DNA of 64,000 nt from Kibdelosporangium persicum. GTDB taxonomy: Bacteria; Actinomycetota; Actinomycetes; Mycobacteriales; Pseudonocardiaceae. The stretch is taken from the NCBI RefSeq assembly GCF_013280595.1, contig NZ_JAAATY010000016.1:124001-188000 (forward strand), given 5' to 3'. The position numbers and the translations under genes are program-made. Numbering within the stretch: the stretch's first letter is position 1; the number at the start of each line of letters is the position of its first letter. Shown in pieces: positions 1-64,000 of the stretch. The notes beneath the pieces were generated by a model. That model ran no database searches, was not told the DNA's origin, and saw nothing but the letters and a program-made list of their open reading frames with translations.

Positions 1-227
1 ATCTCCACCACCGCGAACGCCGTCAGGCCGTAGCCCATCGCCTCGAGGCTCAGCTCGGGCGGGAATCCACCCAGCACACCGGTCCTGACCAGGCGGTCCA
101 ACCGGGCCTGCACCGTGCCGCGGGCGACGCCCAGCCGACGGGAGCACTCCAGGACGCCCAGCCGCGGCTCGTCGGTGAGCAACAGCAGCAACCGGGCGTC
201 CAGGGAGTCGATCGGAGTTACTTCCAC
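1..227 (-). CDS. Lrp/AsnC-family transcriptional regulator, N-terminal part (runs off the left edge)
   Basis: The minus-strand frame gives about 75 residues and continues past the window edge. It opens with TPIDSLDARLLLLL followed by a winged-helix segment (LGVARGTVQARLDRL), the usual helix-turn-helix of Lrp/AsnC regulators that sense amino acids or related acids. The start chosen is a GTG at 227, which overlaps the 3' end of the MFS gene by 10 nt, so it is probably the third gene of a MarR–MFS–Lrp operon. Lrp/AsnC regulators are often found near hpd in actinomycetes, so control of tyrosine catabolism is plausible, but this is inference. The effector-binding RAM domain lies outside the window. 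Confidence 0.75.
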   Translation of the reverse strand, partial: MEVTPIDSLDARLLLLLTDEPRLGVLECSRRLGVARGTVQARLDRLVRTGVLGGFPPELSLEAMGYGLTAFAVVE

Positions 228-2710
228 TCCTCGAACCCTAGGGTCACGTCGTGGTTCACGTGCTCCCCGTCGCCCAACCGGAGGTGGTCGACGGTCGGCG
301 CGTAGCCGCTGGCGATGACCGTGTACTCGCCGGGACCGAGGTCCGTGACGCGGTACCTGCCGTTGTCATCGGTCGTGGTCACGCTGACCACGGAACCGCC
401 CTGGTCGATGACGGTGATCCGTGCCTCGGGCACAGGCACGCCTCGGTGGTTACGAGCGATGCCGCACACCTCCGCGCCGCTGGTCAGCTGAACGTCCTGA
501 CGGACCTCGCCGACCTCGGGCACGGCCAACGGCACTGCGGCCGGACGGTATCCCTCGGCGTTGACCACCAGCGTGTACGCGCCTGCGCCGACGCTCGTGA
601 ACCGGTACGAGCCGTCAGACGCGCTGGGATGTGACCCGATGACGTGACCGGCGCGGTCGGTCAGGGTCACGGTCGCGCTCTGCACCGGGCTGCCCGCTCG
701 GGCTGCCCGGACCACGCCGGCGACCTCGCCGGCGCCGATCAGGGTCAGGTCGACGACGACCGGCTGGGAGTCGAGTTTCAGCGGTGACGCGTGCGGCTGA
801 TGCCCCGGTGCCGACGCGACGAGCACGTACGCGCCTTGTCCTGGCGCCTGTAACTGGTACCTGCCGAAGGCGTCCGTGTTGCTCCGGGCGACCTGTTGTC
901 CACTGTGGTCGATCAGGGTCAGGATCGCGCCGCCGACCGCCGTGCCGTCACCGTTCTGGATCAGGCCGTGCACCGGCTGGTGTCCGTTGGCGGAGACCGG
1001 AACGATCTCGGGCTTGACGTGCCTGCCGTGCGCGGGCTCCTCGATCAGCGCCTCGCCGCCCTCGACCATCGCGGCCTGGATGGCGTTGCCGGTGCGCAGC
1101 GGGATCTCCTTGATGAACAGCGAGACGACGAACGCCAGCACCATCACGAACATCCCGACCAGGAACACGATCTGGATCGACTCGGTGAAGCCCTCGAGGA
1201 ACGGCCGGGCCAGCCGCGGGTCGATGTGCTGCAGGAAGGACGAGTCCTGCAACACGTTTCCGACGCCACCGCTCTGCAACCCCTGGATCACCTGGGCGTT
1301 CTGCGGGTTGGACAGCACCGCCGGATCGGTCAGCGCCTGCTGGAACGCGGGCGTCGGCGCGATCCGCTCGAACGCCTCGCGGATCTTGTCGCCGACCGTG
1401 CTGAACATCAGCGAGAGGAAGACCGCGACACCGATCGTGCCGCCCATCTGCCGGAAGAACGTGGCCGACGCGGTCGAGACACCCATGTCCCGTGGTGGTG
1501 CGGCGTTCTGCGCGGCGATCGTCAGCGTCTGCATGGACAGGCCGAGACCGAGGCCGAACACTCCCATGTAGACCATCGGTTGCCACAGTGGACTGTCCAC
1601 TGTGATCGTGTAGAACAGCCCCATCCCGGCGATCAGGAACAGGCTGCCGATCACCGGGAAGATCTTGTAGCGCCCGGTCTTCGCGGTGATCCGGCCGGAC
1701 GTGAACGACGCGACCATGATGCCGATCATCAGCGGCAGCATCAGCAGACCGGCCGACGTCGGCGTCTCACCCTTCACGATCTGCAGGTACTGCGGCACCA
1801 TCGTGATCCCGCCGAACATGCCGATACCGAGGATGACGCCTGCCAGGATCACCATCGAGAACGTGGAGTTGCGGAACAGCCGCAACGGGATCAGCGCGGC
1901 GTCCTTCATCCTCGACTCGGTGAGGACGAACGCGATCAGCCCGACGACACCGACGATGTAGCAGAGGATCGCCCGCTCCGAGGCCCAGCCCCACTCCCGG
2001 CCCTGCTCGGCGATGATCAGCAACGGCACCACGCCGGTCGCCAGGAACAGCGCGCCGAACCAGTCGATCTTGTGGTCGTGCCGCTCGTGCGGCACGTTCA
2101 GCACGCGCACCACCACGAACAGCGCGACGATGCCGATCGGCACGTTGACCAGGAACACCCAGCGCCAGCCGGTGATGGTCAGGATCTCCGGCTGCCCGGC
2201 CAGGAATCCGCCGAGCACCGGGCCGAGCACGCTGGACGTGCCGAACACGGCCATGAAGTAGCCCTGGTACTTGGCACGCTCCCGCGGCGACACGATGTCG
2301 GCGATGATGGTGAACGCCAACGACATCAGGCCACCGGCACCAAGTCCCTGCAACGCGCGGAAAGCCGCGAGCTGGTACATCGACTGCGAGAACGTGCACG
2401 CCAGCGAGCCGATGACGAACAACGAGATGGCCACCAGGTACAACGGCTTGCGACCGTAGATGTCGGACAGTTTGCCGTAGATCGGCGTGGTGATCGTCGA
2501 CGTGATCAGGTACGCGGTGGTCGCCCACGCCTGCAGGCTCAGCCCGTCGAGGTCGTCGGCGATCGTCCGGATCGACGTACCGACGATGGTCTGGTCCAAC
2601 GCGGCCAGGAACATGCCGAGCATCAGCCCGCTGAGGATCACCAGGATCTGGCGGTGCGACAGCTGGGCCGGCCGCGTTCCACCCGGTGGCGCGACGGCGG
2701 TTCGGGTCAT
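218..2710 (-). CDS. DHA2-family MFS efflux transporter with three C-terminal carboxypeptidase-regulatory-like (Ig-fold) domains
   Basis: The protein has 830 residues. About residues 20–540 form a 14-helix DHA2 (EmrB/QacA-type) proton antiporter, with motif A (GKLSDIYGRKPLY) after helix 2 and the antiporter motif C (GPVLGGFLAG). Residues from about 575 to the end hold three repeats of about 85 residues with the pattern 'G.V....G.PV..A.VTL.D..G......T...G.Y....L..G.Y.L', typical of carboxypeptidase regulatory-like/prealbumin-like domains. Ordinary DHA2 pumps end near 500 residues, so the tail is an addition. Topology predicts it to be cytoplasmic, which is odd for such domains. The start ATG overlaps the MarR stop codon (ATGA), so the two are translationally coupled and the MarR protein is the likely repressor. 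The substrate is unknown; drug or metabolite efflux is the family role. Confidence 0.9.
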   Translation of the reverse strand: MTRTAVAPPGGTRPAQLSHRQILVILSGLMLGMFLAALDQTIVGTSIRTIADDLDGLSLQAWATTAYLITSTITTPIYGKLSDIYGRKPLYLVAISLFVIGSLACTFSQSMYQLAAFRALQGLGAGGLMSLAFTIIADIVSPRERAKYQGYFMAVFGTSSVLGPVLGGFLAGQPEILTITGWRWVFLVNVPIGIVALFVVVRVLNVPHERHDHKIDWFGALFLATGVVPLLIIAEQGREWGWASERAILCYIVGVVGLIAFVLTESRMKDAALIPLRLFRNSTFSMVILAGVILGIGMFGGITMVPQYLQIVKGETPTSAGLLMLPLMIGIMVASFTSGRITAKTGRYKIFPVIGSLFLIAGMGLFYTITVDSPLWQPMVYMGVFGLGLGLSMQTLTIAAQNAAPPRDMGVSTASATFFRQMGGTIGVAVFLSLMFSTVGDKIREAFERIAPTPAFQQALTDPAVLSNPQNAQVIQGLQSGGVGNVLQDSSFLQHIDPRLARPFLEGFTESIQIVFLVGMFVMVLAFVVSLFIKEIPLRTGNAIQAAMVEGGEALIEEPAHGRHVKPEIVPVSANGHQPVHGLIQNGDGTAVGGAILTLIDHSGQQVARSNTDAFGRYQLQAPGQGAYVLVASAPGHQPHASPLKLDSQPVVVDLTLIGAGEVAGVVRAARAGSPVQSATVTLTDRAGHVIGSHPSASDGSYRFTSVGAGAYTLVVNAEGYRPAAVPLAVPEVGEVRQDVQLTSGAEVCGIARNHRGVPVPEARITVIDQGGSVVSVTTTDDNGRYRVTDLGPGEYTVIASGYAPTVDHLRLGDGEHVNHDVTLGFEEWK

Positions 2711-3180
2711 CGGATTTCCCCCACGGGATGGTAGTTCTCGAAGTCTGTGTTGAGGCGGTTGAGCAGCGCCACGAGCGTCCGGCGTTCGTTCGCCGGCCAG
2801 TCGGCGATGACCGCGGCGATGTGCTTGGTCCGCTCGGCCCGTGCGCGGTCGAACGTGGCGCGTCCCGCGTCGGTGGCCACCAGCAGGCAGGCTCTGCCGT
2901 CCTCCGGATCGGCCTGGCGTTCCACCAGGCCGTGCGCCACCAGCGAACTGGTCTGGCGGCTGACCGTGGACGTGTCGGAGTGCACGGCCTCGGCGAGCGC
3001 TGTGATCCGCTTCGGCCCCTCCTTCACGAGGTGGGCTAGCAGCGCGTACGCCGCTCGTTCGACGCCGTCCCCGGTCGCCTGAGGGAACTGGGCCTTCGCC
3101 CGGCCCACCATGGTCAGCAGCCTGACCAGCTGATGTCCCAGTTCCTCGGCGACGTCGACGTCCTGTGCTTGGTCAGCCAT
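2707..3180 (-). CDS. MarR-family transcriptional regulator
   Basis: The protein has 157 residues and a winged-helix core at about 45–115; STVSRQTSSLV is the recognition-helix region, followed by the wing with DPEDGRACLL (compare the family DxRxxxl motif). It starts at the ATG at 3180 and its stop overlaps the MFS start, so it is the first gene of the efflux operon. The divergent intergenic region carries a 10-bp palindrome inside a 9-bp inverted repeat, suited to a MarR dimer. The likely job is ligand-responsive repression of the pump and perhaps of hpd. The ligand is unknown. Confidence 0.9.
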   Translation of the reverse strand: MADQAQDVDVAEELGHQLVRLLTMVGRAKAQFPQATGDGVERAAYALLAHLVKEGPKRITALAEAVHSDTSTVSRQTSSLVAHGLVERQADPEDGRACLLVATDAGRATFDRARAERTKHIAAVIADWPANERRTLVALLNRLNTDFENYHPVGEIR

Positions 3181-3198
3181 GACCCGCGCTCCGCTACA

Positions 3199-3238
3199 AA
3201 TGCTTGGTCTTTACAACTAGTTGCCTGACCCAAGCATT
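3199..3238. promoter_or_regulatory. Putative MarR operator in the divergent marR/hpd intergenic region
   Basis: AATGCTTGG (3199–3207) is repeated as CCAAGCATT (3230–3238). Between them lies the perfect 10-bp palindrome CAACTAGTTG (3214–3223), which resembles the A/T-rich palindromes bound by MarR dimers. The element starts 19 bp upstream of the marR start codon and about 146 bp upstream of hpd, where it would overlap the marR promoter. The symmetry is seen in the sequence; the binding protein is inferred. Confidence 0.55.
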
Positions 3239-3344
3239 CGCTTCTCATCCGCGCCGCGCAAGTACGCGGGGAGTGATGCTGGTCGTATTGCACAACACTC
3301 CGGTCAGCACTCGGAACGGATTGGTCAGATTGTCCAGTAAATAA

Positions 3345-4592
<1,248 letters not shown>

Positions 4593-4604
4593 GGCCATCC
4601 GTGG

Positions 4605-4646
4605 ACGGTGGCGTTCGCCTTGGCGTGGCGAGGCGAACGCCACCGT
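4605..4646. terminator. Bidirectional hairpin between convergent hpd and the ECF fusion gene
   Basis: Perfect 16-bp stem (left arm 4605–4620, right arm 4631–4646) with a 10-nt loop, just after the hpd stop and directly abutting the stop of the convergent gene. There is no U-tract, which is common in high-GC actinobacterial terminators. Confidence 0.7.
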
Positions 4647-6032
4647 TCAGCATCTGACGACCTGAATCTGACCGAGGCTCTTGGTCGCCGTCTGGCCGTT
4701 CCCGGCGACGGCGAGAACGGTCACCTCGGCGACGTGTCCGGCGTAGCGGTGCCGGAACGGGCCGACATGGCTGTACCAGTTGCCTGCCATGCCGATCATC
4801 GACACCGTCTCCTTGGCGTCCCGGATCTGCACGGTCATCCGGACCGACCTGACTCCGTCCGGAGCGATGACGCCGACCTTCACCCGAGTCACCGGACGGC
4901 ACCGGTCCCTCGTGCCGACCGTGCGGTGCGCGATCGCGTCCGGCCCGGCGATGATCGTCGGCGGGGCGGCGGGGTTCGTCTGAGCCATAGGCGCCGGAGG
5001 CGGTTTCGGCGGCGCCTGTTCGGCCGGCCGCGCACGGGCAGAGACCGTCGGAGACGCTGACGGCACCGTCGGCGATGACAGTGGTGGCGGTGGCGGTGGC
5101 GGTGGCGGCGGTTGGCGCCCGCTGACCGGTGGCTCGGTTGTGGGTCTTCCGGCCGGTGACACGATCTGCGTCTCGGTGGCGGGCATCGCCATGCCTTGTT
5201 CGACAGTCGAGGTGCCGTGGCTGACGATCAACGCACCGCCGATCGCCGCGACGGCGACAACGGCGGCCGCCGCGACCTTCTTCACCGTGAGCATGGTGCC
5301 GAGCACGCCGATCGGCACGGCGAAGATCGCCTTGCGGACGCCTTCCAGCGTCGCCGCCTGCCGCTCCAGGCAGGCCGGGCAGGTCCGGACATGCTTGTGG
5401 ATCCGCATGCACAACGTGCCATGCGGATCCGGTTTGCTGACGGCCTTGGTGACCTCGGGACATCTCAGCGGATCGTCGGCCGCCAGCGTCGCGGCGACGA
5501 TCGCCTCCCCGACGTGGTCGGCGAGCCGCCGGAACGTCACGCGCAACGCCGACGGCTTGAGGTCCAGTTCGTCGGCGACTTCGTCCTCGGTCAGCACGCC
5601 GCCTTCGAGCGCCAGGTAGTAGGCGAGCACTTCGAGCTGGCGTGCCGTCAGCAACGGCTTGGCCATCTCGATGAACCGCCCGGCGTCCAGGGAACTGGTC
5701 CGGTCGGCCACCTCCTCGGACGCCAGCTGGTCGAGCAGTTCCATCGCGTAGGACGCGGACCGCGGCGACCGCGCCTCGCTGCGGGCCGCGTCCTTGATCA
5801 GGTTGACCGCCACGGTGGCGAGGAAGACCCGCGGGTTGACGATCGGGTGGCGGGGCGGGCGGCGCTGCAGTTTCTCGAAAACCGCCTGCACCATGTCCTC
5901 CGCGTCGTGCAGGTTGCCCACGCGCTTCTGGCAGTACGCGAGCAGCCACGCCCGGTTCTGCTGACAGAGCAGCGTCAGCTCGGCCCGGCTCAGCCGACGG
6001 GGAATCCCGAAGTCGTGGGTCTCAGCGCTCAC
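4647..6032 (-). CDS. ECF sigma factor fused to a zinc-finger anti-sigma-like segment, one transmembrane helix and an extracellular domain
   Basis: The protein has 461 residues from the GTG at 6032. Residues 15–80 are sigma region 2 (LHDAEDMVQAVFEKL) and about 120–180 region 4 (LTARQLEVLAYYL, then a helix-turn-helix). Residues 208–221 contain C208, H214, C218 and C221 in the HxxxCxxC spacing of zinc-finger anti-sigma factors. A hydrophobic helix at 251–271 follows, then a proline-rich linker (305–350) with a run of ten prolines, and a beta-rich ectodomain (about 375–461) with C378 and C461. The sigma factor is therefore tethered to the membrane and carries its own sensor, instead of the usual two-gene sigma/anti-sigma pair. 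Fused, membrane-bound ECF proteins are known in actinobacteria. The signal and regulon are unknown. It is divergent from the GH1 gene. Confidence 0.85.
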   Translation of the reverse strand: MSAETHDFGIPRRLSRAELTLLCQQNRAWLLAYCQKRVGNLHDAEDMVQAVFEKLQRRPPRHPIVNPRVFLATVAVNLIKDAARSEARSPRSASYAMELLDQLASEEVADRTSSLDAGRFIEMAKPLLTARQLEVLAYYLALEGGVLTEDEVADELDLKPSALRVTFRRLADHVGEAIVAATLAADDPLRCPEVTKAVSKPDPHGTLCMRIHKHVRTCPACLERQAATLEGVRKAIFAVPIGVLGTMLTVKKVAAAAVVAVAAIGGALIVSHGTSTVEQGMAMPATETQIVSPAGRPTTEPPVSGRQPPPPPPPPPPLSSPTVPSASPTVSARARPAEQAPPKPPPAPMAQTNPAAPPTIIAGPDAIAHRTVGTRDRCRPVTRVKVGVIAPDGVRSVRMTVQIRDAKETVSMIGMAGNWYSHVGPFRHRYAGHVAEVTVLAVAGNGQTATKSLGQIQVVRC

Positions 6033-6141
6033 ATGTACTAAGACGGCTGGGCGCACCCCTGCGGAACACCGGAGGTGCCAGGTTCGCCGGAAGGCGTCAT
6101 CCCGCCACGACCGAGTGGCGGTTTCGGCTACGTCCCGTGAC

Positions 6142-7251
6142 ATGACGACTCTCGATAGCCTGGCAGACATGTTCCTGTGGGGCGTCGCCGGCGCCGGGTA
6201 CCAGTCCGAGGGCTCGGCCCCGGACAGCAACTGGTCGCGATTCGTGACGGGCTACCGTGACTCCGTCGACTTCCTGCACCGGTATCCGCAGGACATCGAA
6301 CTGGCCGCGGATCTGGGTGTGCGGGTGTTCCGGCTGTGCGTGGAGTGGGCCCGCGTGCAGCAGGTTCCCGGCGAGTGGGACTTCGACTTCTACGACGACG
6401 TCGTGGCCAGGGTCCGGGCGGCCGGGATGCGTCCGATGATCACCCTCGACCATTGGGTGTATCCGGCGTGGACGGGCGGCTGGCGCAATCCGCGCATGGT
6501 GGAGCTCTGGCTGGCCAACGCCGACCGTGTGGTGAAACGGTACGCGGGCAACGGCACCATCTGGATCACGTTCAACGAACCGACTGTCTACATGGCACAC
6601 GAGATCCGGCAGGGCAGGTTCAGCCCGATGATGCCCGGCCGGATGATCCAGGCGCACAAGGCGGCGTACCGGTTGATCCACGAGACCGACCCGCGGGCCC
6701 TGGTGTCCAGCAACGTCGCGTACATCCCGGTGGTGAACCGGTTGGCGGACTTCGGTTTCCTCGACTGGATCAGCGGGAGCACGGACTTCGTCGGGATCGA
6801 CTACTACTACGACGTCACACCGGGAAACCTCACCGCACTGCACGGCGCGACCGGCAAGCTGTACCGGATCGACCCGGAGCCGCAAGGGATCTACCGCGCG
6901 CTGAAGCACTACGCGCGCCGGTTTCCCAAGCTTCCGTTGTACATCGTGGAAAACGGGATGCCCACGGACGACGGGCGGCCCCGTGCCGACGGCTACACCC
7001 GCTCGGACCACCTGCGTGATCACGTGTACTGGATGTTACGGGCGCACTCCGAAGGCGTGAACGTGATCGGCTACAACTACTGGAGCCTGACCGACAACTT
7101 CGAGTGGGGCACGTACCGGCCCCGTTTCGGTCTGTACACAGTAGACGTGGAAACCGATCCGGCACTGGTCAGGCAGCCGACGGACGCGGTGGACACCTAC
7201 CGGGAAATCGTCACGTCCGGCCTGCCGGCGGGGTACCGGCCCAAGCGCTGA
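6142..7251 (+). CDS. Glycoside hydrolase family 1 (beta-glucosidase-like)
   Basis: The protein has 369 residues from the ATG at 6142, clearly shorter than the usual 440–480 of GH1. An in-frame ATG at 6169 is the alternative start and lies immediately before the N-terminal signature FLWGVAGAGYQSEG. Both catalytic glutamates are present: the acid/base E146 in ITFNEP and the nucleophile E270 in YIVENGMP. The aglycone/glycone-site stretch WSLTDNFEWG near the C terminus is intact. There is no signal peptide, so it should act in the cytosol on beta-glycosides. It is transcribed away from the ECF fusion gene, with start codons about 110 bp apart, so the two may share control. Confidence 0.9.
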   Translation: MTTLDSLADMFLWGVAGAGYQSEGSAPDSNWSRFVTGYRDSVDFLHRYPQDIELAADLGVRVFRLCVEWARVQQVPGEWDFDFYDDVVARVRAAGMRPMITLDHWVYPAWTGGWRNPRMVELWLANADRVVKRYAGNGTIWITFNEPTVYMAHEIRQGRFSPMMPGRMIQAHKAAYRLIHETDPRALVSSNVAYIPVVNRLADFGFLDWISGSTDFVGIDYYYDVTPGNLTALHGATGKLYRIDPEPQGIYRALKHYARRFPKLPLYIVENGMPTDDGRPRADGYTRSDHLRDHVYWMLRAHSEGVNVIGYNYWSLTDNFEWGTYRPRFGLYTVDVETDPALVRQPTDAVDTYREIVTSGLPAGYRPKR

Positions 7252-7389
7252 CACATTCGGCCGGTACATCCGTGAACGCACGGCCTCCCTTAAGGAAAGC
7301 TGTCAGTGTGGCCGCCGAAGCCCATTCGGCCGACCAGCCGGGTATCCTCAGCGACAACGAGTAGTCGCCGACAAGGGGCAGAGTAAGCA

Positions 7390-7632
7390 ATGGCAGGTGC
7401 AACCCGGGCCGCTGGAATGGTGCCACTGGTGGGTGCGTTGGCCACCGCCGCGGCGCTCGCGGGCGTCGCCGTGTTCAGCGCGTCGAGCGCCGGTTGCGCG
7501 AACCCAGGCCAGTACGTGCAGCGGGACGGCTACGTCGAACTGGTCGGCGGCTGCATCGACTCCCGCGACCTGCCCCCGGCACCGCCCGCCCCAGCCATCC
7601 ACCAGGGCGAACCCTCGTTCTTCCAGCAGTAA
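7390..7632 (+). CDS. Small exported protein of unknown function
   Basis: 80 residues. Residues 8–33 form a hydrophobic stretch (LVGALATAAALAGVAVF) ending near ASSAGCANP, which could be a signal peptide or an anchor. The mature part has two cysteines (in GCANPGQY and GGCIDSRD) that could form a disulfide, then a proline-rich tail. A ribosome binding site (AAGGGG) lies about 12 nt upstream of the ATG. The repeat hairpin downstream would end its transcript. No family was recognised. Confidence 0.6.
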   Translation: MAGATRAAGMVPLVGALATAAALAGVAVFSASSAGCANPGQYVQRDGYVELVGGCIDSRDLPPAPPAPAIHQGEPSFFQQ

Positions 7633-7636
7633 CCCT

Positions 7637-7682
7637 CTCGTGAGTGTTTATCAGGGTTAGAACACCGATAAACACTCACGAG
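7637..7682. repeat. Palindromic hairpin repeat, copy 1 (bidirectional terminator position)
   Basis: Perfect 16-bp stem: CTCGTGAGTGTTTATC at 7637–7652 and its complement at 7667–7682, with a 14-nt loop (AGGGTTAGAACACC). It is followed by TTTTT at 7686–7690, giving a canonical terminator for the small exported gene, and lies between convergent genes. Three further copies are at 39041, 49024 (inverted) and 53576. Confidence 0.9.
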
Positions 7683-7689
7683 GGGTTTT

Positions 7690-8847
7690 TCAGGCTAGGG
7701 CTTGCAGGAGGTCCTGGACGAGGTCCGTGCCGTCCTCGATGCCGACCGACAGCCGGACCAGGTTGTCCGGTACTTCGAGCTCCGAACCCGCGACGCTCGC
7801 GTGCGTCATCTTGTGCGGGTGTTCGATCAGGGACTCCACGCCGCCGAGCGACTCCGCCAGGATGAACAGCTTCGTCCGGGCCGTGACGTCCAGCGCGGCC
7901 TGCTCGCCGCCCGCGACGGTGAACGACACCATGCCGCCGAACCGGCGCATCTGCTTGGCCGCGACTTCGTGGCCGGGGTGTTCACGCAGGCCCGGGTAGT
8001 AGACGCGCTCCACGCGCGGGTGCCCAGCCAGCGCCTCGACGATCCGTTCGGCGTTGTCCGAGTGCCGCTCCATCCGCACCGCGAGCGTCTTCACGCCGCG
8101 CAGCGTCAGCCATGCGTCGAACGGGCCGGGGACCGAGCCGGAAGCGTTGCGCAGGAAGGCGAACTGCTCGTTCAGATCGTCGTCCGACGTGATCAGCGCG
8201 CCGCCGACCACGTCCGAGTGGCCGCCGAGGTACTTGGTCGTCGAGTGCAGCACGACGTCCGCGCCCAGCCCCAGCGGGGACTGCAGGTAGGGCGTGGCGA
8301 AGGTGTTGTCGACGACCAGCCGCGCGCCCGCCTCGGCCGCGATCTGGGCCAGACCGGCCAGGTCCGAGATCGCCAGCAGCGGGTTCGTCGGCGTCTCGCA
8401 CCAGATCACCTTGGTGTTCGGGCGGATCGCGGCCCGCACCGCCGCCAGGTCCGTCTGGTGCACCGGCGTGTGCTCGATGCCCCAGAGCTTCAGGACCTTG
8501 TCCACCAGGCGGAACGTGCCGCCGTACGCGTCGTCCGGGATCACGACGTGGTCGCCGGGACGCAGCATGGTGCGCAGCGCGACGTCGCTGGCGGCCATGC
8601 CGGACGGGAAGGCCAGCGCGTGGCGCCCGCCCTCCAGGGAGGCCAGACACTCCTCCAGCGCGGTCCTCGTGGGGTTACGGGTACGTGAGTACTCGTAGCC
8701 GCCCTCGCGCAGGCCACCGACGCCGTCCTGGGCGAAGGTGGACGTCGCGTAGATGGGCGGGATGACCGCGCCGGTCCGAGGATCCGGCGTTTGTCCCACG
8801 TGGATGGCCCGGGTGTCGAAACCCAGCCTGGAGTCCCCTTCTGACAT
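7690..8847 (-). CDS. metB: Cystathionine gamma-synthase / gamma-lyase-type PLP enzyme
   Basis: 385 residues, full length for the Cys/Met-metabolism PLP family. The PLP lysine is K205 in HSTTKYLGGHSD; the YEYSRTRNPT and DNTFATPYLQ motifs are intact. It joins an activated homoserine with cysteine, or cleaves cystathionine, in transsulfuration. The distance to cbs and the order metB–proline-rich RDD protein–cbs match the M. tuberculosis metB–pra–cbs neighbourhood, which supports the name. Sequence alone does not separate synthase from lyase activity. No clear ribosome binding site precedes the ATG. Confidence 0.9.
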   Translation of the reverse strand: MSEGDSRLGFDTRAIHVGQTPDPRTGAVIPPIYATSTFAQDGVGGLREGGYEYSRTRNPTRTALEECLASLEGGRHALAFPSGMAASDVALRTMLRPGDHVVIPDDAYGGTFRLVDKVLKLWGIEHTPVHQTDLAAVRAAIRPNTKVIWCETPTNPLLAISDLAGLAQIAAEAGARLVVDNTFATPYLQSPLGLGADVVLHSTTKYLGGHSDVVGGALITSDDDLNEQFAFLRNASGSVPGPFDAWLTLRGVKTLAVRMERHSDNAERIVEALAGHPRVERVYYPGLREHPGHEVAAKQMRRFGGMVSFTVAGGEQAALDVTARTKLFILAESLGGVESLIEHPHKMTHASVAGSELEVPDNLVRLSVGIEDGTDLVQDLLQALA

Positions 8848-8915
8848 AGCGCAATCCTACGTGGGACCGTCCAGGTGACCAGATGGTGGGACAGTTCGTC
8901 CGGTCGGACGACGCC

Positions 8916-9629
8916 TCACCATCCCTGCTGCTGTGGGTAACCGCCGCCTTGCTGTTGCTGGGGGTAACCGCCTTGCTGCGGGTAGCCCTGCTGGGGGAAT
9001 CCGCCCGAGTTCGGGTTGGCCGGGTAGCCCTGCTGGGGGAACCCGCCGGAACTCGGGTCGGCCTGGTACCCCTGCTGCGGATAGCCGCCCGACGGCGGGT
9101 ACTGCTGGGGGTAGTCGTTCCGGTTGCCACGCAGGTACTTGAAGGTCGGCGGCAGCGCCGCGAAGATCAGCACGAGCGGCGCGCCGATCAGGATCAGCGC
9201 CCGGAACGTCGCACCCGATTCACCGAACTCGAAGACGCTCTCCAGGAACCGGCCGACCTGGCCTTCGAAGCCGAGGATCGGCTCGAGGAAGAACCCGACG
9301 AGCGCCAGGATCGCCCCGATGATGGTCAGCACGGCACCGGCCGTCTTGCGCAGCAGCACGATGATCGCGCCGACGATCAGCAGCAGCGTGGCGAGCGCCT
9401 GGACCACCAAGGTCACCATCAGATCCGCCGGCACGGCCGAGAACCGGGAGCCGATCACGTCCAACCAGTTGACCAGCACGACGATCTCGAACGCCGCGAC
9501 CGCGAGCGCCAGTACCGCCGCGATGATCGCGGTGGCCGGGTTGCCGCCGCCGGCCGGAGCGGACGGGTACGGCTGCTGGTGTTGCGGGTAGGGCTGTTGT
9601 GGATAACCGCCCTGCTGTGGATACGTCAC
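8916..9629 (-). CDS. Four-helix membrane protein with YPQQ-rich disordered ends
   Basis: 237 residues. Residues 1–28 and about 175–237 consist of [10 protein letters not shown] repeats and are predicted to be disordered. Between them are about four transmembrane helices ([61 protein letters not shown]). The last residues are QQQGW, echoing the PPQQW ends of the next two genes. It is one of three adjacent low-complexity membrane proteins lying between metB and cbs. Function unknown; the tails would be on the same face of the membrane. Confidence 0.8.
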
Positions 9630-9742
9630 GACTTGTCTCCCCGAACCGCTAGGCCGCGCTGTGCTGTCTCGTGCGCACGACCCTAAACCAGTTCCCCGCT
9701 GACCAGGCCCCTTTTGCCGAAACAGTCAGCCCGAACAGGCGG

Positions 9743-9768
9743 AAGGGGCGCCCCGAGGGGCGCCCCTT
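9743..9768 (-). terminator. GC-rich hairpin after the 388-residue proline-rich gene
   Basis: AAGGGGCGCCCC (9743–9754) and GGGGCGCCCCTT (9757–9768) form a near-perfect palindrome directly downstream of the stop codon at 9771. It is probably the transcript end for the minus-strand gene. Confidence 0.6.
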
Positions 9769-9770
9769 GA

Positions 9771-10937
9771 TCACCACTGCTGTGGCGGCTGCTGCTGACC
9801 GTATCCGGGGGGCGGCTGGCCGTAACCCGGCGGCGGCTGCTGGCCCGGCGGCTGCTGCCCAGGCTGCTGCTGGCCGTACCCGGGCGGAGGGGGCTGGTGC
9901 CCGAAGCCGGGCGGCGGCGGCTGCTGGCCGTACGGTGCCGGACCGAACCCGGGGGGCGGCGGCTGCTGGAACCCGCCGGTGTGGTGCTGCGGGGCGCCGC
10001 CCACGCCGACGTACGCCTTGGTGGCCGGGAAGAACTGCAGCGCACCGAGACCGGTCACGACGATGCCCGCGATCAGGCTGTAGATGACCCAGCCGAACAT
10101 GTCGGCGTCGATCGGGAGATCGCCCTTGACGATCAGCATGATCAGCGAGCCGAGCAGCATCAGGCCACCGCCGACGAGCAGCAGCGTCGCGCCCAGCTTG
10201 TTCTTCAGGAAGATCATCGCGCCCGCGGCGACCGCGGCCAGGCCACCGAGCGCCGTCGCGATGGACAGGATCCACACCATGGCGCCTGCCGGAGCGCTGA
10301 CGTTGTCCAGTGCCCCTGCCGGAGCGTTGGAGTACGCCTCGGCGTAGTCGCTGATGTCGCCCATCGCGACGAACACCAGGATGGCGGAGATCAGGCCGAG
10401 GATCGCGGCCAGACCGGCGACGATCCAGGTGATCATCTGGGTGTTGCCGCCACCGCCCTGCGGGCCGTACCCGGGCGGCGGACCGTAACCGGGCGGCGCG
10501 TACGCGCCAGGCTGCTGGTAGCCAGGAGGTGGCCCGTACCCCGGCTGGGGTGGCGGCTGGTTGCCCGGTGACGGCTGACCGAACTGCGACGGCTGGCCGT
10601 AGTTGCCCATGACCTGCGTCTGCTGCTGGCCGGGCGGCGGCGGGAACCCGCCCGGAGGCGACGGCGGCTGGTCGGCCGCGCTGGGCGGAGGCTCGTACTG
10701 CGGCGCCGGCGGCGGCATCGAGCCAGGCGGCACCATCTGGGTGGACTCACCCTGCTGTGGATGCTGCCCTTGCTGGCCGGGCTGGACCATCTGGGTCGCC
10801 TCCGGCGACTGGTCCGGCTGCCGCCCCTGGCCGGGCTGCATCACCTGCGTGCTCTCCGGTTGATCCGGCGGCCCGCCCTGCTCCTGCGGTGGCTGGCCGC
10901 CCTGGTACGGCTCGTTCGGCGGCTGCGGAGCACTCAT
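9771..10937 (-). CDS. Proline/glutamine-rich membrane protein with repeated TQ(V/M) motifs
   Basis: 388 residues from the ATG at 10937, which has AAGG upstream. Residues 1–165 are a disordered Pro/Gln/Gly region containing threonines at 30, 48, 66, 107 and 166 in the context (E/D/Q/N)xTQ(V/M), three of them followed by a proline-rich PG motif (for example ESTQVMQPGQ). Residues about 168–310 carry four hydrophobic helices, and the tail is again PPPGYGQQ repeats ending PPQQW. The recurring acidic-x-T-Q-hydrophobic context looks like serine/threonine kinase phosphoacceptor or FHA-docking sites; that is inference. It sits between metB and cbs next to an RDD paralogue with the same motif. Confidence 0.8.
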   Translation of the reverse strand: MSAPQPPNEPYQGGQPPQEQGGPPDQPESTQVMQPGQGRQPDQSPEATQMVQPGQQGQHPQQGESTQMVPPGSMPPPAPQYEPPPSAADQPPSPPGGFPPPPGQQQTQVMGNYGQPSQFGQPSPGNQPPPQPGYGPPPGYQQPGAYAPPGYGPPPGYGPQGGGGNTQMITWIVAGLAAILGLISAILVFVAMGDISDYAEAYSNAPAGALDNVSAPAGAMVWILSIATALGGLAAVAAGAMIFLKNKLGATLLLVGGGLMLLGSLIMLIVKGDLPIDADMFGWVIYSLIAGIVVTGLGALQFFPATKAYVGVGGAPQHHTGGFQQPPPPGFGPAPYGQQPPPPGFGHQPPPPGYGQQQPGQQPPGQQPPPGYGQPPPGYGQQQPPQQW

Positions 10938-11083
10938 CGCCCTTAACAACTCCCTAGGCCTGGACATACTCGTTCGGGTGTAACGCTAGTCCAGGCCAGG
11001 ACGATTCGCCGGAAACGACCCGGTCTTCCGCGAAACAGGAAAAAGGGGCCCGTCACCCGAGCCCCGTGCGGTAGGTCAACCGG

Positions 11084-12058
11084 TCACCACTGCTGTGGCG
11101 GCTGCTGCCCGTACTGCTGCGGCTGACCGTACGGCTGCTGCGGCGCCTGGCCGTACTGCTGGTAGCCCTGCGGCACCTTCGGCGCCTCGATGACGATCGT
11201 GTTGACGATCTTGTCCGACCAGGTCTGCCGCTTGGCGTCCCACAACGGCGCGAGGAACCCGATCCACAGCGGTAACGCGTCGATGAAGTGCAGGATGTGC
11301 CGGCCGAACGCCAGGCCGAAGCCGATCACCTGGCCGCTGTCCTCCCGGACGACCTTGATGCCCGCGGCCTTCTTGCCCCACGACTGTCCCTTGGTCCCAC
11401 CGAGGTAACACGTGTTGTAGAAGACGAACACGAGGCCGAGCAGGCTGCCCAGGGCGGTCAGCGCGTAGACCTCGGCGCCGAAGGCGATACCGACGATGAT
11501 GCCGTTGATGACGCCGAGCGAGCCGTAGTCGACCAGGCCACCGAGGAACCGCTGTCCCCAGGACGCGTACTGGTACGCGCCGCCATACTGGTACGGCGCA
11601 CCCCCGGGGTAGCCAGGCTGCTGAGGCGGGTAGCCCGGAGGCTGCTGCTGCGGATAGCCCGGAGGGGCCTGCTGACCGAGCTGCTGACCGAAGCCCTGCT
11701 GCTGCGGGTGCCCGTAACCCTGCGGCGGCTGCTGCTGGGGCTGGCCGGGCTGCTGGGGCTGGAGGTGGCCGGGCGGCGGCGTCGGCTGGCCGTACCCCTG
11801 AGGCGGCTGGGGCTGCTGCGCGGCGGGCGGCTGCTGCACGGGCTGCGGCCCGGACGGCTGGCCGCCCTGGCCCGGCCGGACCACCTGCGTGGCCTCGGGC
11901 TGGTCGTTCTGCCCTGGCCGGACCACCTGGGTGGCGTCCGGGTTCGGGTTCTGGGCAGCCGGTTTGCCGGGACCGCCGAGCGCGATCGTCGGCTCCGGGT
12001 TCGCCAGCGCACCAGGTGGCTGCTGGGGTGGCTGGTTCGGGTTCTGCGGAGCTGTCAT
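11084..12058 (-). CDS. RDD-family membrane protein with proline-rich N terminus (Pra-like)
   Basis: 324 residues. Residues 1–150 are Pro/Gln rich and include two near-identical motifs, DATQVVRPGQ (T43) and EATQVVRPGQ (T57). The RDD domain spans about 153–290, with the arginine-bearing first helix (WGQRFLGGLVDYG), GQSWGKKAAGIKVV and a C-terminal DKIVNTIVIE. The order cbs–this gene–metB matches M. tuberculosis cbs–pra–metB, so this is the likely orthologue of the proline-rich antigen Pra. It ends in QPPQQW like its neighbour. Function unknown; RDD proteins are suspected small-molecule or ion transporters. Confidence 0.85.
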   Translation of the reverse strand: MTAPQNPNQPPQQPPGALANPEPTIALGGPGKPAAQNPNPDATQVVRPGQNDQPEATQVVRPGQGGQPSGPQPVQQPPAAQQPQPPQGYGQPTPPPGHLQPQQPGQPQQQPPQGYGHPQQQGFGQQLGQQAPPGYPQQQPPGYPPQQPGYPGGAPYQYGGAYQYASWGQRFLGGLVDYGSLGVINGIIVGIAFGAEVYALTALGSLLGLVFVFYNTCYLGGTKGQSWGKKAAGIKVVREDSGQVIGFGLAFGRHILHFIDALPLWIGFLAPLWDAKRQTWSDKIVNTIVIEAPKVPQGYQQYGQAPQQPYGQPQQYGQQPPQQW

Positions 12059-12122
12059 CGGGCGTATCCCCCTGCCGTCGGCACGCTACTGGCGCAACAC
12101 GCTAACCGATCGGCGCCGACAG

Positions 12123-13496
12123 TCAGCTTCCGGCCAGGTAGCCCAGCAGGTCCTGCCGGGTCACCACGCCCGCGGGCTTGCCGTCGACGAGCACCAACGC
12201 GCCGTCGGCACCGGCCAGTGCCTTCATCGCCACGTTGATCTGCTCGTTCGCGCCGATCGTCGGCAACGGCGCCGTCATGTGCTTGTCCAGCCGGTCCGCC
12301 AGGTTGGCCTTGCCGGTGAACAGTGCGTCAAGCAGGTCACGCTCGTTGACCGCGCCCACGACCTCGGCGGCCATCACGGGCGGTTCGGCGCTGACGACGG
12401 GCATCTGGCTGACGGAGAACTCACGCAGGTACGCGACCGCGTCCGCGACCGTCTCAGTGGGGTGCGCGTGCACGAGCTCGGGGACACGGCCGTCCTTGCG
12501 ACGCAGCACGTCACCGACCGTGCCACCGCTGTGCTCCGGCGGCAGGAAACCGTACGACGCCATCCAGCGGTCGTTGAAGACCTTGGACAGGTAACCACGG
12601 CCGCCGTCCGGCAGCAGTACGACGATCACGTCGTCCGGGCCGCACCGCTCGGCCAGCCGGACCGCGGCCGCCGCGGCCATCCCGCACGAGCCGCCGACCA
12701 GCAGCGCCTCCTCACGGGCGAGGCGGCGGGTCATGGTGAACGAGTCCGCGTCGGAGATCTCGATGATCTCGTCGGCGATGTCGCGGTCGTACGTCTCCGG
12801 CCAGAAGTCCTCGCCGACGCCCTCGACCAGGTACGGACGGCCCGTGCCGCCGGAGTACACCGAGCCCTCCGGGTCCGCGCCGATGATCTTCACGCGGCCG
12901 TCGGAGACCTCTTTGAGGTAACGGCCGGTGCCGGAGATCGTGCCGCCGGTGCCGACGCCCGCGACGAAGTGCGTGATCCTGCCCTCGGTCTGGCGCCACA
13001 GCTCGGGGCCGGTGGTCTCGTAGTGGCTGACCGGGTTCTGCGGGTTGGCGTACTGGTTGGGCTTCCAGGCGCCTTCGATCTCGCGGACCAGCCGGTCGGA
13101 GGTGTTGTAGTACGAGTCGGGGTGCTCCGGCGGGACCGCGGTCGGGCAGACCACCACACGGGCGCCGTACGCCTTGAGCACGTTGCGCTTGTCCTCGCTG
13201 ACCTTGTCCGGGCAGACGAAGACGCACTCGTATCCCTTGCGCTGGGCCACCATGGCCAGGCCGACGCCGGTGTTGCCGGAGGTCGGCTCGACGATCGTGC
13301 CGCCCGGCCTGAGCTCGCCGGACTTCTCGGCCGCCTCGATCATCCGCTCGGCGATCCGGTCCTTCACGCTGCCGCCGGGGTTGACGTACTCGACCTTGGC
13401 CAGCACCAGCGGCCGCAGGCCCTCGGTCACCGAGTTCAACCGGACCAGCGGCGTATTGCCGATGAGATCGACGACGTGCTCGACGTACTCCACCAC
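12123..13496 (-). CDS. cbs: Cystathionine beta-synthase with C-terminal CBS domain pair
   Basis: 457 residues. The catalytic fold-type II PLP domain covers 1–320: PLP lysine K45 in NPGGSVKDR, substrate loop TSGNTG (72–77) and phosphate loop GVGTGGTISG. Two CBS motifs follow (about 335–457), as in M. tuberculosis Cbs. It condenses homocysteine with serine to cystathionine, the first step of reverse transsulfuration. There is no haem-binding N-terminal extension, so regulation by AdoMet through the CBS pair is possible but not shown. It ends 64 nt upstream of the RDD gene's start codon and both are on the minus strand. Confidence 0.93.
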   Translation of the reverse strand: MVEYVEHVVDLIGNTPLVRLNSVTEGLRPLVLAKVEYVNPGGSVKDRIAERMIEAAEKSGELRPGGTIVEPTSGNTGVGLAMVAQRKGYECVFVCPDKVSEDKRNVLKAYGARVVVCPTAVPPEHPDSYYNTSDRLVREIEGAWKPNQYANPQNPVSHYETTGPELWRQTEGRITHFVAGVGTGGTISGTGRYLKEVSDGRVKIIGADPEGSVYSGGTGRPYLVEGVGEDFWPETYDRDIADEIIEISDADSFTMTRRLAREEALLVGGSCGMAAAAAVRLAERCGPDDVIVVLLPDGGRGYLSKVFNDRWMASYGFLPPEHSGGTVGDVLRRKDGRVPELVHAHPTETVADAVAYLREFSVSQMPVVSAEPPVMAAEVVGAVNERDLLDALFTGKANLADRLDKHMTAPLPTIGANEQINVAMKALAGADGALVLVDGKPAGVVTRQDLLGYLAGS

Positions 13497-13542
13497 TGTC
13501 TCCTTCTGGCGGCCCTCGTGGGGCAGTGCGACTCGAGCCAGC

Positions 13543-14763
13543 CTAGCTCGCGGTTCCGAGCCAGGTCAGGGCGGCGACACGGAGTGCGTCGACGCCCGTC
13601 GTCAGGGTCGGTTCCAGCACCGGCGCGAACACCGACGAGTGGTTGCTCGGCAGCGCCTCCATCCCGCCGCGCTGGAACGCCTCCATCACCACCTGGAACT
13701 CCAGGCCGCCCCAGAACCAGAACACCGTGGGCACGCCCGCGGCCTCGCCGAAGATGCCGATGTCCTCACTGCCGGTGATCACCGGCATGGTCATCACCTT
13801 GTCGGCACCGAACCTCCCGGTGAACGCCGCGACCGTCCTCGCGGTGGCCTCGGGGTCGCTCACGAGCACGGGCGCGCTGTCGTTCCAGTCGAACTCGGGG
13901 TCCTTGACCGCGCCGCTCGCCGCCGCCTCGGCCCGGACGATCCGCTCGATCGCGGCTCGCACCAGGTCGTGCGTCTGCTTGCTGTACGTGCGCATGTTGA
14001 TGCCCAGCTCGGCGGTGTCCGGGATGACGTTGTCCTTGGTGCCCGCGTGCACCCGGCCCACCGTGACCACCGCGGTCTCGGCGGGCGGGACCTCCCTGGC
14101 GACGATGCCCTGCAACCGCGTGACGACGTTGGCGGCCATCAGGATCGGGTCGACGGTCGTCTCCGGACGTGATCCGTGGCCGCCGCGGCCGTGCAGCGTG
14201 ACCTGGACCGAGTCGGCGCCCGCCATCACCGGTCCGGTGCCGTAGCCGACCATTCCGGCGGGCAGCGGGCCGACGTGCTGGCCCAGCACGATGTCCGGCT
14301 TGCCGAACCGCTCGAACAGGCCGTCGGCGACCATCGCCCGCGCGCCCTGCGCGGTCTCCTCGGCGGGCTGGAACACCAGCATGAGCGTGCCGGACCACTC
14401 GGCCCTGGCTTCTATGAGAAGCTGTGCCGCACCGACCAGACAGGCCACGTGCATGTCGTGGCCGCAGGCGTGCATCACGCCGGGAACTTTGCTGGCGTAC
14501 GGCAGGCCCGTCTTTTCCTCTACCGGCAAGGCATCCATGTCGGCGCGGAGCATGACCACCGGACCGTCACCGTTGCGTAGCAGGGCGACGATTCCCGTCC
14601 CGCCGACTCCGGTCGTGACTTCGTAGCCCAACGGAACGAGTACGGCGGCGATCCGCTCAGCGGTCCGGTGCTCGTGTCCGGAGAGCTCCGGGTGTGCGTG
14701 CAGATCACGGTAGAAATCGGCCAGGTCCACTCGGCTCACTGTAATCGACCTGCGCTTTTTCAC
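13543..14763 (-). CDS. M20-family amidohydrolase (hippurate hydrolase/N-acyl-amino-acid deacylase type)
   Basis: 406 residues. The metal-site motifs RADMDALPV and HACGHDMHVA are intact and the family sequence HGRGGHGSRP marks the dimerisation/lid domain. It should remove an acyl group from N-acyl amino acids or an aminoacyl conjugate in the cytosol. The frame opens with a GTG at 14763 (KKRRS), and an in-frame GTG at 14739 (SRVDLADF) is equally plausible. It lies 46 nt upstream of cbs on the same strand and divergent from the gene at 14825. Confidence 0.88.
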   Translation of the reverse strand: MKKRRSITVSRVDLADFYRDLHAHPELSGHEHRTAERIAAVLVPLGYEVTTGVGGTGIVALLRNGDGPVVMLRADMDALPVEEKTGLPYASKVPGVMHACGHDMHVACLVGAAQLLIEARAEWSGTLMLVFQPAEETAQGARAMVADGLFERFGKPDIVLGQHVGPLPAGMVGYGTGPVMAGADSVQVTLHGRGGHGSRPETTVDPILMAANVVTRLQGIVAREVPPAETAVVTVGRVHAGTKDNVIPDTAELGINMRTYSKQTHDLVRAAIERIVRAEAAASGAVKDPEFDWNDSAPVLVSDPEATARTVAAFTGRFGADKVMTMPVITGSEDIGIFGEAAGVPTVFWFWGGLEFQVVMEAFQRGGMEALPSNHSSVFAPVLEPTLTTGVDALRVAALTWLGTAS

Positions 14764-14824
14764 TCGTCCGGATCTTCACGGGCGGCCGGGGCCGACGTAT
14801 CGTTCATCACGGGGAGTGTTTTCC

Positions 14825-15757
14825 ATGAAACTGAGCGTGCACCTTCTCCTCGAGAGAACAGACCATCCGGACATCCACGAGATCGGCGGGCGGCTGTTCG
14901 CGGTGGGGCCCGCACCGCCGCGTGAGGTGCTCGTCCCGGACTTCGGCATCAGAGTCGCCGCCAACTCGGTGTACCTGCCCGCGATCGGGCTCGACCCGGA
15001 ATGGTCACGGGCCCTGGCGCACAACGGGCTCGTACGCGGCATGACGGGCTCCCATACCGTGCATGTCGAAGCACGGCAACCCCTATCGCAAGTACTCGCC
15101 GAACTGCTCGCCCGGTACACCTCGACCCGCTATCGCACCGAAGTGCCGTTGCTGGACATCATCCGTGCCGTACCGCCACGGTCGAACGTCGTGGCACAGC
15201 TGGATCTGACGTTGCGCCACCGGGTGCGAGCCGGGCTGAACGTCGGGCCGCGGGAACCCGAACTGCGGCACCGCGGCGAGTTCTACGTGTTCGCCGAAGA
15301 CCACTGGTTCCTCGTCGACCGGGGCCACCTGGCCGCACTGGAGGGCACACTGGCCGCGATCCCGGACGTGACAGGCGAAATCGCGTTACAGCCGTGTGTT
15401 TCCCTTGCCCGGCACGCGGATCTGATGACCCGCGAGATGGACCTGGTGTTCACCACGCCGACGTTCGCCCGGGCGAGCGCGACCGCCAAGCGGTACCGGG
15501 AATGGCCGTCCTGCCGGGAGGAACTGTCCGGCGTCCACGCCGCCGAATGGCCGGGCTGGACGGTGGGCGAACCGCGGTTCGTCTACGCGGTGGATCCCCC
15601 GGGCGCGTTGCCGTTCCTCAACAAGGTCACCCTGCTGCACAACATAACGAGGATCCGCCGGTACGGCTTCGAGGTCGCCTTCGCCCGCCACCCCATCCCC
15701 ACCTGCACCGTTCCCTTCCCCCGGACCGAAGGTCTACCTCTTCGTAACCCCCATTAG
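14825..15757 (+). CDS. Protein of unknown function, possibly a short TIGR04141/DUF6119-type protein
   Basis: 310 residues from the ATG at 14825, with GGGGAG upstream. It opens with a KLSVHLLLER strand and then DFGIRVAANSVYL, DIIRAV and RGEFYVFAEDHWFLVD, an order that recalls the sporadically distributed TIGR04141/DUF6119 proteins, which are normally about 500 residues. That assignment rests on pattern memory only. There is no signal peptide and no transmembrane segment. It occupies the place that the lipase lipU has in the matching M. tuberculosis neighbourhood. Confidence 0.5.
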   Translation: MKLSVHLLLERTDHPDIHEIGGRLFAVGPAPPREVLVPDFGIRVAANSVYLPAIGLDPEWSRALAHNGLVRGMTGSHTVHVEARQPLSQVLAELLARYTSTRYRTEVPLLDIIRAVPPRSNVVAQLDLTLRHRVRAGLNVGPREPELRHRGEFYVFAEDHWFLVDRGHLAALEGTLAAIPDVTGEIALQPCVSLARHADLMTREMDLVFTTPTFARASATAKRYREWPSCREELSGVHAAEWPGWTVGEPRFVYAVDPPGALPFLNKVTLLHNITRIRRYGFEVAFARHPIPTCTVPFPRTEGLPLRNPH

Positions 15758-15827
15758 GGGACATTCCGGGTGCCCTGGATGTCATGATCCGTGTACAACT
15801 GGGATCAGGCTGCGAGGGGAGGCGACC

Positions 15828-16598
15828 ATGGGGATATTGCGAGGGATTCGGGTCGCCGCTGTGGCTCTGGGCGGGGTGGGCGGGCTGTCCGGCGCGATGT
15901 ACGGACTGCTCACCGGACAGGGCAGGCGGGCGCGGACATTGATCGGGCGGTCCACAAGCGACCCCCACCGGGCGGACGGGCTCTACGAGGGCGGCGTCGG
16001 CAGCGTGCTGAAGTTCGCCGTACTGGGTGATTCCCTGGCCGCGGGGCTCGGTGCGGAGAACGCCGAGGAGTTGCCGGGGGTGTTGCTCGCCCGCGGTCTG
16101 GTCGAGGAGACCGGCCGTTCGGTGCGCCTGACGACGTACGCCCGGGTCGGTGCGACCACGCGGACGTTCATCTCCCAGGTCGACCAGGCGGTGGCGGACC
16201 CGCCGGACCTGGCGCTGGTGATCATCGGCGGCAACGACGTGACCGGGAAGATGCGGGTCCGCACATCCGCGGCGTTGCTGGGCATCGAGGTGGCCCGGCT
16301 GCGGCACGCGGGTGCCGCGGTGGTCGTCGCGACGTGCCCCGATCTCGGCACGATCAGGCCGATCCCGCAGCCGCTGCGCTCAGTGGTGCGGCAGTGGGGA
16401 CGCATGCTCGCCAAGGCGCAACGGCAAGCGGTGTTGCGGGCCGGCGGGGTGCCCGTGCCGATCGGTGACCTGATCTCGTCGGAGTTCCACCTGCGGTATT
16501 CGGAGCTGTTCAGCCCGGACCGCTTCCACCCGAACGGCGCCGGATACCGGCACGCTTCGAATGTGCTGCTGGCACCCCTGTGCCAGGCAGTGACGTAG
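15828..16598 (+). CDS. Membrane-anchored SGNH/GDSL hydrolase
   Basis: 256 residues. An N-terminal hydrophobic helix (residues 8–28) anchors or exports the protein. The catalytic serine is S69 in FAVLGDSLAAG, block III is GGND (N136) and the Asp–His pair is in DRFHPNGAGY near residue 240. This is the Rv1075c-type GDSL esterase that sits beside a thiolase in mycobacteria, as it does here. The ribosome binding site AGGGGAGG lies 6 nt before the ATG. The substrate is probably an ester or acetylated glycan of the envelope. Confidence 0.9.
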   Translation: MGILRGIRVAAVALGGVGGLSGAMYGLLTGQGRRARTLIGRSTSDPHRADGLYEGGVGSVLKFAVLGDSLAAGLGAENAEELPGVLLARGLVEETGRSVRLTTYARVGATTRTFISQVDQAVADPPDLALVIIGGNDVTGKMRVRTSAALLGIEVARLRHAGAAVVVATCPDLGTIRPIPQPLRSVVRQWGRMLAKAQRQAVLRAGGVPVPIGDLISSEFHLRYSELFSPDRFHPNGAGYRHASNVLLAPLCQAVT

Positions 16599-16673
16599 CT
16601 CCCCTGGCGAACCCGGCCGCGGCGCCTAGGCTGACTGGTGAGTAACTTCTCACCGGAGCAAAGGAGCTGCACC

Positions 16674-17894
16674 ATGCCCGAGGCCGTCATCGTCTCGGCC
16701 GCCCGATCGCCGATCGGACGAGCCGGCAAAGGATCGCTGGTCAGCATCCGGCCGGACGACCTGGCCGTCCAGATCGTGCGCGCGGCGCTGGACAAGGTGC
16801 CCCAGCTCGACCCGGCCGAGATCGACGACCTGATCCTGGGCTGCGGACTGCCCGGCGGCGAGCAGGGCTTCAACATGGGCCGCGTGCTCGCCGTCGAACT
16901 CGGCTACGACCACCTGCCCGGCTGCACCGTGACCCGGTACTGCGCGTCCAGCCTGCAGTCGACCCGGATGGCCTTCCACGCCATCAAGGCGGGCGAAGGC
17001 GACGTGTTCATCTCGGCCGGCGTGGAAACGGTGTCCCGGTTCGCCAAGGGCAGCTCCGACTCGTGGCCGGACACGCACAACCCGCTGTTCGCCGACGCCG
17101 AGGCCCGTACCGCGTCGGCCGCCTCGCAGGGCGCTTCCTCATGGGAGGACCCGCGTTCGTCCGGCCAGGTGCCGGACGTCTACATCGCCATGGGCCAGAC
17201 CGCGGAGAACCTGGCGCTGCTGAAGGACGTCTCCCGCGAGGACATGGACCACTTCGGCGTGCGCTCGCAGAACCTGGCGGAGAAGGCGATCGCCGACGGC
17301 TTCTGGGCCAAGGACATCACGCCGGTCACGCTGCCTGACGGCACCGTCGTGTCGGCGGACGACGGCCCGCGGCCGGGCGTGACGTACGAGAAGACCTCGC
17401 AGCTGAAGCCGGTCTTCCGTCCCGACGGCAGGGTGACCGCGGGCAACTGCTGCCCGCTCAACGACGGCGCCGCGGCGCTCGTGATCATGAGCTCCGACAA
17501 GGCCGCTGCCCTCGGCGTCACGCCGCTCGCCCGGATCGTGTCGACCGGTGTCTCCGGCCTGTCGCCGGAGATCATGGGCCTCGGCCCGGTCGAGGCCTCG
17601 CAGCGCGCGCTGGCCCGCGCGGGCATGTCGATCGACGACATCGACCTCGTCGAGATCAACGAAGCCTTTGCCGCGCAGGTGATCCCGTCCTACCGTGACC
17701 TCGGCATCGACATCGACAAGCTGAACGTCAACGGCGGCGCGATCGCCGTGGGCCACCCGTTCGGCATGACCGGCGCCCGCATCACCACGACGCTCATCAA
17801 CTCCTTGCAGCACCACGACAAGCAGTTCGGCCTGGAGACGATGTGCGTCGGCGGCGGCCAGGGCATGGCCATGGTCATCGAACGCCTCAGCTGA
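16674..17894 (+). CDS. fadA: Acetyl-CoA C-acyltransferase (thiolase)
   Basis: 406 residues from the ATG at 16674, with AAGGAG 7 nt upstream. All three active-site motifs are present: nucleophile C90 (RYCASSLQS), H361 ([14 protein letters not shown]) and the acid/base C391 (CVGGGQGMA), plus NEAFA. It carries out thiolytic cleavage of 3-ketoacyl-CoA in beta-oxidation, or the reverse. Its position beside the GDSL esterase and cbs mirrors M. tuberculosis fadA3. The 3' end is overlapped on the other strand by a decayed lectin gene. Confidence 0.93.
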
Positions 17895-18429
17895 TCTCCG
17901 TCACTGGTGCGGGACCGGCCGTCCCGCACCAGGGCGTTGGCGCAGCCGAGCCACCAGTGCACGGACGGACCCGCGACCATGTCGTCCGGCTGGCCGGCCT
18001 GCGCGAAGTTGTGCGTCGCGTTGCCGAGCACGAACAGGAACTTCTGGCTGTGCTGGTTGAGCATGAGCCCGCCGGACCGGTTGACGCCCCACCGTTGGCT
18101 GGCGCCGCCGTGGCAGTCGAACTGCACGGCGTGCGCGCCGTTGTGCGTCTGGAAGCCGGCGATCTCCAGGCACTTTCCACTGTGGACGTTCTGGACGATT
18201 TCCGGTCGCGGTGTTGTAGTGCCACTGCTGGTTGGTGCCGCCGTGGCAGTCGAACTGCACGACCGCGCGAAGTTGTCCGTCCGGAAGCCGATGACCTCCA
18301 GGCACTTGCGGCTGTGCTGGTTCTGGATCAGTTTGTGGTAGCGGATCTCCGCCGACGCGGGCGCGGCCACCCGGCGAACAGGGTGATGCCGATCGCCGTC
18401 AATGCGAGCAGGATTCGCGTCTTGCCCAT
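17887..18429 (-). pseudogene. Ricin-type beta-trefoil lectin, frameshifted remnant
   Basis: From an ATG at 18429 the reading gives a signal peptide ([20 protein letters not shown]) that breaks frame near 18370 and resumes as [16 protein letters not shown], a plausible signal-peptidase site followed by a ricin repeat ([12 protein letters not shown]). Between about 18200 and 18265 the frame is shifted again: [15 protein letters not shown] is read in another frame before it returns to [13 protein letters not shown]. At least three indels therefore separate recognisable QxW-type repeats. No clean stop ends the lectin frame, which runs into the antisense of the thiolase 3' end. Either a genuine pseudogene or clustered sequencing errors would explain this. 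Confidence 0.75.
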
Positions 18430-18521
18430 GAGCTCTCCCCTCTCGGTCAGGAGAGAGCGTCGTCCGGGACCGTTCCCGTCCGGAAGGGAGCCCGGTCCCG
18501 GTCCACTCGGGAACGCCGGCG

Positions 18522-19016
18522 TCAGCCCTCGATCTCCCTGTCCTTCTCCTCGCCGCGGCGGCGCAGGTAGTTGAAGCCGGGGATGCCGAGCACGGCCTGC
18601 CGGACGTCCTTGGCGACGTCGAGCAGCTCGTGGATGTCCGGGCCGACCCGGTCGAGGGTGCCCAGGATCGGCATGATGTCCTCGACCAGGTGCTCGGCCA
18701 GCCTGGGCAGTTCGTCCACCAGCTTGATGGCGGCTTCGACCTCGTGCGCGGACATCTCGGCGGCGAACTGGACCATCGGCTTGGTGGCCCGCACGACGTC
18801 CTCGGCCGCGATCGCCACCACCCGGGCGTGTTCGACCGCGGCCTCGGCCGACGTGATCACCGTGTCGGTTCGTTCGACCAGTTCGTTCGCCCGGCGCACG
18901 GCCTGCTCCGCGGCGGTGAGCAGGTTGAACACCCGGCCCGGGATCGAGACCACCGTGGTCACGGTCTGCACGGCCCAGCCGAATACGGTCCGCGGACCGG
19001 GGATGTTGAGCGCCAT
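18522..19016 (-). CDS. Helical protein of unknown function
   Basis: 164 residues, almost entirely helical and amphipathic, with alternating small hydrophobic and charged residues ([19 protein letters not shown] and similar stretches) suggesting a long coiled coil or helical bundle. The N terminus ([20 protein letters not shown]) is moderately hydrophobic and might bind the membrane. A charged tail ([13 protein letters not shown]) ends the protein. It begins 31 nt after the EspG-like gene on the same strand and may belong to that transcript. No family was recognised. Confidence 0.65.
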
Positions 19017-19047
19017 ACGTCGATTCTGCCGAAAATCCGGCGCCGGC

Positions 19048-19686
19048 TCAGATCGCCGCCTGAAGCATCGCCGAGATCCGGTTCTTGTCGGCGGGCGCGT
19101 AGGTGAGCCAGCCGTTCTGGGCGTACGAGATGTAGCGGCCCACGTCGGTGTCGAACCAGGTGAGTTCCAGCTTGCCGACCACGCTGAGCTGCCCCAGCCG
19201 GTGCCGTGGGCGTTTCAGGTACGTGCTCGCGGTGGCGGCGTCGGAGGTCTCGCAGTCCGCGGTGAACGTGACCGAACGTCCTTGGCCGGCCTTCTCGTCC
19301 GGCAACAGGTCGACCATGCCGCGCACGACACCGCCCGGTTGGTCGAACCGCAGCACCTGGCCGTCCTGCACGACCCGGTACGCCCGTGTGCCCGCGCTCA
19401 CCACCAAGGCGCGGGCACACGAGCCGCCCTCGATCCCGACCATGGCCACGGCCGAATCGGGTTTCCCCATGGTCGTGAGGGCGTCCTCCACCTCGGTCGA
19501 GGGTTTGCCGCGGTGGGCCAGGCCGCGGCGTTCCAGGTCGTCGAGCACCGCGGTCCGGATGCCCACCCGTTGTTCCCAGGTCACGCCGTTGTGCGGGATC
19601 TCGAAGGGATAGGCGGGGGCTTCGATGCGCAACTGTTCCCGGAGGATGTCCATGGCCGCCAGGGACAAGGCGAAGTCCGTCATCAC
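19048..19686 (-). CDS. EspG-family type VII secretion-associated chaperone
   Basis: 212 residues. The pattern FALSLAAMDILREQL near the start, the beta-rich middle and the C-terminal VGRYISYAQNGWLTYAPAD (ending in a short helix) match the EspG fold that binds PE/PPE-type substrates in the cytosol. The ATG overlaps the stop codon of the PPE-like gene, so chaperone and presumed client are co-translated. No ESX core genes (EccB–E, MycP) are in the window. Confidence 0.8.
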   Translation of the reverse strand: MMTDFALSLAAMDILREQLRIEAPAYPFEIPHNGVTWEQRVGIRTAVLDDLERRGLAHRGKPSTEVEDALTTMGKPDSAVAMVGIEGGSCARALVVSAGTRAYRVVQDGQVLRFDQPGGVVRGMVDLLPDEKAGQGRSVTFTADCETSDAATASTYLKRPRHRLGQLSVVGKLELTWFDTDVGRYISYAQNGWLTYAPADKNRISAMLQAAI

Positions 19687-21080
19687 TCTCCGATCACCGG
19701 CTGCGCGGTCTGCTGATCGACCCCGAAGATCGCGTTCGGGTCCGGTTCGACCAGGTAGTCGGGCCGTTGGTGCTCGTAGTCCTCTTCCCGGTTGGCGTGT
19801 CCCGCGGGCACTCCGCCCATGCCCATCCCCGGCACGCCACGCGCGCCAGGCGCACCCGGCCGGGTGGCCGCCGCGTTCGGGCCGCCGGGCGCGACCGGTC
19901 CGACACCTGCCCGTGCGCCCGGTCCGGGCTGCTGGGCCGAGCCGGCCGGTGGCATGGCGGTTGCCGGGCTGCCCCCGACGAAACCCGTTGAGAAGCCGCC
20001 GGTTCCAGGCGTACTACCGCTGAACCCGTTCGACGGCACGAAGGAGCTGTTGATCGGAGTGAAACCTTGTTGCGTGGTACGGAAATCCGGCGCCACCGGA
20101 GGCGCGGGCGTCGGCGTTGGCGTAGGCGTAGGCGTAGGCGTAGGCGTTGGCGTAGGCACCAACGGATCCGGCACCGGCCGTACGGGATTCGGCGACGCGG
20201 GCGGGCGCGGCGTGATCCCCGGCGGCTGCTGGGGAGTGAGCTGCGGCCGTTGGGTCTGCTCCTGCAACACGTCGCGGGTGCCCTGCGGCTGGTGCCCGTC
20301 GAGCTGGGTGACGAAGTTCTGCGTGGACTGCCCCGAACCGGCCATCGTGGGCGGTGGGGCGAACGCGGGCATCGTGGCTGCGTAGTCGATCAGCGCCTTG
20401 TCGTACTTCTCGACCGCCTCGGCGGCCTGGCGGTGCGCGGCCTCCTGCGCGGCGGCGTTCTCCCGCAGCTGGGACATGGCCTGCTGCTGTGCGACCGGAT
20501 CGGTCTGCGCGTTGGCCTGCTGCAAGGCGTCCGTCATGGAGAAGTTCCCGGGCGGCGGCACACTGTTGCGGATGTCGGCGGCCAGCTGCGCCTGTGCCGT
20601 CAACCGGTTGCCCGCCAGCTGCGAACCCTGCGCCACCGAGTTGAACCACGTGCTCAGCGAGCCGGTGAAGGCCCGTGCCGCGTCCGCACTCGCGCCCTGC
20701 CACTCGGACGCGCTCCTGGTCACCGACTTGTGCAGCGCGTCGGACAGTTCGACAAAGGCGTTGCCCAGCTTGGTCCACGACGAGCCGATCGTGCCGACCT
20801 GGCCGGGATCGTTGCGGCCGTCGACCATCTTCTTGAGCTCTTCGTGCGAGTACCCCATGTAGTCCGGATTGGGCGGGGCGCCGAGCTCCCGGTACTCGGC
20901 TCCCTCGCGCAGCCGGTTGCCCTGGGTCTTGGTCTGCTTCCGCAGGTCCTTCTCGGCCTTGTCGAGCTTGCGCTGCGCTTCCCGGTACGCGTCGGTGCCC
21001 GGCTTCTTGCCGGCCAGCTCCTCCTGGGCGTTGTGCAGCTTGCGGAACGAGTCCGCCAGGTTGCGTTCCTTCTCGGTCAT
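19683..21080 (-). CDS. PPE-like/WXG-fold type VII secretion substrate with proline-rich C-terminal half
   Basis: 465 residues. Residues about 1–55 are a charged coiled coil; 70–240 form a long helical hairpin with SEWQGASADAARAF (a WxG turn), as in PPE/WXG100 domains. After residue 250 the protein is Pro/Gln/Thr-rich, with an uninterrupted (TP)n tract around residue 310 encoded by a GGCGTA/GGCGTT microsatellite at about 20106–20156. The C-terminal 120 residues are low-complexity Gly/Pro. It overlaps its neighbours by 4 nt on both sides. It probably acts at the cell surface or is secreted; the role is unknown. Confidence 0.75.
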   Translation of the reverse strand: MTEKERNLADSFRKLHNAQEELAGKKPGTDAYREAQRKLDKAEKDLRKQTKTQGNRLREGAEYRELGAPPNPDYMGYSHEELKKMVDGRNDPGQVGTIGSSWTKLGNAFVELSDALHKSVTRSASEWQGASADAARAFTGSLSTWFNSVAQGSQLAGNRLTAQAQLAADIRNSVPPPGNFSMTDALQQANAQTDPVAQQQAMSQLRENAAAQEAAHRQAAEAVEKYDKALIDYAATMPAFAPPPTMAGSGQSTQNFVTQLDGHQPQGTRDVLQEQTQRPQLTPQQPPGITPRPPASPNPVRPVPDPLVPTPTPTPTPTPTPTPTPAPPVAPDFRTTQQGFTPINSSFVPSNGFSGSTPGTGGFSTGFVGGSPATAMPPAGSAQQPGPGARAGVGPVAPGGPNAAATRPGAPGARGVPGMGMGGVPAGHANREEDYEHQRPDYLVEPDPNAIFGVDQQTAQPVIGE

Positions 21081-21454
21081 ACGCTGCTCGACCCCTCGAT
21101 CATGCCGCCGTTGGCCAGCTCGACGGTGGCGTAGCTGTCCATCGCGGTGGACAGCCCGGACTCGAGGTCGTCGAGCACCTTCTCCACCTGCACGAGGACT
21201 TCCCGCAACGACCGCTCGTCGCCGGACGCCACCAGCCGGGCGTGCTCGGACACGAACACACCGCCGGGCGTGTTGCTCAGATACGGCTCACGGTCGATCT
21301 GGTCGAGCGTCTTGCGATGCGCCTCGAGTTCGGCGCGCACCTTGGCGACCGCGTCCATGATCGGCTTGCCGCCCTCTTCGGTCAGCAGGAAACCGCCCGC
21401 GCTCGCGGCCTCCACCAGGTTCTTCGGCGGTGCCGGGTTGATCTGGCTGCTCAT
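21077..21454 (-). CDS. Small helical protein, first gene of the EspG/PPE-like operon
   Basis: 125 residues from the ATG at 21454, chosen because GGAGGAGG stands 7 nt upstream; a longer frame extends to 21496 without one. The protein is helical with two long amphipathic stretches (AVAKVRAELEAHRKTLDQI and LREVLVQVEKVLDDLESGL), consistent with a WXG100-like partner of the PPE-like protein encoded next. The stop overlaps that gene's start. No catalytic motif is seen. Confidence 0.7.
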   Translation of the reverse strand: MSSQINPAPPKNLVEAASAGGFLLTEEGGKPIMDAVAKVRAELEAHRKTLDQIDREPYLSNTPGGVFVSEHARLVASGDERSLREVLVQVEKVLDDLESGLSTAMDSYATVELANGGMIEGSSSV

Positions 21455-21525
21455 GAGACCTCCTCCTCCGTCAGAGAAGAGGCACCACCCCCACACCCGG
21501 TTCCCCCAACCTCACCCACACCCCG

Positions 21526-21763
21526 TGTCCACCACTCCAGCACCCCGAAACACCCGCACCGACACCCCGTGTCCACCTTTCCGGCACCCCGAGTCCACCG
21601 TTCCGGCACCCCGAAATGCGCACACCGGCACCCCGAAATCGCGGTGCCGGTGGTAGTGCGACATCGGGGTGCCGGAACGGTCAACTCACCGTGCCGGAAA
21701 GGTCAACTCATGGTGCCGGAGTGGTGGACACGGGGTGCCGGAGTGGTGGACACGCGGGGCCGG
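21526..21763. repeat. Head-to-head array of 22-bp repeats
   Basis: Five consecutive 22-bp units in one orientation (21526, 21548, 21570, 21592, 21614) are followed by a 40-bp centre (21636–21675). Four 22-bp units in the opposite orientation then start at 21676, 21698, 21720 and 21742. Units share GGTGCCGG (CCGGCACC on the left) and mostly GTGGACAC or GTCAACTCA. The array fills the 374-bp gap between the EspG operon start and the Bax-inhibitor gene, so it lies immediately upstream of the operon's first gene. There are no spacers of the CRISPR type. Confidence 0.9.
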
Positions 21764-21775
21764 GAGGACAGAAAA

Positions 21776-21804
21776 CCGGACCCCGGCGCTGGGCCGGGGT
21801 CCGG
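21776..21804 (-). terminator. Hairpin terminator of the Bax-inhibitor-like gene
   Basis: CCGGACCCCGGC (21776–21787) and GCCGGGGTCCGG (21793–21804) form a perfect 12-bp stem with a 5-nt loop, 24 nt past the stop codon of the minus-strand gene. It separates that gene from the 22-bp array. Confidence 0.75.
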
Positions 21805-21828
21805 TGTGGGTTCAGCTTGAGACCGATG

Positions 21829-22653
21829 TCACTCGCTGCTGTTGAGTGCCCAGAGCAAGCGCAGGATCTCGACGTACAGCCAGACCAGCGTGGTCATCAG
21901 GCCGAACGCGGCGTACCACGCCCACTTCGACGGCATGCCCTGGCGGATCATCTGGTCCGCGAGGTCGAAGTCGAGCAGGAGCATGAACGCGGCGATGCCG
22001 ATCACCACGAGGCTGAAGATGATCGCCAGCGTGCCGTTGCCGCGGATGCCCATGTTGACGCCGAACAAGCCGAGCACGAGGTTGATCAGCATCAACAGGA
22101 CGGCGCCACCGGCCGCACCGATGACCCACTTGGTCAGCTTCGGCGTCACCTTCACCGCGCCGGTCCGGTAGACCACCAGCATCACCGCGAACACCAGACC
22201 GGTGCCCAGCAGCGCCTGGAAGGCGATTCCGGGGGCGAACGCCTCGAACACGCCGGTCAGCGCGCCGAGGAAGACACCTTCGGCCGCCGAGTAGGTCAGG
22301 ACCAGACCCGCGTTGGGGGTCTGCTTGAAGATGACGACCAGCGACACGACCAGGCCGACCAGACCACCGATGATCAGCGGCGGGTACGGGCTGATCTGCT
22401 GGCCCAGCACAAGGACAGCCGTGATGATGCCGGTCAGCAGGGCGACGCCCAGCGTCGTGGCGGTCTTCATCACGACGTCGTCGACGGTGATCGGGCGGTC
22501 CGCCTGAGTCGGCGGCGCCTGGTCAACGCCGTATCCGGGCATACCACCCTGTGGGTAGCCCTGCGGACTGCCGAAGCCCGCGTAACCAACGTTTCCGCGG
22601 GTCTGCAAGTTGCGGAACGCGGGGTTGCTCGAAGAACGCACCTGATCCTCCAT
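21829..22653 (-). CDS. Bax inhibitor-1/YccA-family membrane protein
   Basis: 274 residues from the ATG at 22653 (MEDQVRSSSNPAFRNL). A 60-residue cytosolic N terminus rich in Gly/Pro/Gln (GSPQGYPQGGMPGYG) precedes seven transmembrane helices. The YccA/BI-1 family is implicated in calcium leak and membrane-protease control; the actinobacterial members are uncharacterised. The end RLLWALNSSE is charged and cytosolic. The gene is monocistronic with its own hairpin terminator, and its promoter region is shared with the divergent deacetylase-like gene. Confidence 0.88.
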   Translation of the reverse strand: MEDQVRSSSNPAFRNLQTRGNVGYAGFGSPQGYPQGGMPGYGVDQAPPTQADRPITVDDVVMKTATTLGVALLTGIITAVLVLGQQISPYPPLIIGGLVGLVVSLVVIFKQTPNAGLVLTYSAAEGVFLGALTGVFEAFAPGIAFQALLGTGLVFAVMLVVYRTGAVKVTPKLTKWVIGAAGGAVLLMLINLVLGLFGVNMGIRGNGTLAIIFSLVVIGIAAFMLLLDFDLADQMIRQGMPSKWAWYAAFGLMTTLVWLYVEILRLLWALNSSE

Positions 22654-22728
22654 GGGCCTGTTGTGGCCTTCACCGGGTCCAACGGCCGGAAGCGCCCGTG
22701 TGTTCCCGTCGGTAAAGCAGATTTTACT

Positions 22729-22754
22729 CTGATCGATCCAACCAAATCGATCAG
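22729..22754. promoter_or_regulatory. Inverted repeat in a divergent promoter region
   Basis: CTGATCGAT (22729–22737) and ATCGATCAG (22746–22754) are perfect 9-bp arms 8 nt apart. They lie 76 bp upstream of the Bax-inhibitor-like start and about 112 bp upstream of the divergent gene at 22867. This suits a dimeric repressor or activator; the protein is unknown. Confidence 0.4.
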
Positions 22755-22866
22755 GCCAACGGCAGCCTAACGCGTCCGGCTCGCGCGATGTGTTCGGTTC
22801 GTGACCTTCACCTGCGGTTTTCAACCTCCTGTCACGTCCCCGGACGGGCGGTCTACCTTGTGGGTG

Positions 22867-23952
22867 ATGGGTGCACGCAGAGCGAGGGACTGGCGGCCGA
22901 TCACGCTGGCTACCGCGTTGATCGCGACCTTTGTGATCCTACTGGGCATCGGCATGCGGAAGCCCGAGGAGGCCAGGCCCGCGCCGGTCGCCACGGCCAC
23001 CCCACAGGACTGGATGCGCAAACTCGCACCCGGCGAGCGTCCGCCGCAGTTCGTGCTGTTCTCGTTCGACGGCGCGGGATCGCACGACCAGTGGCAGCGC
23101 CTGCTCGACCTGGCGGGCAGGTCGAACGCGAGGTTCACGGCCTTTCTGTCCGGCGTGTACCTGCTGGCCGACGACCAGCGCAAGCAGTACACGGCGCCGG
23201 GGCGCGCGGCCGGGCAGTCGTCGATCTCGTTCGGCGGATCACCCGACGAGGTCAGGACCAGGATCGCCGACCTGAACACCGCGGTGCAGCGTGGCATCGA
23301 GATCGGCACGCACTACAACGGCCACTACTGCAGCCCGCGGTGGACCACCCAGCAGTGGCAGTCCGAGCTGCGGCAGTTCTTCCAGTTCGTCGACCAGGCC
23401 GGCGTGCAGGGCCTGAAGATCGACAGCACCGCCGTCAAGGGCGGCAGGCTGCCGTGCCTCGAAGGCAAGTTCGACGCCGTGTTCGACGCGATGAAGAGCC
23501 GTGGCCTGACCTACGACTCCAGCCAGGTGTCCGACGGCGTGCTCTGGCCGGCCAAGGAGAAGGACATCTGGGAGTTCGCGCTGCCGATGGTGCGCATGCC
23601 CGCCGTGAACAACAAAAAGGTCACGATGGTCGACTACCAGATCTGGGAGGCGTTGAACCGCTCGAAGGACGACAAGTCGAAACGTGACGAGTTCGCCAGG
23701 GCGACACTCGAGCTGTACCGCGCGGCCTACGACGCGACGCTGCGCGGCAACCGGGCGCCGCTGCTGATCGGCAACCACTTCCTCGACTGGGCCGGCGGCG
23801 GTTTCGGCGTCGCGGCCGAGCAGTTCATGGGTGAGGTCTGCGGCAAACCGGAGACCGTGTGCACGACGTTCTCCGACGTGATCAGGTGGCTGGAACTGCA
23901 GGACCCGGCCGTGCTGGAGCAGTTGCGCAGCCTGCCCGCCGCCCAGACCTGA
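22867..23952 (+). CDS. Membrane-anchored polysaccharide-deacetylase-like protein
   Basis: 361 residues from the ATG at 22867; a longer frame begins at 22801 without support. Residues 12–32 form a single membrane anchor (ITLATALIATFVILLGIGM). The extracellular domain has NodB-type features: FVLFSFDGAGSH with the metal/catalytic Asp region, and EIGTHYNGHYC with the His pair. The usual TFDDG motif is altered to SFDGAG, so the chemistry may differ. It probably acts on a cell-wall or capsular glycan. It stands alone between two control regions. Confidence 0.75.
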   Translation: MGARRARDWRPITLATALIATFVILLGIGMRKPEEARPAPVATATPQDWMRKLAPGERPPQFVLFSFDGAGSHDQWQRLLDLAGRSNARFTAFLSGVYLLADDQRKQYTAPGRAAGQSSISFGGSPDEVRTRIADLNTAVQRGIEIGTHYNGHYCSPRWTTQQWQSELRQFFQFVDQAGVQGLKIDSTAVKGGRLPCLEGKFDAVFDAMKSRGLTYDSSQVSDGVLWPAKEKDIWEFALPMVRMPAVNNKKVTMVDYQIWEALNRSKDDKSKRDEFARATLELYRAAYDATLRGNRAPLLIGNHFLDWAGGGFGVAAEQFMGEVCGKPETVCTTFSDVIRWLELQDPAVLEQLRSLPAAQT

Positions 23953-24015
23953 TCGCACGGGCAACTTTTCCCGGCTCCCGGATCGTCCCCCGGTACGGCA
24001 GAAGGGAGTCGCCCC

Positions 24016-24504
24016 ATGGGGGTCCGCGACCGGGAGTTCGCGCAGTTCGTCGACGCGAACACCACTCGGCTCAGACGCACGGCATATCTGCTGTGCGGTG
24101 ACTGGCACCGCGCCGAGGACCTCGTCCAAGTCGCGTTCCTGAAGGTCTACAAGTCGTGGCCGAAGGTCGCGTCGTCACCGCTCGGTTACGCCCGCCAGAC
24201 GCTGACCAACACGGTGATCGACGAATCACGCAGGTTCTGGCGGCGGGAGCAGCCGACGTATCCCCTGCCCGACACCGCGGGGACGAACGCCGACCAGGAC
24301 ATCGCACTGGATCTGCGCCGGGCCATGGCCGCGCTGCCGCCCAGGCAGCGCGCGGCCGTGGTCCTGCGGTACTGGGACGACCTGCCCATCGCGGCGGTCG
24401 CGGACCTGCTCGGATGCTCTGAGGGAACCGTGAAAAGCCAGTGTGCCAAGGGATTGGCCGCGTTGCGCGAGATGGTCACCGACCGGCTGGAGGGACACCG
24501 ATGA
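24016..24504 (+). CDS. SigE-family ECF RNA polymerase sigma factor
   Basis: 162 residues. Region 2 (RRTAYLLCGDWHRAEDLVQVAFLKVYKSW) and region 4 (LPPRQRAAVVLRYWDDLPI then LLGCSEGTVKSQ) are typical of the actinobacterial SigE subfamily of about 165–175 residues. Its ATGA overlap with the next gene indicates a co-translated pair with a membrane partner. AGAAGGGAG lies about 8 nt before the ATG. Stimulus and regulon are unknown. Confidence 0.92.
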   Translation: MGVRDREFAQFVDANTTRLRRTAYLLCGDWHRAEDLVQVAFLKVYKSWPKVASSPLGYARQTLTNTVIDESRRFWRREQPTYPLPDTAGTNADQDIALDLRRAMAALPPRQRAAVVLRYWDDLPIAAVADLLGCSEGTVKSQCAKGLAALREMVTDRLEGHR

Positions 24505-25340
24505 GCGATCACGAGAGCGCGCAGGCCCGAGAACTGCTCAGCGAGCTGCTGCGCGACGAACCTCCGGTGACCACCGACTCGGCCACGCTCGTCCGCAAAG
24601 GGCGCCGACGCGCGGTGATCGTCCGCTCAGCGGCCATCGGCGGCGTGACGCTCGGCGTCGTGGGGGCCGTGCTTGCCGCCACACTGGCCCGGCCTGAGCC
24701 GGACATGTCCCCGGCTCTGCCGGTCGTCACCACCACGTCCCAGACGCCCACCAAGATGCGCCTGTTCACCGAGGACGACCGGTCCCGCAGGCTAAGCAGG
24801 GCTCTGCAGGACGCCAAGGACCAGTTCATCCCGCCCGGGCTGATCGTGGCGGCCGAACCGGACACCTGGGGAGTCGAGACGGCGCTGCAGGTCGTCAAGG
24901 CGAACACCAACGGGTTGCTGCGGCCGCAGTGGGCGTACTTCGCCAGCGTCCATGTGGGCAACGACAAGGATGGCTACGGCTCGCTGTCGGTGCACGTCAA
25001 CAGCACGGGCACCGAGGGCCGATGCGCCACACCCGGCGTACCACCACTCAACAACGACGTGCTCGTCGAATGTACGGACACGACACTGCCCGACGGCACG
25101 CGGGCGGCGGTGAGCCGGTACGAGGGCCGCAGTCCGACCGGCTTCAGCGGCCACGAAAGCTACCGGCAGCTCGCTGTCGAAGCCGTCCGCCCGGACGGCA
25201 CACGGATCTACGTGTCCGCCACGAACCGGGCGCCGGGCATGTACATGGCTTCCCCGGGAGCGGTTCCGCTCCGGGCCGAGCCACCGCTCGGCACCGCCGA
25301 CGTGCTGAAAATCGTGCAACTGCCGGGCATGAGGTTCTGA
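24501..25340 (+). CDS. Single-pass membrane partner (putative anti-sigma factor) of the SigE-family sigma factor
   Basis: 279 residues from the ATG at 24501, which overlaps the sigma stop. Residues 1–45 are cytosolic and charged, about 47–68 form a transmembrane helix (AAIGGVTLGVVGAVLAATL), and the remaining 200 residues are extracytoplasmic with several cysteines (EGRCATPGV, VECTDTTL). The arrangement is that of a regulatory membrane partner, but no HxxxCxxC zinc motif is present. The anti-sigma role is inferred from position and topology. Confidence 0.7.
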   Translation: MSDHESAQARELLSELLRDEPPVTTDSATLVRKGRRRAVIVRSAAIGGVTLGVVGAVLAATLARPEPDMSPALPVVTTTSQTPTKMRLFTEDDRSRRLSRALQDAKDQFIPPGLIVAAEPDTWGVETALQVVKANTNGLLRPQWAYFASVHVGNDKDGYGSLSVHVNSTGTEGRCATPGVPPLNNDVLVECTDTTLPDGTRAAVSRYEGRSPTGFSGHESYRQLAVEAVRPDGTRIYVSATNRAPGMYMASPGAVPLRAEPPLGTADVLKIVQLPGMRF

Positions 25341-25380
25341 AGGCAGGTCCCGACCGAGTGACCCGACTTGCGCCCGGATA

Positions 25381-26382
25381 ATGAAAACCGATATCAATGT
25401 CGGGGTGAAGATCGCTTTCGTCGGAAAGGGAGGCAGCGGCAAGACCACGCTGGCCTCCCTGTTCCTGCGCCACCTCGGCGCCGCGTCGCGGCCGGTGCTG
25501 GCCGTGGACGCCGACATCAACCAGCACCTGGCCGGCGCACTGGGCGCCTCGGAGCCGGAGACCCTCGCCCTGCCGACGCTCGGCGAGAACCTGCCACTGA
25601 TCAAGGACTACCTGCGCGGCGACAACCCGCGGATCGCCTCGGCGGCCGAGATGGTCAAGACGACCCCGGCGGGTCGCGGATCGCGCGTGCTGCGGGTGGT
25701 CGAGGACAACCCGATCTACGCCGCCTGTGTGCGCGAGATCGACGGTGTCCGGCTGGCCGTGACGGGTCCGTTCGGCGAGGAGGACCTCGGTGTCGCGTGC
25801 TACCACTCGAAGGTCGGCGCGGTCGAACTGATGCTCAACCACATGGCCGACGGACCGGGCGAGTACGTCGTGGTCGACATGACCGCCGGTGCCGACTCGT
25901 TCGCGTCCGGCCTGTTCACCCGGTTCGACGTGACGTTCCTGGTGTGCGAGCCGACCGTGCGCAGCATCGGCGTGTACCGGCAGTACCTGGGCTACGCCAA
26001 GGACTTCGGCGTCAAGGTGGCCGTGGTCGGCAACAAGATCTCCGACGACGAGGACCTCGCGTTCCTGCGTGAGCACGTCGGCGACGACCTGCTGACGTGG
26101 GTGTCGCGGTCCGGGCACGTGCGTGCGGCCGAACGCGGTGAGATCCGTCCGATCGACGCCTTCGAGCCGGAGAACCGCGAAGCACTGCGCACCATGCAGG
26201 CACTGGTCGACGCGACCAGCAAGGACTGGCGGCGCTTCCAGGACCAGGCCGTGCAGTTCCATCTCCGCAACGCGCACGCATGGGCGAACGAGCGCACCGG
26301 CCGCGACCTCGCCGGGCAGATCGACCCGGAGTTCACTCTTGGGGCGGTCCCGCTGGCGGGCTCGGCCGTCAACGCTGGATAG
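25381..26382 (+). CDS. CooC/MinD-like P-loop ATPase
   Basis: 333 residues. A deviant Walker A motif (FVGKGGSGKTTLA, about residues 12–24) and the VDADINQHL and VVVDMTAGADS switches place it with the SIMIBI ATPases related to CooC and ArsA. CooC proteins help insert nickel into CO dehydrogenase, but no nickel enzyme lies nearby, so the target is unknown. The gene is followed 28 nt downstream by an SCO5389-family gene. From memory, the same ATPase–SCO5389 pair occurs in Streptomyces near filament-forming coiled-coil genes, as here. Confidence 0.85.
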   Translation: MKTDINVGVKIAFVGKGGSGKTTLASLFLRHLGAASRPVLAVDADINQHLAGALGASEPETLALPTLGENLPLIKDYLRGDNPRIASAAEMVKTTPAGRGSRVLRVVEDNPIYAACVREIDGVRLAVTGPFGEEDLGVACYHSKVGAVELMLNHMADGPGEYVVVDMTAGADSFASGLFTRFDVTFLVCEPTVRSIGVYRQYLGYAKDFGVKVAVVGNKISDDEDLAFLREHVGDDLLTWVSRSGHVRAAERGEIRPIDAFEPENREALRTMQALVDATSKDWRRFQDQAVQFHLRNAHAWANERTGRDLAGQIDPEFTLGAVPLAGSAVNAG

Positions 26383-26410
26383 CACCAACCGCAGAAACAC
26401 GGAGGAATCC

Positions 26411-26803
26411 ATGTCCTTGGACGTGCCAACCGCGTTGCTGGAGAAGGCGGAGCGTGGCGATGTCACCGACGCCGAGTTCGTCGACTGCGTCCGGGTATCC
26501 CTGCCCTACGCGTGGGATCTGATCAGCGAGGTGGCCACCAGGGCCAAGGAAGGCACCGCGGAGTTCGCCGACAACACCACACCGCCGCCCAGCGAGGCCG
26601 AACGCGGCCAGTTGCTGCGGGCACTGGCGTCCGACGCCATCCGCGGCGGGCTCGAGCGCCACTTCGGCGTGAAGCTCAGCTTCCAGAACTGCCACCGGGT
26701 CGCGGCGTTCCTGCCGTCCGCTGTGGACAGTGACCGGTACCGCGCGTTCATCTCGCCGCGCGGCCAGCTGCTCAACCAGAGCCCCGAGCTGCGCGACTGC
26801 TGA
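26411..26803 (+). CDS. SCO5389-family protein of unknown function
   Basis: 130 residues from the ATG at 26411, with GGAGGA upstream. The sequence opens MSLDVPTALLEKAERG and closes LNQSPELRDC, both characteristic of the SCO5389 family conserved across actinomycetes. It contains LPYAWDLISEV and ALASDAIRGGLERHFGV, mostly helical, and no signal peptide. It is co-transcribed with the CooC-like ATPase, so it is a likely client or partner. The function of the family is not known to me. Confidence 0.8.
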   Translation: MSLDVPTALLEKAERGDVTDAEFVDCVRVSLPYAWDLISEVATRAKEGTAEFADNTTPPPSEAERGQLLRALASDAIRGGLERHFGVKLSFQNCHRVAAFLPSAVDSDRYRAFISPRGQLLNQSPELRDC

Positions 26804-26808
26804 CGGGC

Positions 26809-26846
26809 GTCCCCGATGCGGCTGCCGGCGCGGCCGCATCGGGGAC
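26809..26846 (+). terminator. Hairpin after the CooC-like/SCO5389 pair
   Basis: GTCCCCGATGCGGC (26809–26822) and GCCGCATCGGGGAC (26833–26846) form a perfect 14-bp stem with a 10-nt loop, 5 nt after the stop codon. No U-tract. The rest of the 321-bp gap up to 27124 shows no convincing gene. Confidence 0.75.
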
Positions 26847-27124
26847 ACAATGCCCGGCTACTTCAGCAGGATCACCGCGACCGAGACGCACGGCGCCGGG
26901 TCACATGCTTCGAAATCACCCGATCAGGCGGCGGACATCGTGCTGGAGGCGCTACGTGACCGCCCCCAGCATGCCTATTTACCCCGACTCCGCCGCGGCA
27001 GACGGCGCCGACCGGGTGAAGTTCGGCAAGGGGAACGGAAACTGTCCGCAGCCACGGCGGCGTCGGCGCGAATGAGCCGAGGGTTCCACTGGTAGATCTG
27101 GACACGGCGGGTAGCCTCGCGAGC

Positions 27125-27955
27125 ATGGCTCCCGCCGACGCCCCGATACCGCTCGGTTTCGACGTGGTCCGCCACGGTTACGACCGGGCGCAAGTGCAGC
27201 AGCACTTCACCAATCTGGAGTCGAACCTGCGGCGGATCACCGCCGACCGGGACAACACCCGTGCCCAGAACGCCGAGCTGAGCAGACAAATGGACGCGTT
27301 GCGGGCGGAACTGACCCAGTTGCGCGAACAGGTCAACGGCGCGACGCAGCCGCTCACGGCAGCCGATGAAGTGCACAAACAGCTGCGCGTAATGCTCGAT
27401 GTGACCCGCGCCGAGGCGCTGGAAATCACCGCGCGCGCCCAGGCCGCGGCCGAACAAACGTTCGCGAGCGCGCACCAGGCCTCGGCCGCCTTGCGCAGCC
27501 GCTACGAGTTCCTGCTCGCCGAACTCGAAGCCCAGCAGGCGCAGATGCAGTCGGAGCATAAAGCGGCACTGGACCAAGCACGAACACATCTGACAAAGAT
27601 GTCCTCGGAGGCGGAGGAACGCCGCAGCAAATTCGGCGAACAAGCCGACGCGCAGCACCGCCAGGTCGAACAGGAATTCGAATCCGCGATGGCGGCCCGC
27701 CGAGCGGCACTCGACCAGGAAATCGCCGAACGCCGGCTCAACAGCAAACGCGAAGCGGACAAACTCGTGGCGGACGCGACCGCCGAGGCGAATCGCCGGA
27801 CGACCGAGGCCCAGCAGAAGATCGACCAGTTGACCGGCCTGCGCCAGCGAGTGTCCGAGCGCCTGCGGGAGACGGGCCGGCTGCTCACCCAGAGCTCGAA
27901 CCTCCTGGAACCGCTGGACACGGAGGCGGACATCATCTCGGGCAAGTCGCAGTAG
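27125..27955 (+). CDS. DivIVA-like coiled-coil protein
   Basis: 276 residues. The N terminus GFDVVRHGYDRAQVQQHF matches the DivIVA-type membrane-binding motif (G(Y/F)D...V..F). Residues 25–70 and 95–255 are heptad-rich coiled coil (RRITADRDNTRAQNAEL; AAEAQQKID-type segments). Actinobacterial proteins of this build (Wag31, FilP/Scy-like) organise polar growth or cytoskeletal filaments. Here it is probably a polar scaffold in the FilP-type group. It is preceded by the ATPase/SCO5389 genes and followed by its own hairpin. Confidence 0.75.
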   Translation: MAPADAPIPLGFDVVRHGYDRAQVQQHFTNLESNLRRITADRDNTRAQNAELSRQMDALRAELTQLREQVNGATQPLTAADEVHKQLRVMLDVTRAEALEITARAQAAAEQTFASAHQASAALRSRYEFLLAELEAQQAQMQSEHKAALDQARTHLTKMSSEAEERRSKFGEQADAQHRQVEQEFESAMAARRAALDQEIAERRLNSKREADKLVADATAEANRRTTEAQQKIDQLTGLRQRVSERLRETGRLLTQSSNLLEPLDTEADIISGKSQ

Positions 27956-27968
27956 GCCATCCGGGTGG

Positions 27969-27999
27969 TTCCGGTGCGGACGTTCCGTTCGCACCGGAA
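27969..27999 (+). terminator. Hairpin after the DivIVA-like gene
   Basis: TTCCGGTGCG (27969–27978) and CGCACCGGAA (27990–27999) make a perfect 10-bp stem with an 11-nt loop, 14 nt past the stop. Confidence 0.65.
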
Positions 28000-28156
28000 G
28001 TTGTCCACAACCGGCCAGTAACCCCTTTGACCAGGCCTTATCGCCGGTAGACTGGGTCCGGGGTCGCCCCCGGGTTCGGGTGGGGGCTGGGCTGGCGGTG
28101 TTGATCAAGGGCCATGCGGGGTGTTGGGGTCGGCATGCCGGGGCCCGGTCAGCGTG

Positions 28157-28490
28157 CGGCTTCCCCGGCGACATGGCCATCAGCTTGAGCTGTCAGCGTG
28201 CGGCTTCCCCGGTGTCTCGGCTGTCGGCTTGAGCTGTCAGCGGCTTCCTCGGTGTCTCGGCTGTCGGCTTGAGCTGTCAGCGGCTTCCTCGGTGTCTCGG
28301 CTGTCGGCTTGAGCTGTCAGCGGCTTCCCCGGTGTCTCGGCTGTCAGCAAGCGTTTTCCTCCGTGCCCTGGCCGTTTCCTCGGAGCGATGGCTTGGCTGT
28401 CAGCGAGCGCGTTCCCCGGCGCCTTGACCGTCGGCGAGCGCCTGCCCGGCGCCATGGCTGTCAGCGAGCGTTCTCCTCGGCGTCCTGGCC
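28157..28490. repeat. Minisatellite: 40-bp tandem repeats with decayed flanks
   Basis: Three adjacent 40-bp units at 28201–28240, 28241–28280 and 28281–28320 differ by at most one base in the part compared (CGGCTTCCYCGGTGTCTCGG...GAGCTGTCAG). A partial fourth follows to 28346 and an earlier diverged unit lies at 28157–28200. Downstream to about 28490 the same GTCAGCG...TTCCYCGGCG pattern continues in degenerate form and enters the 3' end of the alpha/beta hydrolase gene. The 505-bp gap 27956–28460 contains only the terminator, this array and a weak promoter-like sequence. Confidence 0.9.
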
Positions 28491-29285
28491 GTCGGCGGCG
28501 ACGGCTGACGCCCGAGCGCAGGTCTCCAGAATCGTCCGAGCCACCAGCTCAGGCTCGTCGTGCATCGGCACGTGCCCGCACCGAGGCAGCGTGACGTGCC
28601 GAGCCTCCGGCAGCAGCTGGGCGGCGCGCCGTGCCTGGTTCGGCCACAGAATCCGGTCCCGCGTGCCCCACGCGATGGTCACCGGCACGCTCGGCGCCAC
28701 GCTCTGGAAGAAGTAGTCCCGCCCGGCCCGAGCCACCGAGTCGAACCCGGGCGCGGCGGCCATCGAAGCGAGATCGGCCAGCATGACCTCGAGAGGCACC
28801 CGCGACGGACGCCCGAACAGCAGACTCCCGCTGGCCAGCCGGAACGACTTGCGCGTCATCATCGCGGTCCGGGTCCGCTCAGGCAGCCGCCCGGTGGCCC
28901 GGATCATCGACAGCACCCGCAAAGCCCAGGCCCGGCCCCGGGCGGTCGCCCAGAATCCGGCCGGCGACAACGCCGTGACGGATGAGGCGTGCCCGGCGGA
29001 GGCGAGTTCCAACGCGAGCATTCCGCCCAGCGAGTTCCCGGCCAGGTGCGGCCGGGTTATCCCCATCGCCTTGAAGCTGTCCACAGCCGCATCCACAGCC
29101 GCGGCCACCGTGTACGGCTCGGGCAAAGCCGGGGAAAGCCCGAATCCAGGCAGGTCCACCGCGATCACGTCGTGCGACTCGGCCAGCCGGTCCAGCACCG
29201 GCTCCCAGGCCTGCCAACGGTGCCCGATGCCGTGCAGCAGCACCAGCGGACTGCCTGACCCGCGGCGTTCGTACGAAATGTTCAC
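28461..29285 (-). CDS. Alpha/beta-hydrolase
   Basis: 274 residues. The oxyanion motif LVLLHGIGHRW, nucleophile S85 in LAGNSLGGML, acid in WGTRDRILW and histidine in RCGHVPMHDEP give a complete catalytic triad of the esterase/lipase type. The start overlaps the stop of the EphD-like gene (ATGA), so the two form an operon. The last dozen codons (VAADGQDAEENAR) are encoded by the degenerate minisatellite, meaning the C terminus has been reshaped by the repeat. Substrate unknown; the partner suggests a lipid. Confidence 0.88.
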   Translation of the reverse strand: MNISYERRGSGSPLVLLHGIGHRWQAWEPVLDRLAESHDVIAVDLPGFGLSPALPEPYTVAAAVDAAVDSFKAMGITRPHLAGNSLGGMLALELASAGHASSVTALSPAGFWATARGRAWALRVLSMIRATGRLPERTRTAMMTRKSFRLASGSLLFGRPSRVPLEVMLADLASMAAAPGFDSVARAGRDYFFQSVAPSVPVTIAWGTRDRILWPNQARRAAQLLPEARHVTLPRCGHVPMHDEPELVARTILETCARASAVAADGQDAEENAR

Positions 29286-30967
29286 CTGTCCACCCCGATT
29301 CGTGCGAGGCGCCGGACGAGCCCCGGCGCGAACCGTGCAAGCAGAAGTCCGAGTTTCGCCTCGGGCGTCACCGGCACCACGGCACGGTTGGCCCGCACGG
29401 CGGCGACGATCGCCGAAGCGACACGGGAAGGCGGGAAGTTCCGCCGCCGGTACATCCGGGAAACGCGGTCCCGCAACGAGTCCTGGGTGGACGAGGCCAC
29501 GCCGACGAACGTCGCCGCCCGGGTGATGGGTGTGTCCACGAAGCCCGGGCAGATCGCCGAGACACCGATGCCGGACGGCTCCAGGTCCGCCCGGAGCGAT
29601 GCGGACAACGCCAGCACCGCGGCCTTGGTCGCGGAGTACGCGGGCAAGGCGCGCGAAGGCAGGTACGCGGCCGCGGAGGCCACGTTGACGATGTGCCCGC
29701 CTTCCCCGGCCTCGGCCATCAGCGACCCGAACACCTGGCAGCCGTGCACGACTCCGAGCAGGTTCACGTCGATGATCCGTGACCAGTCCTTCGCGGTCGT
29801 CGCCAGAAACAGCCCGGCGATGGCGATTCCGGCGTTGTTCACCACGATGTCGGGCACGCCGTGCTCCACGACTATCGCGTCGGCGAGCTGCCGCATCGCG
29901 CTCTCGTCCGTCACGTCCAGCTGGTAAGCGACGGCCGCGGGGCCGATCAGGTCCGCGGTCTGCTTGGCGGACGACAGATCGATGTCCGTGACGATCACAT
30001 CCGCGCCCTCACGGGCGAACGCGAGCGCCGTCTCGCGCCCGATTCCGCTGCCCGCGCCGGTGATCAGAACGAGGCGGTGCGCGAACGACGAAGGCGCGAG
30101 AGCCCGTTGCAGACCGCGGGTCACCGGCTCGCCCTCGATGTGCGAGACGAACTCCTCGACCATCCGCGCGATCACCGCCGGACGCTTCGAAGCGATCCAG
30201 TGGCCACCGAACACCTTGCGGCGCCAGAGGTTCGGCGCCCACCGCGATACGTCCTCAAGCAGCGACGGAGTGACGTAACGGTCGTGGACCGGCACGATCA
30301 TCTGGACCGGGACGTCGGTGCGCTGCTCGGAGGCGGCCTTCATCCGTGGGAAAATGTTGGCTCGGTACAGCTTCATCCCATCAATACCATCCGAAGTGGA
30401 CGGTACGGAGGTCAGACCTTCGGCACGGGCGATCATCTTGCCCACGCCGAGCCGCCACGCCAGCGCCGCGAGGAACGGCACGTGAAAAGCCAGGATGTAC
30501 CAGGAATGCAGCTGCTGCCAGACGACTTGGGCCAGGTTCCGGGGCGTCGGACGGGCCAGCCGTCGCCGCGTCCAGTAGGCGACGTGATCGAGGCAAGGCC
30601 CGGAAATCGTGGTGTACGAAGCGATCCGGGCGGTGCCGGACGTCACCGCGTACCAGGCTTGGATCGAGCCCCAGTCGTGCGCGACGACGTGCACGGGCCG
30701 CGTCGGGCTGACTTCGTCCATGACCGCGAACAGGTCCGAGACCAGGTGCGGGATCTGGTAGTCCGAGACGGCACGAGGCCGCGTGGAGGCTCCGGCACCA
30801 CGAACGTCGTAGGTGACGACGTGGAACTGCGAGGCGAGGCGCGCCGCGACACCGTCCCATGTCGTGTGGTCGTCGGGGTAGCCGTGGACCAGCAGGACAG
30901 TCGGATCGGCCGGGTCGCCCTGCTCGTAGACCGCAAGGGACACGTCACCCGATTCCACCGTTCGCAT
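29282..30967 (-). CDS. ephD: EphD-like fusion: epoxide-hydrolase-type alpha/beta hydrolase plus short-chain dehydrogenase
   Basis: 561 residues from the ATG at 30967, preceded by GGGAG; an upstream TTG at 30994 is less likely. The first half has VLLVHGYPDD and the nucleophile D98 in VVAHDWGS, the Asp-type nucleophile of epoxide hydrolases and dehalogenases. The second half is an SDR domain with the nucleotide loop TGAGSGIG (303–310), NNAG and the catalytic S431, Y444 and K448. M. tuberculosis EphD (Rv2214c) has exactly this fusion and acts in mycolic-acid metabolism. Pseudonocardiales lack mycolic acids, so the substrate here must be another lipid, if the host is correctly placed. Confidence 0.88.
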   Translation of the reverse strand: MRTVESGDVSLAVYEQGDPADPTVLLVHGYPDDHTTWDGVAARLASQFHVVTYDVRGAGASTRPRAVSDYQIPHLVSDLFAVMDEVSPTRPVHVVAHDWGSIQAWYAVTSGTARIASYTTISGPCLDHVAYWTRRRLARPTPRNLAQVVWQQLHSWYILAFHVPFLAALAWRLGVGKMIARAEGLTSVPSTSDGIDGMKLYRANIFPRMKAASEQRTDVPVQMIVPVHDRYVTPSLLEDVSRWAPNLWRRKVFGGHWIASKRPAVIARMVEEFVSHIEGEPVTRGLQRALAPSSFAHRLVLITGAGSGIGRETALAFAREGADVIVTDIDLSSAKQTADLIGPAAVAYQLDVTDESAMRQLADAIVVEHGVPDIVVNNAGIAIAGLFLATTAKDWSRIIDVNLLGVVHGCQVFGSLMAEAGEGGHIVNVASAAAYLPSRALPAYSATKAAVLALSASLRADLEPSGIGVSAICPGFVDTPITRAATFVGVASSTQDSLRDRVSRMYRRRNFPPSRVASAIVAAVRANRAVVPVTPEAKLGLLLARFAPGLVRRLARIGVDR

Positions 30968-31117
30968 GGCCGCTCCCGCCGTCGTCTCTGACAACGAGGA
31001 ACGTTACAACGGCCATTGACATCATCGCAATGACCAATCGGCGTTTTCGCAGGTCAAATGCGGTTACCGCAAGTAGGAAACACGCCACCGCAGCCGGAAC
31101 TGGTGGATGCTGATGCC

Positions 31118-31804
31118 ATGGCAACTCCTGACGCAGTCCCTGTCGATTACGACAGCAACCCGGACCGCTACCGCAGCGGAGCACGGTTGTCGAAGGCGTA
31201 CTCGCAGGCCGACCTCTATGCGCGGGTGGCATCGCGGCTGACCGGCGCGGACCTCGTGCTGGACGTCGGATGCGCCGAAGGCGTGCTGCGTGAGGCCATG
31301 CCGGACACGCGCTTGATCGGCCTCGACATGGCGATGACGTTCCTGCGCACACACCCGGCGCCGCGAGTCCGGGCCAGCGCGACGGCAATCCCGTTCCAGG
31401 ACAACACTTTTGACGGCGTCACCACCTTGAACATGCTGTACCACCTGGCAGATCCGACGCAGGCGCTGCGAGAAGCCAAGCGGGTCCTCAAACCCGGCGG
31501 GGTGCTGATCGCGTCGACGATCGCGCGCTCGGACTCGCCGGAGTTCGCCGCGTACCGGGAACGCCCACCGAGCACGTTCGACGCCGAGGAGGCGCCGGAG
31601 ATCGTCCGTGGCGTGTTCGACGAGGTCGAAGTGGACGCCTGGGACGCGCCGCTGGTCACGCTGCCCACCAAGGCGTCCGTTCGGGACTACCTGCTGGCCA
31701 GGCGAGTCGACGAAGAAGCCGCGGAACGCGCCGCGCGGGAGCTCGATGTGCCGCTCACCGTGACGAAGCGGGGCGCGTTGCTAGTCGCTCGCAAGCTTGT
31801 CTGA
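31118..31804 (+). CDS. Class I SAM-dependent methyltransferase
   Basis: 228 residues from the ATG at 31118 (MATPDAVPVDYDSNPDRYR). Motif I is VLDVGCAEGVL, followed by LIGLDMA for the acidic ribose-binding residue, and a UbiE/type-11 pattern with TTLNMLYHLADP. The substrate is unknown. There is no clear ribosome binding site, so leaderless expression is possible. Its 3' end overlaps the MerR gene by 24 nt, convergent. Confidence 0.85.
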   Translation: MATPDAVPVDYDSNPDRYRSGARLSKAYSQADLYARVASRLTGADLVLDVGCAEGVLREAMPDTRLIGLDMAMTFLRTHPAPRVRASATAIPFQDNTFDGVTTLNMLYHLADPTQALREAKRVLKPGGVLIASTIARSDSPEFAAYRERPPSTFDAEEAPEIVRGVFDEVEVDAWDAPLVTLPTKASVRDYLLARRVDEEAAERAARELDVPLTVTKRGALLVARKLV

Positions 31805-32530
31805 CTTGAGCAGGGCTTCGAGCCGGTCACCGAGCATGTCGGGGATGACGCGCGCGGTCGACCTGGCCACGGCCGCCGTCAGCGCGGAGATCACGACCGG
31901 CGGCAGGCGACGCAAAACGTCGGCGTAGTACGGAACCTCGTCGCCGCTGGGCAGCCAGTCCTCACCCTTGGGGTCGAGCACGTACCGCCGGACCAGCCCG
32001 ACCATCAGCCCGGCCACGTGATCGACCTCCCGCTGCAGCACGCCGGCCAGCTCGATCACCTCGTCCAGCGGGACACCGAGTTTGACCAGCTCGTATCCGG
32101 CTTCCAAGAGCCGCGGACTGGGTGCGACCAGTCCCGCACCCTGCCGTTGCAACAGCCCGAGCCGCAACGCCTGGCGGGTGTTGGCGATGGTCAGCTGGTT
32201 GCCGAACATCTTGCGCAGTTCGCGGACCGTGATCGGGGTCGGCAGTTCGGACGACCACGGCACACCCATGGCCTCTTCCAGGCCGAGCACGTCGGCGAGG
32301 CTACGGCCGGACTCCCACGCCGCCAGCATCTCGGCGATCTGCGCGAACGCGTAGCCGCGGCCGAGCATGTTGGTCACCAGCCGCAGCCGCGACAGGTGCG
32401 CGTCGGTGTAGATCGCCGTCCTGCCTCGGCGGATGGGCGGCGGGAGCAGGCCCCGATCCTGGTAGACCCGGATGTTGCGCACCGTCGCGCCGCTCACCCT
32501 GGCCAGGTCGTCGATCCGATACTCCGCCAC
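31781..32530 (-). CDS. MerR-family transcriptional regulator
   Basis: 249 residues. The winged helix-turn-helix is at residues 1–70 (YRIDDLARVSGATVRNIRVYQDRGLLPPP, then YTDAHLSRL), with a long C-terminal helical region (90–249) in place of a metal-binding tail; no cysteines for metal sensing are seen. The target is unknown. It is divergent from the small membrane protein gene, with starts about 20 nt apart, so both may be controlled from one site. Confidence 0.88.
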   Translation of the reverse strand: MAEYRIDDLARVSGATVRNIRVYQDRGLLPPPIRRGRTAIYTDAHLSRLRLVTNMLGRGYAFAQIAEMLAAWESGRSLADVLGLEEAMGVPWSSELPTPITVRELRKMFGNQLTIANTRQALRLGLLQRQGAGLVAPSPRLLEAGYELVKLGVPLDEVIELAGVLQREVDHVAGLMVGLVRRYVLDPKGEDWLPSGDEVPYYADVLRRLPPVVISALTAAVARSTARVIPDMLGDRLEALLKSDKLASD

Positions 32531-32549
32531 GCTGGCATGCTAGGTGGTC

Positions 32550-32951
32550 ATGCGGATGGTGATCGCGATAGTGGCCACCGTGGCGGGCGCTGCCGCGGTC
32601 GTGTACAGCACGTTCCTGCCGTGGTACCGCGACCGGCAGGGCAGGCAGATCCCGCTGAACGAACTGTGGAACGGGGTCACGCCGACCACGACCGACATGA
32701 TCAACTCGCTGTTCGTGCCGATCGTGCTGGCCGTCGCGTTGTGCTTGGCCGGCCTGGTGATCGGCAGACGCTGGACGATGGCGCTCGGCGCGTTCCTCGC
32801 GGTCGTGGTGTTCGCCGTGTTCCTGGGCCAGCAGATGCAGGTCGAAGCGCTCGCGTCGCAGTTCAGGCAGGGCTTCTGGAACACCGCGGGCGGTTGCGTG
32901 CTGCTGCTGGTCGGCGCGATCACCCGGCCCGCGCGGCACAGGAGCGGCTGA
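32550..32951 (+). CDS. Small four-helix membrane protein
   Basis: 133 residues from the ATG at 32550 (a GTG at 32544 is in frame). Four hydrophobic helices (IAIVATVAGAAAVVY; LFVPIVLAVALCLAGLVIG; MALGAFLAVVVFAVFLG; CVLLLVGAITRPA) with a short extracellular loop STFLPWYRDRQG after the first. The FLPWY motif is common in actinobacterial membrane proteins of unknown function. It is divergent from the MerR gene. Confidence 0.65.
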   Translation: MRMVIAIVATVAGAAAVVYSTFLPWYRDRQGRQIPLNELWNGVTPTTTDMINSLFVPIVLAVALCLAGLVIGRRWTMALGAFLAVVVFAVFLGQQMQVEALASQFRQGFWNTAGGCVLLLVGAITRPARHRSG

Positions 32952-33031
32952 TCGGCCCAACTTTGTGGACCCCCGTCGGCGTCTACGGAATGCTGGCGAT
33001 TTTCCGACACGACGTCTGAGGGGCGACCATA

Positions 33032-36000
33032 GTGCGCGGAACTGTCCATACGGCTGTCCTGGCCGTGCTCATCAGCGGACTCACCGGCTTACCGGCGGCC
33101 GCTGACCCTGCGAGAAACCCATCGGCGAGACCGGAGCCTGCCAGGACGGTCACGCTGATCACCGGCGACAAGGTGACCGTGACCCAGCGCGGCGACACCT
33201 GGGACGCACATGTGGAACCGGCGAAGCGGATCGGTGCGCCGCGTGGCTTCGTCAAGTCCGTGACGGCGGACGGGGTGACCGTCATCCCGTCGGACGCGGT
33301 GCCCTTGGTCGCGTCCGGCCGGCTCGACAAGGCCCTGTTCGACGTGACGGGCCTGATCAAACTCGGTTACGACGACGCTCACACGTCCGAAATCCCTCTG
33401 CTGGTGGAGTCGGGACCGAGTGTGAGCGCACTGGGCAAGGTCACCCGTGATCTGCCCGCGGTGAAGATGGCGGCGGTCTCGACGCCGAAGCAGCGGGCTA
33501 CCGACCTGTTCGAGACGGCCAAGGCGCACAGGATCTGGCTCAACGGCAAGGCATACCCGTCGCTGGACCAGAGCGTGCCGCAGGTCGGCGCACCAGCCGC
33601 GTGGCAGGCCGGGCACACCGGCGCGGGCGCGACAATCGCCGTGCTGGACACCGGATACGACCCCGGCCACCCGGATCTCGCCGGGATCGTCAAGGGCGAA
33701 AAGGACTTCACCGGCGAAGGCATCCAAGACCAGGTCGGACACGGCACGCACGTCGCCTCAACCGCAGCAGGCCGAGGCGGCAGATACACCGGTGTCGCCA
33801 AGGACGCGAACCTGCTGGTAGGCAAGGTCTGCGCCAACTACGGATGCCCGTTCGACGCCATCCTCGAAGGCATGCAGTGGGCGGCCGACAACGGCGCCAA
33901 GGTCGTCAACATGAGCCTCGGCGGCGGACCCGGCGACGGCACCGACCCGATCGAAACCGCCGTCAACCGCATCTCCGCGGAGAAAGGCACGCTGTTCGTC
34001 ATCGCCGCGGGCAACTACGGGCCGTCCCAGAAAGTCTCCTCACCCGCCGCCGCGGACGCCGCACTGGCCGTGGCCAGCGTCAACAAGCAAGACCAGGCAA
34101 GCCAATTCTCCTCCCCCGGCCCACGCGCCAACGACTTCGCAGTCAAGCCCGACATCGCCGCACCCGGCGAAGCCATCGTCGCCGCACGAGCCAAAGGCAC
34201 GTTGGACGACGAGGCCGTGGACGAGCACTATGCCCGGTTGACCGGCACATCCATGGCCACACCACACGTCGCGGGCGCGGCCGCCATCCTCGCCGCACAA
34301 CACCCGGACTGGAACGGCCAGCAGATCAAGGCCGCGCTGATGGGTGCCGCGAGTCCGGTCTCGGCGACGATCTACCAGCAAGGCGCGGGCAGGCTGGACG
34401 TCGGTCGCGCGGTCAGCCAGACCGTCGTCGCGAGCACGGGCAGCCTGAGCATGGGTTTCATCCAGTGGCCGCACCGCACGGACAAGATCACCAAGCCGGT
34501 GACGTACAAGAACTCCGGCGGCACACCGGTTTCGCTCACGCTCGAACTCCAGGACGCCGGTGTGTTCAGCACGGACGTCAAGGAGATCACCGTTCCGGCG
34601 CAAGGCGAGGCCACGGTGAACGTGACGTTCGACCCGGCGGCCGGACCGGTCGCCGAGTACAGCGGCCGTCTGGTCGCCAGGGGCGGCGGCACAGTCGTGC
34701 AGACCGCGATCGGCGCGACCAAGGAGCCGGAAAGCTACACGCTCACCCCGAAACTGACCGACCGGAACGGCGTCGAGCTCGGACCGGACGGCGCGGGCGC
34801 GGTGATCTGGAAGCGGATCGACGCCGACTTCTACGACATCGCGCCGAGCAACCGGCCAGTGCGCCTGCCCGCGGGGAAGTACGCGGTGTTCGGGCTGGTG
34901 CAGACGCTGACCGCGGGCCAGGTCCAGCCTTCGGTGACGATGGTCGGCGAGCCCGAGGTCGATCTGCGCCAGGACACGACCGTGGCGTTCGACGCCCGGC
35001 AAGGTGTCCGGGTCGACGTGCGGGTCGAGGAGCCAGAGGCTCGCCGGGCCGCCGGTGTCACCGCGATCGTGGTCCACGGCTTCGACGGGCGAGGGGTCGG
35101 CTTCTCCAGCGACGTGACCGACGAAACCTATGCCGTGCCGACAAAGGGCAGTTTCCAGCACTTCGACTACTACAACCGCCAGCAGCTGGGACGGCCGTCG
35201 GTCAGGCTCGCGGCCGGCAAGCCGGAATCCTTCGACATCCCGGTGGAGTGGGCACCGTCGTCGCCGATGACCAACGGTCACAAGGAATTCGCCGCTGTCG
35301 ACGTCGGGCACGCCACGCCGGAGGAGATCGCGACACGTGATCTGAAAGGCAAACTCGCCGTGTTCACGCTCGGCAGGACCGACGCCAGGGAGTACGACGC
35401 CCGTGTCAAGGCAGTCGCCGACGCCGGCGCGGCGGCGGCGCTGTTCTACTTCTCCGAAACCATGTCGATCGCTGTGCGGGAGAAGGCTCCAGTACCCGTG
35501 GTGTACACGATGGACCCGGCGGGTCAGCGGCTGGCCAAGCTCGGCAACGCCACCGTCACCCTGACCGGGCTGCCCGCGAGTCCGTACCGCTACGAACTCG
35601 CATTCCCGCACCACGGCGGCATTCCCGGCAATCTCACCTATCAGCCGCGAAGCAAGGACCTGGCCACGGTCAAGGCGAAGTACCACGCACAGACCGACGG
35701 CGTCGCCTACATCGACTACCGGACACGGTCGGGCAACCTTCAGATGGGCAGTGGCCTGTGGTCGACGGTCGTCCCGTTGCCGCTTGAACGGACCGAGTAC
35801 TACTCGCCGGTGACGTGGCAGAATTCGTTCCGCACCGCGCCGAACCGCGACAGCGGGCCGGAACAGGGGTACATCAACGATGAACGGACCTACCGCGCGG
35901 GTGAGCAGACCACGTCCGAGTGGGGCAAGGCCGTGATCGGGCCTGGCCTCGCGGTGTCCAACGAGCCGTACACCGGCCAGCCGCACCTGGCCTTCCGCGA

Positions 36001-36613
36001 AGCGGACACGATCACCGCGACGCTGCCATTGTTCTCCGACGCCGCAAGGCATTCCGGGTTCCCCCGGCCCGAGGAGTACAGCTTCGCCGACAAGGGCGAC
36101 ACCGTGTTGTACGCCGACGGCAAGGAGATCGGCCGCAGCGATGTTCCCGGCGACGGGACGTTCACCGTGCCCGCCGCCGCGGCGAACTACCGGCTCACCT
36201 CGGAGGTGACCAGGACGAGCCCGATCTGGCCGTTGTCCACAAAGGTCAGTGCGGAGTGGACGTTCCGCTCGGGCCACACCGACAAGGCAACACCGTTGCC
36301 GTTGCTGACAGTCGGTTTCGATCCGAAGCTCGACCTGCGCAACAACGCCAGGGCGAACTCCGTGCTCGCGATTCCCGTGCGGGTCGACCGTCAGCCGGGG
36401 TCCGCGGGCGGCGGCGCGTCCTTGCGTACCGTCGAAGTGTCCACCGACGACGGCACACTCTGGCGGCGGGCACCGCTCGTGCGCGTGCACGACCAGTGGT
36501 GGGCCATCGTGTGGAATCCGTCGTCCGGTTTCGTTTCGCTTCGTGCGCAAGCGTCCTATCCGGACGGCAACACCGTTTCGCAGACGGTGATTCGTGCTTA
36601 TCGGGTGAAGTGA
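33032..36613 (+). CDS. Large secreted S8 (subtilisin-like) serine peptidase
   Basis: 1193 residues from the GTG at 33032. Residues 1–23 are a signal peptide (AVLAVLISGLTGLPAAADP). The prodomain TVTLITGDKVTV is typical of large actinomycete subtilases. The triad is D206 (VLDTGYDPGHP), H237 (GHGTHVAS) and S407 (GTSMATPHVAG), with AAGNYG supplying the oxyanion Asn. After residue 450 come beta-sandwich domains and a protease-associated-like insert near 755–830 (KLAVFTLGRTD...AAALFYFS). It should degrade extracellular protein. It stands alone, with a hairpin terminator behind it. Confidence 0.92.
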   Translation: MRGTVHTAVLAVLISGLTGLPAAADPARNPSARPEPARTVTLITGDKVTVTQRGDTWDAHVEPAKRIGAPRGFVKSVTADGVTVIPSDAVPLVASGRLDKALFDVTGLIKLGYDDAHTSEIPLLVESGPSVSALGKVTRDLPAVKMAAVSTPKQRATDLFETAKAHRIWLNGKAYPSLDQSVPQVGAPAAWQAGHTGAGATIAVLDTGYDPGHPDLAGIVKGEKDFTGEGIQDQVGHGTHVASTAAGRGGRYTGVAKDANLLVGKVCANYGCPFDAILEGMQWAADNGAKVVNMSLGGGPGDGTDPIETAVNRISAEKGTLFVIAAGNYGPSQKVSSPAAADAALAVASVNKQDQASQFSSPGPRANDFAVKPDIAAPGEAIVAARAKGTLDDEAVDEHYARLTGTSMATPHVAGAAAILAAQHPDWNGQQIKAALMGAASPVSATIYQQGAGRLDVGRAVSQTVVASTGSLSMGFIQWPHRTDKITKPVTYKNSGGTPVSLTLELQDAGVFSTDVKEITVPAQGEATVNVTFDPAAGPVAEYSGRLVARGGGTVVQTAIGATKEPESYTLTPKLTDRNGVELGPDGAGAVIWKRIDADFYDIAPSNRPVRLPAGKYAVFGLVQTLTAGQVQPSVTMVGEPEVDLRQDTTVAFDARQGVRVDVRVEEPEARRAAGVTAIVVHGFDGRGVGFSSDVTDETYAVPTKGSFQHFDYYNRQQLGRPSVRLAAGKPESFDIPVEWAPSSPMTNGHKEFAAVDVGHATPEEIATRDLKGKLAVFTLGRTDAREYDARVKAVADAGAAAALFYFSETMSIAVREKAPVPVVYTMDPAGQRLAKLGNATVTLTGLPASPYRYELAFPHHGGIPGNLTYQPRSKDLATVKAKYHAQTDGVAYIDYRTRSGNLQMGSGLWSTVVPLPLERTEYYSPVTWQNSFRTAPNRDSGPEQGYINDERTYRAGEQTTSEWGKAVIGPGLAVSNEPYTGQPHLAFREADTITATLPLFSDAARHSGFPRPEEYSFADKGDTVLYADGKEIGRSDVPGDGTFTVPAAAANYRLTSEVTRTSPIWPLSTKVSAEWTFRSGHTDKATPLPLLTVGFDPKLDLRNNARANSVLAIPVRVDRQPGSAGGGASLRTVEVSTDDGTLWRRAPLVRVHDQWWAIVWNPSSGFVSLRAQASYPDGNTVSQTVIRAYRVK

Positions 36614-36621
36614 ACCATCCG

Positions 36622-36660
36622 GGTAGGACCAGCCCAATCCCCCTAGGGGCTGGTCCTACC
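36622..36660 (+). terminator. Hairpin after the large subtilase
   Basis: GGTAGGACCAGCCC (36622–36635) and GGGCTGGTCCTACC (36647–36660): perfect 14-bp stem, 11-nt loop, 8 nt past the stop and 45 nt before the P-type ATPase. Confidence 0.75.
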
Positions 36661-36705
36661 TCGGGGTGACGCGGACCGGCCGGAGGTGCGCCTACTGTCG
36701 GACCC

Positions 36706-39048
36706 ATGTCGATTGACAACACCGCACTCGGCACCATCGACGGCGGGCTGACCACCGCCGAGGTCGCCGAGCGGGTAGCCGCGGGCAAGACCAACGATGT
36801 GCCCGCGCGGGCCAGCCGTACGGTCGGCCAGATCGTCCGGGCGAACGTGCTGACCCGGATCAACGCGATCTACGGCGTGCTGTTCGCGATCATCATGTCC
36901 ACCGGGTACTTCCTGGACGGCATGTTCGGCCTGTTGATCATCTTCAACAGCGGCATCGGCATGATCCAGGAGCTGCGGGCGAAACGGACGCTGGAGAGAC
37001 TGGCCATCGTCGGGCAGGCCCGGCCGACCGTGCGGCGGGACGGCGTGTCCGTCGACGTGGCGCCGAACGAGATCGTGCTCGACGACGTGATCGAGCTCGG
37101 CCCCGGCGACAAGATCGTCGTCGACGGCGTCGTGCTGGCCGCGGACGCGCTGGAGATCGACGAGTCGCTGCTCACCGGCGAGTCCGACCCGGTCGTCAAA
37201 CAGCCCGGCGACCAGGTGTTGTCCGGCAGCTTCGTGGTCGCGGGCAGTGGCGCCTACCGGGCGACCAAGGTCGGCAGGGACGCGTACGCGGCCAGGCTGG
37301 CCGAGGAGGCCAGCAAGTTCACCCTGGTCAAGTCCGAACTGCGGTCCGGCATCGACAAGATCCTCAAGTTCATCACGTTCCTGCTGATCCCCGCGGGTGC
37401 GTTGACCATCTACAACCAGCTGTTCAACGTCAACGAGTCGCTCGCCGACGCCCTGCGCGGGATGGTCGCCGCGCTCGTGCCGATGGTGCCCGAAGGGCTC
37501 GTCCTGATGACGAGCATCGCGTTCGCGGTCGGCGTGATCCGGCTCGGCCAGCGCCAGTGCCTCGTGCAGGAACTGCCCGCGATCGAAGGCCTGGCGCGTG
37601 TCGATGTCGTGTGCGCCGACAAGACCGGCACCCTGACTGAGAACGGCATGCGGCTGTCCGAAGTCCGCAACGCCAACGGCGACAGTTCGGTGTCCCAGGC
37701 GCTGGCCGCGCTCGCCCGCACCGAGGCCCGCCCGAACGCCAGCCTGTTGGCCATCGCCGAGGCGTACCCGGACGATCCCGGCTGGCACGCGACCGCTGTC
37801 GCGCCGTTCTCGTCCGCTCGCAAGTGGAGCGGCGCCACGTTCACCGACCACGGCCACTGGGTGCTCGGCGCTCCCGACGTGCTGCTCCCTGCCGGTGACG
37901 CCGCACGCGCCGAAGCCGAGCAGGTCGGATCACAGGGCCTGCGCGTGCTCCTGCTCGGCCGGACCGACGTGCCCGTCGACGCCGTCGACGCGCCCGGGAC
38001 CGTGACACCCGCAGCGCTCGTCGTGCTGGAGCAGAAGGTCCGGCCGGACGCCAAGGACACCCTGGACTACTTCGCGTCCCAGAACGTGACCGTGAAGGTC
38101 ATCTCCGGCGACAACGCCCTGTCGGTCGGCGCTGTGGCCGCGTCGCTCGACCTGCCCAACTCGTCCGACCCCGTCGACGCCCGCACCCTGCCCGACGAGA
38201 AGGACGAGCTCGCTACGGTCCTCGAGGAACGTGCCGTCTTCGGCCGCGTCAGCCCTGCCCAGAAACGGTCGATGGTCGGCGCCCTGCAGTCCCGTAAGCA
38301 CACGGTCGCGATGACCGGCGACGGCGTGAACGACGTGCTGGCGCTGAAAGACGCCGACATCGGCGTCGCCATGGGCTCCGGCAGCCCGGCGACCCGGGCC
38401 GTCGCCCAGATCGTCCTGCTGGACAACAAGTTCGCCACCCTGCCGCACGTCGTCGGCGAAGGCAGGCGCGTGATCGGCAACATCGAACGTGTCTCGAACC
38501 TGTTCCTGACCAAGACGGTCTACTCGGTGATCCTCGCCCTGATGGTCGGGATCGCGCAGGTCAACTACCCGTTCCTGCCCCGGCACGTGACCGTGATCGC
38601 GTGGTTCACCATCGGCATCCCCGCGTTCGTGCTCTCCTTGGCCCCCAACAACGAACGCGCCCGCAGCGGCTTCGTCGCGAGAGTGATGCGGATGGCGATC
38701 CCGGCAGGGGCCATCATCGCCACCGCGACCTTCGTGTCGTACATGCTCGTGCACACCAAGGCCACCAGCGAGCAAGCAGGCACTACGGCCCTGATCACCT
38801 TGATGATCGTCGCGCTCTGGGTGCTCGCGATCGTGGCGCGTCCCTACAAGTGGTGGAAGATCGCCCTGATCACCCTCATGTCAGGGGCGTCGTTCCTGCT
38901 GTTCGTCCTGCCCTTCACGCAACGCTTCTTCGCCCTCGACCCCAGTAACACCAGCTACACGACCCTCGCCATCGGCATCGCCGCGCTCGGCGTGGTCCTC
39001 GTGGAACTCGTCTGGTGGATCCAGCGAAAGCTCATGCCCCCCTCGTGA
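36706..39048 (+). CDS. ctpE: Cation-translocating P-type ATPase, CtpE-like
   Basis: 780 residues. The phosphorylated aspartate is D305 in [12 protein letters not shown]; the actuator loop LLTGESDPV, the hinge [21 protein letters not shown] and ten or so transmembrane helices are intact. Transmembrane helix 4 has [11 protein letters not shown], as in calcium-type pumps. The N-terminal arrangement ([17 protein letters not shown]) and length resemble M. tuberculosis CtpE, a calcium-uptake ATPase, so calcium is the best guess. Its stop codon lies inside a copy of the palindromic hairpin family (39041–39088). Confidence 0.9.
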
Positions 39049-39088
39049 GTGCTTATCGGGGTTAGAACACGGATAAACACTCACGAGG
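39041..39088. repeat. Palindromic hairpin repeat, copy 2 (supplies the ctpE stop codon)
   Basis: 17-bp arms at 39041–39057 and 39072–39088 with one mismatch and a 14-nt loop. The TGA of ctpE (39046–39048) is part of the left arm, so the element defines the protein's last residue. It lies between convergent genes. Confidence 0.9.
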
Positions 39089-39102
39089 TGTGCAGGCAGG
39101 GG

Positions 39103-39831
39103 TCAGGCCGCTCGGCGGTGGTGGCCGGTGCGGTCATGGCTGGCTGGGCGGAGCCAGGGCCTGCTGGGGCCCGAGCGGCGGTCCTCGTCCGGCGTCTGGC
39201 TGCCGGCCGACGCCGACCCCTCATCCTGACGGGCGGTCGGCGCCGGATCGCCGCCCTGCCGATGCTCCCGCTGCACCACCCACAGCAGCGCCACCCCGGC
39301 CAGCAGCGGGATGTGTGACAGCAGCCGAGAGGCCGGAACCCCCACGGTCGCCACGTCGATCACCGAGAACACGACCAGCGCCGCGACGAACACCCCGACC
39401 GCGGGCAGCAGCCCACTGGCCCGCTTGGTCTGCCAGGCCGCCGCGAGCATCGCCAGGCCGAGCGCCAGGTTCCACGCGGCGCCCTCGCTGATCAGGTGCC
39501 CGGTCAACGAAGCGCCATGCCCGGAGTGGACGTTCGTGCCGAACAGTTGCGCCACCGCCAGCAACAGCTGGATCAACCCGACGCCTGCCAGGGCGATCCG
39601 TGCCACCGGCCGGCGGCGAGGCTGGGCTTCGGCGAGCACCGAGGCGACCAGGTCCGGTGTCGGCTCGAACGAGCGGACCCGTACTCGGCGGTTCAACGCC
39701 GCCGCGGCCTCGTACCAGGCCTGGCAGGACGCGCACGACTCCAGGTGCGCGTCCACCTCGGCCGAGGGCACCGGTGACTCCTCACCGTCCAGCCGGGCGG
39801 ACAGGGCCTCTGTGCACGTCCCACAGTCCAT
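39103..39831 (-). CDS. Zinc-finger (zf-HC2) membrane protein, putative anti-sigma factor
   Basis: 242 residues. The N terminus has C3 and C6 plus the HxxxCxxC motif H29–C33–C36 (HLESCASC), as in anti-sigma zinc fingers. Then come about five transmembrane helices (residues 75–195) and a cytosolic tail rich in charge and Ser. Multi-pass zf-HC2 proteins often regulate an ECF sigma factor, but no sigma gene is adjacent, so the role is open. It is convergent with ctpE. Confidence 0.75.
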   Translation of the reverse strand: MDCGTCTEALSARLDGEESPVPSAEVDAHLESCASCQAWYEAAAALNRRVRVRSFEPTPDLVASVLAEAQPRRRPVARIALAGVGLIQLLLAVAQLFGTNVHSGHGASLTGHLISEGAAWNLALGLAMLAAAWQTKRASGLLPAVGVFVAALVVFSVIDVATVGVPASRLLSHIPLLAGVALLWVVQREHRQGGDPAPTARQDEGSASAGSQTPDEDRRSGPSRPWLRPASHDRTGHHRRAA

Positions 39832-39868
39832 GCCTACATAGTCGCCCGTGACGGCCGGTGAGTTCCCG

Positions 39869-40282
39869 TCAGCCCTTGCGCTCGAACAGCGCCAGCAACT
39901 CGAGCCGTCCGAACATCCTGGCCGTGTCGACCGCAGAGGGACTTCCGGAGAACGGGTCCGCGCCGCCGTCGAGCAGGGCCCGCACCACGTCGTCCGACGC
40001 CTTGAACACGGCCCCGGCCAGCGGGGTCTGGCCGTGGTCGTTCGGGCTGTCGGCGTCCGCGCCCAGCTTGACCAGCGTCGACACCGCTTCCGCGTGGCCG
40101 TGGTAGGCCGCGAGCATGATCAGGCTGTCGCCCGCCGCGGTGCGAAGGTCGACCGGCACACCGCCCTTGACCAGTGCCGACAGTTCGTCCGCGTTGCCCG
40201 CCCTGGCCGCCGCGAAGGCCCGGCCGGCGAGTTCATCGTCCGCCACGGTGACCAGGGTGTCACACCCCGCTGACGAGGGCAT
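39869..40282 (-). CDS. Ankyrin-repeat protein
   Basis: 137 residues from the ATG at 40282. Three ankyrin repeats are readable: RAGNADELSALVKGGVPVDLR, DSLIMLAAYHGHAEAVSTLVKLGAD and QTPLAGAVFKASDDVVRALLDGGAD. Small cytosolic ankyrin proteins of this kind occur widely in actinomycetes, sometimes beside catalase; no such partner is here. The role is protein–protein binding. A longer frame to 40489 exists, but it overlaps the tRNA terminator region and is unlikely. Confidence 0.8.
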   Translation of the reverse strand: MPSSAGCDTLVTVADDELAGRAFAAARAGNADELSALVKGGVPVDLRTAAGDSLIMLAAYHGHAEAVSTLVKLGADADSPNDHGQTPLAGAVFKASDDVVRALLDGGADPFSGSPSAVDTARMFGRLELLALFERKG

Positions 40283-40456
40283 GTCCGTGCGATGAGCGGG
40301 ACCTTGAATCCGCAGATAACGTTTTGGGAATGTTTTGCACGCGGTGAATACGAGCCGTCGTCGATTGAGCGCCGTAAGTGATATCAATACGGAGCGCTTT
40401 CGCCTGATCGCCTGGTGTGAATGCGCGCCGCTGCCCCATGGGGCGGACATGAGAAC

Positions 40457-40498
40457 GGGTAGTCCACGTCCATCGCGTTTCATGGACATGAACTACCC
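40457..40498 (-). terminator. Hairpin immediately downstream of the tRNA
   Basis: GGGTAGT (40457–40463) pairs with ACTACCC (40492–40498), and after a 4/4 internal loop GTCCAT pairs with ATGGAC. It lies 9 nt beyond the tRNA 3' end on the minus strand. The remainder of 40283–40456 shows no gene. Confidence 0.55.
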
Positions 40499-40506
40499 GC
40501 TCAGCG

Positions 40507-40580
40507 TGCCCCCGACCGGATTCGAACCGGCACTCCAACCCTTTTAAGGGGCTTGCCTCTGCCTGTTGGGCTACGGGGGC
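40507..40580 (-). tRNA. tRNA with anticodon UAA (Leu by codon table) but a short, class-I variable loop
   Basis: The 74-nt minus-strand cloverleaf has an acceptor stem GCCCCCG/CGGGGGC, discriminator A, a T arm GCCGG-TTCGAAT-CCGGT, and an anticodon stem AGCCC/GGGTT with the seven-base loop CTTAAAA, giving anticodon TAA at 40544–40546 of the plus strand. The D stem is weak (3 pairs). The variable region is only 5 nt (GGAGT), whereas bacterial tRNA-Leu normally has a long arm. CCA is not encoded. The T-arm translates to the familiar TGFEPA artefact. Identity is therefore uncertain. Confidence 0.75.
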
Positions 40581-40661
40581 GCGTGAAGCCTAAGCGTTCC
40601 GGCGCCCCCTTTGGAGTCACTTTGCTTGAACTCATCCGGCTGGCCTATTGAATTGGTCCAG

Positions 40662-41990
40662 TCAGCTCTTCGCCGCGCGGGTGAATTCGGTCTTCGGATC
40701 CTGGATCTGACCCATCGAGATGACCTCCCGCCGGAAGACGAATGCGCCGAGCCAGTCGAACATGATGCGGACCTTGCGGTTGAACGTGGGCATCCGCGAC
40801 AGGTGGTAGGCCCGGTGCAGGCCCCACGCCAGGAAGCCCTTCAACCGGATCACACCGAGCACGTCGGTGACGCCCTTGTAGAGGCCCAGCGAGGCCACAG
40901 AGCCCTGGTACTTGTGCACGTAGGGTTTCTGCTTCTTCCCGCGCAGCGCGGCCAGCACGTTGGGCACCAGCCGCTTGGCCTGACGGACCGCGTGCTGCGC
41001 CGACGGGCTGCACGTCGCGGTCGGGTCCTCCTGGGTGCGCGAGAGGTCCGGCACGGCGGCGTTGTCGCCGGCCGCCCAGGCGTCCGAGAGGCCCTCGATC
41101 TGCAGCTCGGCGGTGCAGCGGACCCGGCCGCGCTGGTCGAGCGGCAGGTCGGTGTTGGCCAGCACCGGGTTCGCCTTGACGCCCGCGGTCCAGATGATCG
41201 TCTCGGCGTCGAACTCGGTGCCGTCGTCGAGGATCACGTGCCCGTTCTCCAGCGACTTCGCCCGCGTGTCGAGGAACACCTCGATGCCGCGCTTCTCGAG
41301 CACCTTGACGGTGTAGACGCCCATCTTGGCGCTCACCTCGGGCATGATCCGGTTGGACGCCTCGACCAGCACCCAGCGCATGTCCTTCGGGCTGATCGTG
41401 TCGTAGTACCGGGTGGCGTAGCGGGCCATGTCCTCCAGCTCCGCGAGCGCCTCGACACCGGCGTAACCACCGCCGATGACCACGAACGTCAGCAGCTTGC
41501 GGCGCAGCTCCGAATCGCTGGTCGACTCGGCGATGTCCAGCCGGGACAGCACGTGGTTGCGGAGGTAGATCGCCTCACCCACGGTCTTGAACCCGACGCC
41601 GCGCTCCTCCAGGCCGGGGATCGGCAGCAGCCGGGACACCGACCCGAGCGCGCTGATCAACAGGTCGTACTCGACCTGGTCGGTGTGCCCGTCGATGGAC
41701 TCGACGGTCGCCGTCTTGTTCGCGTGGTCGATCTTGGTCACGCGTCCGGTCAGCACGTGGCAACGACGCAGCACCTTGCGCAGCGGCACGACGACGTGTC
41801 GCGGCTCGATGGATCCGGCCGCCGCCTCCGGCAGGAACGGCTGATAGGTCATGTGCGGCTGGGGGTCGACGACTGTCACCGACGCTTCGAGCGACCGCAG
41901 TTTCCTCTGCAGGCCCAATGCGGTGTACAGGCCGACATACCCACCGCCGACGATGAGGATCCGCTTCGGCTGCTTCTTGCCCTTGGCCAT
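40662..41990 (-). CDS. ndh: Type II NADH dehydrogenase
   Basis: 442 residues. The FAD-binding ILIVGGGYVGLYTALG is at the N terminus and the NADH-binding FVVIGGGYAGVEALAE is near residue 167. AWAAGDNAAVPD is the FAD-contacting ATG-like motif. The C-terminal amphipathic segment (FNRKVRIMFDWLGAFVFRRE) would hold the enzyme on the inner membrane face. It is a non-proton-pumping NADH:menaquinone oxidoreductase. The gene is monocistronic and the tRNA lies 81 nt downstream on the same strand. Confidence 0.93.
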   Translation of the reverse strand: MAKGKKQPKRILIVGGGYVGLYTALGLQRKLRSLEASVTVVDPQPHMTYQPFLPEAAAGSIEPRHVVVPLRKVLRRCHVLTGRVTKIDHANKTATVESIDGHTDQVEYDLLISALGSVSRLLPIPGLEERGVGFKTVGEAIYLRNHVLSRLDIAESTSDSELRRKLLTFVVIGGGYAGVEALAELEDMARYATRYYDTISPKDMRWVLVEASNRIMPEVSAKMGVYTVKVLEKRGIEVFLDTRAKSLENGHVILDDGTEFDAETIIWTAGVKANPVLANTDLPLDQRGRVRCTAELQIEGLSDAWAAGDNAAVPDLSRTQEDPTATCSPSAQHAVRQAKRLVPNVLAALRGKKQKPYVHKYQGSVASLGLYKGVTDVLGVIRLKGFLAWGLHRAYHLSRMPTFNRKVRIMFDWLGAFVFRREVISMGQIQDPKTEFTRAAKS

Positions 41991-42071
41991 GGTCCTATCG
42001 TCGCACCAACCGGCCGGCCCCGCGCGTCACCCCTGGTCGGGTGTGATCCCGGTCGCCACGCGGCGACGGGT

Positions 42072-42599
42072 TCACTGTGGACGATTCAAGATCATCCGGG
42101 TGGCGAGCACGGCCAGCGCCGCGCCGCCGAGCAACGCGGTGACCTCCAATGCCGCTGGTGTAACGGTTTTCGGGACGAGCGCGGCGACGCCCGCCAACCC
42201 GAAGACGACCGCCTGCACGATTCCGAACCGGACAGCGGCCGGGCGCAGTGCGGCGGCGTGCACGCGCGCAGTGCCGGGAATCACAGCGGCCAGCGCGCAT
42301 CCGATGTGGACGACGTGGACCAGCGGAATCAGCGCGAGGACCGCGAACTCGAAGGGGTCTTCGCTGACCGCGAGCGTGGCCACGGCCGTCGCGACGATCA
42401 GGAAAGCGGGCGCCGGCGTGCCGGGTGCCGTGACGGACAACACTCCCACCACAGCGATGATGGTCAACGGCAAGACGCCGACGCCCTGCCGGGCCTGCAC
42501 GATCACGATCAGCACCACCGCGCACAGCACGACACCGCGCAGCGTCCAGGCGGGCAGTCCGGCGGTCAGTCTCATCGGGGGTTTCGTCTCGTGTTTCAT
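42072..42599 (-). CDS. Five- or six-helix membrane protein at the end of the MoxR operon
   Basis: 175 residues, mostly hydrophobic helices (LRGVVLCAVVLIVIVQ; LTIIAVVGVLSV; AFLIVATAVATLAV; VLALIPLVHVVHIGCALAAVI; GIVQAVVFGLAGVAALV; ALLGGAALAVLATRMIL). The ATG overlaps the stop of the DUF58 gene. Function unknown; position suggests a part of the MoxR/DUF58 membrane assembly. Confidence 0.7.
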   Translation of the reverse strand: MKHETKPPMRLTAGLPAWTLRGVVLCAVVLIVIVQARQGVGVLPLTIIAVVGVLSVTAPGTPAPAFLIVATAVATLAVSEDPFEFAVLALIPLVHVVHIGCALAAVIPGTARVHAAALRPAAVRFGIVQAVVFGLAGVAALVPKTVTPAALEVTALLGGAALAVLATRMILNRPQ

Positions 42600-43936
42600 C
42601 GCCGTCCTCTCGCCAGGACTCGCAGTGTGGCGGACGCCTCATCACCCCACCGGAGAACCGGAATCCCATGTTCCCGCAACGTCTGCAGCCGTACCGCGTG
42701 CTCGGCGCGCAACACCCGCAGCACGGCCTCGCCCCACGGGTCCCGCTCGGCCGCGATGAGGTGTTCCGGCAGCAGATCCATTGCCAGCACACGGGTTCCG
42801 CGCCGGACCACGGTCGCGGTGAGCTCGACCATGGCGTCGTCGAGGAACGGCGACAGCACCATCACCAGCGACCCGGCGGGCGCCTGTTGCGGACGTAACA
42901 CCGGTTTCGACGCCCATCCCGCCGATCGGGCACAGATCACCAACTGGTGCCGGATCTTCAGCAGCTGCCGCGACCCCGTTCCGGGCGCCAGGCTCAGCTG
43001 CGGGCGGCCGAGGTCCACCAACCCGACGCGGTCGCCTTGCCGCAGGTAGCTCGCGGCCAGTGAACACGCGGCCAGCACGGACGTGTCGAGCGAGCCGCCC
43101 GCCCGGACACCGTTGCCGATCATGGCGCTCGCCCATTCGCCCACGTGAGCTCCGACATCCACGCGCGTGTCGATCGCGAGCACAAGGGAGGCGTCGGCAT
43201 CGGCATGCCGTTCGCGTACGTGCAGCGCGCTCGGCGACATCACGCCGCCCGTGGCCGCGGATGTCCGCAGCGACACGCGCCAGTCGATACGTCGCAGGCG
43301 GTCGCCTGGTTGGAACGCAGGGATGTCCCTCAGCTCGGTGCTGTCGCCTGGGCGCGGCGACCTGTGCACACCGACCAGACCTGACGGCCGTGGCGGCAAC
43401 GGACCGGCGGGGAGCACCTTGACCGGCGGCAGGATGGTCCGTCGGCCCTCCGTCCCGACTATCGGGCCGTAGACCCGTAGCGCGTCCGGCCCGGCGAACA
43501 GACGGTCCAGCCGGAGGTCGACGCCTTCGCCCCAGCCGCCATGGCCGAGCGTCGTCCGGACCTGCTCGACGTTCCCGGGCAACAGGTGCACGGGCCCCGC
43601 CCCACGCGTCTTGCCGTGCGGCGCGCGCAACGCGACGAGCTCGACGCCGGGACCTGCGTCGATATCGAAGACGGCTTCGGCGAGCTGGGACTGTTCCAGT
43701 GCGCGGGGCAGCGTCGGCTGGTGCACGACTGGTTCGGCCGGCTGCGGGCGTGTCATCGCCAGCATGGCGCTGATCAGCAACGGGGCGCCGAACAGGACGA
43801 GCACGAGCTCGTGGAGCAGCACACCGGCGACGACCAGTCCGACGCCGACGACAACCGCGCGGTACATGGCGTCGGTGTTGCGCCATCGCCCGGTGTCCCG
43901 CTGACCGCGCATCCACCGCAGGACGCGGTTGTTCAT
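42596..43936 (-). CDS. DUF58 (von-Willebrand-A-like) protein
   Basis: 446 residues from the ATG at 43936, which overlaps the MoxR stop; a longer frame to 44860 only shadows MoxR. Two membrane helices sit near residues 27–62 (VVVGVGLVVAGVLLHEL; VLFGAPLLISAML). The DUF58 signature is DIPAFQPGDRLRRIDWRVSLRT, followed by a Rossmann-like VWA half with LVLAIDTRVDV. DUF58 proteins work with MoxR ATPases, probably in complex assembly or metal/cofactor insertion. The operon order MoxR–DUF58 is classic. Confidence 0.88.
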   Translation of the reverse strand: MNNRVLRWMRGQRDTGRWRNTDAMYRAVVVGVGLVVAGVLLHELVLVLFGAPLLISAMLAMTRPQPAEPVVHQPTLPRALEQSQLAEAVFDIDAGPGVELVALRAPHGKTRGAGPVHLLPGNVEQVRTTLGHGGWGEGVDLRLDRLFAGPDALRVYGPIVGTEGRRTILPPVKVLPAGPLPPRPSGLVGVHRSPRPGDSTELRDIPAFQPGDRLRRIDWRVSLRTSAATGGVMSPSALHVRERHADADASLVLAIDTRVDVGAHVGEWASAMIGNGVRAGGSLDTSVLAACSLAASYLRQGDRVGLVDLGRPQLSLAPGTGSRQLLKIRHQLVICARSAGWASKPVLRPQQAPAGSLVMVLSPFLDDAMVELTATVVRRGTRVLAMDLLPEHLIAAERDPWGEAVLRVLRAEHAVRLQTLREHGIPVLRWGDEASATLRVLARGRR

Positions 43937-44913
43937 CTCGTGCTCGCCGGTCCGGGCACGGAGCCGAGCAGTTCGGTGACGACCTGGACCGCTGTCGCGC
44001 CCGTGCTCCACGTCTCGGCACGCAGCGTCAACCGGTGCGCCAGCGCGGCGACCGCGCATTCCTTGACGTCTTCGGGAAGCACGAACTCGCGGCCGTCCAT
44101 GACCGCGAGACAGCGGGAGACCAGCAACAACGCCTGGGAGCCGCGCGGCGAGGCGCCGATCTCGACCGTCGGGTGCCGTCGGGTCGCCGACGCGAGGTCC
44201 ACGCAGTACCGCACGACATCGGCGTCGACGCCGACCCGTTCGACACCGGCCTGCAGGGCTTTGAGGCGTTCCGCGTCGACGACCGGCGCGACCTCGGTGT
44301 CCTCCTGGCGCCGGGCGAGCCGTCTGTGCAGCACCTCGGCTTCCTCGTCGGCCGGCGGGTATCCGACGTCCAGCCGCAGCAGGAACCGGTCCAACTGGGC
44401 TTCCGGCAAGGGATACGTGCCTTCGTACTCGACCGGGTTCGCGGTCGCCAGGACGTGGAACGGCCGCCGCAGCGAATGGGTGTGCCCTTCGACCGTGACC
44501 TGCCGTTCCTGCATGGCTTCCAGCAACGCGGACTGGGTTTTCGGCGGAGTGCGGTTGATCTCGTCGGCCAGCAGCAGGCCGGTGAACACCGGGCCCGGCC
44601 GGAAGCTGAACTCGTGCTCGGTCGGGTTGTACAGGTACGAGCCGGTGACGTCGGCGGGCAGCAGGTCCGGGGTGCACTGCAGCCGCTTGAAGTCCAGACC
44701 AAGCGCTTGCGCGAGACTGCGTGCCATCAGCGTTTTGCCCAGTCCCGGCACGTCTTCCAGCAGCACGTGGCCGCCCGCGAGCACAGCGGCCAACGCCAGC
44801 CGTGACGTCCGCTCGCGCCCGACGACGACCGTGCCGACGGCGTCGAGCACGGCGCGGCACTCGGCCGCGATCACGGCCACACTGAGTCCGGATTGGACGT
44901 CCGATGTGGTCAC
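43933..44913 (-). CDS. MoxR-family AAA+ ATPase
   Basis: 326 residues. Walker A is LLEDVPGLGKTLMA (about residues 51–64), Walker B is LLLADEINRTPPKTQSALLEAM, with sensor-1 HVLATANPVE and the lid domain to the C terminus. MoxR proteins act as chaperone-like ATPases together with VWA/DUF58 partners. It overlaps both neighbours by 4 nt within a five-gene operon. Confidence 0.93.
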   Translation of the reverse strand: MTTSDVQSGLSVAVIAAECRAVLDAVGTVVVGRERTSRLALAAVLAGGHVLLEDVPGLGKTLMARSLAQALGLDFKRLQCTPDLLPADVTGSYLYNPTEHEFSFRPGPVFTGLLLADEINRTPPKTQSALLEAMQERQVTVEGHTHSLRRPFHVLATANPVEYEGTYPLPEAQLDRFLLRLDVGYPPADEEAEVLHRRLARRQEDTEVAPVVDAERLKALQAGVERVGVDADVVRYCVDLASATRRHPTVEIGASPRGSQALLLVSRCLAVMDGREFVLPEDVKECAVAALAHRLTLRAETWSTGATAVQVVTELLGSVPGPASTR

Positions 44914-45368
44914 TTCTCCTCCAGACGGCCGAGCAGTTCGGTCAGCCGGTGCGGGGACGGCAGCTCAGCGTCCCGGGTGGTGATCAACGTGTACAGCTCG
45001 TCGCCCAGCTCCTGCCGGGCTCGCGGGTCGTCGAGGCTGATTCCCTTGTGCCGCAGCGTGTCGGCCGCGAGTTTGCGCAACCTCGGCTGGACCCGGCTGC
45101 GGAATCTGCCGGGGTCCTTCGCGGCTTCGGCGAACCTCGTCGACAACGTGCTCGCCTGGTGCGCCGTCAACGATTCGTCCGGCGCGGGCAGTGCTTGCCA
45201 GCTCGGCGCGGCGGCGCCGACGACCATCGTCGCCAGTGCCGTGACCGCGGCGACCGGGATCGCGACCAGAATCGCCCACATCAGGGGCATTTTCATCAGC
45301 CAGGTCGTCAGGACGGTGGCGATCCCGCCGATGGCGACCGCGGCCAGAACGGCGTTCAGCGGTTTCAT
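44910..45368 (-). CDS. Membrane protein of the MoxR operon
   Basis: 152 residues. Two N-terminal helices (VLAAVAIGGIATVLTTWLM; AILVAIPVAAVTALATMVV) are followed by a cytosolic domain with charged helices (RFRSRVQPRLRKLAADTL; ARQELGDELYTLI). No family was recognised. It overlaps DUF4129-like and MoxR genes by 4 nt each, so it is co-translated with them. Confidence 0.75.
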   Translation of the reverse strand: MKPLNAVLAAVAIGGIATVLTTWLMKMPLMWAILVAIPVAAVTALATMVVGAAAPSWQALPAPDESLTAHQASTLSTRFAEAAKDPGRFRSRVQPRLRKLAADTLRHKGISLDDPRARQELGDELYTLITTRDAELPSPHRLTELLGRLEEK

Positions 45369-46003
45369 GAGATGCTTTCCAGCGCTCGCCGCGCGGCGCG
45401 GGCGTCATCCTCGGTGACGTTTCCCGGCCGCCCGAACCGGGCGCGGTGATACAGCGTCCGCAATGTTCGCAAAGCTTCCTCGTCAGCGTTCTGTCCAGCC
45501 AGGACAGCGGCGGTGAACTCGGTCGGAGTCTGGTGCGGCTGACGCTCGACACCGGTTTCGGCGGCGGATTCCTCAAGCCGGACCCACGCGGCGATGACCG
45601 CGTCCGACGGCGGTCCTCCGATCTTGCGGTCCATTTCCGACAACGCCCGCTCGGTCGCCCGCGCCAGCCACGGCTCGGCACTGTCCACGGTCTCGTCGGA
45701 GACGGCGGTGCGCAACCGGATCCGTTTCCGCCGATAGAACCGAATACCGCTCAACGCGACAAGCAGCATCGCCAGCCCGAACAGCACGGCGGCCGAGACG
45801 ACCAGGATCAGCACCCCGGCCCCGTACGCGATCGGCTCGGACGAGACCGGCGGCGCCCCGGCCGGCGGGCCGCCGTCACCCGGGTCGAACCCGGTGCCGA
45901 GGCCGGCGGTGCCCCGCGGAATGCTCGAACTTCCCCGCGCCGCCACCACGGCCAGCACCAGGAAGGCAACGACCGCGAGCAGCACCGGCAACCGGACTTT
46001 CAT
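45365..46003 (-). CDS. DUF4129-like membrane protein, first gene of the MoxR operon
   Basis: 212 residues from the ATG at 46003. An N-terminal helix (VLLAVVAFLVLAVVAARG), a Gly/Pro-rich linker, a second helix (GVLILVVSAAVLFGLAMLLVAL) and a basic stop-transfer precede a cytosolic helical domain with WVRLEESAAETGVERQPHQTPTEF, the region typical of DUF4129. It heads the MoxR/DUF58 operon. Upstream lies the 68-bp repeat left of the toxin–antitoxin insert. Confidence 0.75.
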   Translation of the reverse strand: MKVRLPVLLAVVAFLVLAVVAARGSSSIPRGTAGLGTGFDPGDGGPPAGAPPVSSEPIAYGAGVLILVVSAAVLFGLAMLLVALSGIRFYRRKRIRLRTAVSDETVDSAEPWLARATERALSEMDRKIGGPPSDAVIAAWVRLEESAAETGVERQPHQTPTEFTAAVLAGQNADEEALRTLRTLYHRARFGRPGNVTEDDARAARRALESIS

Positions 46004-46046
46004 CACCAGAGCATCCCAAACTCCCCGCGGGATGGGGTGGACTATC

Positions 46047-46114
46047 ACCCGGCGTGGTCCTTGGCGGTGGTCAGGATGTCCGCGAGCATGCCGACCGTCA
46101 GCTTTCCCGTCAAC
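46047..46114. repeat. 68-bp direct repeat, left copy (duplicated 3' end of udg)
   Basis: 66 of 68 bases match 46853–46920. Read on the minus strand it encodes the end of the uracil-DNA glycosylase ([20 protein letters not shown], then an immediate stop). It is a detached copy of the gene's original 3' end, left on the far side of the toxin–antitoxin module. Confidence 0.93.
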
Positions 46115-46185
46115 AACTGGCCCGCGCAGGAGTCGAGCTGTTGTGCTAGCATTGCTGTCACTCGGTTGATCGGGAGGTGAGCACG

Positions 46186-46431
46186 ATGGCGACCCTGACC
46201 ATCCGCGGCCTCGACGAGGAAGTGCGCGAGCGGTTGCGAGTCCGGGCGGCCGAACACGGCCGATCCATGGAGGCGGAAGTCCGGGCGATCCTGCGGGAGA
46301 CACTGTTCCGGCAGACTCCGGCTCATGGGCTGGGCAGCCGGATCCGCGCTCGATTCGCGGACATCGAGGATCACGAGTTCGCGATCCCGACTCGTGACGA
46401 GTCACCGCGCGCGGTGGACTTGGACACGTGA
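46186..46431 (+). CDS. fitA: FitA-like ribbon-helix-helix antitoxin
   Basis: 81 residues from the ATG at 46186, with GGGAGG 8 nt upstream. The N terminus MATLTIRGLDEEVRERLRVRAAEHGRS is the RHH DNA-binding fold with the FitA/VapB signature, followed by a helix and an acidic tail that would fill the toxin's active site. It represses its own operon together with the toxin in known systems. Its TGA overlaps the toxin's GTG start. The AT-richer upstream segment (46115–46185) differs from the neighbouring genes. Confidence 0.9.
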   Translation: MATLTIRGLDEEVRERLRVRAAEHGRSMEAEVRAILRETLFRQTPAHGLGSRIRARFADIEDHEFAIPTRDESPRAVDLDT

Positions 46432-46850
46432 TCATTCTCGACACCAACGTGCTGTCCGAGGTCATCCGTCGCGAGCCGGACGAGTCAGTGCTGATGTGGC
46501 TCGACTCCCTCCCGGCCGAAGAGGTGGCCACCACAGCGATCACCGCGGCGGAGCTACTACACGGAGTCGCCCGGCTTCCCGACGGACATCGCAAGACCGC
46601 GCTGACAGAAGCAGTCAACGCGGTGGTACACAACGACTTTCACGGCCGCGTCGAGTCGTTCGACATGCTGGCGGCGAACGAATACGCGGCCATCGTCAGC
46701 CGCCGGGACATGGCGGGACGTCCCATCACCATGGCGGATGCCCAGATAGCCGCCATCTGCCGGTCGCGTCATGCGACGTTGGCCACCCGGAACACCAAGG
46801 ACTTCCTGAATACCGGCGTCGAACTGGTCGATCCCTGGCGCCTAACCTGA
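46428..46850 (+). CDS. fitB: FitB/VapC-like PIN-domain toxin ribonuclease
   Basis: 140 residues from the GTG at 46428. The PIN acidic residues are visible: the first Asp in [12 protein letters not shown], a Glu in ITAAELLHG, the Asp in [11 protein letters not shown] and the last Asp in LATRNTKDF. FitB/VapC toxins cut specific RNAs. Start overlaps the antitoxin stop, the normal arrangement. Its last codons overlap the altered 3' end of udg by 9 nt on the other strand. Confidence 0.9.
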
Positions 46851-47546
46851 CAACCCGGCGTGGTCCTTGGCGGTGGTCAGAATGTCCGCGAGCATGCCGA
46901 CCGTCAGCTTTCCCGTGAACGTGTTCTGCTGACTGACGTGGTAACACCCGAGCAACGTCAGATCCGGGCCACCGTCGACAGCGGGCAACCGCACCACAGC
47001 ACCATGCGCGAACTTCGGCCGCGGCACCGGAACCTGCCAACTGGCCAGCGCGGGCAGTAGAGCCTGCCAACCGAAGGCCCCGAGGACCACCACACACCGC
47101 AAAGTCGGCCGCAACAACGCCAACTCCCTGACCAGCCAGTGACGGCAGTTGTCCCGCTCCGCGGGCGTCGGCTTGTTCTCCGGCGGGGCACATCGGACGG
47201 GTGCCGTGATGCGGACGCCGTAGAGCGTGAGGCCGTCGCCGATGTGCGTGGACGTCGGTTGTGAGGCCAGGCCGGCGGCGTGCAGGGCTGCGTAGAGGAA
47301 GTCGCCTGAGCGGTCTCCGGTGAACATGCGGCCGGTCCGGTTGGCTCCGTGGGCCGCCGGGGCCAGGCCGACGATCGCTATCCGGGCGTCCGCCGGGCCG
47401 AAACCGGGCACCGGCCTGCCCCAGTAGGTCTGATCACGGAAGGCAGCCCGTTTCTCCACCGCCACCTGTTCACGCCAGGCCACCAGGCGTGGGCAGGCCC
47501 GGCAGGTGGTCACCGCGTGGTCCAGTTCGTCGAGGGTCTCCGGCAC
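46842..47546 (-). CDS. udgB: Family-5 uracil-DNA glycosylase (UdgB), 3' end rebuilt by the toxin–antitoxin insert
   Basis: 234 residues. C15 and C18 (TTCRACPRL) with two later cysteines (RCAPPENKP and DNCRHW) are the [4Fe-4S] ligands, and [20 protein letters not shown] is the family-5 motif A. It excises uracil and related damage in GC-rich genomes. The end reads KDHAG followed by LSG and a TAG lying inside the toxin gene's last codons. The detached repeat at 46047 instead has a stop directly after KDHAG. So the insertion added three residues but kept the enzyme intact. Confidence 0.92.
46853..46920. repeat. 68-bp direct repeat, right copy (inside the udg 3' end)
   Basis: Matches 46047–46114 at 66 of 68 positions (differences in the CAGGATG/CAGAATG and CGTCAAC/CGTGAAC steps). 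Starts are 806 bp apart, one repeat plus the 738-bp toxin–antitoxin segment. Confidence 0.93.
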
Positions 47547-47579
47547 GGTTCAAGATTCTTCACCACATAGGGTGCTGCC

Positions 47580-49019
47580 ATGGCAGACAACGAGGAGCAG
47601 CCCAAACCGGCCAACCCGGCCGACGATCTCGTCACGACCAGTCACACGATCGGTGACCTGGCGTACACGGCGACCGCGGGCCGGGTGGTCCTGCGCCGGG
47701 AGGTGCTCACCGACGGCAAGTTCGACGGACACCTGGCCAAGGCCGAGGTCTTCCTGACCAGTTACATCCTGGACGGCGCCGACCCGGCCACGCGGCCGGT
47801 GACGTTCGCGTTCAACGGCGGCCCCGGGTCGTCGAGCGTGTGGCTGCATCTCGGTCTGTTCGGCCCGCGGCGGGTTCTCGCCGGAGACGCCGGCGACATC
47901 GCCAAGCCGCCGTACGAACTGGTCGACAACGCCGAGACGCTGCTCAAACACAGCGATCTCGTGTTCATCGACCCGGTGTCGACCGGCTACTCGCGGGCCA
48001 CGAAGGGCGAGAAGCCGGACGAGTTCCACGGTTTCACCGCGGACATCGAGTCCGTGGGCGAGATCATCCGGCTCTGGGCGTCGCGCAACGAGCGTTGGCT
48101 GTCGCCGAAGTTCCTCGCGGGCGAGTCGTACGGGACGCTGCGCGCGGCCGGTCTCGCCGAGCACCTGCAGTCGCGGCACGGCATGTACCTCAACGGGATC
48201 ATGCTGATCTCGTCCGTGCTCGACTTCGCCACGATCCACTTCACCGAAGGCAACGACCTGCCTTACGTGTTGTTCCTGCCGACGTACGCGGCGATCGCGC
48301 ACTACCACGGCCTGCACGGCGACCGCCCGCTCGACGAGGTGCTCGCCGAGGCGGAGGAGTTCGCCAGCCGTGACTACCCTTGGGCCCTGTCCCAGGGTGC
48401 CCGGTTACCCGATCGCCAGTCCATTGTAGACAAGGTCGCGAGCCTGACCGGGCTCAAGCCGGACTTCGTCGACCGGGTGAACCTCCGGGTCGAACACGTC
48501 CGGTTCTACACGGAGGTGCTGCGCGACCGTCGCCGTGTCACCGGACGGCTGGACGCCCGATTCCTGGGCTGGGACAACGACTACGGCCGTGAACTGATGA
48601 GCGAGGACCCGTCGTACACGGCGATCCTCGGCCCGTACACCGCCGCGCTGAACCACTACATCCGCGCGGAGTTGGAGTACGCCAACGACTTGCCGTACGA
48701 GATCCTCACCGGCAACGTGCACCCGTGGTCGTTCAAGGAGTTCGAGAACGCGTCGGTCACCGTCGCCGACAAGCTCTCCGCGGCGATGCGCGCCAACCAC
48801 AACCTCAAGGTGCACGTGGCTTCCGGCTACCTCGACGGCGCCACACCGTACTACGCCGCCGAACACGTCTTGGCGCACTTGACCATTCCGGACGAGCTGC
48901 GCGGCAACATCGAGACGAAGTACTACCCCGCCGGGCACATGATGTACGTCCACGAGCCCAGCCGGCTGCAGCAGTCCGAAGACCTCGCGGCCTTCATCCG
49001 CTCCGCCGCCAACCGCTGA
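47580..49019 (+). CDS. S10-family serine carboxypeptidase-like peptidase, cytosolic
   Basis: 479 residues. The substrate-binding motif NGGPGSSSVWLHLG, nucleophile S183 in AGESYGTLRA, acid in ASGYLDGATPY and histidine in PAGHMMYVHEPSR complete the S10 triad. Eukaryotic S10 enzymes are secreted or vacuolar, but this protein starts MADNEEQPKPANPADD with no signal peptide, so it should work in the cytosol on peptides. It faces the subtilase/oligopeptide operon across a hairpin repeat, which fits peptide degradation. The ribosome binding site is weak. Confidence 0.9.
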   Translation: MADNEEQPKPANPADDLVTTSHTIGDLAYTATAGRVVLRREVLTDGKFDGHLAKAEVFLTSYILDGADPATRPVTFAFNGGPGSSSVWLHLGLFGPRRVLAGDAGDIAKPPYELVDNAETLLKHSDLVFIDPVSTGYSRATKGEKPDEFHGFTADIESVGEIIRLWASRNERWLSPKFLAGESYGTLRAAGLAEHLQSRHGMYLNGIMLISSVLDFATIHFTEGNDLPYVLFLPTYAAIAHYHGLHGDRPLDEVLAEAEEFASRDYPWALSQGARLPDRQSIVDKVASLTGLKPDFVDRVNLRVEHVRFYTEVLRDRRRVTGRLDARFLGWDNDYGRELMSEDPSYTAILGPYTAALNHYIRAELEYANDLPYEILTGNVHPWSFKEFENASVTVADKLSAAMRANHNLKVHVASGYLDGATPYYAAEHVLAHLTIPDELRGNIETKYYPAGHMMYVHEPSRLQQSEDLAAFIRSAANR

Positions 49020-49023
49020 AAAA

Positions 49024-49075
49024 CCCCTCGTGAGTGGTTATCGGTGTTCTAACCCTGATAACCACTCACGAGGGG
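49024..49075. repeat. Palindromic hairpin repeat, copy 3 (inverted)
   Basis: The longest copy: a perfect 19-bp stem (CCCCTCGTGAGTGGTTATC, 49024–49042, with its complement at 49057–49075). The 14-nt loop is the exact reverse complement of copy 1's loop, so this copy lies in the opposite orientation. It fills the space between two convergent peptidase genes. Confidence 0.92.
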
Positions 49076-49082
49076 GGTGGGG

Positions 49083-50786
49083 TTACTTGAGGAACTTCTG
49101 GCCGGCTACGACTGCCTGGTAGGCGTCGATCTGGCCGTGGCCGTAGAAGCCGTTGAACTCCAGGTCGCCCTCACACGTGGCCGTCCAGTCGGCCGGACGC
49201 TGCTCGTCGAGGTAGTCGACCGTGCGCGGAGTCGGACACGGAGTCGCCGTGGCGGTGCCCTCCAGGACACGCTCCACCTTGTCCGGGTCCAGGTTCGCGT
49301 CGCCACCGCGGAACTTGCCGTAGGTGCTGATGATCAGGGCCGCGACACCGGTCGCGTGCGGGGCGGCCATCGAGGTGCCCTGCAGCGGACGGTAGTACGC
49401 GCCCGGCCGGTCCAGCTTGATCACGCCGACGGCCGCGCCATCGGGGGTGACGTTGCCCGCCGCGTCCACGAAGCCCTCAGCGACCAGCACGTTCTGCGGG
49501 TACGTGGACAGGATCATGTTGTCCAGGCTGTTGTACCAGGGCGTACCGAAGTAGTCCCGGCGGTAGCCACCCGGCGCGGACACCGAGATCTGCTCAAGAC
49601 CGTAGGTCGAGAAGTCGGACTTGGCACCGGACGGGCCGTACGACGAGACGTTGAGGACGTGCGGGCCCTCGGACGGCATCGACTGGCAGGTCGCGTTGTC
49701 GATGGTGCGTTCGTGCTCGGTGCCCAGCGGGAAGTCCGGGCTCGTCGTGTCCGGCAGCGGCTTGCCCGCGTCGGTGTGGTCGTTGCCGTAGGCCGAGATC
49801 AGCGTGACGCCCTTGCGGTGGGCGTAACGCAGGGCCCGCGTCACAGCCGTCTTGATGGTCCGCTGCTGCGCCTGCTGCTCCGGCGTGTCAGCCGGGTTGT
49901 TGTCGCAGTTGTACAGCCACGGGTCCACGTAGAACGACATGTTGACCACGTCGATGCCGTTGTCGGCGGCGTAGGTCAGGGCGTTGACGGTCGGCTGCAG
50001 GAAGAAGAAACCGTAGTCCTGCCCGGCCCGGAGGTTCACAATGGACACTCCAGGCGCGACACCCGACAGGCCGAAGCCGTTGGCCGCCGCGGCCACGATG
50101 CCGGCCACGTGCGTGCCGTGACCGCCGTGGTCCACATCGGCCGGGTCCACGCAGCCGCGGTACTCACAAGGACCGTCGATCTCGTTGCCGAGCTCGTCGA
50201 ACGGGATGTCCTTGGTGAAGTTGCGCGACAGCTTCCGGTCGAAGTTCGGCGCGATGTCCGGGTGGGACGCGTCCACACCGGTGTCGATGATGCCGACCTT
50301 GACACGCTTGTCACCGGTCGTCTTGTCCCGCGCCAGGTCCGCGCGGATCGACTTCAGTCCCCACAGTTGCTCGTCCAGCGGGTCGAGGCCGACCGGCGTG
50401 GCGGCCTGGTTCTGCGCCTTGTTGCCGTTGCCGCGGTCCTTCTCGACGTCGGCGTCCTTGCGCTTCTTCTTGCCCGCCTCCGGCGAGTGGCCGATCGACT
50501 GCACCTTGGCGGCGGACAACACCGAGCCGCTGCGGGCCAGCCGCTCGGTGAACCCGTTCGCGGGCGCCTTGGCGGTCAGCAGGCCGACCGCGTCGTTGCG
50601 CTCGAGAACCGTGCCACCGGCGGCCTTCACCGCCTGCTCGACCGACGCGGCCGAGGCACCGTCCTTGGCCAGCACGTTGAACTCGACCGGCGCGCCGGAC
50701 AGTTCCGGCTGCGCCGCGACGGTCGGCGCGGCGACCAGCGTCACCAGCAACGGCAGCGCCGAGAGGGCGATCGTCGTTTTTCTCAT
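49083..50786 (-). CDS. Secreted S8 subtilisin-like peptidase, last gene of the opp operon
   Basis: 567 residues. Signal peptide at 1–25 (ALSALPLLVTLVAAPTVAAQ), an inhibitor-like prodomain to about 100, a Lys-rich linker, then the catalytic domain: D168 (IIDTGVDASHPD), H223 (GHGTHVAG), N335 (AYGNDH) and S472 (GTSMAAPHATG). A Cys-containing loop DGPCEYRGCVDP lies between D and H. It is a close paralogue of the next gene upstream, whose stop overlaps its ATG. It should hydrolyse extracellular protein, feeding the oligopeptide importer of the same operon. Confidence 0.92.
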   Translation of the reverse strand: MRKTTIALSALPLLVTLVAAPTVAAQPELSGAPVEFNVLAKDGASAASVEQAVKAAGGTVLERNDAVGLLTAKAPANGFTERLARSGSVLSAAKVQSIGHSPEAGKKKRKDADVEKDRGNGNKAQNQAATPVGLDPLDEQLWGLKSIRADLARDKTTGDKRVKVGIIDTGVDASHPDIAPNFDRKLSRNFTKDIPFDELGNEIDGPCEYRGCVDPADVDHGGHGTHVAGIVAAAANGFGLSGVAPGVSIVNLRAGQDYGFFFLQPTVNALTYAADNGIDVVNMSFYVDPWLYNCDNNPADTPEQQAQQRTIKTAVTRALRYAHRKGVTLISAYGNDHTDAGKPLPDTTSPDFPLGTEHERTIDNATCQSMPSEGPHVLNVSSYGPSGAKSDFSTYGLEQISVSAPGGYRRDYFGTPWYNSLDNMILSTYPQNVLVAEGFVDAAGNVTPDGAAVGVIKLDRPGAYYRPLQGTSMAAPHATGVAALIISTYGKFRGGDANLDPDKVERVLEGTATATPCPTPRTVDYLDEQRPADWTATCEGDLEFNGFYGHGQIDAYQAVVAGQKFLK

Positions 50787-52543
50787 AGGAAGTCTGCTCC
50801 ACTCACCACTGCCTGCAAGGCGTCAACCTGGCCGGCGCCGTAGAAACCGTTGAACTCCGGACCGCCGAGGCACGTCGCGGTGTACGTCTCGTTCTGGTCC
50901 GGGTAATCCAAGACCCGCGGGGTCGGGCACGGGGTCTTGGTCGCGGTGCCCTGCAGCACCCGCTCGACCCGGTCGGGGTTCAGCAGGACACCACCGCGGG
51001 CGTCGTAGCTGCCGAACTTGCTCACGATGAGGGCCGCGACACCGGCGGCGTGCGGCGACGCCATCGAAGTGCCCTGCAGCCAACGGTAGTACGCGGGCGT
51101 GCCGTCCGGCTTGACCTCCTTCATGACCTTCAGCGCGGCACCAGCCGGGGTGATGTTCCCGGCGGCGTCGATGTGGCCGTTGGCGAACGCCACGTTGCGC
51201 GGGTACGCGGACAGGATGTTGTTCTCCCGCGTGTTGTACCAAGGCGTGCCGTAGTAGTCACGGATGTAGCCACCCGGGGCCGACACCGAGATCTGCTCGG
51301 TGCCCCAGTTCGAGTAGTCGGCCTTCATGCCGGACGGGCCGTACGAGGCGACACCCACCGTGTGCGGGCCCTCGATCGGCATCGACAGGCAGTCGGCGTT
51401 GTCGATGGTGCGGTCGTGCTGGGTGCCCACCGGGTAGTTCGGGCTGCTGGCGTCCGGCTGCGGGGCGCCGAGGTCGGAGTGCTGGTTGCCCAGCGACACG
51501 ACCTGGGTCACGCCCTTGCGGTACGCGTAGTCCAGCGCACGGCTGACCGCGGTCTTGATGGTCCGCTGTTGCGCCTGCTGCTCCGGGGTGTCGGCCGGGT
51601 TGCTGCCGCAGTTGTACAGCCACGGGTCGACGTAGAACGACATGTTGACCACGTCGAGCCCGGCGTCACCGGAGTACGTGATCGCGTTGACCACCGGCTG
51701 CAGGAAGAAGTAGCCGGAGTCCTGCGCGCCCCGGATGTTCACAATGGACACGCCAGGGGCCACACCGGACAGGCCGAAGCCGTCCGCGGCGGCCGCGACG
51801 GTGCCGGCGACGTGCGTGCCGTGCCCGTTGTCGTCCCAGTCGGACGGGTCGACGCAGCCACGGAACTCACAGGGACCGTCGACTTCCTGCCCCAGTTCGT
51901 CGACCGGGATGTCCTTGGCGAAGTTGCGCGACAGCGCGCGGTCGAAGTTCGGCGCGATGTCCGGGTGCTTGCCGTCCACACCGGTGTCCAGGATGCCGAC
52001 CTTGACCCGCTTGTCGCCGATGGTGTGGTCACGCGCCAGGTCGGCGCGGATCGACGTCAGGCCCCAGAGGTTGCTGTCCAGCGGGTCCATGCCCACCGAC
52101 TGCGCGGCGGCGCGGGACTGGGCCTTGTTCTGCTTGGCCTCGGCCGCCTTCTGCAGGGCCGGGCTGAGCGACGGAGCCGTGCCCGCGTCCTGCGTCTCGA
52201 CGTCCGGCTTCGGCGCGGCCTTGGTCTTCGGCGCCTGGCCGACGGCACGGCTGCGGGCCGCCGCCGTCACTCCCTGTGCCTTGCTGACACGCTCGGTGAA
52301 ACCCTGCTCCGGTGCGGTGACCGTGATCAGACCGACCACGGCGTTGCGCCCGACGACCTGGCCCCCAGCGGCCCGCGCGGCCGCCTCGATGGTCTCGACG
52401 CTCACGCCGGGTGCGGCGAGCACGGTGTAGTCGACGCTCTTGCCTTGCAGCCTCGGTAACGCCGACGCGGTCGGCGCCGTGACGGCGGTCAGTGTGGCGA
52501 ACAGCGGCAATGCCGCTATCGCCAACACGGTTCTGCGTCTCAC
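50783..52543 (-). CDS. Secreted S8 subtilisin-like peptidase, paralogue within the opp operon
   Basis: 586 residues from the GTG at 52543, with GGGAG upstream; the GTGA overlaps the stop of oppF. Signal peptide at 1–28 ([21 protein letters not shown]), prodomain, Ala/Lys-rich linker, then D186 ([12 protein letters not shown]), H241 (GHGTHVAG), N353 (SLGNQHS) and S493 ([11 protein letters not shown]). It shares the loop [12 protein letters not shown] and most of the catalytic domain with its downstream paralogue, so a tandem duplication is likely. The coding overlap ties secretion of the protease to synthesis of the importer. Confidence 0.92.
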
Positions 52544-53556
52544 GAATTCTCCCTTTCTGCCCCTACAACAACATGCGCCTCGGCGAAATGACAGGCGCTC
52601 GGGTGCCCCGCCACCCGGGTGATGAGTTCCGGCTCCTCCTCTGCGCAGACATCCTGCGCCTTCCAGCACCTCGTACGGAACCGACATCCGGAGGGTGGAT
52701 CCACCGGACTCGGCACATCTCCGGTCAGCCGGATCACTTCCCGCCGTCCGCGCAGCGCCGGATCGGGCACGGGAACGGCGGAAAGCAGTGCCTGGGTGTA
52801 CGGATGGGACGGCTGACCGTAAATTTCGTCCGCCGTCCCGATTTCGACAACCTTCCCCAGATACATCACCGCGACCCGGTCGGAAAGGTGCCTGACCACC
52901 GACAGGTCGTGCGCGATGAACACATAGGACAGGCCGAGGTCGCGCTGCAGTTCGCCGAGCAGGTTCATCACCTGGGCCTGGATCGACACGTCCAATGCGG
53001 ACACCGGCTCGTCACAGATGACGACCTTCGGCCGCAGCGCGAGCGCGCGGGCGATGCCGATGCGCTGCCGCTGACCGCCGGAGAACTGGTGCGGATAGCG
53101 GTTGATGTGCTCGGGATTCAGCCCGACGACGTCGAGCAGGTCCCTGACCTTGCCCTCCCGGGAGCCTTTCGGCGCGACTTCCGGGTGGATTTCGAACGGC
53201 TCCCCGATGATGTCGCCGACTGTCATGCGGGGATTGAGCGACGTGTACGGATCCTGTAACACGATTTGAACATCCCGCCGCAGCCGCCGCAGGTCGTTGC
53301 CGCGCAGTGCGAACATGTCCCTGCCTTCGAACAACGCCGTCCCGCCTGTCGGTGGTTCCAGGCGGATGAGCACCTGGGCCAGTGTCGACTTCCCGCAGCC
53401 GGATTCGCCGACGATGCCGAGAGTCTCTCCCTTTCGCAGGTCGAAGGAAACCCCGTCGACCGCTTTCACGTGCCCGATCGTGCGCTTGAACAGCACACCG
53501 ACCCGCACCGGGAAGTGCTTGACCAGGTCCCGGACCTGGAGAATCGGCTCGTTCAC
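52540..53556 (-). CDS. oppF: Oligopeptide ABC transporter ATP-binding protein (OppF/DppF)
   Basis: 338 residues. Walker A is [16 protein letters not shown], the signature is [15 protein letters not shown], Walker B is [11 protein letters not shown], and the H-loop is IAHDLSVV. The C-terminal oligopeptide extension with [21 protein letters not shown] carries the four cysteines of a [4Fe-4S]-type cluster seen in OppD/F. It pairs with OppD to power the OppBC channel. It overlaps OppD and the subtilase by 4 nt each. Confidence 0.93.
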
Positions 53557-54647
53557 GCATCCCCCCTGCTCAAGCCTCGTGAGTGTTTATCAGGGTTAGA
53601 ACCCGGATAACCACTCACGAGCATTTCGTGGGCGAAGTGGCAGGCGGAGTGCCGGTCGCCCGGCAGGGGGTGGAAGTCCGGGACCTCCTGGTGGCAGCGG
53701 TCGACCGCCCGGGGACAGCGCGGGTGGAACGGACAGCCCGGCGGGATACGGGTCAGGCTGGGCGGCAGGCCCTTGATCGCCTTCAGGTCCTGGCCCTTCA
53801 GGTCCAGCCGGGGCAGCGACTGCAGCAGCGCCTCGGTGTACGGGTGCGCCGGACCGCGGAACAACGCGTACACGTCCGCCTGTTCGACGATCCGGCCCGC
53901 GTACATCACCGCGATCCGGTCCGCGACCTCGGCCACCACGCCGAGATCGTGGGTGATCAGGATCAGGCCCATGTCACGTTCCCGCTGGATGTCCCGCAGC
54001 AGGTCCATGATCTGCGCCTGCACGGTGACGTCCAGCGCGGTGGTCGGTTCGTCGGCTATCAGCAGTTCCGGGTCCAGCGCCAGCGACATCGCGATCATCG
54101 CGCGCTGCCGCATACCACCGGAGAACTCGTGCGGGTAGCTGCGTACGCGCTGTTTGGCGTGCGGAATCCGCACCAGGTCCAGCAGGTCGATGGCGCCCTT
54201 GCGGGCTTCGGCCCTGGACAGCCCGCGCCGGACCCGCAACTGCTCGGCGATCTGGAAGCCCACGGTGAACACCGGGTTCAGCGCGGACAACGCGTCCTGG
54301 AAGATCATCGCGATGCCCTCGCCGCGGACCTGCATCCGCCGCGCCGGTTTGGCCGAGAGCAGGTCCTCGCCGTGAAACAGGACCTCACCGCCGAGCACCA
54401 CCGCGGGCGGCATGTCGAGGATGCCCATGATGGTCTGCGCGGTGACGCTCTTGCCCGACCCGGATTCGCCGAGCACGGCCAGCGTCTCGCCGGCGTCGAC
54501 GTGGTACGACACGCCGTTGAGCACCTTGGCGACGCCGTCGTTGGTCCGGAACTCCACCCGCAGGTCCTTCACCGCGAGCAACGGCACGGTGTCCGCCGCC
54601 GGTTCGGCGACGAACTCCCCCCGCTCCCCGTCGTACACTGTGGACAC
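53553..54647 (-). CDS. oppD: Oligopeptide ABC transporter ATP-binding protein (OppD/DppD) with a repeat-encoded C terminus
   Basis: 364 residues. Walker A is [15 protein letters not shown], the signature is [15 protein letters not shown], Walker B is [11 protein letters not shown], and the Cys-rich end [20 protein letters not shown] is present. The last 22 residues ([16 protein letters not shown] and onward) are translated from a copy of the palindromic hairpin family at 53576–53621, replacing the usual tail after SACHFAHE. The element therefore inserted near the 3' end without destroying the gene. It begins 9 nt after oppC. Confidence 0.92.
53576..53621. repeat. Palindromic hairpin repeat, copy 4 (inside the oppD coding sequence)
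   Basis: 16-bp arms at 53576–53591 and 53606–53621 with one mismatch and a 14-nt loop (AGGGTTAGAACCCG). Unlike the other copies it is not between convergent genes but within an operon, just before the oppF start codon (53556). It would form a hairpin in the mRNA between the two ATPase genes. Confidence 0.92.
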
Positions 54648-54656
54648 TCGCGACTC

Positions 54657-55631
54657 CTACCGTGACTTCGGGTCCAGGGCGTCACGCACCGCGTCGCCGA
54701 GCATGACGAAGGCCAGCACGGTGATCGTCACCAGGCCGGCCGGGAACAGCAGCTCGTGCGGCGAGGTCTGCACGTAGTCCTTGCCGTCGTTGATCATCAC
54801 GCCCCACGACACGACCGGCGGCCGGACACCGATCCCCAGGTACGCCAGGGTCGCTTCGACGGCGATGAACGCGCCGAGCGCGATCGTGGCGTACACCAGC
54901 ACGGGCGCGACGGTGTTGGGCAACATGTGCCGGAAGATGATCCGCCGGGTGCTCGCGCCGAGCGCCCGTGCCGCTTTGACGTAGTCCAGCTGCTTGGCCA
55001 CGATCGTCGCCGACCGCATGATCCGCATGGACACCGGCCAGGACAGCACGCTGATCGACAGGATCACCTGGATCAGGACGGCCGTGCCGCTCGGTTCCGA
55101 GCCGGGCGGGTTGAACGTGGTGAGGATGACGATCGCGCCGAGCACGAACGGCAGCCCCGCGAAGACGTCGCCGAAGCGGGAGATGAACGCGTCGGTCAGC
55201 CGGCCGTAGAACCCGGCGATGATGCCCATCACCGAGCCGATCAGCACGGTCAGCAGCGTCGCGAAGAAGCCGACGAGCAACGTGGCCCTGGCGCCGTGCA
55301 CCGCTCGTGCCCAGATGTCGTAGCCCTGGAACGAATAGCCGAACCACGCCGAGGCGGACGGCGGCTGGCTGGCGAAGTCCAGGTTGTTGTAGTCCGCCGG
55401 CCGTGCGGTGAACAGGCTCGGGAACGCCGCCATCAGCACGACGACCAGGATGATCACCGCGGAGATGGCGAACATCGGCTTGCGGCGCAACTGGTGCCAC
55501 GCGTCGCCCCACAGGCTGCGGGGTTTGCGTTGCCGCTCATCGCTTTGCGTCGTCGCCAGGTCGGCGACCTCGGCACTGGCGAAACTCTCCAGCGCCGGCC
55601 CGCCCCCTCCGACGGAACCTGGGTCAGTCAT
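54657..55631 (-). CDS. oppC: Oligopeptide ABC transporter permease (OppC/DppC)
   Basis: 324 residues. A cytosolic N terminus with the OppC_N segment (RKPRSLWGDAWHQLRRKPMF) leads into six helices. The coupling EAA motif appears as DYVKAARALGASTRRIIFRHMLP. Start overlaps oppB's stop by 8 nt. Together with OppB it forms the channel for peptides. Confidence 0.93.
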   Translation of the reverse strand: MTDPGSVGGGGPALESFASAEVADLATTQSDERQRKPRSLWGDAWHQLRRKPMFAISAVIILVVVLMAAFPSLFTARPADYNNLDFASQPPSASAWFGYSFQGYDIWARAVHGARATLLVGFFATLLTVLIGSVMGIIAGFYGRLTDAFISRFGDVFAGLPFVLGAIVILTTFNPPGSEPSGTAVLIQVILSISVLSWPVSMRIMRSATIVAKQLDYVKAARALGASTRRIIFRHMLPNTVAPVLVYATIALGAFIAVEATLAYLGIGVRPPVVSWGVMINDGKDYVQTSPHELLFPAGLVTITVLAFVMLGDAVRDALDPKSR

Positions 55632-56550
55632 AGCGGATCCTCGGGTCGAGAACGGCGTACAACAGGTCCACGATCAGGCTCATCAGCAGGTACACCAGCA
55701 CCAGCAGGGTCACGATGGTGGTCACCATGACGCCTTCCTTCTCCGCGATGTTGCGGAAGATCAGCCCGCCGATACCGTTGATGTTGAACACGCCCTCGGT
55801 CACGATCGCGCCGCCCATCAGCGAACCGAGGTCGGTGCCGAGGAACGTGACCACCGGGATGGCCGAGTTGCGCAACAGGTGCACGAACACCACGCGACGG
55901 CCCGGCTGGCCCTTGGCGATCGCCGTACGGACGTAGTCCGCGTGCTTGTTCTCGGTGATGCTGGTACGCGTCAGCCTTGTCACGTAAGCCATCGAGATGC
56001 TGCCGAGGACGAACCCCGGCACGATCAGCTCACCCCACGTGGCCTGCGCGGACACCGTCGGATCGATGATCCCCCACTCCACGCCGAGCAGGATCTGCAG
56101 CACCGAGCCGGTGACGAAGGTCGGCAGCGAGATCAGGAACAGCGTCGAGACCAGCACCAGGTTGTCCAGGTAGCCCCGGCCGCGGATGCCGGTCACGACA
56201 CCGGCGACCACGCCGATGACGATCTGGATCAGCAGGGCCACGATCGCCAGCCGGACGGTGATCGGTGCGGAGTTCAGCAGCTGCTCCGAAATGGACACTC
56301 CGCTGAACGTCTCGCCGAGGTTGCCGGTGAGGACCTTGCCCAGGTAGGTGAAGTACTGCACGACCAGCGGATCGTTCAACCCGTAGCGTTCGGTCATCAG
56401 CGACACGAACGTGTCCGGGCACTGCCGTTCACCGCACTTGCCCGCGAACGGGTCACCGGGCACCGCCCACACCAGCGTGTAGACGATGAACGTGGTGCCA
56501 AGGAAGACCGGGACGAACTGGAGCAGCCGCCGCAGCAGGTAGCGACCCAT
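55624..56550 (-). CDS. oppB: Oligopeptide ABC transporter permease (OppB/DppB)
   Basis: 308 residues from the ATG at 56550, with GGGAGGCG upstream; an upstream ATG at 56640 has no support. Starts MGRYLLRRLLQFVPVFLG, the normal OppB opening. A periplasmic-side loop contains AGKCGERQCPDTF with two cysteines. The EAA-type coupling motif is DYVRTAIAKGQPGRRVVFVHLLRN. Six helices. Confidence 0.93.
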   Translation of the reverse strand: MGRYLLRRLLQFVPVFLGTTFIVYTLVWAVPGDPFAGKCGERQCPDTFVSLMTERYGLNDPLVVQYFTYLGKVLTGNLGETFSGVSISEQLLNSAPITVRLAIVALLIQIVIGVVAGVVTGIRGRGYLDNLVLVSTLFLISLPTFVTGSVLQILLGVEWGIIDPTVSAQATWGELIVPGFVLGSISMAYVTRLTRTSITENKHADYVRTAIAKGQPGRRVVFVHLLRNSAIPVVTFLGTDLGSLMGGAIVTEGVFNINGIGGLIFRNIAEKEGVMVTTIVTLLVLVYLLMSLIVDLLYAVLDPRIRYD

Positions 56551-56565
56551 CACGCCTCCCTGAAG

Positions 56566-56649
56566 AGATCGACACCGGAGAGATCGACCCGAAAAGATCG
56601 ACACCGAACAGACCACCAGGCCGGATCTCTGGTGTGCCACGAGACCCGG
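56566..56649 (-). promoter_or_regulatory. oppA–oppB intergenic region: three short repeats and an attenuator-like hairpin
   Basis: Three near-identical AGATCGAC(A/C)CCG units start at 56566, 56581 and 56595. A hairpin follows at 56621–56649 on the plus strand (CCGGATCTCTGG with CCACGAGACCCGG, one mismatch and one bulge). In minus-strand order the hairpin comes directly after oppA. Such stem-loops commonly let the binding protein be made in excess over the membrane components. Confidence 0.5.
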
Positions 56650-56667
56650 CCCGGGTGTGCGGATCGG

Positions 56668-58317
56668 TCAGCCGTTGCCCTTGACCGTGACCGACGCGTA
56701 CTCCAGTCGCCGCTTGAAGCTCATCGTCGCGGTCGCCAGGTTGTCCGACCTGGCGCCGACTCCGCGTTCCATCCAGAGCGGGATGCTCGGGAAGTACGTC
56801 GGCAACAGGCGGTGCGCCTGCTGGTAGAGCCTGATCGCCTCGGCCCGGTCGGCTGTCGCGTCCGCCTGCGCCAGCAGCGCGTCCAGCTGCGGGTTGGACG
56901 TCTTGGAGTCGTTGGACGAACCGCCGGTGCGGTGCAACGGGTTGAGGAAGTTCTCGATCTCCGCGTAGTCCGCGCCCCAGTCGGACCGGCCGAGGCCGGT
57001 CAGCTTGCTGCCGTCGATGATGTTGCGGAACTCACCGAAGTTGGTGGCGCCGACGAACGTGCACTCCACGCCGATCGCGTTCTTGATGCTGTTGCACGCG
57101 GCCTCCAGCGGCTCCTTGCGGCCACCGTCCGAGTTGGACTGGATGGTGATCTTGCCGCTGTGCCCGGAACGGGCGTAGTACTCCTTGGCCTTGGCCGGGT
57201 CGTACTCGCAGAACTCGCCGCACACGCCCTTCTCGTAGCCCTCGATGTTGTCGTTGACCCAGCCGTCGGCGGGCACGTACGTGTCGGCCAGCACGGTCTT
57301 GGTGATCTGGTCCCGGTTGACCGCCAGTGCGATCGCCTTCCGCAGGTCGAGACTGCCGTACTCCGGCAGGTAACTCGGCACGGTCAGGGTGGAGATCGAC
57401 AGCAGCTTCGCGGTCAGCAGCCGGTCCCCCAGCTCGGTCTTGTACTTGCCGCCCGCCTTGGCCGACGGCGGCAGCGTCTCGATGAAGTCCAACTGGCCCG
57501 AGAGCAGGTCCTTGTACGCGGCCTCCTGCTGCGAGTAGATCTTGATGACCAGGTTGCGGAACTTGACCTTCTTCTGGTCGAGCGGGAACTCGTCGTTGCG
57601 GGTCATCCTGATCTCGACGTTCGGGGTGAACGACACGAACTTCAGCGGCCCGTTGCCGATCGGGTTCTTGGCGAACGCCTCCGGATCGGCGAAGAACTTG
57701 TCCGGCAACGGGGCGAACGGGGTGTACCCGATGACGGTGGTGAACACCGAGAACGGCGCCTTCAGGGTGATCTCGAACTCGTGGTCGCCGATGACCTTGA
57801 GGCCCTTCATCGTCTTCGACGCGGGCGTCGGCGGTTTCTGCGGCCCGGACGCGCCGTCCGGGTCCTTGGTGTAGACGTCGTCGAAACCGTCGATCTGCTT
57901 GAACCAGGTCGCGCTCAGCTGGGCGTTCGGGCCGTAGGCGCCCCAGTTCCACGCGTCGACGAAGTTCTTGGCCTTGACCTCGGTGCCGTCGTGGAACTTC
58001 CACCCCTTGCGCAGCTTGACGTTGTAGACCTTCTTGTCGGCCGACGTGATCGACTCGGCGACCTGGTCGAACGGCCTGCCGTCGTCCGCCCCGTACCCGA
58101 CCAGCTGCGAGTACAGGCCCTCCTGCATCTTGGCGGACCCGGCGTCCGTGGCGTTGGCGGGCAGCATGTTGCCCGGCGGATTGGTGCCGTAGATCGAGAT
58201 CGTGGCGTCGGCGGTCGCGTTGCCCGCCGGGGCGCCGCCTCCGCCTCCGCCACAACCGGTGAGAACCAAAGCGATCGTCAACGGCGCGGCCGTGAGCGCC
58301 ACCGCCTTTGAGCCCAT
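56668..58317 (-). CDS. oppA: Oligopeptide-binding lipoprotein (OppA/DppA, SBP family 5)
   Basis: 549 residues from the ATG at 58317, with GGGAGGACT upstream. The lipobox LVLTGC ends the signal peptide, followed by a Gly-rich linker; the mature protein is therefore lipid-anchored outside the membrane. The family-5 signature includes KLRKGWKFHDGTEVKAKNF and DLRKAIALAVNRDQI. It captures peptides for OppBCDF. It is the first gene of the seven-gene operon; the 134-bp gap to ppx (58318–58451) would hold the promoter. No operator was recognised there. Confidence 0.93.
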   Translation of the reverse strand: MGSKAVALTAAPLTIALVLTGCGGGGGGAPAGNATADATISIYGTNPPGNMLPANATDAGSAKMQEGLYSQLVGYGADDGRPFDQVAESITSADKKVYNVKLRKGWKFHDGTEVKAKNFVDAWNWGAYGPNAQLSATWFKQIDGFDDVYTKDPDGASGPQKPPTPASKTMKGLKVIGDHEFEITLKAPFSVFTTVIGYTPFAPLPDKFFADPEAFAKNPIGNGPLKFVSFTPNVEIRMTRNDEFPLDQKKVKFRNLVIKIYSQQEAAYKDLLSGQLDFIETLPPSAKAGGKYKTELGDRLLTAKLLSISTLTVPSYLPEYGSLDLRKAIALAVNRDQITKTVLADTYVPADGWVNDNIEGYEKGVCGEFCEYDPAKAKEYYARSGHSGKITIQSNSDGGRKEPLEAACNSIKNAIGVECTFVGATNFGEFRNIIDGSKLTGLGRSDWGADYAEIENFLNPLHRTGGSSNDSKTSNPQLDALLAQADATADRAEAIRLYQQAHRLLPTYFPSIPLWMERGVGARSDNLATATMSFKRRLEYASVTVKGNG

Positions 58318-58451
58318 GGAGTCCTCCCGTCCCGAAGTGTGAGAGGACGCTAACGTGGGCGCGGAGTGCCTTTCAGGACACACGCAGTCACAAAAGCGTG
58401 ACGATGTTGGACAGTCACCCACATGGCTTAGTTCTTCGGACGGGAACGCCG

Positions 58452-59396
58452 TCACAACTGTGAAAGGGCGATACCGTCCAGAATGTCGTGTTCACTCACG
58501 GTGAGCTCGTCGACCCCGGTCAGCCGCTCGGCCAGCACCTGGAAGATCAGGCTGCCGCCGCCGATCACGTCCACCCGGCCCGGGTGGATGACCGGGTTCG
58601 CGGCCCGCTGCTCGTGGTTGAGCGCGAGCAACTGCTCGCTCGTCTCGATGAGCTTCGGCTTGGCGATCCGGGACAGGTGGATCGCGTCGGAGTCGTACTC
58701 CGGCAGCCCCAGGGCGATCGCGGCCATCGTGGTCGCGGTGCCCGCCACGCCGATCCACGTCTTGGCCTCGTCCACCGGCACGGTGTCGAACGCGGCCCGC
58801 AGCACCTGCCTGGCCAGTTCGCGTGCCTCCGTGATCTCCGCGGCGGTCGGCGGATCGCTGCGCAGGCACCGTTCGGTGATCCGGACGCACCCGATGTCGG
58901 TCGACCGCGCGGCCTTCGGCGTCGCCTTCACGCCGTCCCACGTGCCCAGCACGAGCTCGGTCGACCCGCCGCCGACGTCCACGACGAGGAACGGGCCGTC
59001 CGCCGGGTCGAGGTCGCCGACCGCGCCGGTGAACGCCAGCGCGGCCTCCTCGTCCCCGGAGATCACCTCGGCGGGCGCGCCGAGCAGCTGCTCGGTCATG
59101 CCGAAGAAGTCGTCCCGGTTGCTCGCGTCCCGTGTCGCCGACGTCGCCACCATCCGGACGCTCTCGGCGCCCTTGCGACGCAGGATGGCGGTGTAGTCGG
59201 CGAGCGCGACCCTGGTGCGCTCCAACGCGTCCGGATTCAGCGTCCCGGTCGCGTCGACGCCCTGGCCGAGCCGGACCACTCGCTGCTCGCGGTGGACGTC
59301 ACGCAACCAGGACGTGCCATCGTCCCGTTTGGTCACGTCCGCGACGAGCAGACGGATCGAGTTAGTCCCACAGTCGATGGCGGCAACCCTTGGCAT
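58452..59396 (-). CDS. ppx: Exopolyphosphatase/pppGpp phosphatase (Ppx/GppA)
   Basis: 314 residues from the ATG at 59396. ASKHA-fold motifs: AAIDCGTNSIRLLVADV (phosphate 1) and FLVVDVGGGSTELVLG (phosphate 2), with catalytic-type Glu in SGDEEAALAF. It is the short form without the C-terminal HD domain, as in M. tuberculosis Rv1026. It hydrolyses polyphosphate and/or pppGpp. It lies 10 nt after the transglycosylase stop, in the eno–divIC–DUF501 neighbourhood. Confidence 0.9.
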   Translation of the reverse strand: MPRVAAIDCGTNSIRLLVADVTKRDDGTSWLRDVHREQRVVRLGQGVDATGTLNPDALERTRVALADYTAILRRKGAESVRMVATSATRDASNRDDFFGMTEQLLGAPAEVISGDEEAALAFTGAVGDLDPADGPFLVVDVGGGSTELVLGTWDGVKATPKAARSTDIGCVRITERCLRSDPPTAAEITEARELARQVLRAAFDTVPVDEAKTWIGVAGTATTMAAIALGLPEYDSDAIHLSRIAKPKLIETSEQLLALNHEQRAANPVIHPGRVDVIGGGSLIFQVLAERLTGVDELTVSEHDILDGIALSQL

Positions 59397-59406
59397 GGTC
59401 GCCAAT

Positions 59407-60675
59407 CTACTTGCAGGGATCTTCCGCTTCACCCGCACTGGCCGGGCTCGTGCCGGTCGACGGCTGCTGCGCGTCCGAGGAGCCAGCCGGAGCGCTCGTC
59501 GTCGAACTGGACGAGGTGGTCGGCGTGCTGGGCTGCGTGCTCGGCTCGCACGTCGGCGTGGTCGTCGTCGGCGTGGTGGTTGTCGGTGTGGTCGTCGTCG
59601 GCGTGGTCGTCGGCGGGTTGGTCGGGTGGACCGTCGTCGGCTTCGTCGGCGGGTTGCTCGGCGGGTTCGGCGTGATCGTCGTTTCCGTCGTCGGCAGCGA
59701 CGGGGTCGGCGTGGGAGTCGGCGTCGGCGACGGGGTCGTCGCGGTCGGCGTCTGCTGCGCCGGGGTGCCCGCGGCCTGGACCGCCGGGTTGGTCACGCCT
59801 GAGGTGACGCCGAGGCCGTCCGGGATGACCGACACACCGGACTCGTAGGCCTTCGCCCAGAGCAGGACGGTCCGCACGTAGCTGTCGGAGTGGTTGTAGC
59901 GGAAGACCGCGATCGCGCGCTGCTGGTCGTTGCTCATGTCGAGCCCGCCGGAGCACAGGTACTTGCCTGCCGAGAGCGCCGCGTCGAACATGTTGTGCGG
60001 GTTGTTCACGCCGTCGCCGTTGGCGTCGGAGGCGTAGGCCTTCCACGTGCCCGGGATGAACTGGAACGGACCGACCGCGCGGTCCCACTGGAGGTCGCCG
60101 TCGAGCTGGCCGCCGTCGGTGTCCTGGATCGCGGCGAACCCGGCTCCGTTGAGCACCGGGCCGAGGATCCGGTCGGCGGTGTTGCCCTTGGCGTCGTACT
60201 GGCCACGCCCGTGGTTCGACTCGATCCGGCCGATACTCGCCAGCAGGGACCAGTGCATCTTGCAGGCCGGCTGGGACGTGCCCAGCATCGTCGCGGCCTT
60301 CTGGTACGCCTCGAGCGCCTTGCCGGGGATGCCGAGCGGGCCACTCGGCGTGCTCAGCGGGTCGCCACTGGACGCCAGCGCGCCCGGGTCACCCGCGATG
60401 CGAAGTAACTCGTCCGACAGGCCGTCCACCTCGGGAAGCTGGCCGCTCGCGCCGAGATCCTCCAGGTCGATCCCGAAGAAACCACGGCCGAGACCGTTGG
60501 CCAACGGCGTGATGGAGTCGTCCCGCACGCTCCACCCGGCGACGGTATCGCCCGCTAAAGCGGCCGGCACCAGCAACAATGCCGCGGTCACCGCCGCCAG
60601 TCCACGCTTGCGCCGTAAGTAGCGCAGCATCTTCCGTCGGGCAGCCCTATTCGCAGGCGCTGGCACGAACGACAC
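59407..60675 (-). CDS. Exported lytic murein transglycosylase with Thr/Pro-rich tail
   Basis: 422 residues from the GTG at 60675, with GGGAGG upstream (an in-frame ATG at 60630 is the alternative). A basic N terminus and one helix (LAAVTAALLLVPAALAG) give export. The SLT-type domain (about 115–285) includes IGRIESNHGR with the catalytic Glu, and QWDRAVGPFQFIPGTWKAY. From residue 300 to the end it is PT/TPTTTT-rich, probably a wall-spanning linker. It cuts peptidoglycan glycan strands. The place resembles lpqU beside eno in mycobacteria. Confidence 0.88.
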   Translation of the reverse strand: MSFVPAPANRAARRKMLRYLRRKRGLAAVTAALLLVPAALAGDTVAGWSVRDDSITPLANGLGRGFFGIDLEDLGASGQLPEVDGLSDELLRIAGDPGALASSGDPLSTPSGPLGIPGKALEAYQKAATMLGTSQPACKMHWSLLASIGRIESNHGRGQYDAKGNTADRILGPVLNGAGFAAIQDTDGGQLDGDLQWDRAVGPFQFIPGTWKAYASDANGDGVNNPHNMFDAALSAGKYLCSGGLDMSNDQQRAIAVFRYNHSDSYVRTVLLWAKAYESGVSVIPDGLGVTSGVTNPAVQAAGTPAQQTPTATTPSPTPTPTPTPSLPTTETTITPNPPSNPPTKPTTVHPTNPPTTTPTTTTPTTTTPTTTTPTCEPSTQPSTPTTSSSSTTSAPAGSSDAQQPSTGTSPASAGEAEDPCK

Positions 60676-60942
60676 GGACCCGGCCTCCCGGCTCTCTCGG
60701 CTCTCCTGTGGCTCCGGTCCTAGCGTGCCTCATCCGGGCCGAGTTTTCACCGGCCTTTGGTCTTTTCGGAGCAATGCGGTGTTTTTTGTCCTCGCTGCGC
60801 TCCGGACGGGCTTCGTCGCCAGAGCCGGCCGTTTCCACCCCGTCCCACGCCGCCGACACCGCTGAAGTGCCTGCTCAGCGCTGCTGTCGGGGCGGCGTCG
60901 GGCGTGTTGCGTGGCGTAACCGACCGGCGCGACAAAGCCGGT

Positions 60943-60960
60943 GCTGTCGATATCGACAGC
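60943..60960. promoter_or_regulatory. 18-bp perfect palindrome in the gap between DUF501 and the transglycosylase gene
   Basis: GCTGTCGATATCGACAGC is fully self-complementary. It lies 60 nt downstream of the DUF501 stop and about 268 nt upstream of the transglycosylase start, on the minus strand. The 344-bp gap 60676–61019 shows no gene; this palindrome is its only clear element. Confidence 0.5.
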
Positions 60961-61019
60961 CCTCGCCTTTCATCCCTCGTTAACGGCCGGGCAGTGTTCG
61001 ACGGTCCTCGCCGACCACA

Positions 61020-61523
61020 TCAGGATTCGGCGGTCGACGCCGCACAGTCCCCGGCGGGCCACTGGTCCGCGATCAGGCGCAGGGTCTCGTCGCCGAACGG
61101 ATTCACGCCAGGTCCGCAGGCCAGGGCATGGGCCACGTGGACGTGCAGGCACTTCACCCGGCCAGGCATGCCGCCCGCGCTGACCTGCGTGCCGAGCGAT
61201 TCGATCTCGTCACGCTGGGCCAGGTACGACCAGTGTGCCTGCTCGTAGGCCTGCGCCAGCTGCTCGTCCTCGGCCAGCCGCGCGGTCATCTCCTTCATCA
61301 CGCCCTCGGCCTCGAGCGTGCTGCACAGCGACGTCAGCCGCGGGCACGTCAGGTAGTAGAGCGTGGGGAACGGCGTGCCGTCCTCCAACCTGGGGTTGGT
61401 CTGCACGACCGCGACGTGACCACTGGGGCACCGGGCGGCGACCGCACGCAACGCGCGCGGCGGCCGGCCGAGCTGGCTCGCCACGACCGCGCGGTCGGCC
61501 TCGGTGACTGGCTCGAACTGCAC
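61020..61523 (-). CDS. DUF501 protein
   Basis: 167 residues from the GTG at 61523, directly abutting the divIC stop. Conserved features are CPSGHVAVVQTNPRLEDGTPFPTLYYLTCP and the later HVHVAHALACGPGVNPFGDE, which are DUF501 hallmarks in actinobacteria (M. tuberculosis Rv1025). Several Cys/His pairs suggest metal binding. Function unknown; always next to divIC and eno. Confidence 0.9.
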   Translation of the reverse strand: MQFEPVTEADRAVVASQLGRPPRALRAVAARCPSGHVAVVQTNPRLEDGTPFPTLYYLTCPRLTSLCSTLEAEGVMKEMTARLAEDEQLAQAYEQAHWSYLAQRDEIESLGTQVSAGGMPGRVKCLHVHVAHALACGPGVNPFGDETLRLIADQWPAGDCAASTAES

Positions 61524-62164
61524 CTATCTACTTTCCTTGATCGAATCCCAGAGCGACTGGAACCACGGCTCCTGCGGCCCGGCAGGGGCGGCGGGCGGCT
61601 CACCGGACTGCGTACCGACGTCACCCGGCAGCTGCACCATGTACGGGGTCTCCCCCGGCATCACGTACCGCAGCCGCCTGCGCGCCTCGGCCTGGATCTG
61701 CGCCGGGTCGGACAGCTGGGCCTTGCGCTGCTCCAGCTGGTCGACCTGGGCCCGCAGCTCGGCCTGACGGCGCTCCTGCGTGGCCACCTCGTCCCGCTGG
61801 GAGAGGTACGTCCGTAACGGAACGGCGATCGACAACGCCAACGCACAGACCACGGTCGCCACCACGGCCGCACGGCGCGTGGTCGTCTGGCCCATCAGGT
61901 TCTTCGCGAACCGGGAGCGCGGCTTGGCCACCGGACGCCTGCGGGGCGTCTCCGGCCTGGTCCGCGGCGTTGTCTCCGGCTTGTCCGCCGCGTCGGAACG
62001 CCGTCCCGGCCGGGCGCGCCGGCCAGGACGTTCCGCGCCGTCGGGTTTGTCCGGTGTACCGGACTTGTCCGGCTTGGCCGACCTGGCGAACCCGCGCGTG
62101 AACCGGCCACGCCGCGAAGCTGAGCGCTCCGGGCGCTGCGGACCCTCGCCGGGTTCGTCAGCCA

Positions 62165-62165
<1 letters not shown>
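61524..62165 (-). CDS. divIC: FtsB/DivIC-family septum formation initiator
   Basis: 213 residues. A long disordered, Arg/Pro-rich cytosolic N terminus (1–95) leads to one transmembrane helix (about 103–122, AAVVATVVCALALSIAVPL), then an extracytoplasmic coiled coil (QERRQAELRAQVDQLEQRK) and the tail LRYVMPGETPYMV typical of the family. It joins the divisome with FtsQ/FtsL. Its start codon overlaps the eno stop by one nucleotide. Confidence 0.92.
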
Positions 62166-63490
<1,325 letters not shown>

Positions 63491-63592
63491 CTAGTCGTGC
63501 TGGGGAACGCCGCTGTTGAAGGCACGGTTGTGCGTGGATGAACGGTGCCGGGGATTGGCCTCGACGCGGGAGAGATCCGTAAAGTTGAGTGG

Positions 63593-63970
63593 ATGAGCGA
63601 CATGGTGGCGGCGTTCCGGCAGGCCGAACAGCTTGTAGCCATGCGCAGACCTCTCGACGCACTGGCGGCACTGGCGCCGGTCCTGGAGGCCGAGGCGGAC
63701 AAACCGAGCGTGCAACTGCTGGCCGGACGCGCATACCTGGGCTCCGCCCAGCTGAGGCGAGCCGAGGAAGCCTTCCGCAAGGTGATCGAACTCGACCCGA
63801 ACGACCACTACGCCCACTTCGCCCTCGGCCGGGCCTTACAGCGGCAGAGCCGCTTCACCGAGGCACGGCTCCAGTTGAAGTTAGCGACGGCGATGCACCC
63901 GGTGCCGGAGTACCAGGAAGCGTTGAGCGAGGTCAACGCCCGCATCGCCCTGAACGAGGACGTGGACTAG
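63593..63970 (+). CDS. Tetratricopeptide-repeat protein
   Basis: 125 residues from the ATG at 63593. Three TPR-like helix pairs are visible (LAALAPVLEAEADKPSVQLL; AEEAFRKVIELDPNDHYAHF; ARLQLKLATAMHPVPEYQEA). Cytosolic protein-binding role; function unknown. It is divergent from eno, with starts 141 nt apart. Only 30 nt remain to the window edge. Confidence 0.85.
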   Translation: MSDMVAAFRQAEQLVAMRRPLDALAALAPVLEAEADKPSVQLLAGRAYLGSAQLRRAEEAFRKVIELDPNDHYAHFALGRALQRQSRFTEARLQLKLATAMHPVPEYQEALSEVNARIALNEDVD

Positions 63971-64000
63971 CAGCCCCTCCCCCCATAACCCCTGGTCACC

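Follow-up and report, generated by a model that had tools for sequence, protein, structure and literature searches.

A FitAB-type gene pair between two copies of the udgB 3′ end in Kibdelosporangium persicum, and repeated gene ends behind udgB in related genera

The udgB locus in the window and in its congeners

The window analysed here is a stretch of 64,000 nucleotides from Kibdelosporangium persicum (contig NZ_JAAATY010000016.1). In it, two small genes lie between the 3′ end of a uracil-DNA glycosylase gene and a second, detached copy of that end. The glycosylase matches PF03167 (UDG superfamily) with an E value of 8e-26; Pfam gives the superfamily only, and the NCBIfam family-4 models match below their cut-offs. 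We take it to be a family 5 enzyme (UdgB) and call its gene udgB. The features of the locus, in window coordinates, are as follows.

45365..46003, minus strand: gene that we take to be of DUF4129 type, the first of the right flank; it directly follows udgB in two congeners with an empty site
46047..46114, minus strand: detached copy of the udgB 3′ end, KDHAG followed by TGA; adjoins the native right flank
46115..46143, no strand: distal junction, which joins the fitAB upstream element to the detached udgB end; no recognisable TCCGTRAANCCGTTCAC motif
46144..46161, plus strand: TGCTAGCATTGCTGTCAC, an upstream element common to FitAB cassettes of other genera; contains the palindrome TGCTAGCA
46186..46431, plus strand: predicted fitA-like ribbon-helix-helix antitoxin (PF22513, E 2e-20)
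46428..46850, plus strand: predicted fitB-like PIN-domain toxin (PF01850, E 1e-14)
46842..47546, minus strand: udgB (uracil-DNA glycosylase superfamily), the target gene; stop codon at 46842-46844, ends in KDHAGLSG and TAG
46853..46920, minus strand: proximal repeat copy, the 3′ end of the functional udgB
46921..46944, minus strand: putative 24-nt core interval TTACCACGTCAGTCAGCAGAACAC in the conserved HVSQQN codons; the repeat starts at the adjacent nucleotide
46921-46927, minus strand: candidate crossover, putatively at or near AGAACAC

The two copies form a direct repeat of 68 nt with two differences (97% identity, BLAST E 2e-29), their starts are 806 nt apart, and fitA and fitB lie between them. 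The first-pass annotation had described this layout, and had read the detached copy as ending in KDHAG and a stop and the functional udgB as ending three codons later, inside the last codons of fitB; both descriptions held. The stop codon of udgB falls within a 9-nt tail-to-tail overlap with fitB, whose own stop is at 46848-46850, and fitB abuts the udgB end, as in the arrays described below. At the other side, the stop codon of the detached end occupies 46045-46047 and the DUF4129 gene begins 41 nt further. The 5′ edge of the repeat (GTT and one mismatch) may be fortuitous, which would leave a secure repeat of about 64 bp with one difference. A chance origin of the repeat was ruled out, as none of 135 control gene ends in 29 loci had a downstream repeat at E ≤ 1e-6. 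The annotation had also considered that the 68 bp might be an unrelated repeat scattered widely. In a genome search the stretch was found once. It had noted the lack of an integrase, and none was seen in the window by pattern scan.

FitA and FitB both score above the curated cut-offs of their families, and their reading frames overlap, which makes them a FitAB-type pair by domains. In domain make-up and gene order the pair resembles other FitAB/VapBC modules; the cargo is ordinary and the setting is unusual. The element TGCTAGCATTGCWGTC upstream of the window fitAB is common to other FitAB cassettes. The palindrome TGCTAGCA, at 46144-46151 upstream of fitA, is conserved in the FitAB cassettes of other genera and, we assume, resembles the FitA operator half-site of Neisseria. 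By its sequence and position, TGCTAGCATTGCTGTCAC with this palindrome may act as promoter and operator. Elsewhere in the window, a near-perfect inverted repeat (49024-49075; 25-nt arms, 92% complementary, 2 nt apart) lies between the convergent genes 47580-49019 (plus strand) and 49083-50786 (minus strand), and is probably a bidirectional terminator.

Seven congeners were compared with the window. Empty sites, which the first-pass annotation had predicted, were found in two of them (G004 and G006), where 94 and 88 nt, respectively, separate the DUF4129 gene from the final udgB codon of the alignment. As this gene directly follows udgB in both, the empty site is likely to be the ancestral state. 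At the position of the window fitAB, two other congeners (G001 and G007) have a two-gene pair of another kind. In G003 and G005 (loci L099 and L101), apparent decayed remnants were seen by eye between udgB and the DUF4129 gene. They seem to derive from the two-gene cassette that is intact in G001 and G007, and the protein search did not match them. Relative to the MoxR operon, G002 (L098) has udgB and its carboxypeptidase-like neighbour in inverted orientation; by eye, the frame after the udgB stop looks like an HD-domain (Cas3-like) protein. A second udgB end was absent from all seven congeners, even where cargo was present; a second repeat without toxin-antitoxin genes, which had been named beforehand as counter-evidence, thus occurs in none of them. 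Both copies in the window end in TVGML, and such an end occurs in none of the seven. Because the two copies share it, the window offers no means of distinguishing a foreign end from a native end.

Arrays behind udgB in related genera

A FitB query against 390 genomes of the family matched 51 of them, and 30 loci, the window's own included, were retrieved. Among the nine FitB relatives with at least 65% identity, seven adjoin udgB or fragments of its 3′ end. None of the 20 more distant relatives had udgB in the retrieved flank of 1.5 kb or less. We then surveyed repeats in 29 loci chosen for fitB or model hits, with three fetched loci that have no udgB left out. Repeats of the udgB end were present downstream of udgB in 16 of the 29, whereas none was found for the 135 control gene ends of these loci. 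At E ≤ 1e-6, locus L168 (genome G384) has five copies over 5.6 kb, L176 has three, L165, L166 and L173 have two each, and eleven other loci, including the window, have a single copy.

Behind udgB, Saccharopolyspora and neighbouring genera of the family carry between one and five small cassettes. Many of these contain toxin-antitoxin genes, and each ends in a further copy of the udgB 3′ end. The cassettes are 419-2247 nt long, with a median of 948 nt (24 intervals, L183 left out). Clear copies were found in six of the 21 Saccharopolyspora genomes examined behind udgB (22 in the set), and one further genome has a borderline 49-nt match. The other copy-bearing loci belong to genera g13, g14, g35, g38 and g46, and, of the named loci, those of Saccharopolyspora come closest to the ones that were compared; the nearest to the window locus among the named loci compared is Solihabitans. 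Neither the motif nor the model had a hit in another 20 loci (11 from Saccharopolyspora and nine from other genera). Short repeats in two of these passed E 1e-6 (49 nt in L234 and 33 nt in L244) and were not counted as copies.

The repeat is not a general feature behind udgB. None of 118 other udgB loci (80 of them from named records) reached E 1e-10; weaker repeats at E ≤ 0.05 were present in 69 of the 118 (best 1e-6, in L025) and were taken as noise. FitAB or HigBA also occurs beside udgB without any repeat, in L169, L241 and L243. Two further observations concern individual loci. L183 (G105) has a 274-bp repeat with 99.6% identity, from -132 to +141 and from +1102 to +1375 relative to the udgB stop, which by eye flanks a VapBC-like pair. 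Its edges are unlike those of the arrays and it extends past the stop codon; it is perhaps a recent homologous or illegitimate insertion, and a near-perfect repeat with other edges indicates that other routes exist. The near-identical genomes G052 and G084 (L184 and L185) have udgB ends that differ only in the last codons, and their first downstream kilobase differs. They perhaps represent a further recent exchange of cassettes, in which no detached copy is present.

The first-pass annotation had expected other cargo between copies of the udgB end, and such cargo was found in other genera. Profile searches with 20 chosen cassette proteins revealed the toxin-antitoxin families HigB, HigA, FitA and FitB, a second PIN protein, PHD-like and CopG-type antitoxins and a Fic/Doc protein. 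They also revealed a GNAT acetyltransferase, a HAD hydrolase, a mycothiol-S-transferase/DinB protein, an MDMPI-type protein and a weak glyoxalase match. The remaining chosen proteins had no Pfam match, and one of them matches the PADLOC model HEC-09. HigA is present in 12 of the 89 fetched loci that were searched. A pair of genes for 367 and 276 amino acids recurs after udgB or one of its copies in three Saccharopolyspora loci (L166, where it spans 5602-7523, L168 and L176), in two loci of the window's genus (L097 and L103) and in one of genus g8 (L120), with 46-58% identity between the three genera. It had no match in Pfam, NCBIfam or PADLOC and is a candidate for a new toxin-antitoxin or defence pair.

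In a tree of FitB proteins, eight rows from udgB sites, including the window, fall within a clade of ten (support 100/98). The window groups with five Saccharopolyspora rows from udgB sites (97/97), and the FitB of the congener G002 lies elsewhere. By this tree, the window FitB descends from within the udgB-site clade. As to other sources, 776 plasmid records have a FitB match, two at 60-80% identity and 774 below 60%. A phage or virus origin was rejected: 30 motif hits in viral contigs are about the number expected by chance on a rough reckoning, the motif end together with the core gave none, and one phage protein was hit at 50% identity.

Junctions, a replaced gene end and the search for a recombinase

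A typical copy begins at the HVSQQN codons of udgB and breaks off about 11 nt short of the stop; its last codons and stop come from whatever sequence follows. The 5′ edges of 21 of the 25 copies start within a 24-nt core, CTACCACGTCAGCCAGCAGAACAC; the exceptions, besides the window, are L183, L195 and one copy in L176. The 3′ edge lies 9-15 nt before the stop in 14 of the 25 (two of the 14 after correction for the longer tail of L166). The window likewise has cargo between udgB and a detached end with its edges at these common positions: the 3′ edge is 11 nt before the stop and the 5′ edge is at the nucleotide next to the core.

With at most one mismatch, the motif TCCGTRAANCCGTTCAC precedes 12 of the 15 Saccharopolyspora copies and 13 of the 25 overall, and udgB itself does not have it there. 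In 22 Saccharopolyspora genomes the motif gave 15 hits, 13 of which are in the udgB arrays of six genomes and two elsewhere, compared with one hit for a reversed-pattern control. No motif could be recognised at the distal junction in the window, whose detached copy is also missed by model R1. The motif is likewise missing before copies in L172, L178, L180, L181, L182, L194 and other loci. Together with udgB, the motif forms inverted arms, GTRAANCCGTTC and GAACACCTTCAC, which are resolved at 14 of 19 sites. The arms are 13 nt apart at nine of the 19 and 7, 9 or 14 nt apart at five, and the remaining five have no resolved arms. Since the spacer differences at the other sites narrow the interval, we infer from the alignments that the crossover lies in the core, at about AGAACAC. 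The exact arm pattern was found in none of 394 genomes of the class; only three of these are from the window's family, and the search therefore says little about the family.

The strongest evidence on the mechanism comes from L165 and L176, loci of two Saccharopolyspora sister genomes. Between their udgB genes there are 14 mismatches in the 623 positions of the body, which reaches up to the core, none in the core itself and 14 in the 67 positions that follow it (Fisher 2.4e-8). Among 23 close udgB pairs, this pair has the highest body identity (~98%; 97.5%) and the lowest end identity (79-80%). The far copy in L165 is 92% identical to the udgB end of L176 and 83% identical to that of L165 itself. 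On the simplest reading of these sequences, the udgB end of L165 would be new, and its native end would have been displaced downstream, beyond the cassettes. The replaced proximal end points to insertion of a unit with its own gene end and argues against target-site duplication. The first-pass proposal, that the arrangement looks like site-specific insertion of a unit carrying its own copy of the target's 3′ end, holds in its essentials, most directly through this mosaic udgB; in the window itself the route may have been site-specific or homologous, and the array motif is lacking. Five arrays have several copies at E ≤ 1e-6, and in every one of them the copy adjacent to udgB resembles udgB most closely, which by our reckoning would occur by chance in roughly one of 120 cases. 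It suggests that new cassettes probably enter at udgB.

The inverted arms suggest an enzyme of the tyrosine type. Unusually for such an enzyme, however, the mapped crossover would be at one arm and not at the midpoint, and the spacer length is not constant. No fitting recombinase was found in partial pattern scans, which were run without a positive control. In 147 loci, covering up to 12 kb behind udgB, these scans revealed a single tyrosine-type frame, in the Nocardia locus L044, and no serine recombinase. Pfam found no recombinase among the 20 chosen cassette proteins. A tyrosine-recombinase-like frame in L166 (16944-17954) is 0.4 kb from a tRNA gene (16461-16534) and 11.4 kb from udgB; it was set aside as the array recombinase, being likely part of an unrelated island of the adjacent tRNA gene. 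PF00589 has 8 to 71 hits in each of 14 genomes, and among the matches listed, which do not include the L166 frame, none lies within 20 kb of an array.

Sites of the attC type have the R box consensus GTTRRRY and can fold. The attC consensus was absent by eye at the 19 arm sites, and an attC-like hairpin was rejected, as five detached sites and two udgB controls fold no better than shuffled sequences (z -1.0 to +0.7). An Rfam search found only tRNAs in three loci.

Explanations of the locus and comparison with known systems

We consider it likely that the window holds one cassette of a trans-acting, site-specific system that docks at the 3′ end of udgB and brings its own gene end. A cassette, presumably circular when free, would carry its cargo (here fitAB) and its own last ~70-95 bp of udgB, with a recombination site preceding this end. 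The crossover, made by a recombinase acting in trans, would fall in or close to AGAACAC, which lies in the HVSQQN codons. Thereby udgB would retain a working end, now that of the cassette, and the old end would be pushed beyond the cargo; repeated docking would stack the cassettes, with the newest next to udgB. This reading draws on the common edges, the Saccharopolyspora motif, the one replaced end, the recurrence of cargo across genera and the descent of FitB as compared by sequence. The circular form, the recombinase in trans and the arrival of the window cassette by this route, with its motif lost or never present, would be parts of the same scheme. Against it speak the motif-less junction of the window, the like ends of its two copies, the congeners' lack of a second repeat, the negative recombinase scans, the varying arm spacing, the L183 repeat with other edges and the FitAB or HigBA pairs beside udgB without a repeat. 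The missing motif and the likeness of the two window copies could stem from homogenisation of the copies, from a donor of the same species or from a different route.

An unlikely but serious alternative is a one-off import, in which site-specific recombination would be confined to Saccharopolyspora-like genera. The udgB-fitAB segment of a close relative would have recombined homologously at one end and illegitimately at the other, or a circle would have entered by a homologous crossover, with the old end left behind. Such an event fits the 97% identity of the window copies with their same unusual end, the motif-less junction and the long repeat with free edges in L183. However, it does not account for the window's edges, which match those of motif-bearing copies elsewhere (within a nucleotide at the 5′ side), nor for a window FitB that nests in the udgB-site clade. 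It is very improbable that the insertion duplicates the target itself, as in a very long target-site duplication by a CRISPR-adaptation-like process or staggered-break repair. The copies would then always be the host's own, and the first copy is indeed most like the host's udgB in six of the 12 array loci compared (8 of 20 copies); the newest-first polarity would also follow. Yet in L165 it is the proximal end that is odd and the distal end that is native-like, and the motif upstream of the copies is not derived from udgB. Hardly credible at all is a partial tandem duplication of the udgB end with a later insertion of the toxin-antitoxin pair and no mobile unit: the 274-bp duplication in L183 gives it a precedent, but arrays of up to five copies have unrelated cargo and common edges, control genes gave 0 of 135, and no congener has a second repeat without cargo.

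On the preferred reading of a docking cassette, integrons are the first comparison. Integron arrays consist of small cassettes with recombination sites, the newest proximal, and are rich in toxin-antitoxin genes. The udgB arrays resemble integrons and CALINs in all of this: small cassettes, a recombination site in each, the newest proximal and many toxin-antitoxin genes. They differ in that no IntI was seen, no attC consensus was recognised by eye and no unusual single-strand folding was found at the udgB sites; moreover, the cargo lies in both orientations and docking takes place at the coding end of a gene. A survey of RefSeq genomes with IntegronFinder 2.0 found no complete integrons in Actinobacteria (PMC9024848).

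The tandem genomic islands at ssrA of Dehalococcoides, compared in their description with SCCmec/Ccr (PMC3146451), are similar in other respects. There, repeats of a gene 3′ end stand in tandem downstream of the gene, a short motif that cannot be aligned with the target lies directly upstream of each repeat and marks the insertion point, and some islands have no recombinase module (PMC3146451). The target in that case is an RNA gene, the repeat is 20 bp and 16 islands have a serine-recombinase module (PMC3146451), unlike the udgB system with its protein gene, repeats of ~70-95 bp, cassettes of 0.4-2.2 kb and no recombinase seen. In a review that treats accretion, CIMEs figure as decayed ICEs or IMEs (PMC5704250). 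In contrast, no parent element was found for the udgB cassettes, which look minimal rather than decayed. Our literature search, which covered subscription journals and bioRxiv only to a small extent, returned no account of udgB as an integration site.

The pattern appears to be an integron-like mode of gene collection that has not been described, and can be classed as gene-end accretion with integron-like arrays. A wider reading can be put forward tentatively, as possible though somewhat short of probable: this actinobacterial family may have a gene-cassette platform, independent of IntI integrons, with the coding 3′ end of udgB as the dock. Its cassettes would rebuild the gene end, enter beside the gene and age outward, and would serve as a store of genes for toxin-antitoxin pairs and small enzymes, which pass from genus to genus. 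Although the integron survey was negative, the arrays in these genomes have polarity, a recombination site in common and toxin-antitoxin cargo that is interchangeable. The motif and the interval to which the crossover was mapped provide concrete junctions, and a search for a trans-acting enzyme is well posed. If the reading is true, the C-terminus of a DNA-repair enzyme would be exchanged by mobile DNA, and toxin-antitoxin pairs would have a route by which they settle beside a core gene.
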